A stretch of 64,000 bases of DNA from Candidatus Nitrososphaera evergladensis SR1. GTDB lineage: Archaea; Thermoproteota; Nitrososphaeria; Nitrososphaerales; Nitrososphaeraceae. Both the position numbers and the translations under genes were made by a program. Under the pieces are notes generated by a model. The model was not told the DNA's origin. It saw only the letters and a list, made by a program, of their open reading frames with translations, and ran no database searches. The stretch spans positions 1,860,001 through 1,924,000 of the forward strand of contig NZ_CP007174.1 of assembly GCF_000730285.1 (NCBI RefSeq). The letters are read 5' to 3'. Numbering within the stretch: the first letter of the stretch is position 1; every line of letters begins with the position of its first letter. Positions 1-64,000 of the stretch are shown here, in pieces.

Positions 1-315
1 AAGGTGACGGGCAAGGCCGCCGGAAACGACATCCGCGAGGGCAAAAAGACGCTTCCGATACTGCTTGCGCTGCGCAAGGCCAAGGGCGACGAGCGTGACA
101 AGCTGATGAAGGTGTTTGGATCAAAGGCCGCCTCCGCGCAGGAGATAAAAGATGCAGTCAAGGTCGTGTCGGACATGGGAATCGACGAAGACGTGAGAAA
201 CGCGGCGCGGCAGCACATGGCCAAGGCGCTTGGCTCCATTGAAGGCTATTCAAACGCCGACGCAAGGCGCTCGCTCCAGTTTGCCGCAGATTTTATTGTC
301 GGCAGGAGTCTGTAG
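1..315 (+). CDS. Polyprenyl (geranylgeranyl-type) diphosphate synthase, C-terminal part
   Basis: This is the last 104 codons of an isoprenyl diphosphate synthase; the gene begins before the window. The segment GNDIREGKKTLPIL, followed by a helical C-terminus, is the typical region after the second Asp-rich motif of trans-prenyltransferases (the motif itself lies outside). The family condenses isopentenyl diphosphate onto allylic diphosphates; in archaea the product feeds ether-lipid and quinone side chains. The stop is 5 nt before the glutamyl-tRNA synthetase start, so the two are probably co-transcribed. Chain length cannot be judged from this fragment. Confidence 0.85.
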   Translation, partial: KVTGKAAGNDIREGKKTLPILLALRKAKGDERDKLMKVFGSKAASAQEIKDAVKVVSDMGIDEDVRNAARQHMAKALGSIEGYSNADARRSLQFAADFIVGRSL

Positions 316-319
316 ATCT

Positions 320-2065
320 GTGCCGCTTGACAGCGAGATAGAAAAACTTGCCAGGACGCTTGCGCTGAAAAACGCGCTAGAGCACGGAGGCAAGGCGGCG
401 TTTGACGCCGTGATTTCAAAGTTCATTGGATCGCGCCCTGACAAGCGCGCCGAAATAAAATCGCTGATACCAGAGATAAAGGCAGTAGTGCAGGCGGTAA
501 ATGCCATGCCTGCCGCAGAGCAAAAGGCGCTTCTGGAGCAGCTTGCACCCGGCGAACTAGAAGCCAAAAAAACACACGCCGAGTCCGGCCCGCGCCTTCC
601 GCCGCTTGAAGGCGCAGTAATGGGGAGCGTGGTGACGCGGTTTCCTCCAGAGCCAAACGGCTACCCGCACATAGGACACGCAAAAGCCGCGATAATCGAC
701 GAGGAGTATGCCCGCATGTACCAGGGAAAACTGGTACTGCGCTTTGACGACACCAACCCGCTCAAGGAAAAGCTGGAATACTATGGCGCAATAGCAGAAG
801 GGCTAAAATGGCTTGGAGTAAAGCCCGACATTGTAAAGAACACTTCAGACGACATTTCAAAAATCCACGAGCTGGGAAAAAAGCTGGTGGAGGCAGGCGG
901 CGCGTACGTGTGCACTTGCAGCCAGGACAAGATCCATGATTTGCGCGCAAAGGGCTTGCCGTGCGAATGCCGGCTGCTTGACCATTCAACCGCGCTTGAC
1001 AGGATGGGCAGGATGTTTGACGGCTCGTACGAGCAGAACCAGGCCATAATCCGCTTCAAGGGCGACATGGCAGACCAAAACACCGCAATGCGCGACCCTA
1101 CGCTATTTCGCATAATCGAAGGCGCGCATCCTCTGCTTGGAAACAGGGTCAGGGTGTGGCCCACGTACGACTTTGCCGCGCCCATAGAAGACAGCCTCGA
1201 CGGCGTGACGCACGCCATGAGGACCAAGGAGTACGAGTTGCGCAACGCGCTGTACTATGCGATACTTGACAGGCTTGCCATGCGCACGCCGGTGATGATC
1301 GAGTTTTCCCGCCTGGAATTTGAAGGGATACCCGTGTCAAAGAGAAAGATCCGCCCGCTCATAGACAACGGCACGATATCAAGCTGGGACGACCCGCGCC
1401 TTCCGACGCTTTCTGCGTTTAGGCGCCGCGGCTTTGTGCCAGAAGCGATACGCAAGTTCGTTCTGTCGCTTGGAATCACGCTTGCAGAAACCAAGCCGCC
1501 GTTCGAGTCGCTTGAGGCATACAACCGCAAAGTAATCGACCCGACCTCCATGCGCCTTTTCTTTGTGCGCGACCCTGTTGAAGTGCAGATTGAAGGCGCA
1601 GCGCCGATGGAGGTGACGCTCAAGAACCACCCGACCGACGCGTCTTTGGGCTCCAGAAAGGTAAGGGTGTCTGACAGGGTATACATTGCAGGCGAAGATG
1701 CTGCAAACCTGAAGGCAGGCGACGAGGTGCGCCTCATCGAGCTTTACAACATCCGCATAAAGCAAATCATAAAACAAGAAGGCGGAAAGGTGGCGTCAAT
1801 CGTAGCCGAGGTCGGCGGAGACGAAATCCGCCAGTCGATGCCCAAGATCCAGTGGATTGCAAAGAATGATATAGTTGAGTTTAAGGTTATGATTCCCAAG
1901 GAACTGTACATAGGTGAGGAGTACAATACGAAAAGCCTTGAAATAGCAAAAGGTGGGGCAGAGTCGTTTGCGGCCGCCCTTGCGCCCGATACCTGCGTCC
2001 AGTTCGTGAGGTTCGGGTTCTGCCGCATAGACGGCAACAACACCGCCATATTGACGCACAGGTAA
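320..2065 (+). CDS. gltX: Glutamyl-tRNA synthetase, archaeal type
   Basis: Class I aminoacyl-tRNA synthetase that charges tRNA-Glu (and, in archaea lacking GlnRS, usually also tRNA-Gln for later amidation by GatDE). I chose the GTG at 320, which follows the upstream stop by a few bases; an upstream ATG at 230 in the same frame would overlap the prenyl synthase and adds a non-conserved stretch. About 581 residues, normal for archaeal GluRS. Visible motifs are FPPEPNGYPHIGHAK (HIGH signature near residue 114-121) and PVSKRK (KMSKS equivalent near 339-343), followed by the beta-barrel anticodon-binding region typical of GlnRS/archaeal GluRS. Likely first of a short operon with the next gene. Confidence 0.95.
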   Translation: MPLDSEIEKLARTLALKNALEHGGKAAFDAVISKFIGSRPDKRAEIKSLIPEIKAVVQAVNAMPAAEQKALLEQLAPGELEAKKTHAESGPRLPPLEGAVMGSVVTRFPPEPNGYPHIGHAKAAIIDEEYARMYQGKLVLRFDDTNPLKEKLEYYGAIAEGLKWLGVKPDIVKNTSDDISKIHELGKKLVEAGGAYVCTCSQDKIHDLRAKGLPCECRLLDHSTALDRMGRMFDGSYEQNQAIIRFKGDMADQNTAMRDPTLFRIIEGAHPLLGNRVRVWPTYDFAAPIEDSLDGVTHAMRTKEYELRNALYYAILDRLAMRTPVMIEFSRLEFEGIPVSKRKIRPLIDNGTISSWDDPRLPTLSAFRRRGFVPEAIRKFVLSLGITLAETKPPFESLEAYNRKVIDPTSMRLFFVRDPVEVQIEGAAPMEVTLKNHPTDASLGSRKVRVSDRVYIAGEDAANLKAGDEVRLIELYNIRIKQIIKQEGGKVASIVAEVGGDEIRQSMPKIQWIAKNDIVEFKVMIPKELYIGEEYNTKSLEIAKGGAESFAAALAPDTCVQFVRFGFCRIDGNNTAILTHR

Positions 2066-2072
2066 GCATGCA

Positions 2073-2942
2073 ATGAAGATAGCAAGAATAAACGATTCCA
2101 AGTTTCAGGAAACATATGCGCTGGTCTCTGACGACGGCAAGCATCTAGTCACGCGCCAAGAGATACAGGAGCAGACGGGAATACCCGTCCCGCCAAGCAT
2201 CAAGGATTTCATGTTCAACGGCTGGCTCGACGAGGTCCGAAAGGCCAAGGACAGGCTGACGTACAAGCACAGGGTGGAAGAAGCGGAACTGCTCGTCCCG
2301 ATACCAAACCCGCCAAAAATAGTGTGCCTTGCGTTCAACTATTACGACCACGCCCGGGACGCCGGCCTGACGCCTTCTGATGAGCCGGTGATTTTCCTAA
2401 AGCCAAGGACTGCGCTCAACAAGCCCTACGGCGAGGTCCATTGCCCGTCGTTTGTCACGAGGCTTGACTACGAGGCCGAGCTTGCAGTAGTAATTGGCAA
2501 GCAGGCAAAAAAGCTCTCCGAAGAAGATGCGCTTGACTGCGTATTTGGCTACATGATATTCCACGACGTGTCTGCACGCGACATACAGTTCAAGGACAAG
2601 CAGTTCACCCGGGGCAAGGGCATAGACACCTTTGCGCCCTGCGGCCCGTGGATAACCACCAAGGATGAGGTCCCTGACCCGCAAAACCTGATGATAACCA
2701 CCAAGGTCAACAGCGAGACAAGGCAAAACTCTTCGTCAAGCAACATGGTCCTTTCGATAAGGCGCATAATCTCTGGTCTGACCCGTACGATGACGCTGGA
2801 GCCCGGCGACATCATTTCAACAGGCACGCCTGCCGGCGTCGCCATGTCGATGAAGGAGCCCCGCTACCTGAAAAACGGCGACGTCGTCGAGATAGCCATC
2901 GAAAGGCTCGGCGTAATAAGGCACAAGATAATATTCCAGTGA
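2073..2942 (+). CDS. Fumarylacetoacetate hydrolase (FAH) family protein
   Basis: A 289-residue FAH-superfamily enzyme. Such proteins are metal-dependent hydrolases, decarboxylases or isomerases acting on beta-keto or 2-keto acids (FAH, acylpyruvase, oxaloacetate decarboxylase, HpaG). The sequence shows the N-terminal small domain, then the catalytic part with PPKIVCLAFNYYDHA, the metal ligands in RLDYEAELAVVIG (two Glu, near residues 131-133) and HDVSARD, and the C-terminal GDIISTGTPAGV, all hallmarks of the family. It starts 7 nt after gltX, suggesting shared transcription. The substrate cannot be assigned from the sequence alone. Confidence 0.9.
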   Translation: MKIARINDSKFQETYALVSDDGKHLVTRQEIQEQTGIPVPPSIKDFMFNGWLDEVRKAKDRLTYKHRVEEAELLVPIPNPPKIVCLAFNYYDHARDAGLTPSDEPVIFLKPRTALNKPYGEVHCPSFVTRLDYEAELAVVIGKQAKKLSEEDALDCVFGYMIFHDVSARDIQFKDKQFTRGKGIDTFAPCGPWITTKDEVPDPQNLMITTKVNSETRQNSSSSNMVLSIRRIISGLTRTMTLEPGDIISTGTPAGVAMSMKEPRYLKNGDVVEIAIERLGVIRHKIIFQ

Positions 2943-3003
2943 CTCTGAGTGTCTGATATTTTTTCTCAGGCATCACATATGCTTTTTTGCCGTTTGGATA
3001 ATT

Positions 3004-3013
3004 TCTTAAATAA
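3004..3013 (+). promoter_or_regulatory. Archaeal TATA element for the SIMPL-domain gene
   Basis: The stretch TTAAATAA within this interval lies about 26 nt before the ATG at 3034, the usual spacing from an archaeal TATA box to the transcription start. This predicts a nearly leaderless transcript and supports the ATG chosen for the gene. Confidence 0.55.
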
Positions 3014-3033
3014 ACACGGTACAAACGGCTACT

Positions 3034-4251
3034 ATGAATAAATTTACTAGAAAAAAGCTTGCGGCAACGGCCGCTGCCTTGTCGTTGGCGGCTGCAATCA
3101 CTAGCATGTCCTTTTTTGTTGCAGGCAGTCCGCTGTTGCTCAAAAGCGAGCTCCAAAAGGCGTACAGCCAAGACTATGCAGCGCTGCCGTCAAGCGGAAA
3201 GCCTGCGACCATCAAGGTGACAGGCGAGGCGTCAACAACAATCAAGCCGGACCAGGCCACGATGATAATAAACACACAGACTTCGCCCGGCGACCTGTCT
3301 TCCATTCTGAGCAAGCACCAGGATAGGACGCAGCAAATAGCGCAGGCAGTAAGGGAGGCTACGGACGAAAAGACGGTGATAGCCTTCGGCCAGCAGTATC
3401 TCAATCCGTTCTATACCAACACGGGCGCGCAGGCGTCTAACAACGTGACGTTTAACGTGTACGCCTCAGTCGCCGTCCAGACCAATATCGACCATCTGCC
3501 CGGACTTGTCAACAGGCTTGCAGACGCCGGCTTTGGGTTTGACAGCGTGTACATCGATCCTGTCTACTCCGCCACGATACTTCAAAAGGCTGAAAGTGCG
3601 GCATCTGCGGGAAGCACCTTGGTCAAGGTCAATGACGGTGCGGCAAACAACCAGACGCAGACTGCAAAAGAACGCAATCCTATATCCATAGGCGTCTCCC
3701 TTGGCACAAAGCCTGATGTCCTGTCAAAAGCGATAGCCGAGTATGAGCAAAAGTACAGGAGTCTCCTTGGCGTACTGAAAGAAGCCGGGATATCGGAAGA
3801 CCAAGTGAGACAGAACAACCTCAACATCTACCCGTTCTTCTACGGTCCAAACCAGAACGCCGGCTACAGCATGTCCACGCAGATAATCGTCAAGACCGAT
3901 CCTGCAAACATCGGGAAAGTAACTGCCGCGCTTCAAAAGACGGGCGGCGCAAACGTCGAAAATGTCTTCCTGTCTGCATCTGATGCTGCCATAGATCAGG
4001 CCAGAAAAGAGCTTGGCAAGCAGGCGTTTGACAACGCAAGGAGCCGGGCCGAAGAGATGGCTCAGTCACTGGGGCTCCAGGTAAACGGAATCGTAAGCAT
4101 AGACGCAGCCACGGACTCGCCAGCTCCGTACGGCGGCTTTATTCCGTACAGGGGTGTGCACGTAACGCAATCCTATATTCCAAACACGAACGGGGAAGTA
4201 TCAAAATCAGTCACGGTCGAGTTTGAACTTGGCAAAGCCGGCGGCACGTAG
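3034..4251 (+). CDS. Exported SIMPL-domain (DUF541) protein
   Basis: A 405-residue protein with a basic N-terminus (MNKFTRKKLAATAAALSL) and a hydrophobic segment to about residue 32, read as a signal peptide or anchor. The rest matches the SIMPL/DUF541 family, starting with TIKVTGEASTTIKPDQA and containing the repeated Val-Gly/Ala-Ala helices typical of the fold. SIMPL proteins occur in archaeal and bacterial envelopes; some form oligomeric rings, but the function is largely unknown. It has its own promoter and ends before a hairpin-plus-T-tract, so it is probably a single-gene unit. Confidence 0.85.
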   Translation: MNKFTRKKLAATAAALSLAAAITSMSFFVAGSPLLLKSELQKAYSQDYAALPSSGKPATIKVTGEASTTIKPDQATMIINTQTSPGDLSSILSKHQDRTQQIAQAVREATDEKTVIAFGQQYLNPFYTNTGAQASNNVTFNVYASVAVQTNIDHLPGLVNRLADAGFGFDSVYIDPVYSATILQKAESAASAGSTLVKVNDGAANNQTQTAKERNPISIGVSLGTKPDVLSKAIAEYEQKYRSLLGVLKEAGISEDQVRQNNLNIYPFFYGPNQNAGYSMSTQIIVKTDPANIGKVTAALQKTGGANVENVFLSASDAAIDQARKELGKQAFDNARSRAEEMAQSLGLQVNGIVSIDAATDSPAPYGGFIPYRGVHVTQSYIPNTNGEVSKSVTVEFELGKAGGT

Positions 4252-4266
4252 CACAACAACATTCGC

Positions 4267-4295
4267 CCTGCTCTAACGAGCAGGCGCTGTTTTTC
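4267..4295 (+). terminator. Hairpin plus T-tract after the SIMPL gene
   Basis: CCTGCTC (4267-4273) pairs with GAGCAGG (4278-4284) across a 4-nt loop, followed shortly by five Ts (4290-4294). Archaea mostly stop at T-tracts without needing a hairpin, but position and polarity fit termination of the upstream gene. Confidence 0.55.
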
Positions 4296-4309
4296 TTAGA
4301 TGACGATAT

Positions 4310-4321
4310 GGTTATATAACC
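4310..4321 (+). promoter_or_regulatory. Palindromic TATA region (GGTTATATAACC) of the flavin reductase gene
   Basis: A perfect 12-bp palindrome that contains the TATA-like core, 14-20 nt before the start candidates at 4335 and 4341. A related palindrome (AGTTATATAACT) covers the TATA region of the ArsR gene 680 bp downstream, so both may be bound by that regulator. The promoter call is well supported; the operator role is inference. Confidence 0.5.
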
Positions 4322-4334
4322 TATAAGTTATAAT

Positions 4335-4949
4335 ATGTGCATGGATACAGAGAGAAACATGCAATCGGCAGTCAACATCCTCTGCGTGGCGGGCAGCATA
4401 CGCGAAGGCTCGTACAGCACCAAGGCGCTGAAAATGGCGCTAGAGTTTGCCAAAAAGCGCGGCGCGGAGGTGCGCATACTTGATCTAAGTAAAACGGTGT
4501 TGCCGCTGCGCGACCCGGGCGCGCCGGCGTCAGAGCAAGTGGAAGAGGCGGCCAAGGCGGTAGCTTGGGCAGACGCGTTCATGCTTGCGTCGCCTGATTA
4601 TCACGGCTCTATCTCTGGCGCGCTCAAGAACTTTCTTGACCACTTTTATGAAGAGTTTGCCGGCAAGGTGTTTGGCTACATCGTTGCGTCGCACGAGAAA
4701 GGGCTGACTGTAATGGACCAGATGCGCACCGCTGTGCGCCAGTGCTACGGATGGAGCCTGCCTTATGGCGTGTCCGTAAATGGCGAGCAGGATTTTGCAA
4801 ACGGCCAGATCTCAAACGCAGAGCTGTCAAAGCGCCTAGAGATGATGTCACGAGACCTTGTGGTGTATGGTAGGCTGATAAAGAGGCAGTTTGCCTGTGA
4901 TCTTGGCTCAAGTGATCCGGACACATTTGCGGCGCGCTACCGGTCATAG
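4335..4949 (+). CDS. NADPH-dependent FMN reductase-like flavoprotein
   Basis: A 204-residue flavodoxin-like protein of the NADPH-dependent FMN reductase family (ArsH/SsuE/azoreductase relatives). These bind FMN and pass electrons from NAD(P)H to flavins, quinones or metals. Seen here are the phosphate-binding loop VAGSIREGSYSTKALK, the PLRDPG segment and SPDYHGSISGALKNFLDHF, the family motif around the flavin. Starts at 4335, 4341 or 4359 (ATGs in one frame) are possible; promoter spacing favours the first two. Its promoter palindrome resembles that of the neighbouring ArsR gene, suggesting co-regulation. Confidence 0.88.
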   Translation: MCMDTERNMQSAVNILCVAGSIREGSYSTKALKMALEFAKKRGAEVRILDLSKTVLPLRDPGAPASEQVEEAAKAVAWADAFMLASPDYHGSISGALKNFLDHFYEEFAGKVFGYIVASHEKGLTVMDQMRTAVRQCYGWSLPYGVSVNGEQDFANGQISNAELSKRLEMMSRDLVVYGRLIKRQFACDLGSSDPDTFAARYRS

Positions 4950-4987
4950 CCTAGTTTTGCCAACATAAAGACGATAGATAACCAAAC

Positions 4988-4999
4988 AGTTATATAACT
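4988..4999 (+). promoter_or_regulatory. Palindromic TATA region (AGTTATATAACT) of the arsR-type gene
   Basis: A perfect 12-bp palindrome that is also the likely TATA box, ending 13 nt before the ATG at 5013. It shares GTTATATAAC with the element at 4310-4321. An autoregulatory operator for the ArsR-type product is inferred. Confidence 0.5.
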
Positions 5000-5012
5000 T
5001 AACAAGTATCTA

Positions 5013-5342
5013 ATGAGTATGGATACGTTCTCGGCTGTGGCCGACCCGACCCGAAGGGCGATGCTGGACTTGCTTGTCGAACGCGAGCGGACCGCAGGCG
5101 ATCTTGTCAACGCGTTTCCATCGATTAGCCAGCCTGCCGTGTCAAAGCACCTGAAAGTGCTCAGAGATGCAGGTCTTGTAAGCGTGCGAGTCCACGCCCA
5201 GCAGAGAATCTATACTCTTGAGCCAAAGGCTCTGGCCGAATTGGATGCTTGGATAGCCAAGTACAAGGTCTTCTGGCCTGAGCGCCTTGACGCGCTGGAG
5301 AAGTATCTGTCTAAAAAAGAAAAGAAGAGTGAAAAGAAATAA
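5013..5342 (+). CDS. ArsR-family winged-helix transcriptional regulator
   Basis: A 109-residue ArsR/SmtB-type repressor. It opens with FSAVADPTRRAMLDLL and carries the recognition helix region SISQPAVSKHLKVLRDAGLV, followed by a beta-hairpin wing and a charged Lys-rich tail. No Cys pairs for metal sensing are visible, so it is not an evident arsenic or metal sensor; this subfamily is typically encoded next to SRPBCC proteins, as here. The stop overlaps the start of the next gene by one base (TAATG), giving translational coupling. Confidence 0.93.
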   Translation: MSMDTFSAVADPTRRAMLDLLVERERTAGDLVNAFPSISQPAVSKHLKVLRDAGLVSVRVHAQQRIYTLEPKALAELDAWIAKYKVFWPERLDALEKYLSKKEKKSEKK

Positions 5343-5884
5343 TGAAGAATGCAAAATCAAACGATACAAGCAACAACCAAGTTGGAACAGTAACAATCGA
5401 AGGCGAGTATGCGACTCTCAGGTACGAACGACGACTTGCCTATCCTAGAGAAGTGGTTTGGAAGGCAATTACTGATCCAAAAGAACTGGCCATGTGGTTT
5501 AACACCAAAGCAATTATTGACGGGCGCAACGGCGGCACAATCGATTTTGTCAGCGCACCGGCAGGCTTCCACACAACCGGGCGCATCCTGGTCTGGGATC
5601 CACCGCGTGCTTTTGAGCATGAATGGCACATTGCTCCCCACCCCGACCTGCCAAACGGTGAGCCGGAGGCCGTCATCCGCTGGGATCTAGCACGTGATGG
5701 CGACTATGGCACCATCCTTACCGTGACGCACAGCCGCCTTACCAGATCTACGGGTCTTGGCTTCGCCCCTGGTATGCACGCCTTTTTGGACCGCCTTGCC
5801 GCCCACCTCAACCACGAGGCACTGCCGGACTGGATGGGGCGGTATGAAGCCGTCAAGGCGCTCTATCCCTCCTGGCAAGCATGA
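5342..5884 (+). CDS. SRPBCC / AHSA1-like ligand-binding protein
   Basis: A 180-residue protein of the START/Bet v1-like SRPBCC superfamily (activator of Hsp90 ATPase homologue 1-like). The segment YPREVVWKAITDPKELAMWF and the later GTILTVTHSRL are typical of the fold, a deep hydrophobic cavity covered by a C-terminal helix. The ligand is unknown. Coupling to an ArsR-type regulator is a recurring arrangement in bacteria and archaea, where the regulator probably controls the pair. The first 25 residues are Asn/Ser/Thr rich and less conserved. Confidence 0.88.
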   Translation: MKNAKSNDTSNNQVGTVTIEGEYATLRYERRLAYPREVVWKAITDPKELAMWFNTKAIIDGRNGGTIDFVSAPAGFHTTGRILVWDPPRAFEHEWHIAPHPDLPNGEPEAVIRWDLARDGDYGTILTVTHSRLTRSTGLGFAPGMHAFLDRLAAHLNHEALPDWMGRYEAVKALYPSWQA

Positions 5885-6071
5885 TAACTTTGCCGTGACA
5901 TCAAAGAAAAAAGTGATACGTGCACACACATATGCACCAGAGTTGAGGTGCATCGCCCCCTCTCTTTTTCCTTTATGATGCTCTAGCCTGTAGCTGCATT
6001 TTGCTATGCGACGCGAGAAATCTTGACGTGATTATAATTATTTATAACAAAACGTCGCAAAACATTACCGC

Positions 6072-6563
6072 TTGAACAAGCCAAGGATGGTTGCGGCAAA
6101 GACGTTCTTTGCCCGGATGAATGAAGGCCGGTCCCAGTGGCTTACGGAGGCGCAGATGCTAAAAGCGTGCGAGGAATTCTTTGGGCACAACGGCTACAAC
6201 GACCTTGACCGCGACGTCATGTTTGCCGGCCACCAGAACTTTGTATCGCCTTTGATAGGCTCAAGCGAGCTTGAAACCATCGCCACGATATTCCGTCCAA
6301 GGCTTGACAAGTATGACATGGGCTTCTTTGGAATGCTTGAGGGCACACTCTATGACGTGATTGACAACCACGACAAGGCAACCCTGATGCTTGCGACCGA
6401 CTCGCTTTCCTATGACCCAATTACGAAAATAGAGGAGATTGGGGTTGCAATCGAGAACCTGATGGATGAGGGCATGTACCTCCTCTTTGTGAACGGCAGG
6501 CTGGCGCACGCGCTATTTGACGATTTTAAGAAACTGACGATGCCGGTCCCGGTGCAGGACTGA
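6072..6563 (+). CDS. Conserved hypothetical protein
   Basis: A 163-residue soluble protein that I do not recognise beyond looking like a conserved archaeal protein. It has no transmembrane segment and no Cys-based motif. Starts are TTG at 6072 or ATG at 6087; a TATA-like TTTATAAC near 6040-6047 places transcription start near 6070, so the TTG would be leaderless and the ATG would have a 15-nt leader. Codon use resembles its neighbours. It is followed at once by a convergent small gene. Confidence 0.7.
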   Translation: MNKPRMVAAKTFFARMNEGRSQWLTEAQMLKACEEFFGHNGYNDLDRDVMFAGHQNFVSPLIGSSELETIATIFRPRLDKYDMGFFGMLEGTLYDVIDNHDKATLMLATDSLSYDPITKIEEIGVAIENLMDEGMYLLFVNGRLAHALFDDFKKLTMPVPVQD

Positions 6564-6566
6564 CCA

Positions 6567-6857
6567 TTACTGTTGCTGCTTCTTTTCAACCTGCTTTGAC
6601 AGGCGCACTACTTCGCCCTCCAAAAGGCGGGCATAGTGCTCCCACGAGTTGGACACCTTGGCGCGGATGTTTGCCAGCTGTATGGAGAGGTTCAGAGCAT
6701 CAAGGCAGGTCTCTAGTGAACGATCGCTTGCAAAGTCGTTCATGGCCTTGCCGAATTTTGCTGCGATCTTGCGCTGCTCGTCGCTCTGTTCGTTTATCGC
6801 CTGGTTCAGCTCATCTATCTCGTCAGAGCTTCCGCCCTTTATCCATCCTCCTGCCAT
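6567..6857 (-). CDS. Small coiled-coil hypothetical protein
   Basis: 96 residues, almost entirely helical in appearance: charged heptad-like stretches at 10-40 and 60-96 and a Lys/Gln-rich tail. No catalytic motif is visible. It starts with ATG (MAGGWIKGGSSDE) and is convergent with the previous gene, with only 3 nt between the stops. A role as an adaptor or oligomerisation factor is only a guess. Confidence 0.65.
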   Translation of the reverse strand: MAGGWIKGGSSDEIDELNQAINEQSDEQRKIAAKFGKAMNDFASDRSLETCLDALNLSIQLANIRAKVSNSWEHYARLLEGEVVRLSKQVEKKQQQ

Positions 6858-6962
6858 AAAATGGCAATGTACGATTCCAGATTAATTAATTGCGGATTAC
6901 TATTCATACAGTTGGAAGCGTAACAATGTATTTATTATACAGCCAAGGAAGCTGTGAGGTAT

Positions 6963-7805
6963 ATGGTCGTTGACAACAAGGGCAAGATCACATATCTCCA
7001 AGTAATCAAGGAGGATCTTGCAGTATTTAGGATAACCCCCGAAAACGGTCAAATTCCCGACTTTAAGGCCGGGCAGTTCCTCACCATTGGCACCCACGTG
7101 CCAAGCGAGGGCAAGATAATCCGACGCGCCTACTCTATCGCGTCGCCTCCCGAGCAGAAAAAATGCTGGGAGCTTTACATCCGCTGGGTCAGAAAGCCGG
7201 TCCCCGGCAGGCTGACGACGCAGCTGTTCAACATGAAGGAAGGCGACGAGATCTCTTGGGTCAGGCCGACTGGCATTTTCACCATAAACGAAAAGATGCA
7301 CGACGGAAGCCCTGACAACCGCAGGATGGTCCTCATCGGCGGCGGAACGGGCCTTGCGCCGTTTGTCTCATATTCTATGCACCTGCACGCCACGCAGAGC
7401 AAGCGCGAAATCGTGGTGCTCCACGGCGCAAGCTATGTCGACGAGCTGGGCTACCGCGAGCTGCTTACCGCGCTTGAAGACGAGAGCCTCGACAAGGGCA
7501 AGGACAAGTGGAACTTCCGCTACCGCGCTTCTGTCAGCAGGCCGCAGGAGTGGTTCAACAGGACGTGGAACGGCCAGAAGGGCAGGGTCGAGTCCTTCCT
7601 GAGGCCCAAGGCCGGCAAGGACCTGTCGCCACTTGAGGAGTTGGTCGGCGAAAAGGTGACTCCGGAGAACACGTCGTTCTACATCTGCGGATGGCAGGGA
7701 ACCGTGGACGGCGCGCTGGACTACCTCATACCAAAGGGGTTCGTCACAGAGCGCAACAAGCGCAAGGACGGATCGTACGACATCAAGTTCGAGTCGTACG
7801 GCTAA
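6963..7805 (+). CDS. Ferredoxin-NADP reductase-like flavoprotein
   Basis: About 280 residues of the FNR-like oxidoreductase superfamily, which moves electrons between NAD(P)H and ferredoxin or other one-electron carriers through FAD. The FAD-binding signature RRAYSIASPP is followed by the phosphate loop region and the pyridine-nucleotide motif GGGTGLAPFVSY; FYICGWQGTVDGALDYL is the C-terminal NADP-side motif. I prefer ATG 6963: the TATA-like element TTTATTAT at 6930-6937 predicts a transcript start near 6960, making the GTG at 6954 too early. A pyrimidine-rich tract follows the stop. Confidence 0.88.
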   Translation: MVVDNKGKITYLQVIKEDLAVFRITPENGQIPDFKAGQFLTIGTHVPSEGKIIRRAYSIASPPEQKKCWELYIRWVRKPVPGRLTTQLFNMKEGDEISWVRPTGIFTINEKMHDGSPDNRRMVLIGGGTGLAPFVSYSMHLHATQSKREIVVLHGASYVDELGYRELLTALEDESLDKGKDKWNFRYRASVSRPQEWFNRTWNGQKGRVESFLRPKAGKDLSPLEELVGEKVTPENTSFYICGWQGTVDGALDYLIPKGFVTERNKRKDGSYDIKFESYG

Positions 7806-7834
7806 CTTTCTCTTTTCTCTTCTTCTTTTTCCGT
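7806..7834 (+). terminator. Pyrimidine/T-rich terminator tract
   Basis: CT-rich run with several T3-T5 stretches just after the FNR-like gene, the usual archaeal termination signal. There is no clear hairpin. Confidence 0.45.
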
Positions 7835-7870
7835 TAAAGCCTTTTATTTCCGTCATAATGCACACCAAGC

Positions 7871-8197
7871 ATGAAATTTGAGTATGAAGAATTCGGCACC
7901 ATAGAGGACGTTTTTCTCTATCTCGTATCGGTAGCGCCCTATGGCAAGCAGGTCATGCCTATCAGCTCGTACAAGGGTTACGTATTCTCGCTAATCCCGC
8001 TCAGCCCGCTCACAGGCGAGCTTTTGATGATGGTCTACACAAAGGGCAACCTGGACGCGGGGCTGGTCGAGTTTGACGTATCGACCAAAAAGTTCCGCAT
8101 GGTGCCGGCGGTAGAGCGCGCCGACAGGAACTACTTTATCGTGCTCACTCCAAAGACCGCCACGCTTGCCGACGAGGCAATAAACGGCCTGAAATAA
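7871..8197 (+). CDS. Conserved hypothetical protein, 108 aa
   Basis: A small soluble protein with alternating beta strands (GYVFSLIPLSPLTGELLMMVY) that I cannot assign to a named family. The start ATG at 7871 is supported by a T-rich TATA-like element (TTTTATTT near 7842-7850) about 26 nt upstream, predicting a leaderless message. It converges with the radical SAM gene on the opposite strand, with 5 nt between the two stops. Confidence 0.7.
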   Translation: MKFEYEEFGTIEDVFLYLVSVAPYGKQVMPISSYKGYVFSLIPLSPLTGELLMMVYTKGNLDAGLVEFDVSTKKFRMVPAVERADRNYFIVLTPKTATLADEAINGLK

Positions 8198-8202
8198 TAA
8201 AC

Positions 8203-9786
8203 TCAGAGTTTCTTTGGCAGTGGCGCCGTGACGGACCTCTTGTTCGTGTAGCGGGCGACAATGTCCTCCGGCAGCTGGCCTGCAAACAGGTCCTTTGACA
8301 GTCCGCGCAGGTACTTCATTATTGCCCACGTTCCTGCCTTTATGAGGAGCGCCATGAATACCTTCATCATCGGGCCGTAGGACTTGTTCCTGATGATTAT
8401 CGGGATGATGTCGTTTATCACCCGCAGGTTGTGCTGCCAGCACATCCAGAACAGCGTGAACTGCGCCTCGTTGAGGTTGCCAAAGTGCATCGAGTTCTTT
8501 TCGGAGAAGTCCTGGTAGAGCAACGGTGCAACGATGCCGCGCATGTTCGTCTGCTTGAAATCTTCGATGAGGTCGATGGTGTACTGCGTCTCGTCTGGCG
8601 TCTCATCCGGCCAGCCGATGATGAGGGTGAGAGCCGGGAACCAGTGGTTGTCGTTGAGTACCTTGCATCCTTCCCTCACGACTGCACCCCATTCTTCAGG
8701 CTGGAACGGCTTGGTCTTTACTCCAAGGTGCTTCTTGACCATCCTTGGAGCAACTGTTTCGATGCCGAGGTTGGTTGCAAGCCACCTTCCGCCTGCCACG
8801 TCCATCTCGTTTATCTGAGACAACTTCTTTATCAGGTCAGGCGACGAGGCAACCGCTGAAAGCGTCATGTGGGTTGTGCCGACAAAGCGGGCGCCCGTCG
8901 ATTTCAGGCCGCTCCACAAGTGGGTGATCGCGTCTGCGTTTGGCACAAAGTCCTTGTTGTCGCAACCGTAAAGGAGCATCTCGTCTGACTGGAGCCATAT
9001 CGAGTCAAAGCCATAGTCGAGGTTGAGTTTTGCTTCCTGCTGTAGGCGCTCGAGTGGAAAGTCCTTCTTGGTCCTCTTGTTCACGTCGCAAAAGTCGCAT
9101 CCCCTGCCGCATCCGCGCATCGCCTCGATGAGCGAGTTGACGGTCGGGCCCTGCATCATGGGGACGTTTTCGATGTTGCGGACAAAGGTGTGAAGCAGTT
9201 CTGGCGCGTCGCCTGCTTCAAGATCGTGGAACAGGTCCAGCGCAAGTTCGTCGGCCTCGCCGATAACGACCGTGTCGATGCCGTGGATCTTCATCCTGTC
9301 CGGCTTGGCAAGTTCCCACGAGCCATTCCCGCCGACTACAACCTTGAAATTGTATTTCTTTTTTAGCTGGATAATAGAAGCGCACATTTTCTTGAACTTC
9401 ATGGCGACGTACGACAGTTTCTCCGGCGACATTGTCGTGGTTACCGGCGCCATGCCAAGCGGGTCCATCACGTTTATGCCGACCACCTTGGTCTCAGGAC
9501 CTATGCACTTTTCAAGCATCTCTGGGTGGGCAAGGAAAATGTCGTCGCGCCTGTACTCCTTCAGGAGGGCGCCTTCAATCCTGCGAAGGCCGCACTGCGC
9601 GACCTTGACGCCACCTGTGGCATTGTCTGTCTCGACTGACGGGCAGAATATCTTGTCAAAGACAAACTCGGGCACAAGCTCGTAGGGGCCGCAGGCGATA
9701 AAGCCGTAGAGAAAGTTGCCCCTGTAATTGGTCATAAGACTGCGGTCCGCAGTCAATACTATCCTTTTGCCACCTGATACTACCAT
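8203..9786 (-). CDS. B12-binding-type radical SAM protein, candidate GDGT ring synthase-like
   Basis: 527 residues. The N-terminal half (starting KRIVLTADRSLMTNYRGN, with VVGINVMDPLGMAP near 101-114 and GGNGSWELA) looks like the Rossmann-type cobalamin-binding region of class B radical SAM proteins; the cluster motif C226-x3-C230-x2-C233 (CGRGCDFC) follows, then the TIM-barrel part. Archaeal members of this group include GrsA/GrsB, which put cyclopentane rings into tetraether lipids, and Nitrososphaerota make ring-rich crenarchaeol. Family placement is strong; the Grs-like function is inference, as paralogues of unknown role exist. A TATA-like TTTATTTATAG near 9815-9825 lies about 33 nt upstream. 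Confidence 0.8.
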   Translation of the reverse strand: MVVSGGKRIVLTADRSLMTNYRGNFLYGFIACGPYELVPEFVFDKIFCPSVETDNATGGVKVAQCGLRRIEGALLKEYRRDDIFLAHPEMLEKCIGPETKVVGINVMDPLGMAPVTTTMSPEKLSYVAMKFKKMCASIIQLKKKYNFKVVVGGNGSWELAKPDRMKIHGIDTVVIGEADELALDLFHDLEAGDAPELLHTFVRNIENVPMMQGPTVNSLIEAMRGCGRGCDFCDVNKRTKKDFPLERLQQEAKLNLDYGFDSIWLQSDEMLLYGCDNKDFVPNADAITHLWSGLKSTGARFVGTTHMTLSAVASSPDLIKKLSQINEMDVAGGRWLATNLGIETVAPRMVKKHLGVKTKPFQPEEWGAVVREGCKVLNDNHWFPALTLIIGWPDETPDETQYTIDLIEDFKQTNMRGIVAPLLYQDFSEKNSMHFGNLNEAQFTLFWMCWQHNLRVINDIIPIIIRNKSYGPMMKVFMALLIKAGTWAIMKYLRGLSKDLFAGQLPEDIVARYTNKRSVTAPLPKKL

Positions 9787-9852
9787 CTTATGCGTCTACT
9801 CGTGCGTGCTCGGCTATAAATAAACCTATTACCCTTTTTTACACTCTGACAG

Positions 9853-10443
<591 letters not shown>

Positions 10444-10456
10444 TTTTACATTTTTC

Positions 10457-10954
10457 TCAAATCAAAATGTCTTCCCTTATCTCAAACGCTGTTTTTCCCT
10501 TGTGCATTATCCTGTACACGCGATAGGGGTGATGTTTGCCGGGGCCAAGTCCAAACCGGACCAGCCTGCGGCAGGTCTCCAGCCCTGCGTTGTGTATGAT
10601 GGTGCCAATCCCTCTCTTTTCTTGCATTAGTTTGTTCACGATTTCTGCCGGCAGGACCTTGCAGTAGACTTTGGACCGGGCGCGTACAAGCAACCTGCCG
10701 CTTGCGGCAGAACTGATGATGACCTCGCGCCGGATGACGCTATCGGCAAGGGTCTGTCTGACCACCTTTACTTTTACTGCCGAACCGGTAAGGATGCTGA
10801 GCACCTGCTCCACCGTGCCTGTCTCGGCAAGCAGGATCTTTTGCTCAATGCTCAAAGTTGCGCCCTTGCGCCGCTCAAGCGCCGCTATCATTTCCAGGAC
10901 TGTCCTTCCAAAGTCGCCTGCTGCCTCTTCTTTTGTCATCGTCGTCACCATCAT
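10457..10954 (-). CDS. Chorismate lyase-like (DUF98/UTRA-fold) protein
   Basis: 165 residues matching the archaeal DUF98 family, whose characterised methanogen member makes 4-hydroxybenzoate from chorismate. Family features are VEQVLSILTGSAVKVKVV, GRLLVRARSKVYCKVLP and the C-terminal GIGTIIHN region, in the same order as in chorismate lyases. Its start overlaps the stop of the UbiA-like gene by 4 nt, and it is third in the transcript after the methyltransferase and UbiA-like genes. The trio could make and modify a prenylated benzoquinone or similar compound. The enzymatic call is family-based; product and pathway are inference. Confidence 0.75.
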   Translation of the reverse strand: MMVTTMTKEEAAGDFGRTVLEMIAALERRKGATLSIEQKILLAETGTVEQVLSILTGSAVKVKVVRQTLADSVIRREVIISSAASGRLLVRARSKVYCKVLPAEIVNKLMQEKRGIGTIIHNAGLETCRRLVRFGLGPGKHHPYRVYRIMHKGKTAFEIREDILI

Positions 10955-11661
10955 CCAATGACCGCCCTCGCAGCAACGAACAGCAGGGAAAACGCGATTG
11001 TGGCAAGGCTCAGCAGCTTTAGCCTGCGTTCAAGCCTCTTTGCGGCAACAGGATCGCCGCCCTCCCTCTTTAGCTGCTTGTAGGGCCGGGACATCCTTAT
11101 CTCTGCCATGCTTGCAAGGCCCGCGCCTGCTGCAGCCGCAAGCGGCGCCAGTGCAACGACATTGCCTGTCTGGATGGTATAGCCTGCCGTGACAGGAAGG
11201 GCGCCCCATGACACTGCAAACCAAAAGTTAGTGTGAAACCTTCCTTTCCAGATCTCAAAATTGTACGCAAACAGCAAGAATCCTTCAAGGACTGCCGCTA
11301 TTGCAAGTGCAGGCACGTAAAACACGATGTAATAGATGCCAATTGCGTAGGCGCCGGCAAGGGACAGGGCCAAGAGCGCCACCATCTGCCTGCGCGTAAA
11401 GTATGCTCCCCACGGCTTGGCCTTTTTCGATCCGATGGCGTCTGCCGCGTGCGCGCCGACCCCCAGTGCGAGCGCGTAGATGAAGACGATTGCGCCTACC
11501 CTGTCCCAGTGGATGTCATTAGGGGGGACGAGCATGGCGCCAATCAGCGTAAAGGCGATGCACATGCCTGTGTACGGCAGAAACAATAAACCCACAAAGG
11601 CGCGGAACCTTGGCGGGCCAAACCTGGGCACGAACCACTCGTTCATGCGGCTCTCTGTCAT
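10951..11661 (-). CDS. UbiA-like polytopic membrane protein (putative prenyltransferase)
   Basis: 236 residues with about seven hydrophobic helices (for example 23-43, 53-70, 91-110 and 112-133). The loop GVGAHAADAIGSKK stands where UbiA-family prenyltransferases have their first Asp-rich motif, but only one of the usual Asp residues remains in it, so catalytic activity is uncertain. UbiA enzymes join isoprenyl chains to aromatic acceptors at the membrane. Start and stop each overlap the neighbouring gene by 4 nt. An alternative is a non-catalytic membrane relative. Confidence 0.65.
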   Translation of the reverse strand: MTESRMNEWFVPRFGPPRFRAFVGLLFLPYTGMCIAFTLIGAMLVPPNDIHWDRVGAIVFIYALALGVGAHAADAIGSKKAKPWGAYFTRRQMVALLALSLAGAYAIGIYYIVFYVPALAIAAVLEGFLLFAYNFEIWKGRFHTNFWFAVSWGALPVTAGYTIQTGNVVALAPLAAAAGAGLASMAEIRMSRPYKQLKREGGDPVAAKRLERRLKLLSLATIAFSLLFVAARAVIG

Positions 11662-12338
11662 GGTTTTCTCGCCACCACCATTCCTGCCGTGCCAAGCGTG
11701 TAGCGCTTACATTCGATATCTGAAAACCCCCGCTCTTGCAGCGCCTCTACCAGTTTATCGGTCCAGCAAGAGTCGCATATGACCCTGTCAAGGTCGCAAA
11801 ACACCTCTTTCCACGAGCGCGCAAACACGCCTGCAATCCTCAATATCGCAAAGTAGAGCTTCCACAGGCCGTACATGGCAAGATTTTCAGGGCAAGTAAA
11901 ATCGTGAAAGACGGCAACGCCTCCCGGCGCAAGAACGCGCCAACATTCGCCTGCCAGCGCTCTTGCGTCGACGTACTTGGCAAGGTACGACGAAACTATC
12001 GCGTCAAATGCCCCATCTCTGTAGGGGATGGCCTCTGCAGTCGCCTGTACAGAGGCAAGCGACATTTTTTTGCGCGCCACCTGAAGGTATTCAAACGTAA
12101 GGTCGAGGCCGGTCACCCTTCTATTGACCTTCGTGTCAACCATCGCGGCAAGTATGCCCGTCCCGCAGGCAAGGTCAAGGACTTTTTTTCTGACTCCTAT
12201 CTCTGCCAAGATACGGCGCTTCCAGGCCGCGTCACGGCCAAAAGTCGTCGTCCTGACTACAAGATCGTAGCTTGGCGCCGTGTAAGAGTTGAAGAATTTC
12301 CTTGCTGTTGCGTGGCCTTCTTTATGCTGGACCAGCAC
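11658..12338 (-). CDS. Class I SAM-dependent methyltransferase, UbiE/MenG-like
   Basis: 226 residues. The SAM-binding motif I is VLDLACGTGILAAMV (near residue 53), followed by the acidic end of beta-2 (TGLDLTF), PYRDGAFDAIVSSY (motif IV) and VLAPGGVAVFHDF (motif V), an order typical of UbiE/MenG and related small-molecule methyltransferases. It is the first gene of the overlapping three-gene set with the UbiA-like and chorismate-lyase-like genes, making an aromatic or quinone-precursor substrate attractive. The actual acceptor is not shown by the sequence. Confidence 0.8.
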   Translation of the reverse strand: MLVQHKEGHATARKFFNSYTAPSYDLVVRTTTFGRDAAWKRRILAEIGVRKKVLDLACGTGILAAMVDTKVNRRVTGLDLTFEYLQVARKKMSLASVQATAEAIPYRDGAFDAIVSSYLAKYVDARALAGECWRVLAPGGVAVFHDFTCPENLAMYGLWKLYFAILRIAGVFARSWKEVFCDLDRVICDSCWTDKLVEALQERGFSDIECKRYTLGTAGMVVARKP

Positions 12339-12694
12339 TCTATTCTATATCTCGCATTGCTTGCTATTTTGAATAGCGGCCACGACATCAAATAGTTAAT
12401 CAATGTGCGCAGGTATGGTATCTGCGCGTTTTTAGTAGTTCTGAAAATCTCGATAGCTTTGGAAAAGAATTAGCCAAGCTATGGCAAATTTGACAGATGT
12501 GGAGAAAAGAAAAACCAATTAAATGGTTGTTGTTGTCGTCGTATTTTTTTTCTTGCTCATAACACCTACACACACGCAAGTCGCAATGATGGATTTATGT
12601 CGCCAAAGAAAGACTCCACACGTAGCAAGCAAAAAATCTGACGGAAATACATATTGGCAGATCGCATGAAATTATTAATGGTGAAAAATAGGTT
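12339..12694. other. Intergenic stretch with one hairpin, otherwise no gene seen
   Basis: An AT-rich gap of about 356 bp between divergent genes. The only structure I see is GCGCAG (12407-12412) pairing with CTGCGC (12422-12427) around a 9-nt loop, followed by a run of five Ts (12429-12433); it reads like a terminator or the end of a small transcript on the + strand. The ATTATTAAT near 12671-12679 probably serves the next gene. No ORF here is convincing. Confidence 0.4.
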
Positions 12695-13144
<450 letters not shown>

Positions 13145-13237
13145 CGTCTGGCCGTCTATGTTTTTTGTCGAATTTCAGAAATTGGCAGCGCTTTTTATAA
13201 CATATAATTATGCAATCCGCGCAAACGTCATGCAAGC

Positions 13238-13939
13238 GTGTATTTCGTCAACTGGCAGCGCGACATTTCAGTGGAAGAGCGTGATGGCCGCAAGGTGGTG
13301 GTCAAGCGCAACAAGCCAACAAAGGGCTTCCACGAATACATCCTTCTCTGCACCTATACGTTCATCTCTATTTTTCTTGCGCACCCGTCGGCGCCTCCTG
13401 CTCCCGGCGACATTACGAGAAACGAGGGTCCGGAAACGCGAAAAACACTTGAAAGGGTTGGCATACCCACGCCACATCTTGTGTCAATGACTGGAAAAGA
13501 GCTCGTCGAAGAGTACGTGGATGGAGGCGACCTGTACAGGTCCCTTGCGGCAGGCACGCGACGATCTTCCCTTGCGCAGGAGGCAGGAAGGCTCACCGCC
13601 CTTGCACACACTGCGGGCCTCGTGTTTACCGACAACAAGGCGCAAAACTTTCTTGTGCAGGGCGAGTCTCTCTTGCGCACAGACCTTGCATTTCTGCAGA
13701 AAAGCCGTTCGACCTTTGCAAGAAGCATGGACGTCGGCTCGTTCCTTGCAAGCGTAGTCGACCTTCCAAACTACCGCGAGATAGAGCAGGCGTTTTATAG
13801 GGGCTACCGCCTGCAGTCCGGGGACAACTTTCCCTACCTGTCGCTTGTTATAAGGAACATCCTTGCCACCGGCTTTTCCGCCGACGGCAGAACCGCGCTT
13901 CGCAACATGATGCTCGACTCATCAGACGTGATAGGCTAG
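13238..13939 (+). CDS. Small atypical protein kinase-like protein (Bud32/RIO-like fold)
   Basis: 233 residues with a minimal kinase layout: a Lys in GRKVVVKRNKP (candidate ATP-site Lys), hinge-like ELVEEYVDGGDLYR, a catalytic-loop-like GLVFTDNKAQNFLV with Asp and Asn in HRD-x4-N spacing, and RTDLAF in place of DFG. This resembles the small Bud32, RIO and lipopolysaccharide-kinase-type fold, without matching true Bud32 well. The start is GTG at 13238, preceded by TTTTTATAAC (13190-13201). Substrate unknown; a pseudo-kinase is possible because the DFG element is altered. Confidence 0.6.
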   Translation: MYFVNWQRDISVEERDGRKVVVKRNKPTKGFHEYILLCTYTFISIFLAHPSAPPAPGDITRNEGPETRKTLERVGIPTPHLVSMTGKELVEEYVDGGDLYRSLAAGTRRSSLAQEAGRLTALAHTAGLVFTDNKAQNFLVQGESLLRTDLAFLQKSRSTFARSMDVGSFLASVVDLPNYREIEQAFYRGYRLQSGDNFPYLSLVIRNILATGFSADGRTALRNMMLDSSDVIG

Positions 13940-14331
13940 ATGGGCGGAAGCTCTGTCTTTTTGTCAAAGCCGCCCGAGCCGAACTTGCAGTAAAAGCACT
14001 GGTCGGACTGCATGTAGGTCAGCTTTTGTATAGAGATTGCTCCTATCTTGAGTGCCACCTTGGTCATAAAGCGGTACTTGAAGGGCATGGCCGGTATGAC
14101 CTCGTTAAAGTAGACGTCATAGTGGTCGGGGCAGAACTTGAGCGTGATCTTGCCCTGCTGGCGCTGCTCTGGCGGCAGGTCCTTGTTGCTTTCGCTCACC
14201 GTCTGGGCGACCCTCATCTGCTCCCTGATGTACTCGTGCTTTGGGCAGGGGCAGTCCTTGCCTCCTGGGTGCTTGTACGCCGGCGTGTTTTTCCAGTCAA
14301 AGCCGGGGTACTCTTTCTCAAAATCATCCAT
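13936..14331 (-). CDS. Cys/His-rich hypothetical protein, probable zinc binder
   Basis: 131 residues with grouped Cys and His: CPCPKHEY near 27-34, FCPDHYDVYF in the middle and CFYCKFGSGG near the end, a pattern expected of a structural zinc site. I do not recognise the family. The ATG at 14331 is supported by a TATA-like element (CTTTATATTGC in the reverse strand, 14356-14366) about 30 nt upstream. The stop overlaps the stop of the kinase-like gene by 4 nt, convergently. Confidence 0.7.
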   Translation of the reverse strand: MDDFEKEYPGFDWKNTPAYKHPGGKDCPCPKHEYIREQMRVAQTVSESNKDLPPEQRQQGKITLKFCPDHYDVYFNEVIPAMPFKYRFMTKVALKIGAISIQKLTYMQSDQCFYCKFGSGGFDKKTELPPI

Positions 14332-14488
14332 CGCTAAGGCTTTTTACGGCCCCATGCAATATAAAGATGTGGTGCGTACCCTCTGGCGTGCGAGAAAATG
14401 ACAAAAAATATATTTTTGGAGCTAATACAACCCCCTTACGTGACGTGGGCAACCCCCTCATCGTGATGATAATGGTGCAATCTCTACA

Positions 14489-15433
14489 TTGAGTACAGCA
14501 ACAACAGCAAACAACAATCCTGAAGCGGATCCGAACATGAAGACTCTGCTTGAGTTCAAAAAGACAGTAGTCGACGAGCAAAAGCAAGGCGACAAGAAAA
14601 TCGAGGAAATAAACACGCGGCTTGAAGCCGTCAAGAAGCAGATAGACGAGGAAAGAATGCAGCTTGACGAGCTGCGCGCCAAGCTCAAGGGCGTCAATGA
14701 GGAAAAGGATGCCGATTACCCCAAGTTTGTCGAATTGCGCAACAGCCTCATTGAGGCCAAGAACCAGATGAAGTCGCTAGACGACAAGGTCGGCCAGGCA
14801 AAGTCCCGCAAGGACAGAAACGAAATCCACGGCCTTACAAAGGCGCTTGAGCAGATAGAGCGCGACATACAGACCAAAAAGCTGTCCAAGGAGGAGGAGC
14901 GCAAGCTGGTCGCGCGTTCAAAGGAAATTGCGACAAAACTTCACACTCTAAAGATGATGCACAAAAAGGAGGACCAGTACCGCGAAATGTCCACCCAGTA
15001 CGACGAGCTGAAAGGCCGCGTCAACAAGATCTTCCGCCAGAAAGAAGAGTTTGGCAACAAGATAGGCAAGCTCAAGGAAAGCATCGAAAGCTTGGTGAAC
15101 ACGCGCGAGGCACTCTACGAAGAGCGTAGGCAGGTCATCCACACCGTGCGCGAAGCGGCAGCAAAACTCGAAATGATAGAGACGCAGCTCAATGCCATTG
15201 CGTTCAAGAAGAACCGCATGGCCCAGAGCGAGACAAGGCAGAAAAAGACAAAGGAGATGGAAGAGCGCAGGGTTGCAAGGCAGGAGGCCATGCAAGAACG
15301 CGTAAGGCGCGACAAGGAGTACCAGGAGCGCTGGAACGCGCTAAAAGAAGCCGCGATGAAAAAGATGTCTTCCGGCGAGAAACTGACGTTTGACGAAATG
15401 AAGCTGATATTCGGCGATTCCGCACAGGAATAA
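14489..15433 (+). CDS. Long coiled-coil protein
   Basis: 314 residues dominated by heptad-rich helices from about residue 20 to 280, with Lys/Glu/Arg-rich composition and a low-complexity start. Similar long coiled-coil proteins are conserved in archaea (some annotated near phosphoserine-phosphatase-like or SMC-like proteins), but function is unknown; scaffold or ribosome-associated roles are possible. The frame opens with TTG at 14489; ATG at 14537 is an alternative. A strong TATA-like AATATATTTTTGG lies near 14405-14417. Confidence 0.75.
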   Translation: MSTATTANNNPEADPNMKTLLEFKKTVVDEQKQGDKKIEEINTRLEAVKKQIDEERMQLDELRAKLKGVNEEKDADYPKFVELRNSLIEAKNQMKSLDDKVGQAKSRKDRNEIHGLTKALEQIERDIQTKKLSKEEERKLVARSKEIATKLHTLKMMHKKEDQYREMSTQYDELKGRVNKIFRQKEEFGNKIGKLKESIESLVNTREALYEERRQVIHTVREAAAKLEMIETQLNAIAFKKNRMAQSETRQKKTKEMEERRVARQEAMQERVRRDKEYQERWNALKEAAMKKMSSGEKLTFDEMKLIFGDSAQE

Positions 15434-15480
15434 AAGCAGACAAACATTTTTGTGCCAGCCTCATTAAACACAGTACGCTG

Positions 15481-15750
15481 ATGTCGGAAGGAGAAGATAA
15501 ACTGCAATACACGGGCAAGGTTTACCTGTACAGCTCGGGTATGCCCGAAGACCTGATCGCGATTTCAAAAGAAAAACTTGTCGAGCGGGGCGTGAGCGAG
15601 GGCGATATCGTGGTGCTCCTTGACCCCGTGGGAGTGCCGGAAGGAAGCATCATGGCAACCATCTGGCCGCACTATTTGTCAGTTGCCAAGGTAAAGCGCG
15701 TGCGAGAGGGCTCGATATACGCGCCGCAGCTGTTTAACATCCAGTTCTGA
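15481..15750 (+). CDS. Small conserved hypothetical protein
   Basis: 89 residues, soluble, predicted mixed alpha/beta. It starts with ATG directly after a Thr/Ala-coding spacer and follows the coiled-coil gene in the same direction after 47 nt. No recognisable motif beyond a GDIVVLLDPVGVPEG loop. Possibly co-transcribed with its neighbours. Confidence 0.65.
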   Translation: MSEGEDKLQYTGKVYLYSSGMPEDLIAISKEKLVERGVSEGDIVVLLDPVGVPEGSIMATIWPHYLSVAKVKRVREGSIYAPQLFNIQF

Positions 15751-15776
15751 TTTAAGCAAAAACATTAAATCGGCTT

Positions 15777-16031
15777 TTGAGCAACAGCAATTCTGGCTAT
15801 ATGCTAACGTTCTTTTGCAAGCGCGACAGGCACGTGGACTGCCCCGGCGAGTGGCCGGTCGGCGAGTCGTGCGGCCCTGACCACGACTGCTCATTTGACA
15901 TGCGAATGATGAAATGCGCTTGCAAGTGCCATGTTGAGAAAAAGAATGTGGCGGCGCAACCCTCCACAACAACAGCAGCCGCAAAGCGCGCCACTGCTGC
16001 CTCCAAAAGAGCTGGCGCAGCAGGTAAGTAA
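15777..16031 (+). CDS. Small Cys/His-rich protein with Ala/Lys tail
   Basis: 84 residues (TTG at 15777; an ATG at 15801 is a shorter option). FCKRDRHVDCPG, then CGPDHDC and CACKCH give at least six Cys and three His, fitting one or two zinc sites. The last 30 residues are low-complexity Ala/Thr/Lys, a basic tail of a type seen in nucleic-acid-binding proteins. I do not recognise the family. The following DUF1512 gene is 41 nt downstream. Confidence 0.6.
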   Translation: MSNSNSGYMLTFFCKRDRHVDCPGEWPVGESCGPDHDCSFDMRMMKCACKCHVEKKNVAAQPSTTTAAAKRATAASKRAGAAGK

Positions 16032-16072
16032 CCTTTAATTGCTCTTTGCCTCTCACCGTGCTTGTTACACAG

Positions 16073-17227
16073 ATGCTTGACTTTTTTTCTGTCCTGTTCG
16101 GGCAACTTGGAGGGCTGACGGACCCTGGCGAATTTGACCCAGCAAACCCGCTGGTCTGGGTATACATCATCTCGCTTGCGATAATCCCGTTTTTCATGAT
16201 GTACGGCCAAAAGATGCAGTCAAAGGTGATACTGGGGGAGGTGTCAAAGTCGCTGGTGAAACTGAAGGATATGAAGGATGGCGCCCGGCGCGATGCAATA
16301 GACTATGTCAAAAGCGTTATTCAGGACAAGGCTGCCGACCCGTCAGCCAAGATCGACAAATTCTTGGAATACTTCACTATAATGCCCGTCGACATGGACC
16401 CAAGCGGGGTCGTGCGCAAGGTCGAGCACGTCATTCGGACAAAGGACGAGCGTATGCGCGCGGAGGTCCGCAAGATATGCCCCGGAGTCGGCGATTACGA
16501 GCTGTCAAAGATAGAGAACATACTTGAAGCCGCGACTGCGCTCAACATGATCTACAAGGTGGTGAGGCACTATTTCCTGATGGGCAAGCGCACGACTAGC
16601 ATGTTCGTGCTGGTGCAGCTGCAGATGGTGATGCCACTTTTGATTGAAGAGGCCACCGCGATGAAAAAGGCTATGGGCGCCTTTGAAAAGGGCCAGCCGA
16701 TAGGCGACGGCATCGGGCCGATGGTGGTCGGCAGGATGATGCTTGGCAAGGAGAAAATGCCTGCAGCGAAGGAAACCGTCTACGCAGAAGGTGAGCACGC
16801 AGGCAGGAAATTGTACCTGCTAAAGGCGGAAGGGCCGTCAGGCACGGTCGGCAGGCCGGGCGAGGCAATTTCGCGCCTCGTGGGGGACCTTGGGATAAAA
16901 ATCGACGCAATAGTTATGATAGACGCTGCGCTCAAGCTGGAAGGGGAAAAGACCGGCGACGTTGCCGAAGGAATCGGCGCGGCCATAGGGGGCATCGGCG
17001 TGGAAAAATACCAGATAGAAGAGGTCGCCACCCGGTTTGAAATACCGCTATACGCGGTCATTGTAAAACAGTCGGTGCAGGATGCCATCACTGTCATGCG
17101 AAAGGAAATTGCCGACTCGTTTGCCAAAGTCACAGACACTGTGCACGCGATAATCGAGGACAAGACAGAAGAAGGCCAGTCCGTGCTGGTAATAGGCGTC
17201 GGCAATACGATGGGAGTGGCGCAATAA
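16073..17227 (+). CDS. DUF1512 family membrane protein
   Basis: About 384 residues. An N-terminal transmembrane helix (VWVYIISLAIIPFFMMYG, residues about 30-48) is followed by a large cytoplasmic part that matches the archaeal DUF1512 family across its length, including YFTIMPVDMDPSGVVRK and the Gly-rich C-terminal half. Function is unknown. The TTG at 16046 also opens the frame, but a TATA-like CTTTAATTGC at 16032-16041 predicts a transcript start near 16062, which favours ATG 16073. The next gene starts 1 nt after the stop. Confidence 0.88.
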   Translation: MLDFFSVLFGQLGGLTDPGEFDPANPLVWVYIISLAIIPFFMMYGQKMQSKVILGEVSKSLVKLKDMKDGARRDAIDYVKSVIQDKAADPSAKIDKFLEYFTIMPVDMDPSGVVRKVEHVIRTKDERMRAEVRKICPGVGDYELSKIENILEAATALNMIYKVVRHYFLMGKRTTSMFVLVQLQMVMPLLIEEATAMKKAMGAFEKGQPIGDGIGPMVVGRMMLGKEKMPAAKETVYAEGEHAGRKLYLLKAEGPSGTVGRPGEAISRLVGDLGIKIDAIVMIDAALKLEGEKTGDVAEGIGAAIGGIGVEKYQIEEVATRFEIPLYAVIVKQSVQDAITVMRKEIADSFAKVTDTVHAIIEDKTEEGQSVLVIGVGNTMGVAQ

Positions 17228-17228
17228 A

Positions 17229-17435
17229 ATGATACTGTTTGGCAAGAAAAAAGAAGTTCCCCCTACGATATACACGGAAGAAACCTGCAGCGTCTGCGGG
17301 GAAAAGATGCGCCGGCCTTTTGAAGAAGGCGACTATGTCTTTCGCAATGGCTCCACCTGCAAGAAATGCGGCTCGTCGTCAACGATGGTGAGTGCCGTCT
17401 ATGGCGAGTACCCGCCTGACAAAGACTCTTCCTAG
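17229..17435 (+). CDS. Small zinc-ribbon protein
   Basis: 68 residues with C-x2-C (CSVCGEKM) and C-x2-C (CKKCGSSS), a classic zinc ribbon. It begins one base after the DUF1512 stop (TAAAATG), implying coupled translation, so it may be a partner of that membrane protein. No other domain is visible. Convergent with methionine aminopeptidase, 4-nt overlap. Confidence 0.7.
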   Translation: MILFGKKKEVPPTIYTEETCSVCGEKMRRPFEEGDYVFRNGSTCKKCGSSSTMVSAVYGEYPPDKDSS

Positions 17436-18328
17436 ATTGTTATCACTGTCGAGCCGCTTTCGTTTGGTATGAGCGTGTGCTCTGCCTGCGCGACCATCCT
17501 GCCGTGGCCCTCGACCAGTATCGGGTACGCGTGGATGTTCTTTTTCTTTATCAGCACGTCTATGGTCCTGCGCAGCCTTGCTTCGTCGTCAAAAGCGTCC
17601 GTCAGCCACCTGAGCGCAAAGGGGAGCGTTTTGTAGCGGTTCCATATGATTTCCAAAAGGCTGTCTGCATCCTTGTCCTTGCTTGGCTTTCTTGAGGTTA
17701 TCCCAAAGATGTTCTTGACCTTTCCTTCTCGCACAACTCCCATGCCGTCCTTTGTGGTCGCAAACGGCTCTATCGCGTATGCCTCTGTAGGCTGGAGCGC
17801 AAACGACGAGCCTATCGTCCAGACGTTTGGGATCGACTTGCCTGCGTGTATGGTGTATTGCTGCAGAGAATGCCCCGACAGGTTCTGTATGGGCTTGTAC
17901 CCCATCCTGCCAATCATGGTCTCGATTGTCCGGCCGATGTCGCTTGCCTTGGTGTTGGCCCTTGCCATGCGCACCGCCTCTGCAAGCGCAGTCTCGGCCG
18001 CCTTGACAAGCGAGTCGAATTTCGGGTCGTAGCATACAGTCACGGCCGTGTCTGCGATGTAGCCGTCGACGTGGACGCCGATGTCTATCTTTAGCACGTC
18101 GCCTTCTTTTACCGTGGTCTGGTCGCCCGGCTCTGCGGTATAGTGCGCGGCAATCTCGTTGAGGCTGGCGTTTACGGGAAACGCCGGCTGTGCGCCCATC
18201 GCCCTTATCTGGGCTTCGACCTTTTCGCAGACCTCAAGGAGGGTCGAGCCGACGTGGTACTTGCGCCTTGCGTCTTCCCTTACCTGTGCCGCTATCTTGC
18301 CTGCTTTTAGATAGCTCTCAGCGTTCAT
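17432..18328 (-). CDS. map: Methionine aminopeptidase, type II
   Basis: 298 residues; removes the initiator Met from new proteins using a two-metal centre. Archaeal type II features are the 60-residue helical insertion between the metal ligands, and the ligand motifs KIDIGVHVDGYIADTA (two Asp), SGHSLQQYTIH (His), YAIEPFA (Glu) and the final HTLIP. The start ATG at 18328 has ordinary upstream sequence. It overlaps the stop of the zinc-ribbon gene by 4 nt. A housekeeping gene; the call is secure. Confidence 0.95.
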   Translation of the reverse strand: MNAESYLKAGKIAAQVREDARRKYHVGSTLLEVCEKVEAQIRAMGAQPAFPVNASLNEIAAHYTAEPGDQTTVKEGDVLKIDIGVHVDGYIADTAVTVCYDPKFDSLVKAAETALAEAVRMARANTKASDIGRTIETMIGRMGYKPIQNLSGHSLQQYTIHAGKSIPNVWTIGSSFALQPTEAYAIEPFATTKDGMGVVREGKVKNIFGITSRKPSKDKDADSLLEIIWNRYKTLPFALRWLTDAFDDEARLRRTIDVLIKKKNIHAYPILVEGHGRMVAQAEHTLIPNESGSTVITI

Positions 18329-18363
18329 TCTCTTTTTTCTCTCTCATTTCTTGAACCATCTTA

Positions 18364-19062
18364 TCATAATATAGAGATTGTGCGCTCAAAGCCGTCTGTC
18401 CCGTACAGCCCCACCAGCGCAGATAGTTCCAATGTCGTTATTGGGAGCTGGTCGCTGTGCTCGAAATAGTCAAACACGGGCGACATCAAGTAGCCCTTTT
18501 CCGTTCCCATGTGGCCAAGGCCTAGCACATGGCCCATCTCGTGCACCGCAGAGTTGCGAAATGCATAGTTTGGCAGCTTTATCTCCGTCTTGCCGTCGCC
18601 GTGGAGCACCTGCGGCGAGAGGTAGACGTTTGCGCTTTCAGCGTCACCACCTGTGTACTGCACCGCGGTGTACGCGCCCGTCTGCCTGGGGTATTCTGGA
18701 AAGTCCTTGTAGGTGTTGTAGATGTGGACCCTGACGTTGCAGCCCCCCATCTGCAACTCGCTTGGAGAATAGCGCGCAGTCATGGTCCACCCTTGCTGGT
18801 CGCCCGTGTATTCGCGCAGAGCCTGCCTCCATTCCTGCACCGCAAGCTTTGCCCATGCGTAGTACGAGTTTGGGACGCCGGCCTGCTTGAATATGCACAC
18901 GTGCAGGCTGTCGCTCCAGGTAAAGCCTGAAGTCGGGACCTTGGTCTCTGTAAAATCCGTCTGCTCTTTGTAGTATTGCACTGCAGACGCAGAAGGCAGG
19001 AAAAGGACAAGTGAAAGGAGCGTCGCAATGAAAAGAAAAGCAGGTACAAGGACGCGTAGCAA
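18364..19062 (-). CDS. Secreted matrixin-type zinc metalloprotease
   Basis: The conserved part carries the metzincin motif HEMGHVLGLGH with a Met-turn MSP downstream, as in matrix-metalloprotease-like (peptidase M10) proteins. I chose the TTG at 19062, which gives a clean signal peptide (MLRVLVPAFLFIATLL up to SASA, about 27 residues) and sits 30-odd nt behind a TATA-like GGATAAAAG on the reverse strand (19093-19101). An upstream TTG at 19158 adds 32 basic residues and would overlap the P-II gene. The mature enzyme is about 205 residues and extracellular; substrate unknown. Confidence 0.8.
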   Translation of the reverse strand: MLRVLVPAFLFIATLLSLVLFLPSASAVQYYKEQTDFTETKVPTSGFTWSDSLHVCIFKQAGVPNSYYAWAKLAVQEWRQALREYTGDQQGWTMTARYSPSELQMGGCNVRVHIYNTYKDFPEYPRQTGAYTAVQYTGGDAESANVYLSPQVLHGDGKTEIKLPNYAFRNSAVHEMGHVLGLGHMGTEKGYLMSPVFDYFEHSDQLPITTLELSALVGLYGTDGFERTISIL

Positions 19063-19129
19063 TGTGTGTGCTGCTTTTCCTTGCCTGCTATCGCTTTTAT
19101 CCTTTCTTTCTCTTCTTTTCCTTTTTTTC

Positions 19130-19471
19130 TTAAGAAATGCTCTTGTCGCCCTTGTCAAGAGTGGCGATGTTTATCGCCTGCTCGACTGTGGACACGAATA
19201 TCACTCCGTCGCCGTGCTCGCCTGTACGCGAGGACTCAACTACCGCCTGTATCACCTGGTCCAGCTGCGCGTCTGGCACGAGTATCTCAAACTTGATCTT
19301 GGGCAGAAGGTCGTAGGCCACCGGCTGTCCCCTCCACTGCAGGTGGAGCTCGCGCTGCTTGCTCCATCCAGAAACGTTGTAGATGGTCATGCCGCCTATT
19401 CCAAGCTGCCTCAGCTTCTCCTTGACTACTGGCATCTTTTCTGAGCGTATGATTGCCTCGAGCTTTTTCAT
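19130..19471 (-). CDS. P-II family nitrogen-regulatory protein (GlnK-like)
   Basis: 113 residues; P-II trimers bind ATP/ADP and 2-oxoglutarate and control ammonium transporters and nitrogen enzymes. The ferredoxin-like fold is evident: MKKLEAIIRSEKMPVVKEKL at the start, T-loop region near 37-55, DLLPKIKFEILV, and GEHGDGVIFV near the ATP site. The T-loop Tyr that bacteria uridylylate is replaced (WRG in place of YRG), so uridylylation is unlikely. In an ammonia oxidiser its target may be Amt transport or nitrogen metabolism. Starts ATG. Confidence 0.9.
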   Translation of the reverse strand: MKKLEAIIRSEKMPVVKEKLRQLGIGGMTIYNVSGWSKQRELHLQWRGQPVAYDLLPKIKFEILVPDAQLDQVIQAVVESSRTGEHGDGVIFVSTVEQAINIATLDKGDKSIS

Positions 19472-19559
19472 TCTAGAGGCCTATGCTTGAACATTCTTAA
19501 ATTCTTTGTTATTATCTCTATGTACAATTTTTATGATAACAAGTCACTGTCGACAGTCT

Positions 19560-19569
19560 TTTTAAATCC
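19560..19569 (+). promoter_or_regulatory. TATA element deciding the start of the PIN-ATPase gene
   Basis: TTTTTAAAT lies about 25 nt before the GTG at 19589. This makes the GTG a leaderless start and rejects the long upstream frame beginning at 19487. Confidence 0.55.
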
Positions 19570-19588
19570 CCAATCGGGAGAAAACCAC

Positions 19589-21409
19589 GTGGCAAAATTT
19601 GTACTTGACACGAGCATAATAATCGACGGCGAGATAACAAAGATGCTGGAGGCCGGCGACATTGAGGACAAGAGCGAGATAATAATCCCGCTTGCAGTCC
19701 TTGACGAACTGCAGGCGCAGGCGTCCACAAACAAGGAGCACGGCTTTGTGGGCCTTGCCGAGATAAAGAAAATGCGCGAGCTTGCTTCTGCGCGCGACAT
19801 AACCGTGAGGTTCTCCGGCGCAAGGCCGGACATAAACGACATCAGGCTTGCCAAGCACGGCAGGATAGACGCCATAATAAAGGACGTGGCGATGAACGAG
19901 TCAGCAACGCTCCTCACTGCAGATTATGTGCAGGCACTGGTCGCGGAGGCGCAGGGGATAAAGTCGCGCCACATACGGGCGCCTACAAAGACAGCCGACC
20001 TTGCGTTTGAAAAGTTCTTTGACGAATCGACCATGAGCGTGCACCTCAAGGAAAACGTCGTGCCAATGGCCAAGAGGGGCAAGCCGGGCAACTTTCAACT
20101 GGTGCAGGTAGGCTCTGCCAAGAGCACGTATGGGCAGCTTAACGAAATGGTAAAAGAGATATCCGAGGCAAGCAGGGTGAGCGGCACCGGAACCGTGGAG
20201 ATAAGCAGAAGCGGCGCAACCGTAATCCAGTTTGGCCTGTACAGGATAGCGATAACCCGGCCGCCGTTTTCTGACGGCTTTGAAGTAACCATAGTGAGGC
20301 CAACTGTCAGGCTTGCCCTTGCAGATTACCACGCAAGCGAGAAGTTGATGGAGAGGCTGTCTGGCAAGGCCGAGGGCATCATTATAGCCGGCCCGCCCGG
20401 CTCTGGCAAGAGCACGCTTGCAAGCAGCCTGGCGGAATTTTACGCGCAAAAAGGCAAGATAGTCAAGACGTTTGAGTCGCCCCGAGACCTGCAGGTGCCA
20501 GAGGAGGTGACGCAATACGGACCCCTTGAGGGGAGTTTTGAAAAGGCAGTAGACATCTTGCTCCTTGTCCGGCCCGATTACACAATCTACGACGAGGTGC
20601 GCAGGGCGCAGGATTTTCAGGTGTTTGCAGACATGCGCCTTGCCGGCGTTGGGATGGTCGGAGTCGTGCACGCCTCAAGCCCGCTTGACGCCGTCCAGCG
20701 GTTCATGGGCAAGGTGGAACTGGGCATGATCCCACACATACTTGACACCATCATCTTTGTCAAGGAGGGCAGGATAGACAAGGTCTACGAACTGAGCCTG
20801 ACGGTCAAGGTGCCAAGCGGCATGACAGAGGCCGACCTTGCAAGGCCCCTTGTTGAGGTGCGCGATTTCGAGTCAGGCGCCGTTGAATACGAAATCTACA
20901 CCTACGGCGAGGAAAACGTCGTGGTTCCCGTGTCAAAGGCCAGAGGCGGCTCAGACGAGTCAGGGATAAAAAAGCTTGCGCAGTCAAAGATTATGGACGT
21001 CGTGCGCCGGTTCGACCCCCGGGCAGAAGTGAACATACTGTCTGAGAACAGGGTGCAGGTCAAAGTAAGCAAGGATGCCGCGCCCAAGATAATCGGCAGG
21101 GGCGGTTCCACGATAAACGAGCTTGAGGAAGAGCTTGGTGTCCACATCGACGTCGAGGTCAAGACGCCGACCCTTGGAAAAGAGGTCCCCTTCGAGGTGA
21201 GCGAGTCTGGCTCTGCGATAACCCTTCTTGTAGACGAGGAAGTGATAGGGCGCTCAGTCGACCTCTACATCGACGACGAATACATCATGAGCAGCCAGGT
21301 GGGCAAAAAGGCACGGGTCAAGATAGACAAACGGTCTGAAGCCGGCAAGCAGGTGTTCAACGCGGTTGTCTCGGGACAGGAAATGCGGATGTTTCTGAGC
21401 AAGCGCTAG
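19589..21409 (+). CDS. PIN domain / PilT-type ATPase / KH domain protein
   Basis: About 606 residues. N-terminal PINc nuclease domain (FVLDTSIIIDGEITK, DELQAQAS, TADYVQ with acidic residues at ends), then a VirB11/PilT-like ATPase with Walker A GPPGSGKST near 267-275 and a Walker B/His-box region VGVVHASSP, and a C-terminal KH domain with IIGRGGSTINELEEELG near 499. This PIN-ATPase-KH architecture is widely conserved in archaea, thought to act in RNA processing or decay; its substrate is not known. It has its own leaderless promoter and converges with the MntR-like gene. Confidence 0.9.
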   Translation: MAKFVLDTSIIIDGEITKMLEAGDIEDKSEIIIPLAVLDELQAQASTNKEHGFVGLAEIKKMRELASARDITVRFSGARPDINDIRLAKHGRIDAIIKDVAMNESATLLTADYVQALVAEAQGIKSRHIRAPTKTADLAFEKFFDESTMSVHLKENVVPMAKRGKPGNFQLVQVGSAKSTYGQLNEMVKEISEASRVSGTGTVEISRSGATVIQFGLYRIAITRPPFSDGFEVTIVRPTVRLALADYHASEKLMERLSGKAEGIIIAGPPGSGKSTLASSLAEFYAQKGKIVKTFESPRDLQVPEEVTQYGPLEGSFEKAVDILLLVRPDYTIYDEVRRAQDFQVFADMRLAGVGMVGVVHASSPLDAVQRFMGKVELGMIPHILDTIIFVKEGRIDKVYELSLTVKVPSGMTEADLARPLVEVRDFESGAVEYEIYTYGEENVVVPVSKARGGSDESGIKKLAQSKIMDVVRRFDPRAEVNILSENRVQVKVSKDAAPKIIGRGGSTINELEEELGVHIDVEVKTPTLGKEVPFEVSESGSAITLLVDEEVIGRSVDLYIDDEYIMSSQVGKKARVKIDKRSEAGKQVFNAVVSGQEMRMFLSKR

Positions 21410-21413
21410 ATCT

Positions 21414-21872
21414 CTAGCGGAAAAGCCCCTGGTTCTTTGCCAGCTTGACAAACTCTTCCAGTTTCTTGAGGGTTTCTGGATGCAGGTGGTGCTCAATCCC
21501 TTCCGCGTCGCGGTTTGCAGTGTCCTCGTCGACTCCGATCATCATCAGAAATTCTGCAAGCACGCCGTGCCTGTCATGCATGTTCTTGGCCACTGCCACG
21601 CCGGCTTCAGTCAGAGTTATGCCGCGGTATTTCTCATAGTTGACGTGGCCGCTCTCGCTCAGGCGCTGCAGCATTTTTGTGACGCTTGGCGAGCTGACGT
21701 TAAGGTAGTTAGAGATGTCAACAGTGGTCGCATAGCCCTTGTGCTGGATAAGCTCGTATATGACTTCGAGGTAGTCCTCCATGCGGGTCGTCCTTGCCAT
21801 CTTTTCGGCGTTGTGCGCGTCGCGGATGGACTCTAGGCGGTCGCCCTTTTGATCCGTCTTTTTCCTAGCCAA
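21414..21872 (-). CDS. MntR/DtxR-family metal-dependent regulator
   Basis: 152 residues. The winged helix spans about 27-90 (VIYELIQHKGYATTVDISNYL, VSSPSVTKMLQRLSESGHV) and the dimerisation/metal part follows (NRDAEGIEHHLHPETLKKLE), with His and Glu placed as in MntR. Such proteins repress metal uptake or activate efflux when Mn or Fe is bound. The start is TTG at 21872, preceded by an inverted repeat (see 21874-21895), suggesting autoregulation. Divergent from the rhodanese gene with a shared AT-rich promoter region. Confidence 0.85.
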   Translation of the reverse strand: MARKKTDQKGDRLESIRDAHNAEKMARTTRMEDYLEVIYELIQHKGYATTVDISNYLNVSSPSVTKMLQRLSESGHVNYEKYRGITLTEAGVAVAKNMHDRHGVLAEFLMMIGVDEDTANRDAEGIEHHLHPETLKKLEEFVKLAKNQGLFR

Positions 21873-21873
21873 C

Positions 21874-21895
21874 GTGGAGGCTCCACATAATGGAG
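21874..21895. promoter_or_regulatory. Triple TGGAG/CTCCA half-site array, candidate MntR-type operator
   Basis: GTGGAG-G-CTCCAC (21874-21886) is a perfect 6-bp inverted repeat, and TGGAG recurs at 21891-21895, giving three half sites in 22 bp. It lies between the MntR-like start and the TATA region AAATAAATATTAAC (near 21909-21922) shared with the divergent rhodanese gene. Role as a binding site for the regulator is inferred. Confidence 0.45.
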
Positions 21896-21944
21896 GTCAT
21901 GCCCACGGAAATAAATATTAACATTGTAAAAAAACTTTGCAGTG

Positions 21945-22742
21945 ATGCTCGTCATATCACCAGAGGAACTGAACGCCCGCATTACCAGAAAAAAGGACAA
22001 GAGCCTGCTCATCATAGACGCAAGGCCGTTTTCCGATTATGCTGAAGGCCACGTGCCGGGCGCAGTGAACATCGACCTCATGCAGTTTCACTGGATAGAC
22101 ACATCAAAAGAAGGCATCCGGCAGTTTAACAAGCAGACAAGAATATTGCTGTCAAACATCGGCGTCTCAAAGGACAAGTTCGTGGTTTTCTACGACGACG
22201 TTTCGGGGCCGTCGGCGGCAAGGGGCGTGTGGCTCCTGCTCTATTTCTCGCACAGCAATGTGGCGATGCTTGACGGCGGGCTTGCGGCATGGAAGGCAAA
22301 AGGATTTCCTCTAGAAGAAAAGACAAACCCGTTTGTGCATTCCAAGTTTGAAGGCAGGCCGGACCCAAAGATCCTTGCCGGCTATGGCACGATAAAATCC
22401 GCGATAAAAAAGAAAAAGACCATAGTCCTTGATGCGCGTTCAAAGGAAGAGTTTGACGGGACAGCGGTCAGGGCCGCACGCGCAGGCCACATACCAAAGG
22501 CGATAAACATTGACTGGAACGACAACATCAAGGATTCTGCCTTCAAGGGCACAGACGATCTTGCCAAGATGTACTCGCAAATCCCAAAAGATGCAGAGGT
22601 GATAACCTACTGCCAGGGAGGCTACAGGGCGGCGAACAGCTTTGTCGTGCTAAAGATGCTTGGCTACAAAAACGTCAAGATGTACCTTGGCTCTTGGGGC
22701 GAATGGGGCAACAGGCCGGACCTGCCTGTAGTCAGTAAATGA
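21945..22742 (+). CDS. Two-domain rhodanese (thiosulfate/mercaptopyruvate sulfurtransferase)
   Basis: 265 residues, two tandem rhodanese domains. The C-terminal domain has the active-site loop with Cys (TYCQGGYRAANSF); the N-terminal domain has Asp in the corresponding place (FYDDVSGPSAARG) and is inactive, as in normal thiosulfate sulfurtransferases. They transfer sulfane sulfur from thiosulfate or mercaptopyruvate to cyanide or thiol acceptors. The start is ATG at 21945, the codon after a GTG; promoter spacing fits both. The 3' end overlaps the convergent SIS gene by 11 nt. Confidence 0.92.
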   Translation: MLVISPEELNARITRKKDKSLLIIDARPFSDYAEGHVPGAVNIDLMQFHWIDTSKEGIRQFNKQTRILLSNIGVSKDKFVVFYDDVSGPSAARGVWLLLYFSHSNVAMLDGGLAAWKAKGFPLEEKTNPFVHSKFEGRPDPKILAGYGTIKSAIKKKKTIVLDARSKEEFDGTAVRAARAGHIPKAINIDWNDNIKDSAFKGTDDLAKMYSQIPKDAEVITYCQGGYRAANSFVVLKMLGYKNVKMYLGSWGEWGNRPDLPVVSK

Positions 22743-23643
22743 CATCTGAACTTGTCCTCAACAGTTTCTTGTTGCGTATAAAGTAGCACTCTTTTAGCTT
22801 TCTTTTCCTTGCAATTGCAAGTACAAGATGTTGGATGAAAAACATGGCGTAAAACAGCGATTCGACAGGCGCCGGCGTTGTTGTGCAGTCCACAAACAAT
22901 CCTCTAATGCGTCTTGCAAGGGCTGCATCTTTGTCTTTGGTGCCAAGGACAAGGACCTGATCACTACGTTTGAGCCCAAAAAGCGGGGCGTGAAAGAATT
23001 CCTCAAGAGGGTATGCCTGCGCCCTTGAGCCAAACACTTCGTTGAACTTTAGCGCGCCATACATTGCTGCAGGATAGAGAAACGAGTCTGCAAGCATGAT
23101 TGTAGAGCCTGCAATGGATATCTTGTCTGCAAGCCTGCTCGCCGCCCTTGACGCCTTGGCATAGATTTCTTTCAGGTTTGCAGGGCAGCCTATCCTGCCC
23201 TGCGTGGCAAGGTGCGTGCAGGCAAGCACGCTTGCGGCAAAGCCAATTGTACCTGACGTCCTGCCTGCCCCCTTGAAGTCAAGTTCAAAGACGCTGTCGC
23301 AGGCTCTTGCAAGCGGGCTTTTCTTGTCAGCCGTTAATGCAACAGTAGCAATGCCTGCTTTTCTTGCTGCGCTTGCAGCCTGGACGTTGGCGCGGGTCCT
23401 GCCGGATATTGAAACGAAATATGCACTGCGGCCCGCCAGCAGCAAGGGATTGAAAACAACGTCGGCAGGATGCCAGCACGTGGCCTGGCCTGATGAAAGG
23501 TGGCAGGCTGCAAGGGCTGCGGCGTACGAGTCGCCGGACCCTACAAAGGCAATATTATTCTCTACAGGAGCAGGCAGTACAAGCCGTGGAAGGTCGTCAA
23601 GCTGGCGCCTGACATCCTGCGCCATTGCCTCTATGGAGTTCAA
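22732..23643 (-). CDS. SIS domain sugar-phosphate isomerase-like protein
   Basis: 303 residues with two SIS-type domains: NNIAFVGSGDSYAAALA, then SISGRTRANVQAA and ADKKSPLARACDSVFEL in the first, and ALKFNEVFGSRAQAYPLEEFFHAP with DQVLVLG in the second, resembling archaeal phosphoglucose/phosphomannose isomerases and GlmS isomerase halves. It binds phosphosugars; the exact reaction is not shown. The start is TTG at 23643 behind a TATA-like TTTTATTATC (reverse strand, near 23667-23676), i.e. leaderless. Confidence 0.8.
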   Translation of the reverse strand: MNSIEAMAQDVRRQLDDLPRLVLPAPVENNIAFVGSGDSYAAALAACHLSSGQATCWHPADVVFNPLLLAGRSAYFVSISGRTRANVQAASAARKAGIATVALTADKKSPLARACDSVFELDFKGAGRTSGTIGFAASVLACTHLATQGRIGCPANLKEIYAKASRAASRLADKISIAGSTIMLADSFLYPAAMYGALKFNEVFGSRAQAYPLEEFFHAPLFGLKRSDQVLVLGTKDKDAALARRIRGLFVDCTTTPAPVESLFYAMFFIQHLVLAIARKRKLKECYFIRNKKLLRTSSDVIY

Positions 23644-23691
23644 TAAAACAGAAAAGAAATCGGGAGATAATAAAAAGTTGGCCTGTTGTTG

Positions 23692-23943
23692 CTACTTTTT
23701 CTTCTCTCCTTGACCCTCTATCACTATCATGGTCAAAGTAGAGCGCACCTTGTCTATCTTGCGTACATGCCAGGTGATGGTCTCTCGCAGCTTTTCCATG
23801 CTGTCGGAACTGACCTTGGCGATGATGTCGTACACGCCATACACGCCGCTTACCTCTATCGTTCCTGGCATCTTTTTCAGTTCTCTTATTATCTCCTCCT
23901 CTGAACCCAGATCACAGTTGATGAGCACGTATGCAGTTGGCAT
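23692..23943 (-). CDS. Stand-alone Lrp/AsnC ligand-binding (RAM) domain protein
   Basis: 83 residues made of only the RAM/AsnC effector domain: VLINCDLGSEEEIIRELKK, then GTIEVSGVYGVYDIIAKV and the C-terminal strand STLTMIVI. There is no helix-turn-helix. Such stand-alone domains bind amino acids and can modulate Lrp proteins by mixed oligomers. The ATG at 23943 has a TATA-like GTTTAATAGC (reverse) about 28 nt away, flanked by an inverted repeat (23958-23989). The gene overlaps nothing. Confidence 0.85.
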   Translation of the reverse strand: MPTAYVLINCDLGSEEEIIRELKKMPGTIEVSGVYGVYDIIAKVSSDSMEKLRETITWHVRKIDKVRSTLTMIVIEGQGEKKK

Positions 23944-23957
23944 ATGACCGCCGTTAA

Positions 23958-23989
23958 AGTGACCGTGCTATTAAACAGATCGGGTCACT
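23958..23989. promoter_or_regulatory. Inverted repeat AGTGACC-N18-GGTCACT flanking the RAM-gene TATA box
   Basis: Two 7-nt arms (23958-23964 and 23983-23989) bracket the TATA-like element of the stand-alone RAM gene and the end of the next gene. Placement around a TATA box is typical of an archaeal repressor site; the protein that would bind is unknown. Confidence 0.4.
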
Positions 23990-24449
23990 GTTGAGGCTTG
24001 CCGTACGTGAATGTCGAGTTTGTAACGACGTCCTTTAGTACTAGGGTATCGCCTTCTTTTGATATTGTCATGCCGTTATTCAGCCCATTTTTGAATGCAT
24101 CTTCTACTTCCATCATTATCGGCCCTCTTGTTGGCGCGGTGCATAGTGCAGTGGTGAAGGCTATTTGCTGGCCCTTGATAGTTGATGAATTGACATATTG
24201 CACGCTTCCTCCAAATCCGTTGCATATTCTTCCGTCTATTTGCGTCCTGTTGACGGACAAGGCAATCTCATAATCCCTCACGTCAATAATGTCGTGTCCA
24301 TCGAGGCTGAACGAACGCATCTGCCATGCATAGGCCGTCAATTCTTCATTTGTCGCATTACTATTACCCTTCATGCTAAATGCCAGCAAAGCAGCAAGTA
24401 TGACAACTCCTGCAGCAGTAGTGACAATTATGTAGGATTTTTTCGTAAT
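23985..24449 (-). CDS. META-domain-like anchored protein, ATT start suspected
   Basis: The part from TTG 24389 (134 residues) looks like a META/HslJ-type beta domain: LTAYAWQMRSFSLDG, then DYEIALSV, RICNGFGGSVQYV and SKEGDTLVLKD. Upstream in frame, with no stop until 24470, is a typical N-terminal anchor (TKKSYIIVTTAAGVVILAAL), but no ATG, GTG or TTG opens it; an ATT at 24449 does, with a TATA-like AATATA near 24472-24478 placing transcription start at 24447-24450. I therefore list ATT 24449; TTG 24389 is the conservative choice. The protein is probably exported and membrane-anchored. Confidence 0.6.
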   Translation of the reverse strand: MTKKSYIIVTTAAGVVILAALLAFSMKGNSNATNEELTAYAWQMRSFSLDGHDIIDVRDYEIALSVNRTQIDGRICNGFGGSVQYVNSSTIKGQQIAFTTALCTAPTRGPIMMEVEDAFKNGLNNGMTISKEGDTLVLKDVVTNSTFTYGKPQQ

Positions 24450-24492
24450 CCTGATCCAACTACCTTGCTATATTAGGTATTGTGAATTTTTG

Positions 24493-25473
24493 TCAGAACT
24501 TTTCCTTTGATCTTTTTTGTGCCTTCAAATAGTCCACAAAGTAGTAGAGGTACGCCCGCTCGTTCACCTTGAGCACCCATGGTATGTACGACTCGTTCTT
24601 GCTGCTCTTCTCAAAGATCTCAAAGCCCGAGTTTTCCACCAGTCTGCGGAAGGACTGCCCGTCGTACGATTTTTTCGGAGGCGGGTCGCGGTTATAGTCG
24701 TACGGGTCGGCAATGATTGTGCTTGCATGGGGCTTTAGCATCCTGTGTATGGATGCAAGGAGTTTTTCAGCGTCGACAAGCTCTAGCAGGTTTATCGCAA
24801 GCACGAGGTCGAACTTGTTTGGGTGAAACGGCGGGGCAAGCGAGTCTGCGACGCAAAACTCGACGTTTCCAAGCTTTTTCTCCTGCATTTTTTTGCGCGC
24901 CTCTCTTATGAACGAAAACGACAGGTCGATGCCTATTGCAAATGCGTATTTCTGTGCAAGAAGCAGCGTGCTGTAGCCCATAGAGCACGCCATGTCAAGG
25001 GCGACCCCGTCCATGTCGGGGTTTATGCCGTGCACGACGCGGTTGTACACTTCGTTTGGGCGCAGGCGCCACCTCATGTGCTGTATAAAGCGGTCTTCCT
25101 CCGTGTGCTCGTACTGGGTCCACCTGTACGGGACAAACCAGCTCCCGCCTTCCTCGTACCTGTCGTTTGCGGTGTCAGGCGACAGTTTTGACCCTTTTTC
25201 TTTCAGGAATTCCTTCATCTCCTTGGTGCCTGCGCCAAGGAGCCACCGGCCAAAAGTCTGCGACCTTGCCGCGGCGTAGGAAGCAAAATCCCTGACCGTT
25301 ATTGCCACTCCCTGAATGACAGGATAGAGGGCGCCGCACTCGGGACACCTTAAAAAGCCCTCCGTACATTCGTTTTCATTCTTGCTGTCAGTGGCAAGGG
25401 GCTCTAGCACCAGCCTGATCTGCTTGTCGTTGTGCTGCAGGCAAACTAGATGGTGCGCAAACTGGACCTTCAT
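24493..25473 (-). CDS. Trm112-like zinc ribbon fused to SAM methyltransferase
   Basis: 326 residues. The N-terminal 75 residues resemble Trm112 ([19 protein letters not shown], with an earlier Cys-x2-His), and the C-terminal half is a class I methyltransferase ([46 protein letters not shown]). In separate proteins Trm112 activates rRNA, tRNA and release-factor methyltransferases; a natural fusion suggests a self-contained enzyme, but small-molecule substrates are equally possible. The ATG at 25473 has a TATA-like GGTTATATAGGG (reverse strand, near 25500-25511) about 30 nt upstream. Confidence 0.8.
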
Positions 25474-25509
25474 GGATGATATGCATTCTTCCTGAAGACC
25501 CTATATAAC

Positions 25510-26028
25510 CTAGAGCAGGGAATCATCGTGCAGCCTGTCAAGGAGGGGAGTGAGAAATTCCTTGACCTCTTTTTCGCCTAGCGTAATGTTGCCGGCGATG
25601 CCGATTGCCACAGACAGCATGTTGCGGTCTTCCCTTGCGGTGTAGACCCTTGCGCCGTAAATCGACAGCTCTTTTGCGTTTCTGGCAAGCCAGTCCTTCC
25701 AGAATCTTGTCCGGACAAGGTTTGCGTCAAGTGATGCAATTGCATGGTCGATGCCAATGCCCTCTTCGTGGTCAAGGAGGTCGAGCTTGGTCATCGGGAC
25801 AAGTAGCGTGCCCTGTGACACCTGCTCGTGGTTCTTGTTCATCTTTTCTATTGCGTCATCGTTGTCAATCTCTTCATCCTCTGATTCCGTGCTTTTGTTA
25901 TAATGCGGGAAAAAATAACCGGCAAGCGTCCCTTTGTTGTCGTAGACCTTGTAATACGTATAATCGTATTCTATCTTCCACTTGATTTTTTCTTTGCCCA
26001 CGATACTTTTGCAGCTGTGTGTGTACAC
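25510..26028 (-). CDS. Hypothetical protein, 172 aa
   Basis: Soluble, acidic in its middle (STESEDEEIDNDDAIEK), predicted alpha/beta, not recognised. The frame opens with GTG at 26028; an internal GTG near 25998 (VGKEKIKWKIEY) is an alternative without the Cys-containing first ten residues. It is transcribed leftward ahead of the Trm112-methyltransferase gene, which has its own TATA-like element near 25500-25511 (in the stop region of this gene). Confidence 0.65.
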   Translation of the reverse strand: MYTHSCKSIVGKEKIKWKIEYDYTYYKVYDNKGTLAGYFFPHYNKSTESEDEEIDNDDAIEKMNKNHEQVSQGTLLVPMTKLDLLDHEEGIGIDHAIASLDANLVRTRFWKDWLARNAKELSIYGARVYTAREDRNMLSVAIGIAGNITLGEKEVKEFLTPLLDRLHDDSLL

Positions 26029-26053
26029 GCAAGCGCGTATTTGTACGCTATGA

Positions 26054-26626
26054 TTATTTCTTGGACGCCATTCTCTTGTACACGATGATGGATACTACGC
26101 CGCCTGCGGCGACTACAATGTACATGACTGTCACCATTGCGTCTGACATGGGATCTGCAGGCTTTTCCGCAGTGACGACCACGACAAGGGCGTGCGAGTC
26201 GGCCTGCACGCTTGACTGACCTGAAGCAGCGGTAACGGTAAAGGGATACTCGGCGTCCTTTAGTATCTCTGGAGGCAGGGTAACTATCAGCGGCACCTCT
26301 GCCTTGAGCTTGCCAGTTGCAGGGTCAAGGGTCGCCTGCTCGGGCAGCGCGTTGCCAAGCCGGAAAAATTCTCTTCCCTTTTCAAAGGTGATATTCGTTA
26401 TCTTCATGCTGTCTGCACCCGTGCCGTACACGACTATGTTCTTGACGGCGCTTTCGCCGGGCTTGACCTTGAGTATTGGCGCGTTTACTTCTATGCTCAT
26501 CCCTGATTGAGCATATGCGGCCGTGTTTGCTGCCGCCGGGACTGCAAGGGCGGCAGCTCCAAGGACAAAAGCTGCGCACAAAAGCACAACTATGCTCTGC
26601 GTCGCCATCCTCCTCCTCATCATCAT
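26054..26626 (-). CDS. Exported, C-terminally anchored protein
   Basis: About 190 residues with a signal peptide (MMMRRRMATQSIVVLLCAAF to about SAAYAQ) and a C-terminal transmembrane helix (AMVTVMYIVVAAGGVVSIIVY) followed by Lys/Arg. The region between is beta-rich and carries EVNAPILKVKPGESAVKNI, like an Ig-like envelope domain. An ATG at 26650 also opens the frame, but the TATA-like AGTTAAAATACC (reverse, near 26657-26668) predicts a transcript start near 26636, so ATG 26626 is preferred. Likely faces outside with a short cytoplasmic tail. Confidence 0.75.
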   Translation of the reverse strand: MMMRRRMATQSIVVLLCAAFVLGAAALAVPAAANTAAYAQSGMSIEVNAPILKVKPGESAVKNIVVYGTGADSMKITNITFEKGREFFRLGNALPEQATLDPATGKLKAEVPLIVTLPPEILKDAEYPFTVTAASGQSSVQADSHALVVVVTAEKPADPMSDAMVTVMYIVVAAGGVVSIIVYKRMASKK

Positions 26627-26797
26627 GTCCAGCGATGATATGCTTTGCATCGTGGGGTATTTTAACTGAAAACTTGTCCGGGGCCCATGATGCCATAGTC
26701 AAGATGGAAAGAGTTGCCCGAAAACTAGGCAGAAGGCACCGGCTACAGTTGTCTATGATGCCAAAACCCATTTTCCAGTCAAAAGTTAGGCAAATAA

Positions 26798-26824
26798 GTA
26801 TATCTGGATGGTGTTATGTACCAT
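26798..26824 (+). promoter_or_regulatory. TATA box and ATGGT-N7-ACCAT repeat before an Lrp-type gene
   Basis: AAGTATATC (26798-26803 core) is the probable TATA box. ATGGT (26808-26812) and ACCAT (26820-26824) form an inverted repeat with 7-nt spacing between it and the TTG start at 26830. Operators in this position usually belong to autoregulating repressors; the Lrp-type product itself is the obvious candidate. Confidence 0.45.
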
Positions 26825-26829
26825 AGTGG

Positions 26830-27330
26830 TTGAGGAAAAACACCAAAACTATCCTTACACGTGACCTGAATAACAAATCCCTGGTAAGAATAGACGAGCT
26901 AGACCTCAAGATAATCAGCCTGCTGGTATCCGGACGTGACAACAAGCAAATCTCAAAAGAGCTAAAGGTGCCGCTGAGCACGGTCCAGCGCAGGACGAGG
27001 ATGATACTTGCAAAAGACATCGTTAAAAACAAGATAGAGCCCAACTACAAGAAACTTGGCTACAACAAGGGCATGATTCACGCAAGCGTCAAGAGTAGCG
27101 ATGTGTCCCTGGCTGCGCAAAAGCTGGCAGAAATCGACGGGATAATCTCAGTTGCGGTCCACCTGGGCACCTCTGACATAGTGGCAGAGTTCGTCTATGG
27201 CGATAGCACTGACGTTCTTGAGACCATCTCGAAAATATGGAACATCGAGGGCATTGACCGCGTCACGTGGTCGCAAGAAGTATACGCGGTGCCTGTTCAC
27301 AACAAGAACGTGATTTCCGCGCTGCCGTGA
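26830..27330 (+). CDS. Lrp/AsnC-family transcriptional regulator
   Basis: 166 residues. The N-terminal HTH (ELDLKIISLLVSGRDNKQIS, VPLSTVQRRTRMIL) is followed by a RAM-like effector domain (GMIHASVKSSDVSLAAQKL, VAEFVYGD). This is a thaumarchaeal-type Lrp member. The start is TTG 26830 behind its promoter. The following gene is a related regulator in the same direction, 109 nt downstream. Confidence 0.85.
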   Translation: MRKNTKTILTRDLNNKSLVRIDELDLKIISLLVSGRDNKQISKELKVPLSTVQRRTRMILAKDIVKNKIEPNYKKLGYNKGMIHASVKSSDVSLAAQKLAEIDGIISVAVHLGTSDIVAEFVYGDSTDVLETISKIWNIEGIDRVTWSQEVYAVPVHNKNVISALP

Positions 27331-27439
27331 AGAACGTTGCATCTGTTGACCTGTTGTAGCTAGCCAGTTGACATATGGTATCAGATACAACAAAGATTTA
27401 ATACTTATGCATTTTAAATGGTTTACTATCTGACATAAA

Positions 27440-27967
27440 ATGTCAAACGTGGGGAAGAATCGCAATTTTGTATCTCAACAATCGGACCAAGTGGGAAAGC
27501 TTGTGCTAGATGACCTCGATATTGGCATAATCAAGGAGATGATAAAGGATGCCGAAGTCAAGAGCACATTTCTTGCAAGCAAATACGATAGCCCGCTTTC
27601 AACCATTCAGAGAAGACGTGCCAAGCTAGAACATACGATACTGAAAAAGAAATACTACATAAACATAAGCATGTTTCACTGGCGGAGGGCCGACCTGATG
27701 ATCTCTGTAGACGGGGATTGCGGCGAAGCAGTATCGGAGCTTTTGCGCAACTTTGGCAAGAACATTATCAGCACGTCGTTGAGAATCGGCGACCCTCAGG
27801 CAAATATCGTGGCTACCGTGTTCTACAGGGACTCGCGGGAGCTGCTCAACCTGATGGACGGGATAAGATCCATTTCTTCCGCAAGGTGCGTGAAATGGTC
27901 TGAAGTCGTAAGAGACTTTGGACCAACCGATGCCGGCATCGAAACCATTCTTTCGTCCCAGACCTGA
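27440..27967 (+). CDS. Lrp/AsnC-like regulator, second copy
   Basis: 175 residues with the same layout as the preceding gene: HTH (LDDLDIGIIKEMIKDAEVKS, DSPLSTIQRRRAKLE) and a C-terminal RAM-like part (RADLMISVDGDCGEAVSEL, NIVATVFYRDSRELL). It differs enough to be an old duplicate. The ATG at 27440 is preceded by a TATA-like TTTTAAAT near 27412-27419. The DNA target is unknown. Confidence 0.8.
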   Translation: MSNVGKNRNFVSQQSDQVGKLVLDDLDIGIIKEMIKDAEVKSTFLASKYDSPLSTIQRRRAKLEHTILKKKYYINISMFHWRRADLMISVDGDCGEAVSELLRNFGKNIISTSLRIGDPQANIVATVFYRDSRELLNLMDGIRSISSARCVKWSEVVRDFGPTDAGIETILSSQT

Positions 27968-28052
27968 GTATGTGCGTATACTGCCCTACGTGGAAAAAAT
28001 CGATCATGAGGAGCGGTCATAGCTTAAATTAGCCCTACGACCACTCCGCTCC

Positions 28053-28385
28053 ATGTCTGAAGCACAACCAAGCACACCGCAGGATTCAAGCGCTCCACAG
28101 GGTTCGAGAGATGGACCACATGACACAATCTACATCGGCAAAAAACCGCTCATGGCATACGTCACCTCGACGCTCATCCAGCTGGCAAACCAGCCGAAGG
28201 TGACGATAAAAGCAAGGGGATTGAGCATCGGCAGGGCTGTAGACGTGTCGCAGATCACGATCAAGAGGATGGAAAGCGCAGGCTACAAGATAGGCGACGT
28301 AAGGATAGGCTCCGAGACTGTCAAGTCGGAGGACGGAAGGACGCGCAACGTTTCAACGATTGAAATCGAGATCAGAAAGGCCTGA
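28053..28385 (+). CDS. alba: Alba, archaeal DNA/RNA-binding chromatin protein
   Basis: 110 residues. After a Ser/Pro/Gln-rich 25-residue leader the Alba core follows: TIYIGKKPLMAYVTSTLIQL, KARGLSIGRAVDVSQITIKR and a C-terminal beta strand. The Lys pair in IGKKPLMAY that is acetylated or interacts with DNA in crenarchaea is present. Alba dimers coat DNA and RNA. TATA-like CTTAAATTAG lies near 28023-28032, so the ATG at 28053 is close to leaderless. Confidence 0.95.
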   Translation: MSEAQPSTPQDSSAPQGSRDGPHDTIYIGKKPLMAYVTSTLIQLANQPKVTIKARGLSIGRAVDVSQITIKRMESAGYKIGDVRIGSETVKSEDGRTRNVSTIEIEIRKA

Positions 28386-28449
28386 GCCGGCCGTACGAGT
28401 TCTTTTTCCACTTTTTATATGGGCATTAATCTAACGTGAGCGGCAGAGC

Positions 28450-29064
28450 ATGGGAAGAACCGCCGTCCTGTACCTTGCACACCTAAACCCTGTGACAAAG
28501 GCACACGAGTCGATAATATCCTCTCTGCTAGAGCGCGACTACTCTGTCTATGTCTTTCCCGTGCGCTTTATCAAAGACAACAGGGAAATAAACACCAAGA
28601 GCTTTCCGTTTTCGTTTGAGCAGCGCAAGGAAATGGTCGAGGCGTTGTTTGGCAACTCTGTCACGGTCCTGCCAGACTATACCTTCTACGCTCCTTTTGC
28701 GAAATACCTGCCTCCTCTTCTTTCCTCAAAATCGTGGGAACTACGCAACCAGATAGTGTCGCACGTAAAGGAGGGCAAGTTTGTGTCCTACACAGGCGAC
28801 AAGGCCGAGCGCCTTATGCTCAAGATCTACAGGCTAAACCCGCTGAAGGCCGACAGGCTTGAAATATCGGCAACATCGGTCAAGGAGATGCTCTACAGGG
28901 AAGCACGTGAGGGCGACCGTGGAGAGTGGCGCCAAATGGTGCCCCCACAGGTGGTTGACGCGATAGAGCGCAACTGGTCCGTGGTGGAAAAGTTTGCAAG
29001 AGAACAAGACGATGCAACGATGCGCGTCATGGGCATGAAGTTTCCACGGGAAGGCTACAAGTAA
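28450..29064 (+). CDS. Nucleotidyltransferase (nicotinamide/phosphopantetheine adenylyltransferase-like)
   Basis: 204 residues of the HIGH-type nucleotidyltransferase fold: LYLAHLNPVTKAHESII (T/H-x-G-H-like loop with NPVTKAH) and LEISATSVKEMLYREA (ISxTxxR-like). They transfer AMP or CMP to nicotinamide mononucleotide, pantetheine phosphate or similar. Which substrate is used here I cannot say. The start ATG at 28450 lies after a TATA-like CTTTTTATATGGG (28411-28421). Confidence 0.8.
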   Translation: MGRTAVLYLAHLNPVTKAHESIISSLLERDYSVYVFPVRFIKDNREINTKSFPFSFEQRKEMVEALFGNSVTVLPDYTFYAPFAKYLPPLLSSKSWELRNQIVSHVKEGKFVSYTGDKAERLMLKIYRLNPLKADRLEISATSVKEMLYREAREGDRGEWRQMVPPQVVDAIERNWSVVEKFAREQDDATMRVMGMKFPREGYK

Positions 29065-29105
29065 GTAGGATTTTTATAAGCCACCAAGAAATCGCCAAGT
29101 AAGAA

Positions 29106-30023
29106 ATGAAGGAAAAGGGCGGCGAGTTCATATGGTTTGACGGCAAGTTTGTCAAGTGGGAAGACGCCAAGGTCCCAGTCTTTACGCACGCGTTGCACTA
29201 TGGCACGGCCGTCTTTGAGGGCATCCGCGGCTACAGCTCCAATGACAACGTGTTTGTCTTTCGCCTGCAGGAGCACATGGAGCGCCTCCACCGCTCGGCA
29301 AACGTCTACTCCCTTACCCTCAAGCACTCGGCAGAAGAGTTGAGCGATGCAACTGTCGAGCTGTTGAAAAAGAACAGGATGAGAGAATCTGTATACATAC
29401 GGCCGCTTACGTTCGTGGGTCTGCACGGAATCGACCTCAACGTCACCAAAGACTCGCCCACCCATACCATCATAGTCGCATTCCCGTTTGCAAAATACTT
29501 CAAGGGCGATGGCCTCAAGGTCCGCGTCTCGTCGTGGAGGCGCATAAGCGACCAGACGACGCCCCCGCTTGCCAAGGCGGCAGGCAACTACCTGAACTCG
29601 GTGCTTGCCACGCAGGAATGCAGGCGTGATGGCTACGACGAGTCGATACTGCTTGACATCGCCGGCAACGTAAGCGAAGCTTCCGGCGAAAACATCTTTG
29701 TCGTACGAAAAGACAAGATCTATACGCCGTACTTTGCAGATTCTGCCCTTGAAGGCATCACGCGCGAGTCTGCCATCACCATCGCCAGGGGCATGGGATA
29801 CTCTGTCATCGAGCGCCCCATACCGAGGGCAGAGCTTTACATGGCCGACGAGATCTTTCTCACCGGGACTGCAGCCGAAATTGTTCCCGTCACAAGCGTT
29901 GACGGCCACGCAATAGGCACGGGCAAGGAAGGGCCCGTGTCAAAGAGCATAAGACAAACATATGAGAAGGTTGTAACCGGTGGCGTTAAAGAGTACGCGG
30001 GCTGGTTAACACCTGTATGGTAG
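29106..30023 (+). CDS. ilvE: Branched-chain amino acid aminotransferase (class IV)
   Basis: 305 residues; PLP-dependent transaminase for the last step of Leu, Ile and Val synthesis. Visible are VPVFTHALHYGTAVFEGIRG, the PLP Lys in KAAGNYLNSVLA, EASGENIFVVRKDKIYTP and the C-terminal GTAAEIVPVTSVDG, the complete IlvE signature set. It is followed by a 7-nt overlap with a Gfo/Idh dehydrogenase gene; whether this is a shared operon or chance is open. LeuC and LeuD occur at 45.7-47.7 kb. The ATG at 29106 is preceded by TTTTTATAAG (29070-29079). Confidence 0.95.
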   Translation: MKEKGGEFIWFDGKFVKWEDAKVPVFTHALHYGTAVFEGIRGYSSNDNVFVFRLQEHMERLHRSANVYSLTLKHSAEELSDATVELLKKNRMRESVYIRPLTFVGLHGIDLNVTKDSPTHTIIVAFPFAKYFKGDGLKVRVSSWRRISDQTTPPLAKAAGNYLNSVLATQECRRDGYDESILLDIAGNVSEASGENIFVVRKDKIYTPYFADSALEGITRESAITIARGMGYSVIERPIPRAELYMADEIFLTGTAAEIVPVTSVDGHAIGTGKEGPVSKSIRQTYEKVVTGGVKEYAGWLTPVW

Positions 30024-30976
30024 AGAACAATAGTAGCAATTCAAAAATCGCAGTAATAGGCGTTGGGGGGTGGGGCAAGAACCACGCCCGCGTCCTTGGG
30101 GAGCTTGGAGTCCTTGGCGCCGTGTGCGATTTTGACGCTGCCAGGGCTAAGGAGATAGCTTCCAAGCACAATGCGGCGCCGTATTCGTCGGTGGACGAGA
30201 TGCTTGAGAAGGAGCGCCTTGACGCCTGCCTCGTCTGCACGCCGACCAGGACGCACTCGGCAGTCGCCAAGAAGGTCATCGACCAGGGCCTGCACGCGTT
30301 CGTGGAAAAGCCCCTCTCGTTTTCATCGCAAGAATGCGACGAGATGACGGAACTAGCCAGGAAAAAGCGCGTCACGCTTACGTGCGGCTATATCGAGCGC
30401 TTTAACCCTGCGGTGAGCGAGACAAAAAAGATGATAGCTGACAAAAAGTGCGGCGACCTTCTCATGCTAGAGTTCCACCGCGAAAACCGTATGCCTCCAA
30501 AGATAAAGGACGTGGGCATCATATTTGACACCGCGGTCCACGACATCGACACGGCGATGTTCCTCTTTGACGCAAGGCCAAACGTCGTCTTTGCGAGGGC
30601 TGGCAGGCACGTGCACGAGTTTGAAGACTTTGCCACCCTCATGCTGGGCTTTGCAAACCAGAGAGTCGCAATCATCTCTGTGAACTGGCTCACGCCAAAG
30701 AAGGTGCGCACGTTCAGCGCGGTCTGCACAGACGGGATAATCTCGGGCAACTTTATCTCTCAGGAGATCAAGATAGACAACGCCGGCGAGACGGTCGCGC
30801 CAAGGTTGCCGTTTCAAGAGCCGCTGACGCTTGAACTGAAGAGCTTTATCGCGGCAGTGCAGGGCAAAGAGAACTCGGCCGTCTCTGCAAGGGACGCCAC
30901 AAACGTCACCAAGGTGGCAGAAGCAGCGCTTTTATCAAGCGAGACTGGCTCTCCAATATACCTGGATCTGAAATAA
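30017..30976 (+). CDS. Gfo/Idh/MocA-family oxidoreductase (WbpB/WlbA-like)
   Basis: 319 residues. The Rossmann motif IAVIGVGGWGKNHARVLGEL is at the start, EKPLSFSSQECDEM marks the catalytic EKP region, and IFDTAVHDIDTAMFLFD fits the C-terminal alpha/beta domain. With the next two genes (Trm112-like zinc ribbon and a hexapeptide acyltransferase) it resembles the WbpB-WbpD pair that makes UDP-2,3-diacetamido-sugars for surface glycans. NAD(H)-linked dehydrogenation of a nucleotide sugar is inferred. Confidence 0.85.
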   Translation: MVENNSSNSKIAVIGVGGWGKNHARVLGELGVLGAVCDFDAARAKEIASKHNAAPYSSVDEMLEKERLDACLVCTPTRTHSAVAKKVIDQGLHAFVEKPLSFSSQECDEMTELARKKRVTLTCGYIERFNPAVSETKKMIADKKCGDLLMLEFHRENRMPPKIKDVGIIFDTAVHDIDTAMFLFDARPNVVFARAGRHVHEFEDFATLMLGFANQRVAIISVNWLTPKKVRTFSAVCTDGIISGNFISQEIKIDNAGETVAPRLPFQEPLTLELKSFIAAVQGKENSAVSARDATNVTKVAEAALLSSETGSPIYLDLK

Positions 30977-30981
30977 GAAAA

Positions 30982-31254
30982 ATGAAGCGCTCGATGCTTG
31001 ACATACTGCAGTGCCCGATAGACAGGCACTATCCTCTGGAGCTTTTCGAGATCGAGGTCGCCGGCGACGGCGAAATAAGGGAAGGCGTGCTTGCCTGCGC
31101 CAAGTGCGGGCGGTACTACCCCATAATGGAAGAGATACCCGTCATGCTGCCGGACGAGTTGCGCAACAAAGAGCGCGATGTGGGCTTTTTGCAGAGGTGG
31201 CAGGCCAAGATCCCCGAGAAAATTTTAAGGCAAGGAAACCCGTGGCATCTATAG
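30982..31254 (+). CDS. Trm112-family small zinc-binding protein
   Basis: 90 residues: MLDILQCPIDRHYPLELFEI at the start, a Cys-x2-Cys in LACAKCGRYYPIMEEIPVM, with the first Cys in LQCP. Trm112 proteins activate methyltransferases. Here it sits between the dehydrogenase and the acyltransferase, 5 nt from each neighbour, so it belongs to that transcript. A general translation role cannot be excluded. Confidence 0.8.
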   Translation: MKRSMLDILQCPIDRHYPLELFEIEVAGDGEIREGVLACAKCGRYYPIMEEIPVMLPDELRNKERDVGFLQRWQAKIPEKILRQGNPWHL

Positions 31255-31258
31255 AAAT

Positions 31259-31792
31259 ATGGCCAAGGCCAAGAAAAAAATCTACAGAAACGTCGCTGGC
31301 GTGAGAAACCAGGTTGACAAGAGTGCGAAAATAGGCAAGAACACCAGGATATGGCACTTTGCGTACGTTGGCGCCAAGACAGTCGTAGGCGACAACGTCA
31401 AGATAGGCTCCCTTGCCCACGTCGACTATGGAGTAAAGATTGGAAACAACGTCAAGATTGAAGGCATGGTATACATCCCACCGCTTACCGTGATTGGAAA
31501 CGACGTCTTTATTGGCCCCGGCGCGACCTTTACAAACGACCCTTACCCCATGAGCCCCAAGATGATTGGCGTGATAGTGGAGGATGGCGCAATAATCGGC
31601 GCCCGCTCTGTCGTGAGGCCGGGCGTGCGAATAGGCAAGAACAGCGTGGTGGCGATGGGCTCTGTAGTGACAAGGGACGTGCCTGCCGAGACGGTGGTGA
31701 TGGGCGTTCCTGCAAGAATAGCGTACACGCGGCAGGATTACGACCACAAAAAGAAAGAATGGGAAGAAGGGTCTCCTTCTCCTTCTTCCTAG
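31259..31792 (+). CDS. Left-handed beta-helix acyltransferase (WbpD/WlbB-like)
   Basis: 177 residues of hexapeptide repeats (VVGDNVKIGSLAHVDYGVKI, VIGNDVFIGPGATF, VRPGVRIGKNSVVAMGSVV) with PMSPKM and GVPARIAYTR, matching sugar N-acetyltransferases that use acetyl-CoA. It is last in the set with the Gfo/Idh and Trm112-like genes and overlaps the convergent dehydrogenase by 4 nt. An amino-sugar for surface glycans or archaellin/S-layer glycosylation is the likely substrate (inference). Confidence 0.88.
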   Translation: MAKAKKKIYRNVAGVRNQVDKSAKIGKNTRIWHFAYVGAKTVVGDNVKIGSLAHVDYGVKIGNNVKIEGMVYIPPLTVIGNDVFIGPGATFTNDPYPMSPKMIGVIVEDGAIIGARSVVRPGVRIGKNSVVAMGSVVTRDVPAETVVMGVPARIAYTRQDYDHKKKEWEEGSPSPSS

Positions 31793-32790
31793 CGCCGCTT
31801 GGCCGGCGGGTTCACCAAAAATTTTGGGTCCGGCTCTTTTCCTTCCGCAAGGACGTCAAGGATGCTCTTTGCGGCAACTTCGGCCATCTTGGACCTTGTC
31901 ATGCGGTCGGCGCTTCCAATGTGCGGTAAAAGCACGACGTTTTTCATGGCAAGGAGCGGGCTTTTTCCTCCCAGCGGCTCTTTTTCAAACACGTCAAGGC
32001 CCGCGCCGGCTATGATGCCTTTTTTCAAGGCGGCGGCAAGGTCTCGCTCGTTTACCACTGCGCCCCTTGCTGTGTTTATAAAAAATGCGGTCCTCTTCAT
32101 CTTTTGCAGGCGCTCGCTGTTGACAAGGTGTCTGCTTGCGTCGTTTAAAGTGGTGTGTATAGTGACAAAGTCGCTTTGCGCCAGCAAATAGTCAAGGTCG
32201 GCGTACCTGGCGCCAAGCTCTTGCTCGGCCGCTTCGTTGCGCCTGCGGCTATGGTACAGTATCTCCATGCCAAAGCCTCTTGCGCGCCGCGCTACTGCAG
32301 AGCCTATCTTGCCAAGGCCGACGATGCCGATGGTGGCACCGTGCACGTTCTGGCCGAGGAGCAGGTCAGGCATCCACCCTACCTTCCACTTTTTCTGCCT
32401 GACCATCCTGTCGCCTGCAACGACATTGCGCGCGCAGGCAAGAATGAGCGCAAAGGTGATGTCGGCAGTCGCTTCTGCAAGGATGTCTGATGTGTACGTG
32501 ACATAGATGCCCCGCTTTGTAGCCTCTGCTACGTCGATGTGCTCAAAGCCGGTGCTGTACGAGCTGATTATCTTTAGCTGCGGACCCGCTGCGTCCATGA
32601 CCTCTTTGTCTATCTTGTCTGAAAGCATACAGAGAATGGCATCCTTGCCGGCGACGTTTTTCAAGATCTCTTTTCTTGTGGGCGGTTCTTGTCTCTTGTG
32701 CAGCGTCACGTCAAATTCCTGAAGCATTTCCAGAGCGGGTCCGGGAAGCTTCCTTGTGATGTAAACCTTGTTGTTTCCCACGTGTGCCAT
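31789..32790 (-). CDS. D-isomer-specific 2-hydroxyacid dehydrogenase (glyoxylate reductase-like)
   Basis: About 333 residues. The NAD motif GIVGLGKIGSAVARRARGF, the catalytic Arg in FINTARGAVVNERDL, Glu in FEKEPL and His in LLPHIGSADRMTR make a complete D-2-hydroxyacid dehydrogenase, of glyoxylate/hydroxypyruvate reductase type. An upstream start at 32829 adds 13 residues; the ATG at 32790 is favoured because AT-rich TATA-like sequence lies just upstream on the reverse strand (32797-32818). In ammonia oxidisers such an enzyme may serve glyoxylate or serine metabolism; substrate inferred. Confidence 0.88.
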   Translation of the reverse strand: MAHVGNNKVYITRKLPGPALEMLQEFDVTLHKRQEPPTRKEILKNVAGKDAILCMLSDKIDKEVMDAAGPQLKIISSYSTGFEHIDVAEATKRGIYVTYTSDILAEATADITFALILACARNVVAGDRMVRQKKWKVGWMPDLLLGQNVHGATIGIVGLGKIGSAVARRARGFGMEILYHSRRRNEAAEQELGARYADLDYLLAQSDFVTIHTTLNDASRHLVNSERLQKMKRTAFFINTARGAVVNERDLAAALKKGIIAGAGLDVFEKEPLGGKSPLLAMKNVVLLPHIGSADRMTRSKMAEVAAKSILDVLAEGKEPDPKFLVNPPAKRR

Positions 32791-32951
32791 TGCGGCCAAT
32801 ATGTTATGAATTTTAGGGTGAAAGCACACGCTAACTGTGTTAGTTATATTATCTATTGGCGCGGGACTGTATGCACGTCACTATCTGAAGGCGAATACTT
32901 GGCGCACATAAATCATTTATTTCTTGAATGTGACATTTAGTCTAAGAATTT

Positions 32952-33137
32952 ATGCCAAAATCAAGCAAGGCAGACACCATCGCTGCTGTTCTTGAAGCGC
33001 ATATGCACTCGATGCGCCTTATGCACGATGTCATTGTAGAAAACAACAAAATACTCAAGGACATATCCAAAAAACTGGACGCTGTAAACGACGACCTTCA
33101 TGCGCTCGTACGTAATTTAGAGACAAAAGGGATATAG
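32952..33137 (+). CDS. Small helical (coiled-coil) protein
   Basis: 61 residues, continuous amphipathic helix (ADTIAAVLEAHMHSMRLMHD, LKDISKKLDAVNDDL). It starts with ATG behind an AT-rich stretch (CATTTATTTC near 32917-32926). No homologue recognised. Length and composition make a real small gene likely but not certain. Confidence 0.55.
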   Translation: MPKSSKADTIAAVLEAHMHSMRLMHDVIVENNKILKDISKKLDAVNDDLHALVRNLETKGI

Positions 33138-33238
33138 GATGTACGCCTAGTTTTTCTGCAAGTCTCTTTGCCTATCTTGCAGCGATTTTTTCTTGTACGC
33201 GTTGATTTCGGTCTTTACACAAAGGATGTGAAAAGTAG

Positions 33239-33338
33239 TAGCCCGGCCCAGATTCGAACTGGGGTCAAGGGCTCCAAAGGCCCCTATGCTTGGCCACTAC
33301 ATTCGGCGGGAGCGTGTATATGTTCCCTCCACCGGGCT
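33239..33338 (-). tRNA. tRNA-Gln (anticodon TTG) with a 27-nt intron in the D arm
   Basis: On the reverse strand: acceptor AGCCCGG (33338-33332) pairs with CCGGGCT (33246-33240), T8, anticodon stem GGGGC/GCCCT with loop CTTTGGA (anticodon TTG), T arm CCCAG-TTCGAAT-CTGGG, discriminator A at 33239, no encoded CCA. Between bases 10 and 11 there are 27 extra bases (33328-33302). Removing them restores a normal D arm (GTG/CAT with one G-T). The junctions fit a bulge-helix-bulge: bulges GGA and AAT, central pairs CGGT/GCCG, inner stem GGGA/TCCC. Mature length 73. Confidence 0.88.
33302..33328 (-). other. Non-canonical archaeal tRNA intron (between bases 10 and 11)
   Basis: This is the 27-nt insertion of tRNA-Gln. 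Its ends lie in two 3-nt bulges around a 4-bp helix, as required by the archaeal splicing endonuclease, followed by GGGA/TCCC and a 12-nt loop. Cuts after the second base of each bulge give the intronless tRNA. No outer helix is visible, so it is of the relaxed type. Confidence 0.8.
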
Positions 33339-33369
33339 TCCGGGCGTAGTTCCATTTTCTTTTGGGTCC

Positions 33370-34467
33370 TTATAATTTATGATGATCATTATTTTGCTTC
33401 AGCAGTATTGCCGCAAGCATCTTTTTGGTCGGGTTTTCCATCGAAGCAAGGGCGCGCTCTGCTCTTTTCTTTTGCGCCTTGCGGAATTTCTCGCCTGCAA
33501 GCATCCTGCTGGCAAGCTTTGCAAGCGCACCGGGGTTTCGGGTCCTTGCCACCAAGCCTGACCTTACAAGATAGTCCTCTACGTGGTACCTGACTGGCGC
33601 TATGGATATCGTCGGGACACCCAAGAGCGCGGCTTCGGCGCTCATGGTCCCGCCGGCTCCTATGAACAAGTCTGTAGACTTTATTAGCGAGACGCCGTCA
33701 ACTACGCTTTCGATTATCCTTGCGCTGTTTCCGTACCTTGCCTTTGCCTCTTCTATCTGGTCGCTGTACCTGCACAGCATCACAATGTCTGCGCGTTGTG
33801 CCAGCTCGTCTACAACAGCATCCACAAGGGCCGTGCTTGCCAGCTTTTTATCGGCAATGTATGACGCCTTGCTCTCCTCAAGCCTGATGAGCACCACCGT
33901 CTTGTTCCCTTCTTTTTTGTCAGGCTCGACCATGTGCGCAGAACTGCTACTGTCATCATTATCATCTTTGAGCCAGGCCGCCGGGTCCAGAGCATGGTAG
34001 CGCGAAATGTCTTTCCTTGAAATGCCAAAGCCGGTCCACGACGAGTACGGTATCACCCACGGACACAAGAGCCTGCTCATGAGAGGCACGGTCAGCTTTG
34101 CCACCGCCTCCGCGTGCGGCGAATCGTTAAAGCCAATATGCCGGACGCCAAGGCCGAACGCGACCCTTGCGCCTTCGGGTGACGAAAACGTGACTGCGGC
34201 ATCGGGCGCAAACCCGCTGATGACGTCTGCAAGTGCGCGCATGCGCTCCGCGCTTGCCGCCAGCTTGCCGTACCTTTCGGGCCCGCCGTGCCTTCCAACC
34301 AGTTTCAGGTCCAATCCCTTTATCCTTGCAAGCTCGACTGCCTCACGGTAGTCGCGTGACGTGCAAAGGACTTCGTGCCCTTTTTCTTGCAGGGACTTTA
34401 CTGCGTCTTTGAAGAACATCACCTGCTTTGGAGTCAGGACATCAAACCAGATCCTCAAGCGCTGCAA
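33370..34467 (-). CDS. DUF354-family protein (glycosyltransferase/epimerase fold)
   Basis: 365 residues. The start RLRIWFDVLTPKQVMFFKDA and the following GHEVLCTSRDYREAVELARI are typical of the archaeal DUF354 family, which has the GT-B/UDP-GlcNAc-2-epimerase-like double Rossmann fold; DLFIGAGGTMSAEAALLGVP is the donor-side motif of such enzymes. An internal Asp/Ser-rich insertion (about 165-190) is odd. With the neighbouring dehydrogenase, acetyltransferase and nucleotide-sugar-dehydrogenase-like genes it supports a glycan-building region. Confidence 0.82.
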   Translation of the reverse strand: MQRLRIWFDVLTPKQVMFFKDAVKSLQEKGHEVLCTSRDYREAVELARIKGLDLKLVGRHGGPERYGKLAASAERMRALADVISGFAPDAAVTFSSPEGARVAFGLGVRHIGFNDSPHAEAVAKLTVPLMSRLLCPWVIPYSSWTGFGISRKDISRYHALDPAAWLKDDNDDSSSSAHMVEPDKKEGNKTVVLIRLEESKASYIADKKLASTALVDAVVDELAQRADIVMLCRYSDQIEEAKARYGNSARIIESVVDGVSLIKSTDLFIGAGGTMSAEAALLGVPTISIAPVRYHVEDYLVRSGLVARTRNPGALAKLASRMLAGEKFRKAQKKRAERALASMENPTKKMLAAILLKQNNDHHKL

Positions 34468-34506
34468 GTTGCAGCCTGTGCCGGTGAAAAACCTTTTCTT
34501 TAACTG

Positions 34507-35727
34507 ATGGCAACGCGTATATGGCGCGTTGCTCGGGGGAGCTCAGTCTATAGCTTGAGTGCGGGATCGGTGTTGCCGACGGTGGCCGTGTACGGCCTTA
34601 GTACAGAGGGGTACAGGATAGCCTCTGCCATGGCGATAAAAGGCGCCAAGGTCTCGCTGATTGATGAGTCGCTTCGCAACGCCATATCGCTCAAGGCAGA
34701 CATTGCCCGCACGTACCCAAACGTCAGCTCGCTTGTCGAAGACGAGCCGCTCCTTGGGCTTGAGCCGATGGACGTGGCGATAGGAAACGCGTCGTACCTG
34801 TTCTTTGCGCCCCGGGTACGCAAGATAGGCACAGACGTCAAGGCCGACGTGGCGACAAAATTCAAAGACGCAGTCAAGGCGCTCAAGAAAGGCTCGTCAG
34901 TGGTCTACATGCTGCCGTCCGGGATCGGGGGCAACAACGAAAACATTGCGCTCATAGAGCACGTGACGGGGATGGCCGCCGACCAGGACGTTTCGTACTA
35001 TTACATGCCTTCAAGCCCCATTGCATCCGGCGCTGAGGTGCTGGTTGGCTCTGCCAAGTCAAAGCAGGACAACAACCTCGCCAAGATGCTGTACGACACG
35101 GACGGCAAAAAGAAGGTAAGTTTTGTCGACATTTACTCTGCAGAACTCTCTCACATCATACGCGCGCTTTCACACTATTCCGGCATGGCAAGCATCCTTG
35201 AAGTGTGCAAAAAGGCCACGGACGGCAGCCTGCCCGCCAACGAATTGATGCACGGCACGTTTTCAGACCTGTACATCGACGACGTGACTTCCGGCCTGTA
35301 CGACCTGCGCATCATCGGCTCATCGCTTGACGGCGCCGGCCCGCTCATGTACCTTGTCAATGGCAGCATCCGCGGGATAGAAGGCTACACAAAGCACCTG
35401 ATAGACCAGGTGCGTGGCACCCTGAAAAAGCGCGACTTGAAGGCAAGCAGGACCAAGGTCGCAATAGCCTGGACTCTTGACCCGCACGAGATGAGGGGCG
35501 ACAAAATAGACCTGCTGTCGTCACTTGAAACCAAGGTGCGCGACTACATCGGAGACGTGGAGCGCCACCAGGGGCCCACGTTTGACCTCTACCACACAGA
35601 CAAGACCACGGTCGTCATCACGTGCTCCAAGGCCGACTTTGACAAGGTCGTTTCAAAGAACCGTCAGAGCGACGACTTTATCGTGATAAAGGCAAACCCG
35701 CTCTGCGAGACCCTGACGCAGGAATAA
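34507..35727 (+). CDS. Nucleotide-sugar dehydrogenase-like Rossmann protein
   Basis: 406 residues from the ATG at 34507. The Rossmann motif is VAVYGLSTEGYRIASAMAIK, and AELSHIIRALSHYSGMASIL resembles the central helix of UDP-glucose/GDP-mannose dehydrogenases, but the catalytic Cys region is not evident. It may act on a different substrate or be regulatory. A TTG at 34555 (leaving MSAGSVLPTVAVYGL) could be the real start, since a TATA-like GTATATGG lies at 34517-34524. It is divergent from the DUF354 gene. Confidence 0.6.
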   Translation: MATRIWRVARGSSVYSLSAGSVLPTVAVYGLSTEGYRIASAMAIKGAKVSLIDESLRNAISLKADIARTYPNVSSLVEDEPLLGLEPMDVAIGNASYLFFAPRVRKIGTDVKADVATKFKDAVKALKKGSSVVYMLPSGIGGNNENIALIEHVTGMAADQDVSYYYMPSSPIASGAEVLVGSAKSKQDNNLAKMLYDTDGKKKVSFVDIYSAELSHIIRALSHYSGMASILEVCKKATDGSLPANELMHGTFSDLYIDDVTSGLYDLRIIGSSLDGAGPLMYLVNGSIRGIEGYTKHLIDQVRGTLKKRDLKASRTKVAIAWTLDPHEMRGDKIDLLSSLETKVRDYIGDVERHQGPTFDLYHTDKTTVVITCSKADFDKVVSKNRQSDDFIVIKANPLCETLTQE

Positions 35728-35774
35728 ATACTTCGGCTTGTATCGCGAAAAATGGGGAAAAGAGGGAAAGAGAA

Positions 35775-36137
35775 ATGAGCAAGGCCAAGGCAGTAATCGT
35801 CATTTCGACGTTTTCAACAGAAGAGTCGGCCGCCGAGATCGGAAAAAAGCTGGTCGAAAAGGGCCTGTGCGCCTGCGTCAACTTTGCCAAGATCCGCTCC
35901 ATCTACTCCTGGAAGGGCAAGTTGGAAGACCAGCCCGAGTACATCGCCTTTTTCAAGGTCGCCAAGGGTTCCGCAAAGGCGCTCAAGCAAGAGCTTGCCC
36001 GGGTGCACCCGTACGACGTGCCAGAGATAGTGGAGATAAAGATGAGCGACGTGTCCAAGCCGTACCTCTCATGGCTTGCCGATGCAGGGTCAGCGCATCG
36101 CGTAGCGAAGAAGCGCAACCATTCCGCCAAGCAATGA
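35775..36137 (+). CDS. cutA: CutA-type divalent-cation tolerance protein
   Basis: 120 residues. IVISTFSTEESAAEIGKKLV, CACVNFAKIRSIYSWKGKLE and HPYDVPEIVEIKMSD are the family motifs of CutA1, a trimeric ferredoxin-like-fold protein that binds Cu(II). The biological role is uncertain. The C-terminal basic tail (HRVAKKRNHSAKQ) overlaps the pelota gene on the other strand by 48 nt, an unusually long antisense overlap. Confidence 0.9.
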   Translation: MSKAKAVIVISTFSTEESAAEIGKKLVEKGLCACVNFAKIRSIYSWKGKLEDQPEYIAFFKVAKGSAKALKQELARVHPYDVPEIVEIKMSDVSKPYLSWLADAGSAHRVAKKRNHSAKQ

Positions 36138-37148
36138 GACGCGCAGGCCAATGTCCGTTGACGAGTCGACCGCGTACGTCCTTGCGCCATAGCTTTCAAC
36201 AGAGTTGAGCAGTTTTACCACCGCATCCTCCTCCGCAGTCTTGAAGACCGAGTCTGAAAATATGATGGCCTCTATCGCCTTGATGTTTGCGGCTTCTGTG
36301 ATGTCCTTGAGGCCGACTGCATACTTGTTTTCGCCCCTGTTGACCATGAGCATCACTTGGTCAAGCATTGCCGACACGGTGGCAAGCTTGCTTGCGCTCA
36401 TGGCGTCCTTCATGGCCGGCGACCGCAAAAACACGAAAACGCCGTCCTCGCCGGCAACGTCGACGCCGTCTACCACCTGCGCGCGCTCTTTTGGCAGGCC
36501 GTTTCTGTCAAGGGCGTTGTAAAAGCGCCTGCGGGTCTCGCCGGGCCCAAAGACGATTATCCTGTCGCCTTCTGAAAGAACGGAACCGACAGTCTTGGCG
36601 GTATCTGCAAAAAACGAGTCGAGGCTTGGATTTTTTGTCGGGTAGCGCTTGCCCTGCTGGCCAGAATAGATGTTTGGTATTATCTTCACATGCGTTCCCG
36701 TGACCTTTGCGACTGCCGCCTCCTGCGTGTCGATTGCCACCAGTATAAACGACGAGCCGTCGCCCGACCTCTTTAGCAGTTTCAGCTCCACGTCCTGCCA
36801 CTTGCGGCCCTTGTCTATGGTCAAAATGTCGCCGGCCTGCACCGAAAGCGCGTGGTGCACCCCCTTTGATACGAGCTCGTTGCTGGTGTGAGTTATCGTG
36901 CCAGAGATGCGCAGCCGGTCCACCGACGCGTCCAGCTCTATTCTGTCGACCCGTATCGTTAGCCGAACCTTGATGCGCTCGCCCCTGTCTGGCCTGCCAT
37001 AGTCGCTTTCCTGCTTGACGACCCGCGTCGTGTCTGCAATTGCATAGTCGCCGGGCGCAATCACGCGCCTGAGCGTAAAGAGGTCGTCAGCGTCCTCCGG
37101 GATGACTAGGAGCGCGTTTGCAGAATGGTCGCTCTGCTTTACAATCAT
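36090..37148 (-). CDS. pelA: Pelota (Dom34) ribosome rescue factor
   Basis: 352 residues. The N-terminal Sm-like domain (LFTLRRVIAPGDYAIADTTR), RGERIKVRLTIRVDRIELD, and the eRF1-like domains 2 and 3 (VDGVDVAGEDGVFVFLRSPA, GLKDITEAANIKAIEAIIFS) are present. It has no GGQ motif, as expected for pelota rather than aRF1. It releases stalled ribosomes with aEF1A/ABCE1. Its start overlaps the stop of the next-upstream gene by 4 nt (ATGA). Confidence 0.95.
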   Translation of the reverse strand: MIVKQSDHSANALLVIPEDADDLFTLRRVIAPGDYAIADTTRVVKQESDYGRPDRGERIKVRLTIRVDRIELDASVDRLRISGTITHTSNELVSKGVHHALSVQAGDILTIDKGRKWQDVELKLLKRSGDGSSFILVAIDTQEAAVAKVTGTHVKIIPNIYSGQQGKRYPTKNPSLDSFFADTAKTVGSVLSEGDRIIVFGPGETRRRFYNALDRNGLPKERAQVVDGVDVAGEDGVFVFLRSPAMKDAMSASKLATVSAMLDQVMLMVNRGENKYAVGLKDITEAANIKAIEAIIFSDSVFKTAEEDAVVKLLNSVESYGARTYAVDSSTDIGLRVSLLGGMVALLRYAMR

Positions 37149-37531
37149 GCTGGCGGCGCAGTAGTATTTTCCTGTCCTTCTTCTTCTGTTGTTGTCGCTG
37201 CTGTTGCGGCAGCGGTAGTTGTTTTATCGCCACTTGGAGCCTGCGCGTGGATGTACTGGTCAACCCATTCCTGCGTAAGGACGCCTGCTTCAACCAGGTT
37301 GACTAGCGCGTTTGGCGATGCGTTGCCCTGCACCTTGCCCGTGCGCCTGCGCGTCTGCCTCCACTTTAGCTGTGTGTTGCCTGACTTTGACGAATATATG
37401 ATGCCGAGGATCTCTTTTGCGTTGACAAAGGTCATCTCGCGGATCTTTTTCAGCGTGACCTTGTCGGCCGCCTCGATGTATATTGCGCCGGGTCCCTCCT
37501 CGCGTTCTGGGAATACTTCAAAGTCGCGCAT
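37145..37531 (-). CDS. Hypothetical protein with Thr/Ala-rich tail, coupled to pelota
   Basis: About 128 residues from the ATG at 37531 (MRDFEVFPEREEG); a longer frame starts at 37621 but a TATA-like element (reverse CATAATAAGTACC, near 37556-37568) favours the shorter. The core (DKVTLKKIREMTFVNAKEIL) and the low-complexity Thr/Ala/Glu tail give no family. Four-nt overlap with pelota suggests a ribosome-related role, but nothing in the sequence proves it. Confidence 0.65.
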   Translation of the reverse strand: MRDFEVFPEREEGPGAIYIEAADKVTLKKIREMTFVNAKEILGIIYSSKSGNTQLKWRQTRRRTGKVQGNASPNALVNLVEAGVLTQEWVDQYIHAQAPSGDKTTTAAATAATTTEEEGQENTTAPPA

Positions 37532-37802
37532 ATAGCTTTCTGGTATGAACGATCGGCAGGTACTTATTATGATGAATTTCCGGAAACTCTCTAGAGAACA
37601 CGTAGTTTCTATCTGGACCAATGCAATTATGAAATCTATCTAGTCATTTATCAAGCTTGTGAGAAATTTTAAGGTGGATGGGCAGCAGGCTCCTTACTCA
37701 AGATCCTCCTCACTTTTTATAGTAAAATCAGTAGGGCTAGTCCTGTCACTGCCTGCGTCTGTCCATCCGCACAATTGTTGTAACAGAGGGCATAAAAACG
37801 AT

Positions 37803-38267
37803 CTAGGAAGAAGAACAGCAGCGGCCCCTTGGTATGTTGTGGCCGTGGGGGCACTTTCTGGGGTGCTTCAAAAGCGTGCACAGGGCGTCGGTAAAGATGT
37901 TCTTCATGTGATGTTCTATCCCGCAGACCATCTCTTCGTCTATCTCTATTTTCAGTGCGTCCTTCATGAGGACTTCAAGCAGGCGCGTGTTGCGTATCAT
38001 CTGCTTGCCGATCCTGTCGCCTTCGCTTGTCAATTCGACGCTGCCCTTGGTGTAGTGCACGAGGTCTAGGTCATTGAGCTTGCGCAGCATCTGGACCACA
38101 GAAGGCTGGGTGACGTTGAGCAGTTTTGCAATAGAACTTACCTTGACTTCCTCGCCCTTTTCCCTGATGTACCATATTGCTTTCAGGTACATCTCGACGT
38201 GCTCTGACTCGGCAGTGCCGATAAAGAGCTCTTCGTCGTCGGATTTGCGCGACTTTAGGGACTCCAC
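37803..38267 (-). CDS. DtxR/MntR-family metal-dependent regulator, second copy
   Basis: 154 residues. HTH (IWYIREKGEEVKVSSIAKLL, VTQPSVVQMLRKL), then the metal/dimer part (MVCGIEHHMKNIFTDALCTL) and a Cys/His tail CPHGHNIPRGRCC, as in iron-type DtxR/SirR. It is distant from the MntR-like protein at 21.4 kb. Regulates metal homeostasis in general; targets unknown. Confidence 0.83.
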   Translation of the reverse strand: MESLKSRKSDDEELFIGTAESEHVEMYLKAIWYIREKGEEVKVSSIAKLLNVTQPSVVQMLRKLNDLDLVHYTKGSVELTSEGDRIGKQMIRNTRLLEVLMKDALKIEIDEEMVCGIEHHMKNIFTDALCTLLKHPRKCPHGHNIPRGRCCSSS

Positions 38268-38302
38268 GGGTGCGGCTAGCTTGGCTCAAGATGACTATTA
38301 AC

Positions 38303-39094
38303 TTATCTGTTACTGTTAGCTTTTTTCTGCTGCGCCTTGGCGTCGGCCCACAGGTAGTGGAAGTAGTCCTTGGCAAAGCCCGCAAGCGCCGCGTGGTCAG
38401 CCCATATCGCTATCGGGTCTATCATGCCGTTTTCTATCATGCCTTCGCCAAGCAGTATCATGACGTGCTTGCCGTCGCCGATAACCCCTCCGCCAAACAT
38501 GCCGTTCTTTAGCTTTACCTCTGCCACCCTTGACAGCGCCCTTACAATGTCGGCGCTCGTGTCTTCAGACGCAAGCACGTTTATCTTTACGCCCCGCTCG
38601 TAAAGCGTGCGGAGCACCGGCTGCATGGGCTTGGCGACGTCCTGCGCGACGCTTGGCAGCGCCACGAGCAACTCCTGCTGGCAGTTTTCCACTATCTCGC
38701 TTACCTTGGCAGCGATGTTGTATACGCCCCTTACGACCCAGATCTCGGGCTTCTCCTTGATGCCGCTTTTCGTGTAGATGGGCATCAGTTCGTTTACAAT
38801 AGCTGCCTGACTCTCGCGAAAACTGTTCTCGCTCCTCATCCTCATGGCCTCAAGGGCTGTGGATGGCGACTTGGGGAAGAACTTTTGCGGACGCGAGCTG
38901 TCTGATTCGAGCCAGCCCTTGTCTTCAAGGCTGTTCAATACCTCGTAGATCTTGGAATATGGGACTCCTGACTTTTTGCTGATGTCGGCCGCAGTCATGG
39001 CGCCGGCTTCAAGCAGCGAAGTGTAGACGCGTATTTCGTAGCCGGTCATGCCAAGGTCCTCCATCGCTTTCCGCGACCTGTCGGAAATGCTCAA
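38303..39094 (-). CDS. TrmB-family transcriptional regulator
   Basis: 263 residues. The winged HTH (YEIRVYTSLLEAGAMTAADI, VPYSKIYEVLNSLEDKGWLE) and a C-terminal sensor-like domain (LLVALPSVAQDVAKPMQPV, LKNGMFGGGVIGDGKHVMIL) match TrmB-like regulators, sugar sensors in Thermococcales but widely varied in Thaumarchaeota. It is divergent from the tetraether synthase, with 166 bp between the starts, so control of tetraether formation is plausible. The start is ATG 39094; TATA-like AAATATATAAC (reverse, 39119-39129). Confidence 0.88.
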   Translation of the reverse strand: MSISDRSRKAMEDLGMTGYEIRVYTSLLEAGAMTAADISKKSGVPYSKIYEVLNSLEDKGWLESDSSRPQKFFPKSPSTALEAMRMRSENSFRESQAAIVNELMPIYTKSGIKEKPEIWVVRGVYNIAAKVSEIVENCQQELLVALPSVAQDVAKPMQPVLRTLYERGVKINVLASEDTSADIVRALSRVAEVKLKNGMFGGGVIGDGKHVMILLGEGMIENGMIDPIAIWADHAALAGFAKDYFHYLWADAKAQQKKANSNR

Positions 39095-39260
39095 ATCCAG
39101 ATCGCTTTATTACGCCGTTATATATTTACGTTCCAGCAGCGGCAACAATCGTTGAGATTGGCAGGCAAAAACGGCGATTTTGGCTATACACCATTCACCT
39201 TAGTAATCAGCACGTTATCTTTATATATTAAATCTGGAGCTTTTCCGCTAAGAAAGTAGT
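39095..39260. promoter_or_regulatory. Divergent promoter region between trmB-like and tes-like genes
   Basis: Two TATA-like elements face apart: AAATATATAAC for the TrmB gene (39119-39129, reverse) and TTTATATATTAAA for the synthase gene (39220-39232). The 7-mer ATCTGGA occurs just downstream of each TATA box on the coding strand (39232-39238; reverse complement at 39096-39102). CAATC-N5-GATTG (39146-39160) is an inverted repeat in between. Regulation of both genes by the TrmB-like protein is inferred. Confidence 0.5.
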
Positions 39261-40964
39261 ATGGAGCTAATTCACATTAGCAATATGTCCAGCAAGAATG
39301 TTGCTGCGAGAAAAACGATCAGGTTTACACAGAGCATCTGCCCGGACTGCAATATGATTCTGGACGCAGAAGTCTTTGAAAGGGAAGGCAAGGTTTTCAT
39401 GAGCAAGACCTGCCCAACGCACGGCGAAACGGAGGAACTGTACTTTGGCTCTTATGAAATGTACAAGAAGTTCAGCACCTACTGGATGGACGGCAAGGGT
39501 GCACACGCTCCTAACGTCATGATTGACAAATGCGCTTGCCCGAACAACTGCGGCCTTTGCACAAACCACCTTTCACACTCTGGCCTTTCCAACATGATAA
39601 TCACCAACAGGTGCGACCTGACATGCTGGTACTGCTTCTTTTACGTCAAAAAGGGCCTCGAAGGAGCCTACCTCTATGAGCCAAACCACGAGCAGGTGAG
39701 GGCCATGATGAAGACGCTCAAGGCTGAAAAGCCAATCGCAGGCAACTCTATCCAGATCACAGGCGGAGAGCCGATGCTCCGTGACGATATCACTGAACTT
39801 ATCAAGATAATGAAGGAAGAGGGCGTCGACCACGTGCAACTCAACACCAACGGCATCAAGCTGGCCATGTCTCCAGAGACGATGCGCCAGGTGAGAAACT
39901 CGGGTGTGAGCAACCTATACCTCTCGTTCGACGGCGTGACGCCGAGGACCAACCCCAAGAACCACTGGGAGATCCCCTACACTCTGGAATCCGCACGCAA
40001 GTGCGGCATGACAGTCGTATTCGTTCCTACAGTGATAAAGTCGATCAACGACCACGAGCTGGGCGGAATCATCCGCTACGCGCAAAAGCACATGGATGTC
40101 GTGCACGCAGTGAACTTCCAGCCGGTGTCGCTGACAGGCAGGATGGGCAAGAAAGAGCGCGAGAAATACCGCATCACGATTCCTGACTGCATTGAAAGGA
40201 TCGAGGAGCAGACAAACGGCGAGATAAGCAAGGACGCATGGTTCCCTGTCCCGTCGTGCATGCCAATGACAAACATCATCGAGGCGTTCAGCAAGAAGCC
40301 CAAGTACGAACTGTCGATACACTTTGCATGCGGAGCAGGCACCTATGTCTTTGAAGACACACAGACAAGGAAGCTTACGCCACTGACCGCGTTTGTCGAC
40401 ATCAAGGGCGTCCTCGAATACTTTGAAGAAAAGGCCGACGAGATCAGGTCCGGCGCAAACCGCTACTGGACAATGCTCGAAGTCGTCCGCAAGCTCAAGA
40501 CGTTCGTCGACAAGGACAAGCAGCCGCACGGCCTCGACCTGGCCAAGATGTTCTCCAGCATACTGCTAAAGCGCAACTTTGACTCGGTCGGCAACTGGCA
40601 CGTAAGGTCGCTCTTCCTTGGCATGATGCACTTCCAGGACAAGTACAACGAGGACCTTGAAAGGCTCCAGAGGTGCGACATACACTACCTGACACCCGAC
40701 CTGAGAATCATCCCATTCTGCGCCTTTAACGTCATCCCAGAATGGTACAGGGACAGAATACAGAAGAAATACTCCATCCCTGTGGAAGAATGGGAGCAGG
40801 CGCACGGCCAGACGCTCGAAGCAGGCCTTTACCGCGGACTGATGAGGCGCGGCAAGCCAGAGGCACAGATGGGCTGCGCCCTCTCTGAGATGCACAGGGA
40901 AGCTGCGATGGCAAACGACGACCACAAGGGCGTCGAGCTGCGCAACAACATGGCCGGCGCGTAA
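39261..40964 (+). CDS. tes: Tetraether lipid synthase (Tes/MJ0619-like radical SAM)
   Basis: 567 residues. The radical SAM motif is C-x3-C-x2-C in NRCDLTCWYCFFYV (near residue 118), preceded by additional Cys sets (CACPNNCGLC, near 91-100) and ICPDCNMIL at the start, and followed by QITGGEPMLR. This matches MJ0619-type Tes, which joins two archaeol chains into tetraether lipid (GDGT), the core lipid of these archaea. ATG 39261 sits about 30 nt behind a strong TATA-like element. A T-rich tract follows the stop. Divergent from a TrmB-like regulator. Confidence 0.88.
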   Translation: MELIHISNMSSKNVAARKTIRFTQSICPDCNMILDAEVFEREGKVFMSKTCPTHGETEELYFGSYEMYKKFSTYWMDGKGAHAPNVMIDKCACPNNCGLCTNHLSHSGLSNMIITNRCDLTCWYCFFYVKKGLEGAYLYEPNHEQVRAMMKTLKAEKPIAGNSIQITGGEPMLRDDITELIKIMKEEGVDHVQLNTNGIKLAMSPETMRQVRNSGVSNLYLSFDGVTPRTNPKNHWEIPYTLESARKCGMTVVFVPTVIKSINDHELGGIIRYAQKHMDVVHAVNFQPVSLTGRMGKKEREKYRITIPDCIERIEEQTNGEISKDAWFPVPSCMPMTNIIEAFSKKPKYELSIHFACGAGTYVFEDTQTRKLTPLTAFVDIKGVLEYFEEKADEIRSGANRYWTMLEVVRKLKTFVDKDKQPHGLDLAKMFSSILLKRNFDSVGNWHVRSLFLGMMHFQDKYNEDLERLQRCDIHYLTPDLRIIPFCAFNVIPEWYRDRIQKKYSIPVEEWEQAHGQTLEAGLYRGLMRRGKPEAQMGCALSEMHREAAMANDDHKGVELRNNMAGA

Positions 40965-40967
40965 GCG

Positions 40968-41008
40968 CACCTTTCTCTTCTTTTCTCTCTTTTTACTTTC
41001 TTTCTATC
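40968..41008 (+). terminator. Poly-pyrimidine terminator after the tes gene
   Basis: CT/T-rich run of about 40 nt directly after the stop, with T4-T5 stretches and no hairpin; typical archaeal termination zone. On the opposite strand the next gene ends here. Confidence 0.5.
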
Positions 41009-41011
41009 TAT

Positions 41012-41524
41012 CTAATCTTTAAAACAACTATTGCTGCAGTCTACAAGCGCCAGCGCACGCGAGCCTTTTTCCGTGATTGCATACATCGTGCAAGTGCCTG
41101 CAGTCGCGACAGCCTGTACAAGTCCAAATTCAAGCATTCTTTCGACATGCCTGTCTACCGCCTTCCAGTCAATTCCTGACTCGTTTGCAAGCTGGAGCTT
41201 GTTCTTTGGCACTGCCGCAAGGAGCGCAAGCAACCTGGCCCTGGTCGGCCCGCCCTTCATCCTGACAAGCAACTCGTACACGCCGCAGCACAGTCCGCAT
41301 TCGGTCCACTTTTGGCGCACCTGCCCGCGCCACGAATCCCGTCCAAACGAGAGCGACGACATTTCCACGCCAAACTTGCGGTTCTGCAGGTATGGCATCT
41401 GCCCAAGTGACTTGTCGCCACCGCCTGCGGAGGTGCGATAGTCAACAAACGCAGCATGGGTGAGAGTGAGGGCGGTAAAAAGAACTATGGTGACGCTTGC
41501 GGCCTTTGCGATGTTTGTAGACAT
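41012..41524 (-). CDS. Winged-helix protein with N-terminal transmembrane segment
   Basis: 170 residues. The N-terminus (AKAASVTIVLFTALTLTHAA) is a signal-anchor, and the C-terminal half is a winged HTH (GPTRARLLALLAAVPKNKLQ, GIDWKAVDRHVERMLEFGLV). The ATG at 41524 is backed by TATA-like TTTTATTC (reverse, 41556-41566). Two Cys pairs (CGLCC, CSNSC) are present. It might be a membrane-tethered DNA-binding protein; the orientation of the HTH is not certain. Confidence 0.7.
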   Translation of the reverse strand: MSTNIAKAASVTIVLFTALTLTHAAFVDYRTSAGGGDKSLGQMPYLQNRKFGVEMSSLSFGRDSWRGQVRQKWTECGLCCGVYELLVRMKGGPTRARLLALLAAVPKNKLQLANESGIDWKAVDRHVERMLEFGLVQAVATAGTCTMYAITEKGSRALALVDCSNSCFKD

Positions 41525-41978
41525 CTCTCTGCTAGCGCCTGATGATCTATGTATGTCGTTCTGAGAATAAAAGGATTGGCGGGTGGCAAAACCGTGCGAA
41601 CCGTGTTTTGCGAGAATGTTACTCGCACCTCCGACTCTTTCTAGTCTTGAGCGACGCTAACATGGGTAATATTCCTATATCTTTGTTATATGCTTATGTC
41701 CGAACGGCTGAAAGAAAAGTATTTTCAAGCGTAAAAATAGCTATTGTTTCTACTAGTATTTTCGTATAGGCAGTATATATATATATACGGCCAGGTTCGG
41801 CATAGACAGGAAAAGGCAAGCAGGGGCACGAGCAAATTCGCTAGTTTAAATTTTGAACATAAATAGACAGAATTATGAAATTACTCAAAGATCGATAGCT
41901 GTTATAAGATAAAAAATACAATTAGAGAGCCAACTTCCAGAGAATTAAAATAAATCTGCGCATCAACAAAAACTCGTC
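41525..41978. other. AT-rich intergenic stretch without a convincing gene
   Basis: A 454-bp gap. It contains a (TA)n run (TATATATATATATA around 41773-41787), an AT-rich 3' half and one reading frame (41542-41769, 75 codons) with unusual composition and no promoter or homology I can see. A small RNA cannot be excluded, but I see no structure for one. Confidence 0.4.
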
Positions 41979-42194
41979 ATGCATGACCACAGGACACGTG
42001 ACCGTCTCTATGCGTATCTCTGGTCGTTTGGCGTCAATGTATCTGCAATCCGACATTCTGACCCTTCGGATGAGGATCTTTCTGATTTTGTAGACCGGTT
42101 AGCACTTCTTATGAAAAAGTATCGAGTACAGGTAGTTCCAAGTTTGGTACTCTTGTCCTCCTCGCCTCTGATGAATGAATGTGCAGTTATCTGA
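41979..42194 (+). CDS. Possible small hypothetical protein
   Basis: 71 codons from an ATG at 41979 (MHDHRTRDRLYAYLWSFGVN), with a mild amphipathic pattern and no recognisable family. It stands in an AT-rich region and has AT-rich sequence upstream (about 41950). Could be real or chance. Confidence 0.3.
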   Translation: MHDHRTRDRLYAYLWSFGVNVSAIRHSDPSDEDLSDFVDRLALLMKKYRVQVVPSLVLLSSSPLMNECAVI

Positions 42195-42253
42195 TCCCGC
42201 TAGCTCTTTTGCAGAAATAAAAAAATAATCTGACGTATTGTGGACGCATATAT

Positions 42254-42556
42254 TCATCCGCTGACTGCTGTCTCTTCCATTCCAAGCCTAGACAGTGCCA
42301 ACCTGCTTGATTTTGGCGAGAGCAGCCGTCCTATCTCTTTGTAACCTAACAAGAAGCTTCTGCCTCTCGGTGTGGTGTAGTATTTGTTTTCGTCTGGGGC
42401 GTATTCTAATGCGCCATTTGCTTGCAAAAGTCCAAGGTATTCCTTTACCTGCGGAAAAGACAGGAACGCTTCGTACATTATTCTAGTTTTTATTGCGCCG
42501 TCTTGGGCAATGTCTAAAATTGTTGCAGCTATGTCCAATCTGCTTCTATTTTTCAT
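42254..42556 (-). CDS. Archaeal winged-helix regulator, small
   Basis: 100 residues: RLDIAATILDIAQDGAIKTR, IMYEAFLSFPQVKEYLGLL, GALEYAPDENKYYTTPRGRS are typical of the small archaeal wHTH (ArsR-like, Sso10a-related) family that binds DNA as a dimer. No effector domain. Starts ATG at 42556. Target unknown. Confidence 0.78.
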   Translation of the reverse strand: MKNRSRLDIAATILDIAQDGAIKTRIMYEAFLSFPQVKEYLGLLQANGALEYAPDENKYYTTPRGRSFLLGYKEIGRLLSPKSSRLALSRLGMEETAVSG

Positions 42557-42730
42557 AAAAGTTATAGGGAATAATATTTTAAAAGGGTCGCGAAATTATG
42601 CGATAACGTGCAGGGCTTGGCCTTAATTCGCTACCTTGGTACAGTCAATGGCAGACTCTATATTATTATTTTTAACTTGTGTGCGCGTGTGTAGCATTTG
42701 CCTAGCTTGGGCTGCTGTGTGTTGTTATTA

Positions 42731-42913
42731 TCATCTTAATGTCTCGGAATTAAGCAGCCTCTCTACTATCCTGGCACCCCCGTGACCCCTGCTGCTTGCA
42801 TTTGCCCTCGCTCGTTCAGCCTTGTCTTTGGAATCAAATACTCCAAAGATTTCAGTCGCTTTGCCATACGGCGTTGTCAAGTATATCACCCAGAGTTTCA
42901 TGGTTTTTTCCAT
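42731..42913 (-). CDS. Small hypothetical protein, 60 aa
   Basis: MEKTMKLWVIYLTTPYGKAT, then FGVFDSKDKAERARANASSR; predicted beta-alpha, no known motif. ATG start and normal composition for the organism. Neighbours are regulators; no function visible. Confidence 0.45.
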   Translation of the reverse strand: MEKTMKLWVIYLTTPYGKATEIFGVFDSKDKAERARANASSRGHGGARIVERLLNSETLR

Positions 42914-43016
42914 TGTGTGTCTTCTGCCCGCCTCTCGTTAAAGCTTGCTTTGATTGATAAATTGGCAAGATTATTAGTCTGAACGTTTTTTGGATGAAAA
43001 ATCTTGTACGCGGATC

Positions 43017-43370
43017 TCACCCTGCGACTGCCCTTTTCACCATTTCTGCAACCCTTTCCTTGTCATCCACTTGCACGATTATCTCATCGTATTTTGCGCC
43101 TTCCAGCCTGAGTGTGACGCACTTGTCCCTGTCTGAAAGCGCGTAAAAGATCCTGCCCGTCTTGAAATCGTAAAAGCGGCCTGCAAAGTGCGGCGGTAGC
43201 GCGGTGCCGCCCGTCTTCAAGCCCTTTATCTCTGCTCTTTCGATGCTTACCTCTTTTATGCAGGCAAGTGGGACCTCTACATTTCTTGCAAGCGACGCAA
43301 ATTTCGACAGCCTGCCCGCTGGCTCTATCACCAGCATGTCTTCTTCCACCCTGACGGTTACAGAAACCAA
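43017..43370 (-). CDS. PH-like domain hypothetical protein
   Basis: 117 residues, all-beta with a C-terminal helix (VRVEEDMLVIEPAGRLSKFA, KTGRIFYALSDRDKCVTLRL, then the helix RVAEMVKRAVA), consistent with a bacterial/archaeal PH-like domain. The start is TTG at 43370. It is divergent from the M3 peptidase. Function unknown; often lipid- or protein-binding. Confidence 0.65.
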   Translation of the reverse strand: MVSVTVRVEEDMLVIEPAGRLSKFASLARNVEVPLACIKEVSIERAEIKGLKTGGTALPPHFAGRFYDFKTGRIFYALSDRDKCVTLRLEGAKYDEIIVQVDDKERVAEMVKRAVAG

Positions 43371-43442
43371 GTAAACGCGCGTCTATCATCGGCTGGACCA
43401 AGTTATAACATTTTTAAAATCAAAAGCCTGACTGTTAGCAGC

Positions 43443-44918
43443 ATGAACCTTGAGCAATGGTGCCAGCTTGACGAGCGGATCTATGTCGCCGAGTCCGACG
43501 AGCGCTACAGGCAGTACGCCGGCCTAAAGCACAGCATAAAGGCAATAGAGCGGCTCGCAGAGATGAAGTCGCTTGCCGCAAGGCTGTTCCTTGAGAATTT
43601 CGAAGAGCCCCGGGAACTTTACCTGTCGTCGATTGAAAGCATGGCCGACTCGTCCACCAAAAAGCTCGAGCTGAAACTCTACGACCTGCGCAACACCCGG
43701 GTTGTTTCAAGGCAGGCCAGGTTCAACGGGAGACCCGTGAACTGGAGCTCGTGGCGCCAGTACAACAGCGCCGAAAAAGACTCAAAAAAGCGCAAGGCAG
43801 TCTTTGACGAGTTTGTAAAAAAGACGCGGTTTGTCGCGCCGGTGGTAAAGGCGCGCTTTGACGCAATAGCCGACGTGTACGCCAAGCAATCGTCAAGCAA
43901 AAAGAAGCTTGACCCGCTTGCAGGCTACCTTGAAAACGAGAAATTCACGTACTCGCAGCTGATGGACTTTGTCAAGTCGATGGGCCGGCAGGCCAAAAAG
44001 CCGTTCCGGGAGGCCCTCTTGGGCGTTTCAAATAAAGTGCTTGGCCGGCCTGCCGAATACTATGACGATTTCTACTTTTTTAGAAACCGCGTCTACTCCG
44101 ACCTTGAAAAGCACTTTTCCGGAATTGACCCTACCGCGCAAGTCAAAAGGACGCTTGAAGGCCTCGGCTTTGACCTGTCGCGCATAAAGATTGACGCGGA
44201 GAACCGCAAGGACAAGTACCCCTCGCCCATCTGCTTTTTTGTTCAGGTGCCAAACGACATTCGGGTCCTGTACAAGAGCGAAAGCCCGTACTTTGACTTG
44301 CAGGGGTGCTACCACGAGATGGGCCATGCGGCACACGCAACGTCTATCGACCCTGCCTTGGACTACTGGGACCGCTATGGGTTTTCGATGGGGATTGCGG
44401 AGATATTCTCGATATTTCTGGAGCGCCTGACAAAGAACCGGCGCTACTTGAAATCACTTGGCGTGACTGATGAGCGAGTGCTTGACGAGCTTGCACAGAG
44501 AAACAACTTCATGGAGCTCTTTTTCGTCACGTTTTACACTGCAAACTCGATAATGAAGGCCGAGTTCTGGCGCAAAAAGCTCTCTACAAGGCAGGCAAGC
44601 GACCTGTATGGGAAATTGCTGAGCGAGTATGTCGGGCTTGACGTTCCCGGCGAATACTGGATGCTCCACCACATACTGCCTGACGCCATAATGTACGTGC
44701 CAAGCTACATAATCGCGGCAGTCCGCGCGGCAGAGCTTGAAAAGCACTTGCAAGACAGGTTTGGCGAGGAGTGGTGGACGGTGAAGGAAGCCGGCGAGGA
44801 GATACGCCGGTTCATGAGGCCCGGCGCAAAAATCGAGCTGCCTGCGTTTTCAAAGATGGATGCAAGCCTGTTCGTGAACGAAATAATAACGTCGTCATCA
44901 TCATCAGGCAAGGGCTGA
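43443..44918 (+). CDS. M3-family oligoendopeptidase (PepF-like)
   Basis: 491 residues. The zinc motif HEMGHAAH is at 291-298 with the downstream Glu in FSMGIAEIFSIF; the rest is helical as in thimet/oligoendopeptidase F family members, somewhat shorter than PepF (about 600). It degrades short peptides, perhaps after the proteasome, whose beta-subunit gene lies convergently next to it. The ATG at 43443 follows TATA-like CATTTTTAAAATC (43404-43416). Confidence 0.88.
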   Translation: MNLEQWCQLDERIYVAESDERYRQYAGLKHSIKAIERLAEMKSLAARLFLENFEEPRELYLSSIESMADSSTKKLELKLYDLRNTRVVSRQARFNGRPVNWSSWRQYNSAEKDSKKRKAVFDEFVKKTRFVAPVVKARFDAIADVYAKQSSSKKKLDPLAGYLENEKFTYSQLMDFVKSMGRQAKKPFREALLGVSNKVLGRPAEYYDDFYFFRNRVYSDLEKHFSGIDPTAQVKRTLEGLGFDLSRIKIDAENRKDKYPSPICFFVQVPNDIRVLYKSESPYFDLQGCYHEMGHAAHATSIDPALDYWDRYGFSMGIAEIFSIFLERLTKNRRYLKSLGVTDERVLDELAQRNNFMELFFVTFYTANSIMKAEFWRKKLSTRQASDLYGKLLSEYVGLDVPGEYWMLHHILPDAIMYVPSYIIAAVRAAELEKHLQDRFGEEWWTVKEAGEEIRRFMRPGAKIELPAFSKMDASLFVNEIITSSSSSGKG

Positions 44919-44944
44919 TAAGAAAAGAAGCAGTGGAGAGCCGT

Positions 44945-45604
44945 CTAAAAGACGACGCCCACTGCGGCCTTTTGTTCCTTTGACAGCTCTCGGTAGCCGT
45001 CCTTGTCGATGATGGCCACGTTGATGTTGTCGCCGGTTCCGGCGTTCCTGCGGATTGCCGCAGCGATCGCCTGCATCGCCACCTTGTAGGCATCGTTTAC
45101 GCTCATGCCTTCCTTGTACTCGGGTTCAAGGTAGCCGTACGCAACAGGCGAGCCAGAGCCGGTGGAAATGAACTTTTCCGTGGTGAGCGAGCCAAACAGG
45201 TCGATGTTGTATATCCTGCCGCCCTCCTCGTTGGTGTATCCTGCCATGATTATCTGGACATAGTAGGGGAAGTAGCGGTTGTTGAACAGTATGTTTGAGC
45301 AGAGCCTTGCGGCGGATTTGACAGGTATGTTCTCCTTGTTTTCAAGCCTGAATATGTTGGCGTTGTAGCGCATCGTGTCTACCAAGTTCTGCGCGTCGGC
45401 TACTCCGCCGGCAATCGTCATTGCAAGGTGGTTGTCGACCTTTTGTATCTTCATGACGTGCCTGTCGGCGATAAAGAAGCCGGCGCTTGCCCTGGTGTCT
45501 GCCGCCAGTACCACGCCGTCCTTGCATGTCAGGGCGCACGTGGTCGTACCCTTCTTTATTTGCTCAGCGATATACTCCGGGTAACGGTTATCCTTAGGAT
45601 GCAT
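44945..45604 (-). CDS. psmB: 20S proteasome beta subunit
   Basis: 219 residues from ATG 45604 (MHPKDNRYPEYIA). The propeptide ends in KKG before TTTCALTCKDGVVLAADTR, giving the N-terminal Thr nucleophile; ADTRAS (Asp) and the Lys of IADRHVMKIQK complete the site. A TTG at 45619 opens the frame earlier, but the TATA-like GTTTTAAATC (reverse, near 45632-45643) predicts transcript start near 45612, so the ATG is favoured. Archaeal proteasomes degrade unfolded proteins with PAN. Confidence 0.93.
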   Translation of the reverse strand: MHPKDNRYPEYIAEQIKKGTTTCALTCKDGVVLAADTRASAGFFIADRHVMKIQKVDNHLAMTIAGGVADAQNLVDTMRYNANIFRLENKENIPVKSAARLCSNILFNNRYFPYYVQIIMAGYTNEEGGRIYNIDLFGSLTTEKFISTGSGSPVAYGYLEPEYKEGMSVNDAYKVAMQAIAAAIRRNAGTGDNINVAIIDKDGYRELSKEQKAAVGVVF

Positions 45605-45696
45605 ATAGTATGGCTGCAAGTGTAGCCTAACCTGATTTAAAACTATCTCTGCTCACTTGTTGTTTTATATTTCCCTGCCGCCAATTCCTCTCTCGC

Positions 45697-47121
45697 TTGG
45701 CCCGCCAACCAAGGACCATATTTGAAAAGATCTGGGACAGCCACGTAGTGCACCAAGAGAAGGAAGGGGGACCGTCCTTGCTCTACATTGACCGCCACCT
45801 CGTACACGAAGTTACGTCGCCTCAGGCCTTTGACGGCCTCCGGATGAACCACCGCAAGGTGCGCCGGCCAGACCTCACGTACGCGACTATGGACCACAAC
45901 GTACCCACAACTGCGCGCTCTTTGCCCATAGTCGACCAGGTATCTGCAACGCAGATACGCACGCTTGCAGACAACTGCAGGGAATTTGGGATTACATTAT
46001 TTGACATGCACAGCCCCGACCAGGGCATCGTACACGTGATAGGGCCAGAGCTTGGGCTTACGATCCCCGGAACTACAATCGTGTGCGGCGACAGCCACAC
46101 GTCTACGCACGGCGCATTTGGCGCGTTTGCGCTTGGCATCGGGACAAGCGAGGTCGAGCACGTGCTTGCCACGCAGACGATGTGGATGGACAAGCCCAAG
46201 ACCTTTGCAGTCAATTTTGAAGGCAGGCGAAAGAACAAGCACGCCGTGACTGCAAAAGACATGGTGCTCTACCTCATACGGACAATCGGCACCGCTGGCG
46301 GCACCGGCTCCGTTCTTGAATACCGGGGCGACGCAATATCGGAACTTTCCATGGAAAACAGGATGACGATATGCAACATGTCAATCGAAGGCGGCGCGCG
46401 GGCTGGCCTTGTCGCGCCCGACGAAACGACTTTTGACTACGTAAGGGACAGGCGCTATGCGCCAAAGGGCGAGCAGTACGAGCGCGCAGTGGAATACTGG
46501 AAGGAGTTGCGAACAGACGAGAACGCAAAATTCGATAGATCTATTACAATAGACACTGCCTCGCTTGCGCCGCAGGTCAGCTGGGGCACAAACCCCGGGA
46601 TGGTGTTGAGCGTGAACGAAAGCGTGCCCTCTCCAGACGAGTTTGCCAAGGGAAACGAAAACGAGCGCAAGGCGGCCGTCCGCGCGCTGGAGTACATGGC
46701 ACTTGTTCCCGGAACGCCGGTGACCGACATCAAGCTTGACCGCGTCTTTGTCGGCTCGTGCACCAACTCGCGCCTTGAGGACCTCGTCGAAGCGTCCGTC
46801 GTGGTCAAGGGCCGCAAGGTATCGCCAAGCGTGAGGGCGATGGTGGTGCCCGGCTCGCAGCAGGTAAAGGCATCGGCAGAGAAGCTCGGCCTTGACAGAA
46901 TATTCAAGGATGCCGGCTTTGAGTGGCGCGAGTCAGGATGCAGCATGTGCCTTGGGATGAACCCCGACATCCTTGCACCCGGCGAGCGCTGCGCAAGCAC
47001 CTCAAACCGCAACTTTGAGGGCAGGCAGGGGGCAGGAGGACGGACGCACCTTGTAAGCCCAGTGATGGCCGCAGCGGCTGCAATTGCAGGTCATTTCGTA
47101 GATGTCAGGGAGTGGCTATAG
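45697..47121 (+). CDS. leuC: 3-Isopropylmalate dehydratase, large subunit
   Basis: 474 residues, TTG start at 45697 behind TTTTATATTTCC (45664-45675), i.e. leaderless. Aconitase-family motifs [32 protein letters not shown] and the Fe-S Cys residues in [11 protein letters not shown] and [12 protein letters not shown] are present. With LeuD it isomerises 2- to 3-isopropylmalate in leucine synthesis, or homoaconitate in related enzymes. The gene ends a few bases before leuD. Confidence 0.93.
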
Positions 47122-47125
47122 CAGC

Positions 47126-47716
47126 ATGGAACCATTTACCGTATTGAAGAGCAAGGCGACGCCCCTTGACAGGGTAAACGTCGACACCGACCAGATAGTG
47201 CCAAAGCAGTTCTTGAAGCTTGTAAGCCGCTCGGGGTTTGGCCAGTACCTCTTTTACGACTGGCGATTCGACGCAGAAGGCAGGCCCCGGCCGGATTTCG
47301 TGCTAAACGACCCCAAGTACAAGGGAAGGCAGATACTGCTTGCCCGTGACAATTTTGGCAGCGGCAGTTCACGCGAGCACGCTGCATGGGCTATACTTGA
47401 CTATGGCTTTAGGGCAGTGGTAGCGCCGTCTTTTGCAGACATTTTCTACAACAACTGCTTCAAAAACGGCGTCCTGCCGGTCAGGCTTGCAGCGCAAGAG
47501 GTCGACTACCTCTTTCAGGACGACGGCTTGGAAATAGAAATAGACCTTGCCAAGCAGACGGTGAGGGCAGGCCAAAAGGAGATGCACTTTGAAATAGATG
47601 ACTTCCGAAAGAAACTCTTGCTTGAAGGCCTTGACAGCATCGGCCTTACGCTCAAGCTTGACAGCGAGATATCAAAGTACGAGCGGCAAAGGCAGACTTT
47701 TGCGCCTTCTCTCTGA
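47126..47716 (+). CDS. leuD: 3-Isopropylmalate dehydratase, small subunit
   Basis: 196 residues. VDTDQIVPKQFLKLVSRSGF, FGSGSSREHAAWAILDYGFR are the swivelling-domain motifs. I take ATG 47126, the first codon after the leuC stop; an ATG at 47102 would overlap leuC by 20 nt. Partner of leuC. A T-rich TATA-like ATTTTTATCTAA for the next gene lies at 47721-47733, soon after. Confidence 0.93.
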   Translation: MEPFTVLKSKATPLDRVNVDTDQIVPKQFLKLVSRSGFGQYLFYDWRFDAEGRPRPDFVLNDPKYKGRQILLARDNFGSGSSREHAAWAILDYGFRAVVAPSFADIFYNNCFKNGVLPVRLAAQEVDYLFQDDGLEIEIDLAKQTVRAGQKEMHFEIDDFRKKLLLEGLDSIGLTLKLDSEISKYERQRQTFAPSL

Positions 47717-47757
47717 CAAGATTTTTATCTAAACTCCTCCAGAACTGCAGCGTACAA

Positions 47758-49134
47758 ATGGCCGGCATAGTCGCCATCTACAACCACGGCACGGAGCCAA
47801 GGCAGGCCGTGGTCTATTACCTTGCGCACGCCATGCGCATGCTGCAGCACCGCGGCAAGGCGTACTGGCGTATGATGGTCGGAAGCGGGTCTGCCGGCGC
47901 AGAAGGCTCGCTTCCTGCAGACGACGCGATACTAAAGGTGGCGCACAGGGAAAAGCTGGCCGGCGTATGCGGCATCGGCTATTTGCTAAAGAGGTCGCCT
48001 CCCTTTGCAAGCATGCAGTCTGCCCAGGTGGCGTTTGACGGGTTTTTCGTGGACACTGAAAAACTGCATCTGCATCCATACATCGGGCCGGCAAAGCACT
48101 CTGACTCGCTCTTCAAGATCTACCATATCTTTGTGACGCTCTTGAAAAAAGACCCTGACAGGGCAGTCGAGTTCCTCGACAGGCACCTGCGCGGAAACCT
48201 GCTGGTAAAACTTGAAGATGAGGTGTACGCGTACCGGGACAGCACCGGCTTTAAGCCCCTTGTCACGGCGTCGCGAAAGGACAGGACGCTAAACATTGTC
48301 GCCTCTGAGAACTCGCTCCGGGCGTCGCTTATCGACATGGAGTTTTCCGAGATAAAGCCCGGCCAGCTGCTAAAGCTGAGCAAGCGCGCAGGCCTTGAGG
48401 TTATTGCCACAAGCCACGACTCGAAACTCATGATGGACCCGTTTGAGTTTATACGCGAGTCAAACGTGGTGGCAACCCTTGGCGGCAAGAGCATCTACGA
48501 GATACGAAAGAGCATCGGAAAAGAGCAGGCCAACATGCTCTCGCTTGACCTGAAGGTGGCAGACCTTGACTCCGCTTATGCGGAGCCTGACTATACCCGC
48601 CCGATGGCGCTTGGCTTTGGCCTTGCGTACAGGAAGCACTTTCCGCCCTTTGACATTGCAGAGGGCGTCATAAAAGACAGGTACGACGACTCGGACAACA
48701 TGATTGACTTTTCAGAGCAGGACAGCAAGAACAAGCTGCTCACGACGGGCAGGTCGCTCAAGTTCGTGATGCAGCCGCTGGTCAAGGGCAAGAACATTGC
48801 GACCGTGCAGGGCACGATACAGACAAGCGCCACTGCCCGGGAAACCATCTACTATTTGAAAAATGCCGGCGCAAGGAGGATAGACGTTGTCGTTAGTTAC
48901 GTGCCGACCGTGGACGGCAGGCAGGTTGGCCTGTACACGCACAACCGCGACCTTGTGGCCAACAAGTACGTAGGCGAAGTGTCATCGATAAACGAGTTGA
49001 ACCAGAACATCGCAAAGGAGCTTGGCGCAGACTCTGTCTATTACAATTCGCCATCAGTCCTTGCAAAGGGCATCGGCGTGCCGGAGCACAACCTATGGTT
49101 CCCAGAGTGGGTCAGGTTCCTCGACTACAAATGA
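47758..49134 (+). CDS. PurF (amidophosphoribosyltransferase) homologue lacking catalytic residues
   Basis: 458 residues, colinear with PurF: N-terminal Ntn glutaminase-like half (MAGIVAIYNHG, DSTGFKPLV, LGGKSIYEIRKSIGKEQA) and a C-terminal phosphoribosyltransferase half (PDYTRPMALGFGLAYRKHF). The nucleophile Cys that follows the first Met in true PurF is absent (Ala-Gly instead), and the PRPP loop DDSIVRGTT is replaced by VQGTIQTSAT near 346-355. Both halves therefore seem inactive. It may regulate or scaffold something. It is coupled by ATGA overlap to the next gene. Confidence 0.8.
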   Translation: MAGIVAIYNHGTEPRQAVVYYLAHAMRMLQHRGKAYWRMMVGSGSAGAEGSLPADDAILKVAHREKLAGVCGIGYLLKRSPPFASMQSAQVAFDGFFVDTEKLHLHPYIGPAKHSDSLFKIYHIFVTLLKKDPDRAVEFLDRHLRGNLLVKLEDEVYAYRDSTGFKPLVTASRKDRTLNIVASENSLRASLIDMEFSEIKPGQLLKLSKRAGLEVIATSHDSKLMMDPFEFIRESNVVATLGGKSIYEIRKSIGKEQANMLSLDLKVADLDSAYAEPDYTRPMALGFGLAYRKHFPPFDIAEGVIKDRYDDSDNMIDFSEQDSKNKLLTTGRSLKFVMQPLVKGKNIATVQGTIQTSATARETIYYLKNAGARRIDVVVSYVPTVDGRQVGLYTHNRDLVANKYVGEVSSINELNQNIAKELGADSVYYNSPSVLAKGIGVPEHNLWFPEWVRFLDYK

Positions 49135-49460
49135 CGATAACAAAAAGCGACGTCGAGCCGGGCCGGATAAGGGGCCCGCCTGCAAAATCAAAGGTCCTGA
49201 TGTCAGACATGGCGATGCAGAATCAGGGCTTTGTAATTACAAAGGTAGAGATGTGCCAGTACGTCGAGCGCACAGACGAAAAGCTGGGCGACTACTCTCT
49301 CTTGATCGCAATCGTCCATACTGACAGGGGCACGGTGGAGATGAAGTACGACGAGGGCTTTCGCGGGCCGGACGCGTTTGACTCTGCCGTCACGATGCTC
49401 CTGCAGTACGTCGGCCTGTCCGCCCTTATCAACCGCGCCCTGATTGCGCTTTCAGAGTAG
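49131..49460 (+). CDS. Hypothetical protein coupled to the PurF-like gene
   Basis: 109 residues from ATG 49131, overlapping the TGA of the PurF-like gene (ATGA). A longer frame at 49095 would reach into it. SKVLMSDMAMQNQGFVITKV, VHTDRGTVEMKYDEGFRG and a hydrophobic helical end are seen; no family known. Convergent with the HAD gene by a 9-nt overlap. Physical linkage suggests it works with the PurF-like protein. Confidence 0.7.
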   Translation: MTITKSDVEPGRIRGPPAKSKVLMSDMAMQNQGFVITKVEMCQYVERTDEKLGDYSLLIAIVHTDRGTVEMKYDEGFRGPDAFDSAVTMLLQYVGLSALINRALIALSE

Positions 49461-50021
49461 CTTTTCTTCTGCCTCCGACAGGCTGCTGACGCGGATGGGC
49501 CAGTCAAAGTCGCGGTTCCACGGCTGGTTGAACAGTATCGCCGATTTTGGCTTGACGACATCGATTATGTTCTTTGGCGCGTCGTCGATGAGCACGTCAA
49601 ACGGGTAGTTTGCCTTCGGGACTGCGTCGTAGATGAACAACAGGTCGTCGGCAAATACCTTGTGCATGTCCAGCCACTTTGCCACGTACGCCACCGTCGG
49701 CCTCTCCCTTTTCGTGATTATCGATATCCTGTAGCCTTTGCGGTGGATGCGCTTGGTGACGGCGCCGATGCCCGGCTCTGTCGGCGGGATCTCGCGCCAG
49801 CGACTCTTCCAGACGTGGCTGAAATATTTGTAGACGTCTTCAGGGGTTATCGGCAGGACCGTTGGTATGTCCCATCTTATGATGTCCTGCTTGGTTATCT
49901 TGGCGTTTCTGCGCATGTTGTACTCGTCTGCCCAGACGAGCATCACGTCTGCAAGCACCGAGTCGACGTCAATTGCGACCGTCTTGACTGCGCGTGAAAA
50001 AGTGTTATTGTCGCCGGACAT
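49452..50021 (-). CDS. HAD-superfamily phosphatase (nucleotidase-like)
   Basis: 189 residues. Nucleophile motif TVAIDVDSVLADV (Asp, second Asp two later), motif II in ISIITKRERPT, and motif III/IV ending DVLIDDAPKNI are all visible, resembling the NT5C-type 5'-nucleotidase or the archaeal Cof-like HAD family. Hydrolyses an unknown phosphate ester. ATG at 50021. Confidence 0.8.
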   Translation of the reverse strand: MSGDNNTFSRAVKTVAIDVDSVLADVMLVWADEYNMRRNAKITKQDIIRWDIPTVLPITPEDVYKYFSHVWKSRWREIPPTEPGIGAVTKRIHRKGYRISIITKRERPTVAYVAKWLDMHKVFADDLLFIYDAVPKANYPFDVLIDDAPKNIIDVVKPKSAILFNQPWNRDFDWPIRVSSLSEAEEKLL

Positions 50022-50125
50022 GATGGAAACGCAGCCGAGTTATCCCATTGCTTATTTATAGAAATGCCAGCTGCATGCGCACATACATATGCTGCTTTTT
50101 ATAACTCTCTGTATCATTTCTATAT

Positions 50126-50437
50126 ATGAATCCGCAGGCGGTGCTGTTGAAATGCGCGTGGGAGGCACTTTCAACGCTTGGCGAGCCGACAATGCAGTCG
50201 ATCGTGTGGCACCTAAGCAACGCCGGCGTGGAGATGGTTCCTGAGACATTTGACATACGCAAGTTCTATCCAGCCCTTGCAGACATGATAGGTGACAGCG
50301 GGGCAGACATCATCATGGAGATTGCCGCCCGCTCGATGGTCCTTGAGCTCCAGCTGGACGTACCCACTGACCCGCGCGATCCTGCCCTTGAAAAGGTGTT
50401 AAAGGTGCTTGAAGTCGCGCAAAAGGTGGCGCACTAG
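50126..50437 (+). CDS. Conserved small helical protein
   Basis: 103 residues, soluble, helical (AVLLKCAWEALSTLGEPTMQ, FYPALADMIGDSGADIIMEI). Likely thaumarchaeal-specific; role unknown. The ATG at 50126 follows TATA-like TTTTTATAAC (50095-50104) at about 26 nt. The next gene, a membrane protein, starts directly after the stop and may be co-transcribed. Confidence 0.65.
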   Translation: MNPQAVLLKCAWEALSTLGEPTMQSIVWHLSNAGVEMVPETFDIRKFYPALADMIGDSGADIIMEIAARSMVLELQLDVPTDPRDPALEKVLKVLEVAQKVAH

Positions 50438-51271
50438 TTGCACGGGCGGGGCGCTTTTGACCCTGCGTCTGTGCGCAGGCGGCTTGCGGGGACCATCGCG
50501 CTGGCGACTGTCGTCGCGACCTTGCTCATAGTGTTTTCAGGCGACGACTTGCGGCCATTTTTCACAAACTGGACCATAAACATCGCCGCAGGCGCGGCCC
50601 TTGGCATGGCGCTTGTCGCATCATTCCGGCAGGGCGCAGGCGGCCTGTACGGCAAGACCACTGCCGCATTTGCCTTCGGGCTGGCGCTTTGGTTTGCCGC
50701 AGAGCTTTTGTGGACGTACTATCAGCTTGGCGCAGGGATAGAAGTGCCCTACCCGTCGCCTGCCGACGCGCTGTGGATGGCTGGCTACGGGCCGATGGCC
50801 TACCACCTGCTCAAGACGTACCGGTTCTTTTCTGCAGGCAAGAAAACGCTTGCCTTGGTGGTGGCCGTCACGTCTGCGTTTGTGGCGTACACCTGCATGG
50901 CAGTAGTCGGTGCGTCCGTGCAAGTAGGAGGAGGGGGCGAGGAGCCGCTTGCACTTGCGTTAAGTCTTGCGTACGTGGTGCTTGACGGGCTGCTGCTTGC
51001 CCCTGCCGTCATGCTCCTTGCAAACTTTCGCCGCGGCAAGCTCACTTCTACTCCGTGGGCTTTTCTCTCTGCGTCACTTGCAATATTTGCGGTCGCTGAC
51101 GTGGGCTTTGCGTATTATACTGCCTCCGGCCTTGACGGCCTGATATGGCACTGGGATCCCCTGTACAATGCAAGCTACATCATCATGGCCGCGACGCTTT
51201 TCTGGCACAACAGGTTTTTCATATTCGACAAGGGCCGGGCAAAAAAGATCTGGCAGCAGGATAACCTGTAA
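50438..51271 (+). CDS. Multi-TM sensor-like membrane protein
   Basis: 277 residues with about eight hydrophobic segments. The conserved middle (ALWFAAELLWTYYQLGAG, EVPYPSPADALWMAGYGPMA) is the signature of the 7TM-like input domain seen in front of histidine kinases and diguanylate cyclases. Here the TM module stands without an output domain. TTG start directly behind the previous stop. A response regulator and a histidine kinase follow on the other strand, perhaps functionally linked. Confidence 0.75.
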   Translation: MHGRGAFDPASVRRRLAGTIALATVVATLLIVFSGDDLRPFFTNWTINIAAGAALGMALVASFRQGAGGLYGKTTAAFAFGLALWFAAELLWTYYQLGAGIEVPYPSPADALWMAGYGPMAYHLLKTYRFFSAGKKTLALVVAVTSAFVAYTCMAVVGASVQVGGGGEEPLALALSLAYVVLDGLLLAPAVMLLANFRRGKLTSTPWAFLSASLAIFAVADVGFAYYTASGLDGLIWHWDPLYNASYIIMAATLFWHNRFFIFDKGRAKKIWQQDNL

Positions 51272-51331
51272 AGAGAAAGAGAGAGCAACAGTAATTGACA
51301 GTCATAGCTGCTGCCGGCAGGACACCCTGGA

Positions 51332-51718
51332 TTACGGACCCATATTTCTTTTTATGAGATCCAAGAACTGGGCCAGGTTAAATGGCTTTGTTATTATTTC
51401 GCTGACTCTTAATTGGCTTTTGGCAGAATCTATCTCTTCCTTGGAAGGATCAAATGCCGACATTACAACGATATTTACTGCCGAGTTAAGCTGCCTGATG
51501 CCGTGAATAAAATCAAGACCGGACATTTGCGGCATGCGAAAGTCCGAGATTATCAGGTCGTATTTTGTAGGGTTAGTCTGGAACCACTCGAGAGCTTTTT
51601 TTGGATTTGTAAATGAATCCACGATTATGTTTAACTCTTGGAGCATCTGCTCGATGACCGTCAGGATGTCCTTCTCGTCGTCAACTATCAAAATACTCTT
51701 GGTGCCTGATTGCTCCAT
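51332..51718 (-). CDS. Stand-alone response-regulator receiver protein
   Basis: 128 residues of a CheY-like receiver: acidic D13-D14, phospho-acceptor D59 in YDLIISDFRMPQMSG, S87 (VVMSAFD) and K111 in ITKPFN. There is no output domain. It lies 132 nt downstream of the large histidine kinase (same strand), so it is the likely partner. The ATG at 51718 is nearly leaderless (TATA-like GTATAATC near 51739-51746, reverse). Confidence 0.9.
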   Translation of the reverse strand: MEQSGTKSILIVDDEKDILTVIEQMLQELNIIVDSFTNPKKALEWFQTNPTKYDLIISDFRMPQMSGLDFIHGIRQLNSAVNIVVMSAFDPSKEEIDSAKSQLRVSEIITKPFNLAQFLDLIKRNMGP

Positions 51719-51850
51719 GTTGAAAAACGACCCCCATGATTATACCATACATTCCCGTGCTTCTTGGTATTAAACATCCATCCTTGTCTCTTCCCGTATT
51801 TGGAAAAACTCTACATAAAAAGTTCTTTCTTCACGCGTATCTGCTTGCGC

Positions 51851-54484
51851 CTATGGTTTGTGTATGGGCAAAGTAAAGGCAAAAGTCGCTCCTTTTTCAT
51901 CATTAGAGCTGTTGTTGTTCTCCGCCCATATCCTTCCACCGTGAGCTTCGACGATGTTTTTTGCAATGAAAAGGCCAAGGCCCGTGCCTCCCCTTTCCCT
52001 GTCGGCTGAAAACTTGGTAAACAGCCTTGGAAGCACCTCTGCGCTTATCCCTGCTCCGCAGTCTTTGACTGATATAACAACTGCCATGCCATCATCATCG
52101 TCGCTATCCTTTCTGTCCGTCATAATTGTAATGACATCGCCTTCGGCTGAAAACTTGATTGCGTTTCTAATCAGATTAGAAATGACTTCAAACATTCGCA
52201 GTTTGTCGGCCTTGACAAGCAGCGGGATAGGATTTCCTGATTCATCCGATAATGGCTTGAATTGTATGTCTATGCTTTGACCTTGAGGAATCCAACTTTT
52301 GGCATCTGCAATCATGTTTTTCATCTTCTCATTGATGTCCATCACTTCCATATCCATCCTGAGCGTGCCTGCTTCAATCCTCGTGGCGTCCAGGATTTCA
52401 GAAGACAGCTTTTGAAGCCGCCTGGCGTTTCTGTCCATTATTGCCAGCTGCGTGGTTGTAAGTTCTACGTTGGCCGCATTGCCATTGGCAAATCTGCCTT
52501 TTAGCAGCTCGATTACTGCCAGAATTGGCTGGACAGGCGTCCTTAGTTCGTGCGCGGCAATGTTGATAAACTCGCGCTGCAACCTGTCTGATTCCTGCAA
52601 TTTTGCAACAAGGCGAGTTTCGAGCCAGAGGCTCTCAAATATCCTGGCATAAGAAAGGACGATGGATCTGCTGGTTGAAAAAACAGACGTTCCAACGGCA
52701 TCAGCAAAGCTTTCTTTCTCGTCATCTTTTAGCTCAATAACCAGCGATGTCCTATTGTCAATGATTACAACAGTCATTCTTGGAGCGCCTTCTTCTATTG
52801 CTTTTTGCGCGGGCTTGATTGAAAGATCGTTAACCAGGATGCCTTGCGATTCCAAGTCAATAATATCTTGCTTGTTCGCATCTTCTTTGGCGTAAACCAA
52901 CACCCTTACTCTTGTGCCTTTTTTTGATGACGCTTCTTTTAATGAACCGATTATCCCTATTCTTTTATCCCTTGCAAACGCGTTGGCTGTTGGCAGGATT
53001 AGCATGATTTCGTGACTGGCTTCGTTTACAATGGCCTTGTAGACGCGCTCTGTCTGGTACTGACTGGATATTACTTCAGTCTCTTCGTTGATCCCGGCTT
53101 CAATGTCTTGGATCCTTTTTCTGGCATCGGCTCCGCTTTTCCACAATTCTTCAAACACGGATTTGAAATGCTGGACATACAATGGCTCCGTGCTGGTCAA
53201 CAAGGTTTGAACCATCTTTCCGCCATCCATCGTCTCGATTGTGGCGTTGTACATTTTGTCGCTGACTGCAAAGTACATTGACGGCATGTTTTTCACGTGT
53301 CTTATTTCCATGCCAATGTCAAGAAATGTCTTGACAATGTCAATGCTGTCTTTATCGATAAACATAGCCCACCTGATGCCTTTATGCTTGTCGTTGGCCT
53401 TCTTTGCCATCAGCTTTTTGTAGATGCCAAAAAACTGGTTGTGGACGAGATGCAGTGCGCCAGTATTTGCGGCAACCATTACTTCGCCAGAGTTATCATG
53501 CAGCGCGATGATTCTGCCGCGGATATCCTCGAGATCCTTCAGGACTTTGGTTTCTACAGGAAATAATATTCCTTCTTCAATTTCCCTGATTCTCTGCTCC
53601 GCAGGAATCGCCTTTTTCCAAAAGCTGTCAAAGATGTATTGCTGCTGCTCCACCATTTCCTTTGAGTTGCTATACATCAACGCTGGCACGGGCTGGGCCT
53701 CGATTACAGTGGTGGCCGAGATATACTCTGTTTCGCTGACTCCGAAATTGCCGTAAAATCCGTCCACATGGCGCACTTGCGCATATTCCATCAGCTTTTT
53801 GCAATAAGGGAGATTGTCACGGGTTATCTCTGTTACCCATCTTGTCTTGACGCCTCTCTTTTTCATGTTCTCATAGGCATCCTTGAATACTGAGATAGCA
53901 ATAGACGGCGCGGTTGAATTCGCGCAGGCGTCCATCCTTTCACGGCAATTGAGAAAAAAATGCATCACCCTTTCTGTCGTATCTTTTGCCTCGCGCAGCA
54001 CTTCAGTCTTGGTAGCTGGTATATTTTCTTCCAGTTCTCTTATCTTCTGCTCCGCGGGAATTGCGTTGCTCCAAAATATGTCAAAAATATTCTGTTGCTG
54101 CTCCACCAGCTCCGGCATGTTGCTATAGACAACTACATCAAATGGTTCTGAAGCCAGGCTTTGCTTGAAAGCTCCGGCATATTCGGACTCGCTGACTGCA
54201 AAGCTTCCAGTTATCCCCGCTAAATGTCGAAGCTCTGCGACTTCCATTACTTTTTTGCAGCGTTCAAGATTTTCTTTTGTTATCTCTGTAAGATACCTTA
54301 TCTTGACCCCTCTTGCCTTGCCATCAAGATAGCCTTTTCGAAGTTTGTCGCTGGCGGAAAGTGTGGGTATTGTCTTATCCGCACAAACGCACCACGTTTT
54401 CTTGGCATTTGATTGAAACCGTCGTATGGCCTTGATCGTATTTTCGACACCATAGAACACTTCGGTCTTGACATCAGGCTCCAA
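51851..54484 (-). CDS. Soluble histidine kinase with TrmB-like sensor repeats
   Basis: 877 residues, no transmembrane segment. Four tandem sensor units (about 1-150, 155-305, 310-465 and 470-625): the first two share ETSEY-like SFAVSESEY (94-102) and NFGVSETEY (246-254), linked by VEQQQ-IFD-FW-AIPAEQ-I; the third has MYFAVSDKMY (403-412). Then a HisKA domain with phospho-acceptor H645 (AAHELRTPVQPI), N-box NLIRNAIKFS, G1 DCGAGIS and G2 GTGLGL. The repeats resemble the TrmB-type sensor domain. Starts TTG 54484; likely signals to the receiver at 51332. Confidence 0.85.
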   Translation of the reverse strand: MEPDVKTEVFYGVENTIKAIRRFQSNAKKTWCVCADKTIPTLSASDKLRKGYLDGKARGVKIRYLTEITKENLERCKKVMEVAELRHLAGITGSFAVSESEYAGAFKQSLASEPFDVVVYSNMPELVEQQQNIFDIFWSNAIPAEQKIRELEENIPATKTEVLREAKDTTERVMHFFLNCRERMDACANSTAPSIAISVFKDAYENMKKRGVKTRWVTEITRDNLPYCKKLMEYAQVRHVDGFYGNFGVSETEYISATTVIEAQPVPALMYSNSKEMVEQQQYIFDSFWKKAIPAEQRIREIEEGILFPVETKVLKDLEDIRGRIIALHDNSGEVMVAANTGALHLVHNQFFGIYKKLMAKKANDKHKGIRWAMFIDKDSIDIVKTFLDIGMEIRHVKNMPSMYFAVSDKMYNATIETMDGGKMVQTLLTSTEPLYVQHFKSVFEELWKSGADARKRIQDIEAGINEETEVISSQYQTERVYKAIVNEASHEIMLILPTANAFARDKRIGIIGSLKEASSKKGTRVRVLVYAKEDANKQDIIDLESQGILVNDLSIKPAQKAIEEGAPRMTVVIIDNRTSLVIELKDDEKESFADAVGTSVFSTSRSIVLSYARIFESLWLETRLVAKLQESDRLQREFINIAAHELRTPVQPILAVIELLKGRFANGNAANVELTTTQLAIMDRNARRLQKLSSEILDATRIEAGTLRMDMEVMDINEKMKNMIADAKSWIPQGQSIDIQFKPLSDESGNPIPLLVKADKLRMFEVISNLIRNAIKFSAEGDVITIMTDRKDSDDDDGMAVVISVKDCGAGISAEVLPRLFTKFSADRERGGTGLGLFIAKNIVEAHGGRIWAENNNSSNDEKGATFAFTLPIHKP

Positions 54485-54682
54485 ACTCGTGTACTAACTA
54501 GGTTCAGTGAGAGCAAGATATAAGATCTTGTGACTAATTGTTCTAGGCCAAGGACGCATACATACACGCAAGCGTGTACACAACTAGTTACTGTCGTAAA
54601 TGCAGACGTACATATACACACACCACGTATGCGGGCGGATTACCCGTTCTAATTCCTACTATTATTATTTAAACAATAAAAG

Positions 54683-54832
54683 TCAGGTGGTTTCAAGTTT
54701 TGTCACGACTTGAGAAAATCCACAATCCGTACACACCACCTTGGTGCCTGCAACGGTCCTGTCGCGAACTTCATGTACAGTCTTTGTATGGCACTTTATG
54801 CAAAGCCTGTTTACGGTCTCGGGTTTTGCCAT
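54683..54832 (-). CDS. Small zinc-ribbon protein
   Basis: 49 residues from ATG 54832 (MAKPETVNRLCIKCHTKTVH), with C-x2-C twice (CIKC, CTDC) enclosing a GTKV hairpin. A longer frame starts at 54910, but the first 26 residues look unrelated. It resembles small archaeal RNA- or ribosome-associated ribbons. Function not known. Confidence 0.65.
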   Translation of the reverse strand: MAKPETVNRLCIKCHTKTVHEVRDRTVAGTKVVCTDCGFSQVVTKLETT

Positions 54833-54934
54833 TCTCCCATTAACGGTTGTATGTACTGCCACATTAACTTTAAGGCGCAAGCATGAAATAAGGACAAAAG
54901 AGCAAGGCACCTACGCACACACGCACTACTTCGT

Positions 54935-55088
54935 GGAGGGGTAGCGAAGCCCGGTCAAACGCGCAGGACTCAAGATCAGATGCGCGCACAGGCGACATCA
55001 TTTACTCCCGCAACACCGACACACGAGCGCGGGATGGGTGATCCCGTCCCTCAGGGGTTCGTGGGTTCAAATCCCACCCCCTCCACCA
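54935..55088 (+). tRNA. tRNA-Leu (anticodon CAA) with canonical 66-nt intron
   Basis: Acceptor GGAGGGG (54935-54941) pairs with CCCCTCC (55078-55084), then A and encoded CCA. D stem GCG/CGC, anticodon loop CTCAAGA (anticodon CAA, bases 54971-54973), long variable arm as in class II tRNA, T arm GTGGG-TTCAAAT-CCCAC. The intron 54975-55040 follows base 37. The junction fits bulge-helix-bulge: bulges AGA and TGA, central helix CTCA/TGGG. The mature form is 85 nt; base pair 28-42 (A-C) is a mismatch. Confidence 0.93.
54975..55040 (+). other. Canonical archaeal tRNA-Leu intron
   Basis: 66 nt inserted after base 37, the standard position. It contains a GC-rich hairpin (GCGCGC and GCGCG segments) that would place the bulge-helix-bulge correctly for the splicing endonuclease. 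Confidence 0.85.
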
Positions 55089-55113
55089 CATTCCTTTTAA
55101 AAAAATAAAAAAC

Positions 55114-55130
55114 AAAGGTTCAAATCCTTT
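55114..55130 (+). other. T-arm-like hairpin downstream of tRNA-Leu
   Basis: AAAGG-TTCAAAT-CCTTT is a perfect 5-bp stem with a 7-nt loop identical in form to a tRNA T-arm. It sits 26 nt after the CCA of tRNA-Leu, inside an A-rich stretch, and shares 11 nt (GGTTCAAATCC) with it. Possibly a tRNA fragment left by integration or duplication; the rest of a tRNA is not seen. Confidence 0.45.
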
Positions 55131-55149
55131 TTTTGGCCCACCCAAAAAC

Positions 55150-55641
55150 GTGGCGCGCAAGTCGGCAGTCCTCATCCCGGTCATAATCGCCGCCGTGGCA
55201 GTGGGTGGGCTTGGGCTTGTGTTTATCCCGCAGGACATCAAAAACAGAAGCCCGGATTTTCCAAAGGGCACGGTGCGCATAAACGACGACGTGATAACGG
55301 TCGAGATTGCGCAGTCGATTGCAGAAAAGCAGCGCTGGCTCACTTTTAGGCAGGACATGCTGCCAACTGACACTGCCATGCTGTTGAAGTACGACAAGCC
55401 CGACCTCTACGACATATGGATGCTCAACGTAAACTATAACCTTGACCTGATATGGTTTGACAAGGATGGCAACGCAGTCTATATGAAAAAAGACGTTCCG
55501 CCGTGCGGAAACGTGCTTGACCAGCAGGGCTGCACGTACAAGACGACCAAGCCAGCGATGTACATTTTGGCAGGGACCGCAGGGTTTGCAGACGCGCACA
55601 GAATAGACATTGGCACCAAGATGAACATCATCTCAGCCTGA
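55150..55641 (+). CDS. DUF192-family anchored protein
   Basis: 163 residues. N-terminal anchor (SAVLIPVIIAAVAVGGLGLV), then DUF192 with VEIAQSIAEKQRWLTFRQDM, LLKYDKPDLYDIWMLNVNYN, LDLIWFDKDGNAVYM. The frame starts GTG at 55150. The domain is exported in many archaea and bacteria; role unknown. Two Cys (CGNVLDQQGC) could form a disulfide outside the cell. Confidence 0.85.
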   Translation: MARKSAVLIPVIIAAVAVGGLGLVFIPQDIKNRSPDFPKGTVRINDDVITVEIAQSIAEKQRWLTFRQDMLPTDTAMLLKYDKPDLYDIWMLNVNYNLDLIWFDKDGNAVYMKKDVPPCGNVLDQQGCTYKTTKPAMYILAGTAGFADAHRIDIGTKMNIISA

Positions 55642-55800
55642 TTATTATTATAATAACAATATTGTTCAGGATTTTCTGCACGAGAATGTTATATTTTACT
55701 TTCATATCAAGAGCGAGAGGAGAAGGACGGGCGCCGGCCATTGGAAGTCAGAAGGTGGCGCGGAGTGGCCGGCGCCCAGTTTGTTTGTGTGTTTATGCAG

Positions 55801-56478
55801 CTAGCCCAATTCAACCACCGTGTCAGAGATCGATGGAACCATCCTCTTTACAGAGAGGAGCGCACCGGTGGGCACGATTACTTCGGTATTGACGGTGTCC
55901 AGCGAAGTCGGCCGGTCGCTATTTTTGAACATCATGAGCACCACGGCGTTCTCACCGATGTCAAGGATGGAATTGTTGTTCTTGTTGACGGTAAAGTAGA
56001 CTATGGCAGATGTCTCGTTCAGGCCGTTCCCAGCCCACGGAAGCTGGTTTATCATGCCGGCGTTTTTGGCTGCCACGATGGCTGCCGTGCTGTTGGAGTA
56101 TGTGCCGTTTGTGAGTATTCCCCTGTAGGTGCTCTCAAAGACGAGGTTCTTGCTGTAGTACCTTATGGCGGTGTTGCCTGTCTCGACGTTTACAGACTGT
56201 CCGCCTGGCGAGACCTTTATGGGCACGGCGTAGTAGGTGAGCCTGTTCTGCGTAACGTTTCCGTGGCCCGTCACTCCGCCCGTGATTTCCATTGCGCTGC
56301 TTGCCTCGTCCAGTCCTGACGCAATCGTAGTCTTTGCCTTTTGCGTGGTTGAGAAACCCATGTTCAAGATGACAAACGAGAGAGCTGCTGCCACCATGAC
56401 AAAGGCGATCAGCACTATTGCGGATTCAATGCCGATCACGCCACGCCTGAGCTTTTGCCTTTGTTTTGACTTCTTCAT
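55801..56478 (-). CDS. Archaellin (flagellin) subunit
   Basis: 225 residues. The class III signal peptide ends RRG, cut before VIGIESAIVLIAFVMVAAAL, the conserved archaellin N-terminal helix; the rest is a Thr/Asn/Ser-rich globular part, with NGT/NST sequons usable for N-glycosylation. It forms the archaellum filament after processing by FlaK/PibD. ATG 56478 follows TATA-like GCTTAATTC (reverse, about 56503-56511), i.e. nearly leaderless. No other arl genes are in the window, but chemotaxis genes follow. Confidence 0.92.
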   Translation of the reverse strand: MKKSKQRQKLRRGVIGIESAIVLIAFVMVAAALSFVILNMGFSTTQKAKTTIASGLDEASSAMEITGGVTGHGNVTQNRLTYYAVPIKVSPGGQSVNVETGNTAIRYYSKNLVFESTYRGILTNGTYSNSTAAIVAAKNAGMINQLPWAGNGLNETSAIVYFTVNKNNNSILDIGENAVVLMMFKNSDRPTSLDTVNTEVIVPTGALLSVKRMVPSISDTVVELG

Positions 56479-56671
56479 ATGGCACTGGATTAGGGCTCTG
56501 CAGAATTAAGCTCAAGTATGTACTCCAGAACGAGCTAAAAAAGGCAGGTCCTACCACCACTACTCTCGCAACAGGCTCTGCTGCGCCTTGTGCGCGGACG
56601 CTCGTCGCATGTATATGAATATTCATGCAAACCTTGTAAAATGCGGATAGCCACCGAGAAAACATACCGGC

Positions 56672-58360
56672 GTGTCGCTTGAAAATGTTACCAAAAGATT
56701 TGTAGATCTTGGACTCTCTGAAGAAGAGGCTGCGGTCCTAAGAGACCTGTACCTGGCAGGAGAATCCAAGGCAGGAGACCTTGCAAGGTCGTCTGGGCTT
56801 GCCAGGATAAAGGTATACAGGATACTTGACAGGCTGCAAGAAATGAGCATAGTAGAGTCCACCATGGGCAGACCGGTCATTTTTTCTGCCATTCCTCCGG
56901 ACAGCGCAATTGAAAGGCTGATAGAGCATGCGGCAAGGAAGCTAGAGACGATGCAGGTCGCACGTGAGGAGGTCATGAAGGAGCTTGCCCGGTTCAAGCT
57001 GCAGGCAAGGCCGCAGATTGAGGCCAAGTACAGGATAATCCAGGGCAAGCAGCAGATCTATCCGTGGATAGCCAAGATGGCCGCCTCTGCCGGCACGGAA
57101 ATCCTAGCATATATCGAGCGGGAGGATCTGAGAAAGATCTACTACACGGACGTTCTTGAGGAGCTTTCAAAGGCAAGAAAGAGGGGAGTAAAGGTCAGGA
57201 TACTGACAGACGTAGACTACTCGCTTGCAGCGACTGTCAAGGACTACGCTGGATATGCAGACATCAGACACACCAGGATTCCCGGAATGAGCATCCTGCT
57301 CGTCATTGACGAATCAGAGCTTGTGGTGTCGGCCACGACGAGGGCAGAAGGGGCGTCAGACGTGGCCCTGTGGATGAACGGCAAGAATTTTGTGGCAGGA
57401 ATAAAAGGACTCTTGGGCGAAAGCTGGGAAAACGCCATCAGCGCCCAGACAAGGATAAACATCATGAAGGAAGGGGGCAAGGCCCTCCAGGACATCCTCA
57501 TAGTCAGGGGCACGCAGTCGATAGGCGAGTTCTACAAGGGTATGCTTTCAAGGGCCAAAAAGAAGGTGTTGCACGTCTCTGTTCCGTACGATACCGAGTT
57601 TTTTGGACCCCTTGCAAGCGATGCGCTTGCGTGGGCGGGCAGAAAGGTGGACATGCAGGTCCTGACTGCAATCGACAACTCATCCCTTGGCGACGTAAAA
57701 GACCTTGGCGGCAACAAGTGCAAGGTCCGGCACATAGACGCAAAGGCAGGGGTCAACATCACAATCGTCGACGGAGAGGAAGTCATGCTTACGCCGGCGG
57801 CCGGAGGAGCGAAGAGCCGCAGCCAGAGCGCGATATGGTCAAACGTGCGCGACTATGTCGAGCATTACAGGATAATGTTTGACAACCTCTGGTCTTCTTC
57901 ATCAACTGAAATGGCTGACAGGATAGCGCTTGTGGAGGCACAGGCAAAGGCCGAAGAGATGGCATTGCAAATGCGCCGGACGCTTGAAAGCGCGGGCTTT
58001 AAGATTCAAAAGGCGATAAAAGGCACAAGCGGCCTTGTGCACGAGTTTTCCATCGTGGCTGCTGCAGGAGAGCACGACGCGGCCGCTGCTGCCGTCGTAG
58101 TCGACATAGCCGGTATTGAAAAGCCCGACCTGCAGACGGCAGTGATAGGATTTGTCGTCAAGTGCATGGACATAAAGGCAGACCACAAACTCCTAGTCAC
58201 GCTTTTTGACCCTGCACAGGTGCAGGCGCCAGCAAGGTCCCTCAACAGCGATATCACGATTGCAAGTGCACAAGACGCCGAAAAGACGCTCAGAAAGATG
58301 CTGGGAATGAAGCAGCAGCCTAAACAACAGCAGATTACCACGACAGCATTAATTGATTAA
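56672..58360 (+). CDS. TrmB-type regulator with two sensor repeats and extra C-terminal domain
   Basis: 562 residues, GTG start. N-terminal winged HTH (LGLSEEEAAVLRDLYLAGES, LARIKVYRILDRLQEM), then two sensor units (about 115-260 and 270-420; the second with VLHVSVPYDTEFFGPLA and KCKVRHIDAKAGVNITIVDG), and a C-terminal part (about 440-545, GFKIQKAIKGTSGLVHEFSI, AAVVVDIAGIEKPDLQ) not found in simple TrmB. It lies between the archaellin gene (divergent) and the chemoreceptor gene, so control of motility is suggested, not shown. Confidence 0.8.
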   Translation: MSLENVTKRFVDLGLSEEEAAVLRDLYLAGESKAGDLARSSGLARIKVYRILDRLQEMSIVESTMGRPVIFSAIPPDSAIERLIEHAARKLETMQVAREEVMKELARFKLQARPQIEAKYRIIQGKQQIYPWIAKMAASAGTEILAYIEREDLRKIYYTDVLEELSKARKRGVKVRILTDVDYSLAATVKDYAGYADIRHTRIPGMSILLVIDESELVVSATTRAEGASDVALWMNGKNFVAGIKGLLGESWENAISAQTRINIMKEGGKALQDILIVRGTQSIGEFYKGMLSRAKKKVLHVSVPYDTEFFGPLASDALAWAGRKVDMQVLTAIDNSSLGDVKDLGGNKCKVRHIDAKAGVNITIVDGEEVMLTPAAGGAKSRSQSAIWSNVRDYVEHYRIMFDNLWSSSSTEMADRIALVEAQAKAEEMALQMRRTLESAGFKIQKAIKGTSGLVHEFSIVAAAGEHDAAAAAVVVDIAGIEKPDLQTAVIGFVVKCMDIKADHKLLVTLFDPAQVQAPARSLNSDITIASAQDAEKTLRKMLGMKQQPKQQQITTTALID

Positions 58361-58599
58361 GTGGGTTCGTGTGCATATTTTTGCACGCGTTTGCATGTAT
58401 GTCCGTACGGATTTTGACACAATCCCCGTTTTATCCTTGGGCCCGTAAATCATAGACGATATTACGCCATGAGTAAAGCCAGTCTCAAAGATACCATCGT
58501 ACATCATCATAGACAACAACACGAAAAAATATCACGACAACAACGACAGCAACACGTTTTTGGGCTCAACGCCCTGCGTAAGGGAGGCGGGCACGAATA

Positions 58600-60879
58600 A
58601 TGAAGAATCCTCTTTCTCACAGCCTGAACGGGCGTCTGATCTCCCTCTTTGTAGCAATGTCCGTAGTTCCGCTAGTGGCAATCGCCATGCTCAGCTTCAA
58701 CGCCGCCCAGGGAGCACTGAGTAACAAGATAAGCAACGAGCTGCATTCGCTTGCGGTAAGCAGGGCAGAGGCAGTGGAAATCCTGAACGAAATGCGCGTA
58801 CAGCAAGCGTCAACCTTTGCCGCAGGAGAAAAGGTACAAGACCTGTTCCAGCTCTACAATGCCAAAGAAGCAGGGACTGGCGTTGACGAATCGCAACTGA
58901 AAGAGGCATCGAACACCCTTCTTGGCGAATTTTCCGAGTTCAAGGAAGCGACAGGAGGAAACGACGGATTCTACAAGATAAAGATGGTTTCAATGAAGGG
59001 CACGGTATTCTTTTCCTCCGACAGTTCAGAGGTAGGAAAGAACCTTGCGCAGGATGCGACCTTCCAAAAGGCAAAGCAGCAGCCGGTGTCGTTTGTAGAG
59101 TACGACGCAGACAAGAAGGAGGGCGCCCGCACGGTACTGGTCCCGGTGACCGCACACGGCGGACAGGACGTAATAGGCGTGGTGTACACCAGCGTGCCAA
59201 CCCACGTTGCATCGCAAATTCTTCTGAACAGGGAGGGTCTTGGCGAAACTGGCGAGACGTACCTCGTAAACAGCGAGGGCCTGATGATATCAGAGTCAAG
59301 GTTCGTCCAGGGGGCCGCATTTAACCAGAGGGTCAACACCCTGCCAGTCACGGAGTGCTTTGAGAAAGGCACAACTGTAAACGGCATCTACCCAGACTAT
59401 AGGGGAATACCAGTCTATGGCGCCTCGGCTTGCGTAAAGGAAGCAGGCATGGTGCTGCTTGCAGAGTATGATGTCGCAGAGATCAACGCGCCAATCACGC
59501 AGCTACAGAACCAGTACCTCCTGCTTGGAGGGCCTATAATGGGAGCAGTAGGCGTCGCGGCGTTTTTCATTTCGCGGTCGATTTCAAGGCCAATAGCCGT
59601 CATCAGCAAGGCGGCGCAGCGTGTAAGCGAGGGCAACCTGACCGTAAAGATGGGCGAAATAAGGTCCAAGGACGAGATCGGCGTGCTTTCCAAGTCGTTT
59701 ACCGACATGGTCGCAAGCATACGCGAACTTGTGAGGCAGGCCCAGGACAATTCAATCACCATCTCATCCACTGCAGAGCAGATGGCCGCGTCGACCGAGG
59801 AAGTGAACGCATCCATCAACCAGGTATCAACTAGCGTACAGCAGATCGCAAAGGGAACGCAGGACCAGGCCAAGAGGCTTGAAGAGAACAACAGGATCGC
59901 AGAAGATCTAAGGACTACCATGAAAGGCGTGTCCAGGTCAGCAGAAGAAGTCGCAGGGCAGGCCATGCAGACAGGCAAGACGGCGCAGGCAGGCCAAACG
60001 GCCGCTTCTGACGCGGCACAGAGGATGACAAAGATACACGACTTTGTCAGCAAGGCAGTATCAGACATCAAGGGAATAAGCGAAAAGTCTGCCCAGATTG
60101 CATCTGCCCTTGGCGTCATCAACACCATCTCTGACAAGACCAACCTTCTTGCCCTAAACGCCGCCATAGAGGCTGCCAGGGCAGGAGAGGCGGGCAAGGG
60201 CTTTGCCGTCGTGGCAGACGAGGTAAAGCGCTTGGCCGAAGGGTCGCTCAAGGCATCTGAAGAGATAGCCAAGCTGGTAGACGAAATCAAGACGACCATC
60301 GAGGCGTCGGTGCAGAACATCGAGTCCGGCTCCAAGGAAGTGTACGAGGGAACAGACATCATAAACAGGGCCCTCTCGTCCCTTGAGGCCATATCCACGG
60401 AGGCGCTGCAGACTGCCAAGAGGGTTCAGGAAATAGCGTCGAGCACCCAGAACCAGGTCAGGGCGGCTGAAAACGTCACCAAGCTGACCGCAGAGGTGGC
60501 ATCAGTTGCCGAAGAAACCGCAGCCTCGGCAGAAGAGGTTTCAGCGGCGACAGAGCAGCAGACGGCCAGCATGCAAGAAGTCACAAACGCGGCGCAAGAG
60601 CTTGCCAAGATAGCCGAAAAGTCGCAGGGTCTGATAACCAAGTTCAAGACCGACCACGCGGATGACGAGCAGCAAGAAAAAGAAGAAAAAAAAGCAACCG
60701 CCTCTTCCGTCCCTGCTGCCTCTGCTGCTGAAGAAACAGCCAAGTCAGGAGGACGCAAGCCGCTCAAGCTAAAGGCTCCTTTTGTAGTAAAGAAGGAGGG
60801 CCAGAAGCCCATGCTTGGCCAGATCAAAGTATTACATGGAAGGGGAGGAGATAAGGAAGAAGAAGAAGCAGTGAACTAG
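58600..60879 (+). CDS. Methyl-accepting chemotaxis protein, dCache type
   Basis: 759 residues: TM1 at about 10-35, an extracellular Cache-type sensor (about 36-300), TM2 at about 303-326, HAMP ([20 protein letters not shown]), and a long coiled-coil signalling domain with hairpin tip [20 protein letters not shown] near 507-530. The tail is Lys/Glu rich. It senses small molecules outside and controls CheA through CheW (downstream). GGAGG lies about 15 nt before the ATG; the upstream 239 bp (58361-58599) hold no other gene. Confidence 0.95.
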
Positions 60880-60921
60880 GGGTAAAATAACCACAGTCCC
60901 TTTTTTCCGCAGTGCCAGGAA

Positions 60922-61128
60922 TCAGGCGTCGCTTGAAAGCCTGGCACTATTGCGGTATTCCACGATTGCTTCTCGTATTGAATCAAGAAGGTGCTTTAGC
61001 GCAGAATTTGAAAGCAGATAAAATTCGTCCACAGGAATGCCCAGCTGCCTGAACTCCTGGTACATCATTTCCCGCTCACCGCTACTGTTACCACTATTAC
61101 CATTTTCTTTCATCATCAATGCAGGCAA
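60922..61128 (-). CDS. Possible small acidic helical protein
   Basis: 68 codons in the frame (TTG 61128; ATG at 61116 or 61113 gives about 63). YQEFRQLGIPVDEFYLLSNS, ALKHLLDSIREAIVEYRNSA are helical. Codon use is normal; there is no family. It lies on the reverse strand between the MCP gene and the next. Confidence 0.45.
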   Translation of the reverse strand: MPALMMKENGNSGNSSGEREMMYQEFRQLGIPVDEFYLLSNSALKHLLDSIREAIVEYRNSARLSSDA

Positions 61129-61185
61129 CCAACAAAATCGTATATTTGAATTTTATTATAGTATTCTCTATAACAAACCCGTACA

Positions 61186-61419
61186 CTAGACATGCCACTT
61201 CAAGTAGCACGACTCGTCGCTTGTCTGGGCCACATAGTCCCGGCAGTCCATGCTCGCCCGGAACTTTAGAGCGACAAACGCGACGGGGTTGCTCTGAGTA
61301 TCTAGGCCCAGCCTGGCCGCCAGGTCGGCCATATGGTACATGGCTGTAAAGAACGTGTAAAACCCAAGGATGCAGTAGGCGACAAGGTACAGAATCCCAC
61401 GGGAGGCGCTCTTTCTCAA
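61186..61419 (-). CDS. Small membrane protein
   Basis: 77 residues with one or two hydrophobic segments (GILYLVAYCILGFYTFFTAM), TTG start at 61419, and a TATA-like AAGTATATAACA (reverse, 61454-61465) about 40 nt upstream. No family. Charge pattern fits a short integral protein. Confidence 0.45.
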   Translation of the reverse strand: MRKSASRGILYLVAYCILGFYTFFTAMYHMADLAARLGLDTQSNPVAFVALKFRASMDCRDYVAQTSDESCYLKWHV

Positions 61420-61552
61420 TGTACTTGTACGTATGTTTTTTGACAGCCCAATTGTTATATACTTTTTTACCGGGCCACTTGCGCGCGGCGGTTGTCAAAC
61501 CGTATTAGACATACTTTTCTTTTAATCGCCATTTGTCTACTGCCAACCTTAT

Positions 61553-62635
61553 ATGCACGTGGAACATGCACAGGAAAACACCAGGGACAACTCTTCGCTA
61601 GAGACCGTGGCCAAGCTGTCTGAGATGCTTTCGTCAAAGACAGAGACTGCAATCAACGAGATTGACCACATCAACGGGGAAACTCAGGTCCTTGCCATAA
61701 ACGCGTTGATAGAGGCAAGCAGAGCGGGGGAGGCTGGCAAGGCCTTTAGCGTTGTGGCCGAGGAGATGAGCAGGCTTTCTCGAAAAATAGTAGACACCAC
61801 TGACAAGCTGAGAAAAGAAAGCAGGGGCACCATAAGTGAGCTAAAGAACCTTATCAAGATGCAGGCGACAAACATCAGGGGCGTACGGCTCTCTGATCTT
61901 GCCTTGACCAACATCGACCTCATAGACCGCAACCTGTACGAAAGGTCGTGCGACGTCCGCTGGTGGGCAAAAGACGCAAGCATGGTCGCGGCGCTATCTG
62001 AAAAGACGCAGGAAGGGCGCGACATGGCATCTACGCGCCTTGGGGTGATACTGGATGCTTATACGGTATATTTCGACCTGGTCCTGTGCGACATTGACGG
62101 AAACGTCATTGCAAACGGCAGGCCGCAGCAGTTCAGGTCGCAGGGAACGAACCAGCGCAACGCCGCGTGGTTTGAATCGGCCATGAGCACCGCTTCAAAC
62201 GACCAGTTTGGATTCCAGGCGGTACACAGGTCTCCTCTGGTAAACGACCAGATGGCTGTCATCTTTTCATGCTGCGTCAGGGAAAACTGCCAGAGCAACG
62301 GCAAGGTGCTTGGCGTCCTTGGAACGGTGTTCAACTGGGAGGCGCTGGCGCAAGAGATCGTCAACAAGACTCCTTTGAGCAGGGAAGAAAAAGCCAACAG
62401 CAGGGTTTGCATAGTAGACGGAAAAGGCACCGTCCTTGCGGACACCGACGGCAAGGTGCTTGAAGACAGCATACACTTTGCCGGAGACGCAGAGGTGTAT
62501 GGCACAAGCAAGGGTTTTGTGATGAAAAAGTACAACGACAACGATTCCTGCATCGCGTACGCGGCTTCAACCGGCTATGAAACCTATTCTTCTGGCTGGC
62601 ATTCAATAGTCATCCAAAAGCTGAATTCAAGGTGA
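61553..62635 (+). CDS. Soluble chemoreceptor-like protein: signalling tip followed by Cache domain
   Basis: 360 residues without a transmembrane segment. The MCP signalling tip (INGETQVLAINALIEASRAG, EAGKAFSVVAEEMSRLSRKI) is at about 42-82, N-terminal to a Cache-like sensor (about 105-350, VRLSDLALTNIDLIDRNLYE, CDVRWWAKDASMVAALSEKT, VLCDIDGNVIANGRPQQF). The order is the reverse of ordinary receptors and the coiled coil is short. This resembles soluble bacterial receptor-like proteins. ATG 61553. It lies in the che cluster and could be a cytoplasmic sensor. Confidence 0.82.
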   Translation: MHVEHAQENTRDNSSLETVAKLSEMLSSKTETAINEIDHINGETQVLAINALIEASRAGEAGKAFSVVAEEMSRLSRKIVDTTDKLRKESRGTISELKNLIKMQATNIRGVRLSDLALTNIDLIDRNLYERSCDVRWWAKDASMVAALSEKTQEGRDMASTRLGVILDAYTVYFDLVLCDIDGNVIANGRPQQFRSQGTNQRNAAWFESAMSTASNDQFGFQAVHRSPLVNDQMAVIFSCCVRENCQSNGKVLGVLGTVFNWEALAQEIVNKTPLSREEKANSRVCIVDGKGTVLADTDGKVLEDSIHFAGDAEVYGTSKGFVMKKYNDNDSCIAYAASTGYETYSSGWHSIVIQKLNSR

Positions 62636-62644
62636 TTTTCCACC

Positions 62645-62860
62645 ATGCAGGTTATTTTTGCGCGGTCGGCTGGCGGTTTGTCACGTGCGCGATTTGACAT
62701 ACTTGGCCATATTAACGCCAGCGCCTACAGGATAAACGTGAGTGAGATGGTCGTCGTCGGCAGCAACAAAAGAACGATAACGCGTATAACAAACAACAGC
62801 AAAAAGATGCGTCATAATCGCACCCCGCACATGCTGAAGGAGGGACGGCGCACATCATGA
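62645..62860 (+). CDS. Doubtful small reading frame before cheW
   Basis: 71 basic codons from ATG 62645 that end with TGA overlapping the CheW ATG (ATGA). The overlap is the only support; composition is unlike its neighbours and there is no ribosome-binding site. It may simply be the cheW leader, which carries GGAGGG. Confidence 0.25.
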   Translation: MQVIFARSAGGLSRARFDILGHINASAYRINVSEMVVVGSNKRTITRITNNSKKMRHNRTPHMLKEGRRTS

Positions 62861-63360
62861 GCGCAGCGTCAACGGCCCTGGCAGCGGCGGCAGACGGCTC
62901 GTCGCAGATTCTAGTATTCAGCCTTTTTGAAGAAGGGATGTCAAGGAGAATGGACTATGGGGTCGAGGTGGGCCAGGTCCAAGAGATCGGGCTTTTGGAA
63001 AACATCAGCATGGTGCCAAACGCTCCGGCGTACGTAAAGGGAGTCATGAACCTGCGCGGCAAGATAATCACCATAATTGACGTCAAGCAGAAACTTGGCT
63101 TTCAGGCCATAAAGGAGGTCAACGCCTACACAAGAATCCTGATAGTGGGAGTGGGTTCGACACTCACAGGCCTGCTTGTGGACGAAGTGGACGAGGTCAT
63201 ACGCATATCCGCAAGCAACATCGAGCCAAACCCTGCCAGCGTTGCGGAAACGTCCCCGTACGTCAAGGGGATAGCCAAGATCCAAGACAGGCTTGTCGTC
63301 ATACTTGACCTGAAGATGCTGCTTGGCGAGGGCAATAGCGGCGGCAGCCAGGCAACATAG
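62857..63360 (+). CDS. cheW: CheW chemotaxis coupling protein
   Basis: 167 residues. The CheW fold is clear: VFSLFEEGMSRRMDYGVEVG, VQEIGLLENISMVPNAPAYV, KGVMNLRGKIITIIDVKQKL, and the second SH3-like part ILIVGVGSTLTGLLVDEVDE. It couples receptors to CheA. ATG 62857 with GGAGGG (GAAGGAGGG) about 12-18 nt upstream. The next gene cheY starts 33 nt after the stop. Confidence 0.95.
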   Translation: MSAASTALAAAADGSSQILVFSLFEEGMSRRMDYGVEVGQVQEIGLLENISMVPNAPAYVKGVMNLRGKIITIIDVKQKLGFQAIKEVNAYTRILIVGVGSTLTGLLVDEVDEVIRISASNIEPNPASVAETSPYVKGIAKIQDRLVVILDLKMLLGEGNSGGSQAT

Positions 63361-63392
63361 AACACACATACAGGAGGGGCAAAAAAGACAAA

Positions 63393-63773
63393 ATGTCATC
63401 AAGAAGTTCGACAAAAATCCTCGTGGTTGACGACGCTCTCTTTATGAGGACGATACTCAAAGACATACTCCAGTCCAACGGTTTTACAAACATACTTGAA
63501 GCAGGCGACGGCGCTGCCGCTATAGACGCGTACCGCAAGAACAAGCCAGACCTTGTCACGATGGACATCAACATGCCCGGAACAGACGGCATACAGGCGC
63601 TCAAGTCGATAATCTCGATAGACCCTACGGCCAAGATAATCATGGTCACTTCTGTTGAGCAAAAGCAGATCATGCAGGAGGCCATCAAGGTCGGCGCCAA
63701 GGACTATGTGGTCAAGCCGTTTGACAGGGCAATGGTGGCTGCGGTGCTGAACAAGGTCATGAGGGGCAGGTGA
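63393..63773 (+). CDS. cheY: CheY chemotaxis response regulator
   Basis: 126 residues, a single receiver: D13-D14, D58 in LVTMDINMPGTDG, T86-S87-type (IIMVTSVEQ), Lys in YVVKPFDRA. Archaeal CheY signals to the archaellum through CheF. A GGAGGGG ribosome-binding site lies about 14 nt before the ATG. Its stop overlaps the next start (GTGA). Confidence 0.95.
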   Translation: MSSRSSTKILVVDDALFMRTILKDILQSNGFTNILEAGDGAAAIDAYRKNKPDLVTMDINMPGTDGIQALKSIISIDPTAKIIMVTSVEQKQIMQEAIKVGAKDYVVKPFDRAMVAAVLNKVMRGR

Positions 63774-64000
63774 CTGGCAGGAAAATGATGACTTCGTCAT
63801 CCACAGCCTTTGCAAGCGGCAATAGTAGCAGTAGTAACGACAAGATTCAGGTCATGATAGTCAACGATTCGATGTACATGCGCAGCCTGTTTAGCGACTT
63901 GATATCCACAAGCCAGAGGCTCCAGGTGTCTGACACCGCAAACGACGGAGTCGATGCCTTGAGGAAGGTCCGCAAGAGCAGGCCGGATGTAGTGCTCCTT
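63770..64000 (+). CDS. cheB: CheB receiver domain, N-terminal part (continues beyond window)
   Basis: 77 codons. After a Ser-rich leader (GNSSSSNDK), IQVMIVNDSMYMRSLFSDLI matches the start of a CheB receiver, continuing with DGVDALRKVRKSRPDVVLL. The start is GTG 63770 in the CheY stop, or ATG 63785. CheB is a methylesterase controlling receptor adaptation; its catalytic half would follow outside the window. A different receiver-led gene cannot be ruled out. Confidence 0.75.
   Translation, partial: MTGRKMMTSSSTAFASGNSSSSNDKIQVMIVNDSMYMRSLFSDLISTSQRLQVSDTANDGVDALRKVRKSRPDVVLL

Follow-up and report, generated by a model that had tools for sequence, protein, structure and literature searches.

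The locus

The window (the whole stretch of DNA analysed, 64,000 nucleotides, G000:C1:1860001-1924000) belongs to a genome that consists of a single contig of 2,954,373 bases. On its minus strand, at 51851-54484, it encodes a histidine kinase of 877 residues in which four repeat units, of types A-A-B-C, precede a HisKA and a HATPase_c domain. The reading frame runs from 54484 to 51851 and opens with a TTG codon, which is a plausible start since the frame is closed three codons 5' of it and the first unit already begins at residue 7. The HisKA dimerisation and phospho-acceptor domain (residues 636-706; 52367-52579, minus strand) matches Pfam PF00512 with an E-value of 8.5e-11, and the HATPase_c catalytic domain (residues 760-874; 51863-52207, minus strand) matches PF02518 with 1.7e-26. 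The kinase motifs are all intact: H645 within HELRTP, the N-box at 770, DCGAGI at 808 and GGTGLGL at 832. Judged by this sequence (phospho-acceptor histidine, N and G boxes), the protein is a HisKA-type sensor histidine kinase. A Kyte-Doolittle scan (19-residue window, maximum 1.37) found no transmembrane segment, in agreement with the sequence-only reading of this locus, which had described a soluble kinase.

That reading had also pointed to a receiver just downstream, and there is indeed a stand-alone CheY-like receiver gene at 51332-51718, beginning 132 bp past the kinase stop on the same (minus) strand; its product matches PF00072 (E 2.1e-24) and has the DD, D and K residues of the acidic pocket. 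From gene adjacency, this receiver is the likely phosphorelay partner of the kinase. When related kinases with at least 1 kb of flank were counted (n=60), 26 had a receiver gene no farther than 1.5 kb away, in many cases immediately downstream and in the same orientation, and 34 had none within that distance (some of these flanks are short).

Other genes of note lie nearby. An archaellin/pilin-like protein is encoded at 55801-56478 of the window and an MCP with dCache and HAMP at 58600-60879; between them, on the plus strand (56672-58360), lies a TrmB-like regulator that combines an HTH with two units like those of the kinase (PF01978, PF11495, unit HMM), whose membership of the same pathway is putative.

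Four related units and their position classes

Residues 1-632 of the kinase, in which a Pfam scan gave no model above cut-off, hold four units of about 145 residues, all on the minus strand: unit 1 (residues 7-151; 54032-54466), unit 2 (160-302; 53579-54007), unit 3 (312-461; 53102-53551) and unit 4 (469-631; 52592-53080). The suggestion that these are related sensor units is borne out. Self-alignment gives 46% identity between units 1 and 2 (E 4e-45) and 27% between units 2 and 3 (E 2e-12), falling to a weak match between units 3 and 4 (E 0.003); one unit HMM, whose training set included these very units, covers all four with i-E values of 7e-44, 9e-47, 2e-32 and 6e-21. In hhalign, single units of this kinase match units of another kinase class or of HTH proteins with probabilities of 58-100%, the negative controls (reversed profiles, receivers) staying at or below 2.1%. 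Unit 4 reaches 100% against the profile of kinase-proximal units (a set that includes unit 4 itself), 84% against that of TrmB-like units (reversed or receiver controls at most 1.5%) and 29% against that of distal units. Across the family the kinase units are 145-160 residues long, and successive units are separated by exactly 8 residues in 113 of the 134 pairs.

Units 3 and 4 had been regarded as drifted copies. This view has to be given up, as both belong to conserved classes defined by position. In a tree of 333 units, with nearest neighbours taken from other loci, the nearest neighbour of a kinase-proximal unit is again kinase-proximal in 101 of 107 cases and comes from a kinase-less protein in the remaining 6; it is never a distal or penultimate unit (0/107). 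One clade of 113 tips (support 0.94) unites 100 kinase-proximal units with 13 from kinase-less proteins, to the exclusion of any other kinase unit. Unit 4 falls in this kinase-proximal class (type C) and carries its signature ELKDD..YSNS, unit 3 belongs to the penultimate class (type B), its nearest relatives being penultimate units elsewhere, and units 1 and 2 are of type A. Each class has its conserved motifs (TEIT, RH and YSN, with ELKDD in type C).

Unit 1 can be identified as the addition, because residues 156-877 align end to end, at about 41-44%, with ordinary three-unit kinases. Since its closest relatives in the tree are stand-alone single-unit proteins (L093 and L016), the tree hints at an origin by fusion and not by copying of unit 2. 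One of these, L016:1348-1950 (G000:C1:883131-883583), comes from the same genome and seems to recur in several members of the genus. Its frame has an inner stop and we considered a pseudogene, but inspection (which, among such inner-stop single-unit frames, covered L016) found that the reading ends exactly at the unit end, so that a stand-alone unit is more likely.

The fold of the units

AF2 models unit 1, taken alone, with a pLDDT of 90.5 and a pTM of 0.84; units 2-4 were scored within a multi-unit model, where they have a pLDDT of about 90 (the pTM of this model is 0.37, and the relative orientation of its units is of low confidence). Unit 1 had been poorly modelled in a first run, probably because three-unit homologues give no alignment depth there. 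When the unit 1 model is compared with known structures by Foldseek, TrmBL2 (PDB 5bpd) comes first with an E-value of 1e-9 at about 20% identity, followed by NucT/Nuc (Nuc 2.5e-7) and, third, by the TrmB sugar-binding-domain structure 2f5t (1.1e-6, 141 of 233 residues, TM 0.68); the DUF1669 domain of FAM83B is also among the matches. With units 1-4 submitted jointly, two-domain PLD proteins and TrmBL2 were ranked, the PLD enzymes aligning over two units.

Sequence profiles point the same way for part of the set. A type A profile built from kinase units only, compared with all PDB sequences, matches PLD6 (mitochondrial cardiolipin hydrolase, Zucchini) with an E-value of 1e-5, in an alignment that passes through the catalytic hairpin; the corresponding type C profile gave chance matches only. 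PLDc_2 and PF11495 match weakly in the unit sets; among Pfam families, PLDc_2 is the one that single units hit most frequently (in 15 of 24 type C units), and by sequence the type C units resemble canonical TrmB weakly (PF11495, best E 0.003). On the basis of the PLD6 profile match, the AF2 models and the Foldseek ranking, we conclude that each unit is, as modelled, the PLD-like core of a TrmB effector domain.

The earlier proposal of TrmB-like sensors therefore stands in part. The best fold match is TrmBL2, with TrmB 2f5t also recovered, and HTH proteins share the units; TrmB (PDB 2f5t/3qph; PF01978 plus PF11495) and the kinase have in common the PLD-like half of the effector domain. However, TrmB has in addition an HTH and a C-terminal sugar-binding part (G320/E326), and the kinase has neither: there is no PF01978 match in the 877 residues, and the sugar-binding part of about 70 residues is absent from the units, each being followed after about 8 residues by its neighbour. 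In this respect the units resemble TrmBL2, a Thermococcales member of the TrmB family which, like TrmBL3, is without the roughly 70 C-terminal residues that hold the sugar-binding domain (PMC4158304, a TrmB review). TrmBL2 itself combines an HTH with a single unit and binds DNA, whereas the kinase has no HTH, four tandem units and a kinase output. It had also been asked whether the units might align better with a PLD-like domain having no relation to TrmB. The units are indeed PLD-like, but so is the TrmB effector core, which is also their nearest structural counterpart.

The units share their fold with PLD enzymes (Nuc 1byr, PLD6/Zucchini 4ggj) and differ from them in having lost the catalytic HxK residues, so they appear to be catalytically dead. 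The motif HxKx4[DE] is absent from all units of this kinase and was found in 3 of the 333 units of the whole set.

A probable signal helix of fixed register

In the AF2 model, the C-terminal helix of unit 4 (residues 606-631) reaches the start of HisKA. From the conserved tryptophan of this unit, W620, to the phospho-acceptor H645 there are 25 residues (52550-52627, minus strand), and this number turns out to be one of a series: in related kinases the distance from the last unit's conserved tryptophan to the histidine is 25, 32, 39 or 46 residues, or 186 where a PAS domain is inserted. The distance is 4 mod 7 in 108 of 109 non-redundant kinases (less than 80% identity), that is, in 87 of the 88 available earlier and in all 21 of an out-of-sample set (40 further regions fixed beforehand from the family search, which left 21 new kinases after removal of near-duplicates). 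The sole exception, L081, has a spacing of 78 residues and a long linker of another kind. The distances from the histidine to the N-box, taken as a control, occupy all seven classes modulo 7. By Fitch reconstruction on the kinase tree, the spacing changed length some 31 times, a rough figure given that the FastTree topology is weakly supported.

Insertions in the linker are thus tolerated almost only as whole heptads, a pattern diagnostic of parallel coiled coils held in one phase; the 4 mod 7 spacing therefore argues for a dimeric coiled-coil signal helix, and it is probably by such a helix, its register fixed, that the units drive the kinase. Experiments on the LOV kinase YF1 have established that its linker between sensor and DHp depends on heptads (PMC6798134). 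Soluble multi-sensor HisKA kinases with coiled-coil linkers (YF1 type) have, as here, tandem input modules and a heptad-phased helix leading to the DHp, but their sensors are of PAS/GAF fold and those of the 877-residue kinase are pseudo-PLD.

Distribution

The architecture is not singular: there are many related kinases with one to five units. A query with units 1-2 finds at least one match in 65 of 70 genomes of the host's own family, with up to 32 matches per genome. The host genome itself has six unit-bearing kinases (with 4, 3, 3, 3, 2 and 2 units), as well as one protein with two units and no kinase, and one unit that stands alone. Among the 109 non-redundant kinases, 16 have one unit, 23 two, 63 three, 5 four and 2 five. 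Four units are therefore not unique to this protein: L068, L084 and L088 also have four (L084 aligns with the 877-residue kinase over its full length), and L185 and L191 have five.

In a sample of 398 genomes of the phylum, the strongest matches with the kinase architecture come from the family of the host and, in small number, from genomes of a second family of the same order. GTDB species genomes, scanned with one peptide pattern (not exhaustive), yielded MAGs of Nitrososphaeraceae type together with a few whose label is Nitrosopumilus or Nitrosopumilales. In these searches, then, the kinase family is restricted to this archaeal lineage, and it is rare in the sister family.

The units themselves are also found with HTH domains. 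The kinase sensor directly matches the HTH protein of the window at 56672-58360 (E 8.6e-11), a protein of about 560 residues with two pseudo-PLD units, an additional C-terminal domain and relatives across the phylum. Two-unit proteins of this size in other families of the phylum match the sensor with E-values of 1e-6 to 1e-12, and those in the loci examined are organised as HTH-unit-unit. In the host genome, HTH proteins carry one unit in L031 (267 residues) and L034, and two in L029 (the protein of the window) and L032. These thaumarchaeal proteins thus draw on the same unit family with an HTH in place of the kinase, but their units group apart from those of the kinases in the nearest-neighbour test.

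Interpretation

We consider it probable, with good though not full confidence, that the protein is a cytoplasmic member of a lineage-specific kinase family, in which one to five dead PLD-fold modules of the TrmBL2/TrmB-core kind are regularly spaced before HisKA/HATPase, and that it signals as follows. The kinase would act as a parallel dimer, and a putative ligand or protein would bind one or several units at their degenerate catalytic groove. The type C unit would transmit the resulting change along its C-terminal helix by twisting the coiled coil, switching autophosphorylation at H645, from which the phosphate would move to the receiver at 51332. Unit 1, a type A module added to a standard A-B-C kinase, would likely provide an extra input.

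The most serious alternative, which we regard as possible but doubtful, is that the units are modules for docking to proteins or nucleic acids, so that the array sets the location or the partner of the kinase and does not sense small molecules. Some PLD-like proteins serve as scaffolds, and TrmBL2 is itself a chromatin protein; the closest fold match being TrmBL2, with the FAM83B domain also matched, this idea has some appeal, all the more so as unit number varies freely and stand-alone and kinase-less unit proteins exist as possible partners. On the other hand, the strictly heptad-phased spacing from the last unit to the histidine argues that the conformation of the units, and not location alone, is read by the kinase, and the strongly conserved motifs of each class (TEIT, RH, YSN) suggest a conserved site.

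That the units are TrmB-type sugar sensors, with the kinase reporting sugars, is improbable: PF11495 does match a single unit among the kinases of the genome (E 0.0095) as well as the HTH paralogues, but its matches stay within roughly the first 136 positions of the effector model (233 residues), with no room for the part carrying the sugar-binding residues G320/E326 (marked absent in TrmBL2/TrmBL3; PMC4158304), and TrmBL2, which also lacks that part, is a better match than TrmB. Least credible of all is signalling by turnover through units that are still active PLD-type phosphodiesterases, for in spite of the PLD fold and of two-domain PLD enzymes aligning across two units, HxKx4[DE] is missing in 330 of 333 units, including all those considered here, and the positions opposite the PLD6 HHK are of K/G/N type.

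Returning to the pseudo-PLD kinase with a phased helix, we lean, by a modest degree, towards viewing the family as a previously undescribed class of sensor kinases, with tandem modules in position-specific roles and many copies per genome of soil ammonia-oxidising archaea, in which a TrmB-type module has been rewired from DNA binding to phosphorelay via a strictly heptad-phased helix. We found no description of histidine kinases whose sensor domains are PLD- or TrmB-like in the open-access PMC literature (most subscription journals lay outside this search), and the available part of the 2018 census of archaeal two-component systems (PMC5847659) names PAS, GAF, MEDS, PocR, CACHE and HisKA_7TM sensors but none of PLD or TrmB type. 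The unit-bearing kinases are apparently undescribed so far. Two-component genes are far more numerous in soil ammonia-oxidising archaea than in their marine counterparts (PMC4084955); one large sensor family of the soil organisms can now be named together with its fold, and a dead enzyme fold common to transcription regulators is seen to serve as a kinase input. The rule of seven residues amounts to a directly testable signalling mechanism, for which the family offers natural linker variants (+7, +14 and +21 residues) and arrays of one to five units that could be used in engineering.

Further unit-bearing loci

A few other loci deserve mention. In the region of L138:3396-4945, a unit-bearing kinase has a tyrosine in place of the phospho-acceptor histidine (AAYELR) and is likely a pseudokinase. 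Fusions of a class III nucleotide cyclase with a receiver are encoded beside unit kinases in L046, L045, L176, L111, L166 and L104, which suggests that second messengers are among the outputs of some family members. A match in a MAG labelled as candidate division TM6 bacterium (L155, LDIY01000023.1) raised the question of transfer to bacteria, but we do not retain this idea, as the contig reads archaeal (it looks thaumarchaeal, with a unit protein, a KaiC-like protein and a cupredoxin) and is probably misbinned. Finally, kinase-less two-unit proteins are recurrently clustered with a ParA/MinD-like ATPase (L155:3-3383, L157, L175, L043 and L132), most of these clusters adding a KaiC-like protein with a cyclase-like end, and in L111, L117 and L130 the ATPase is found near a unit kinase.
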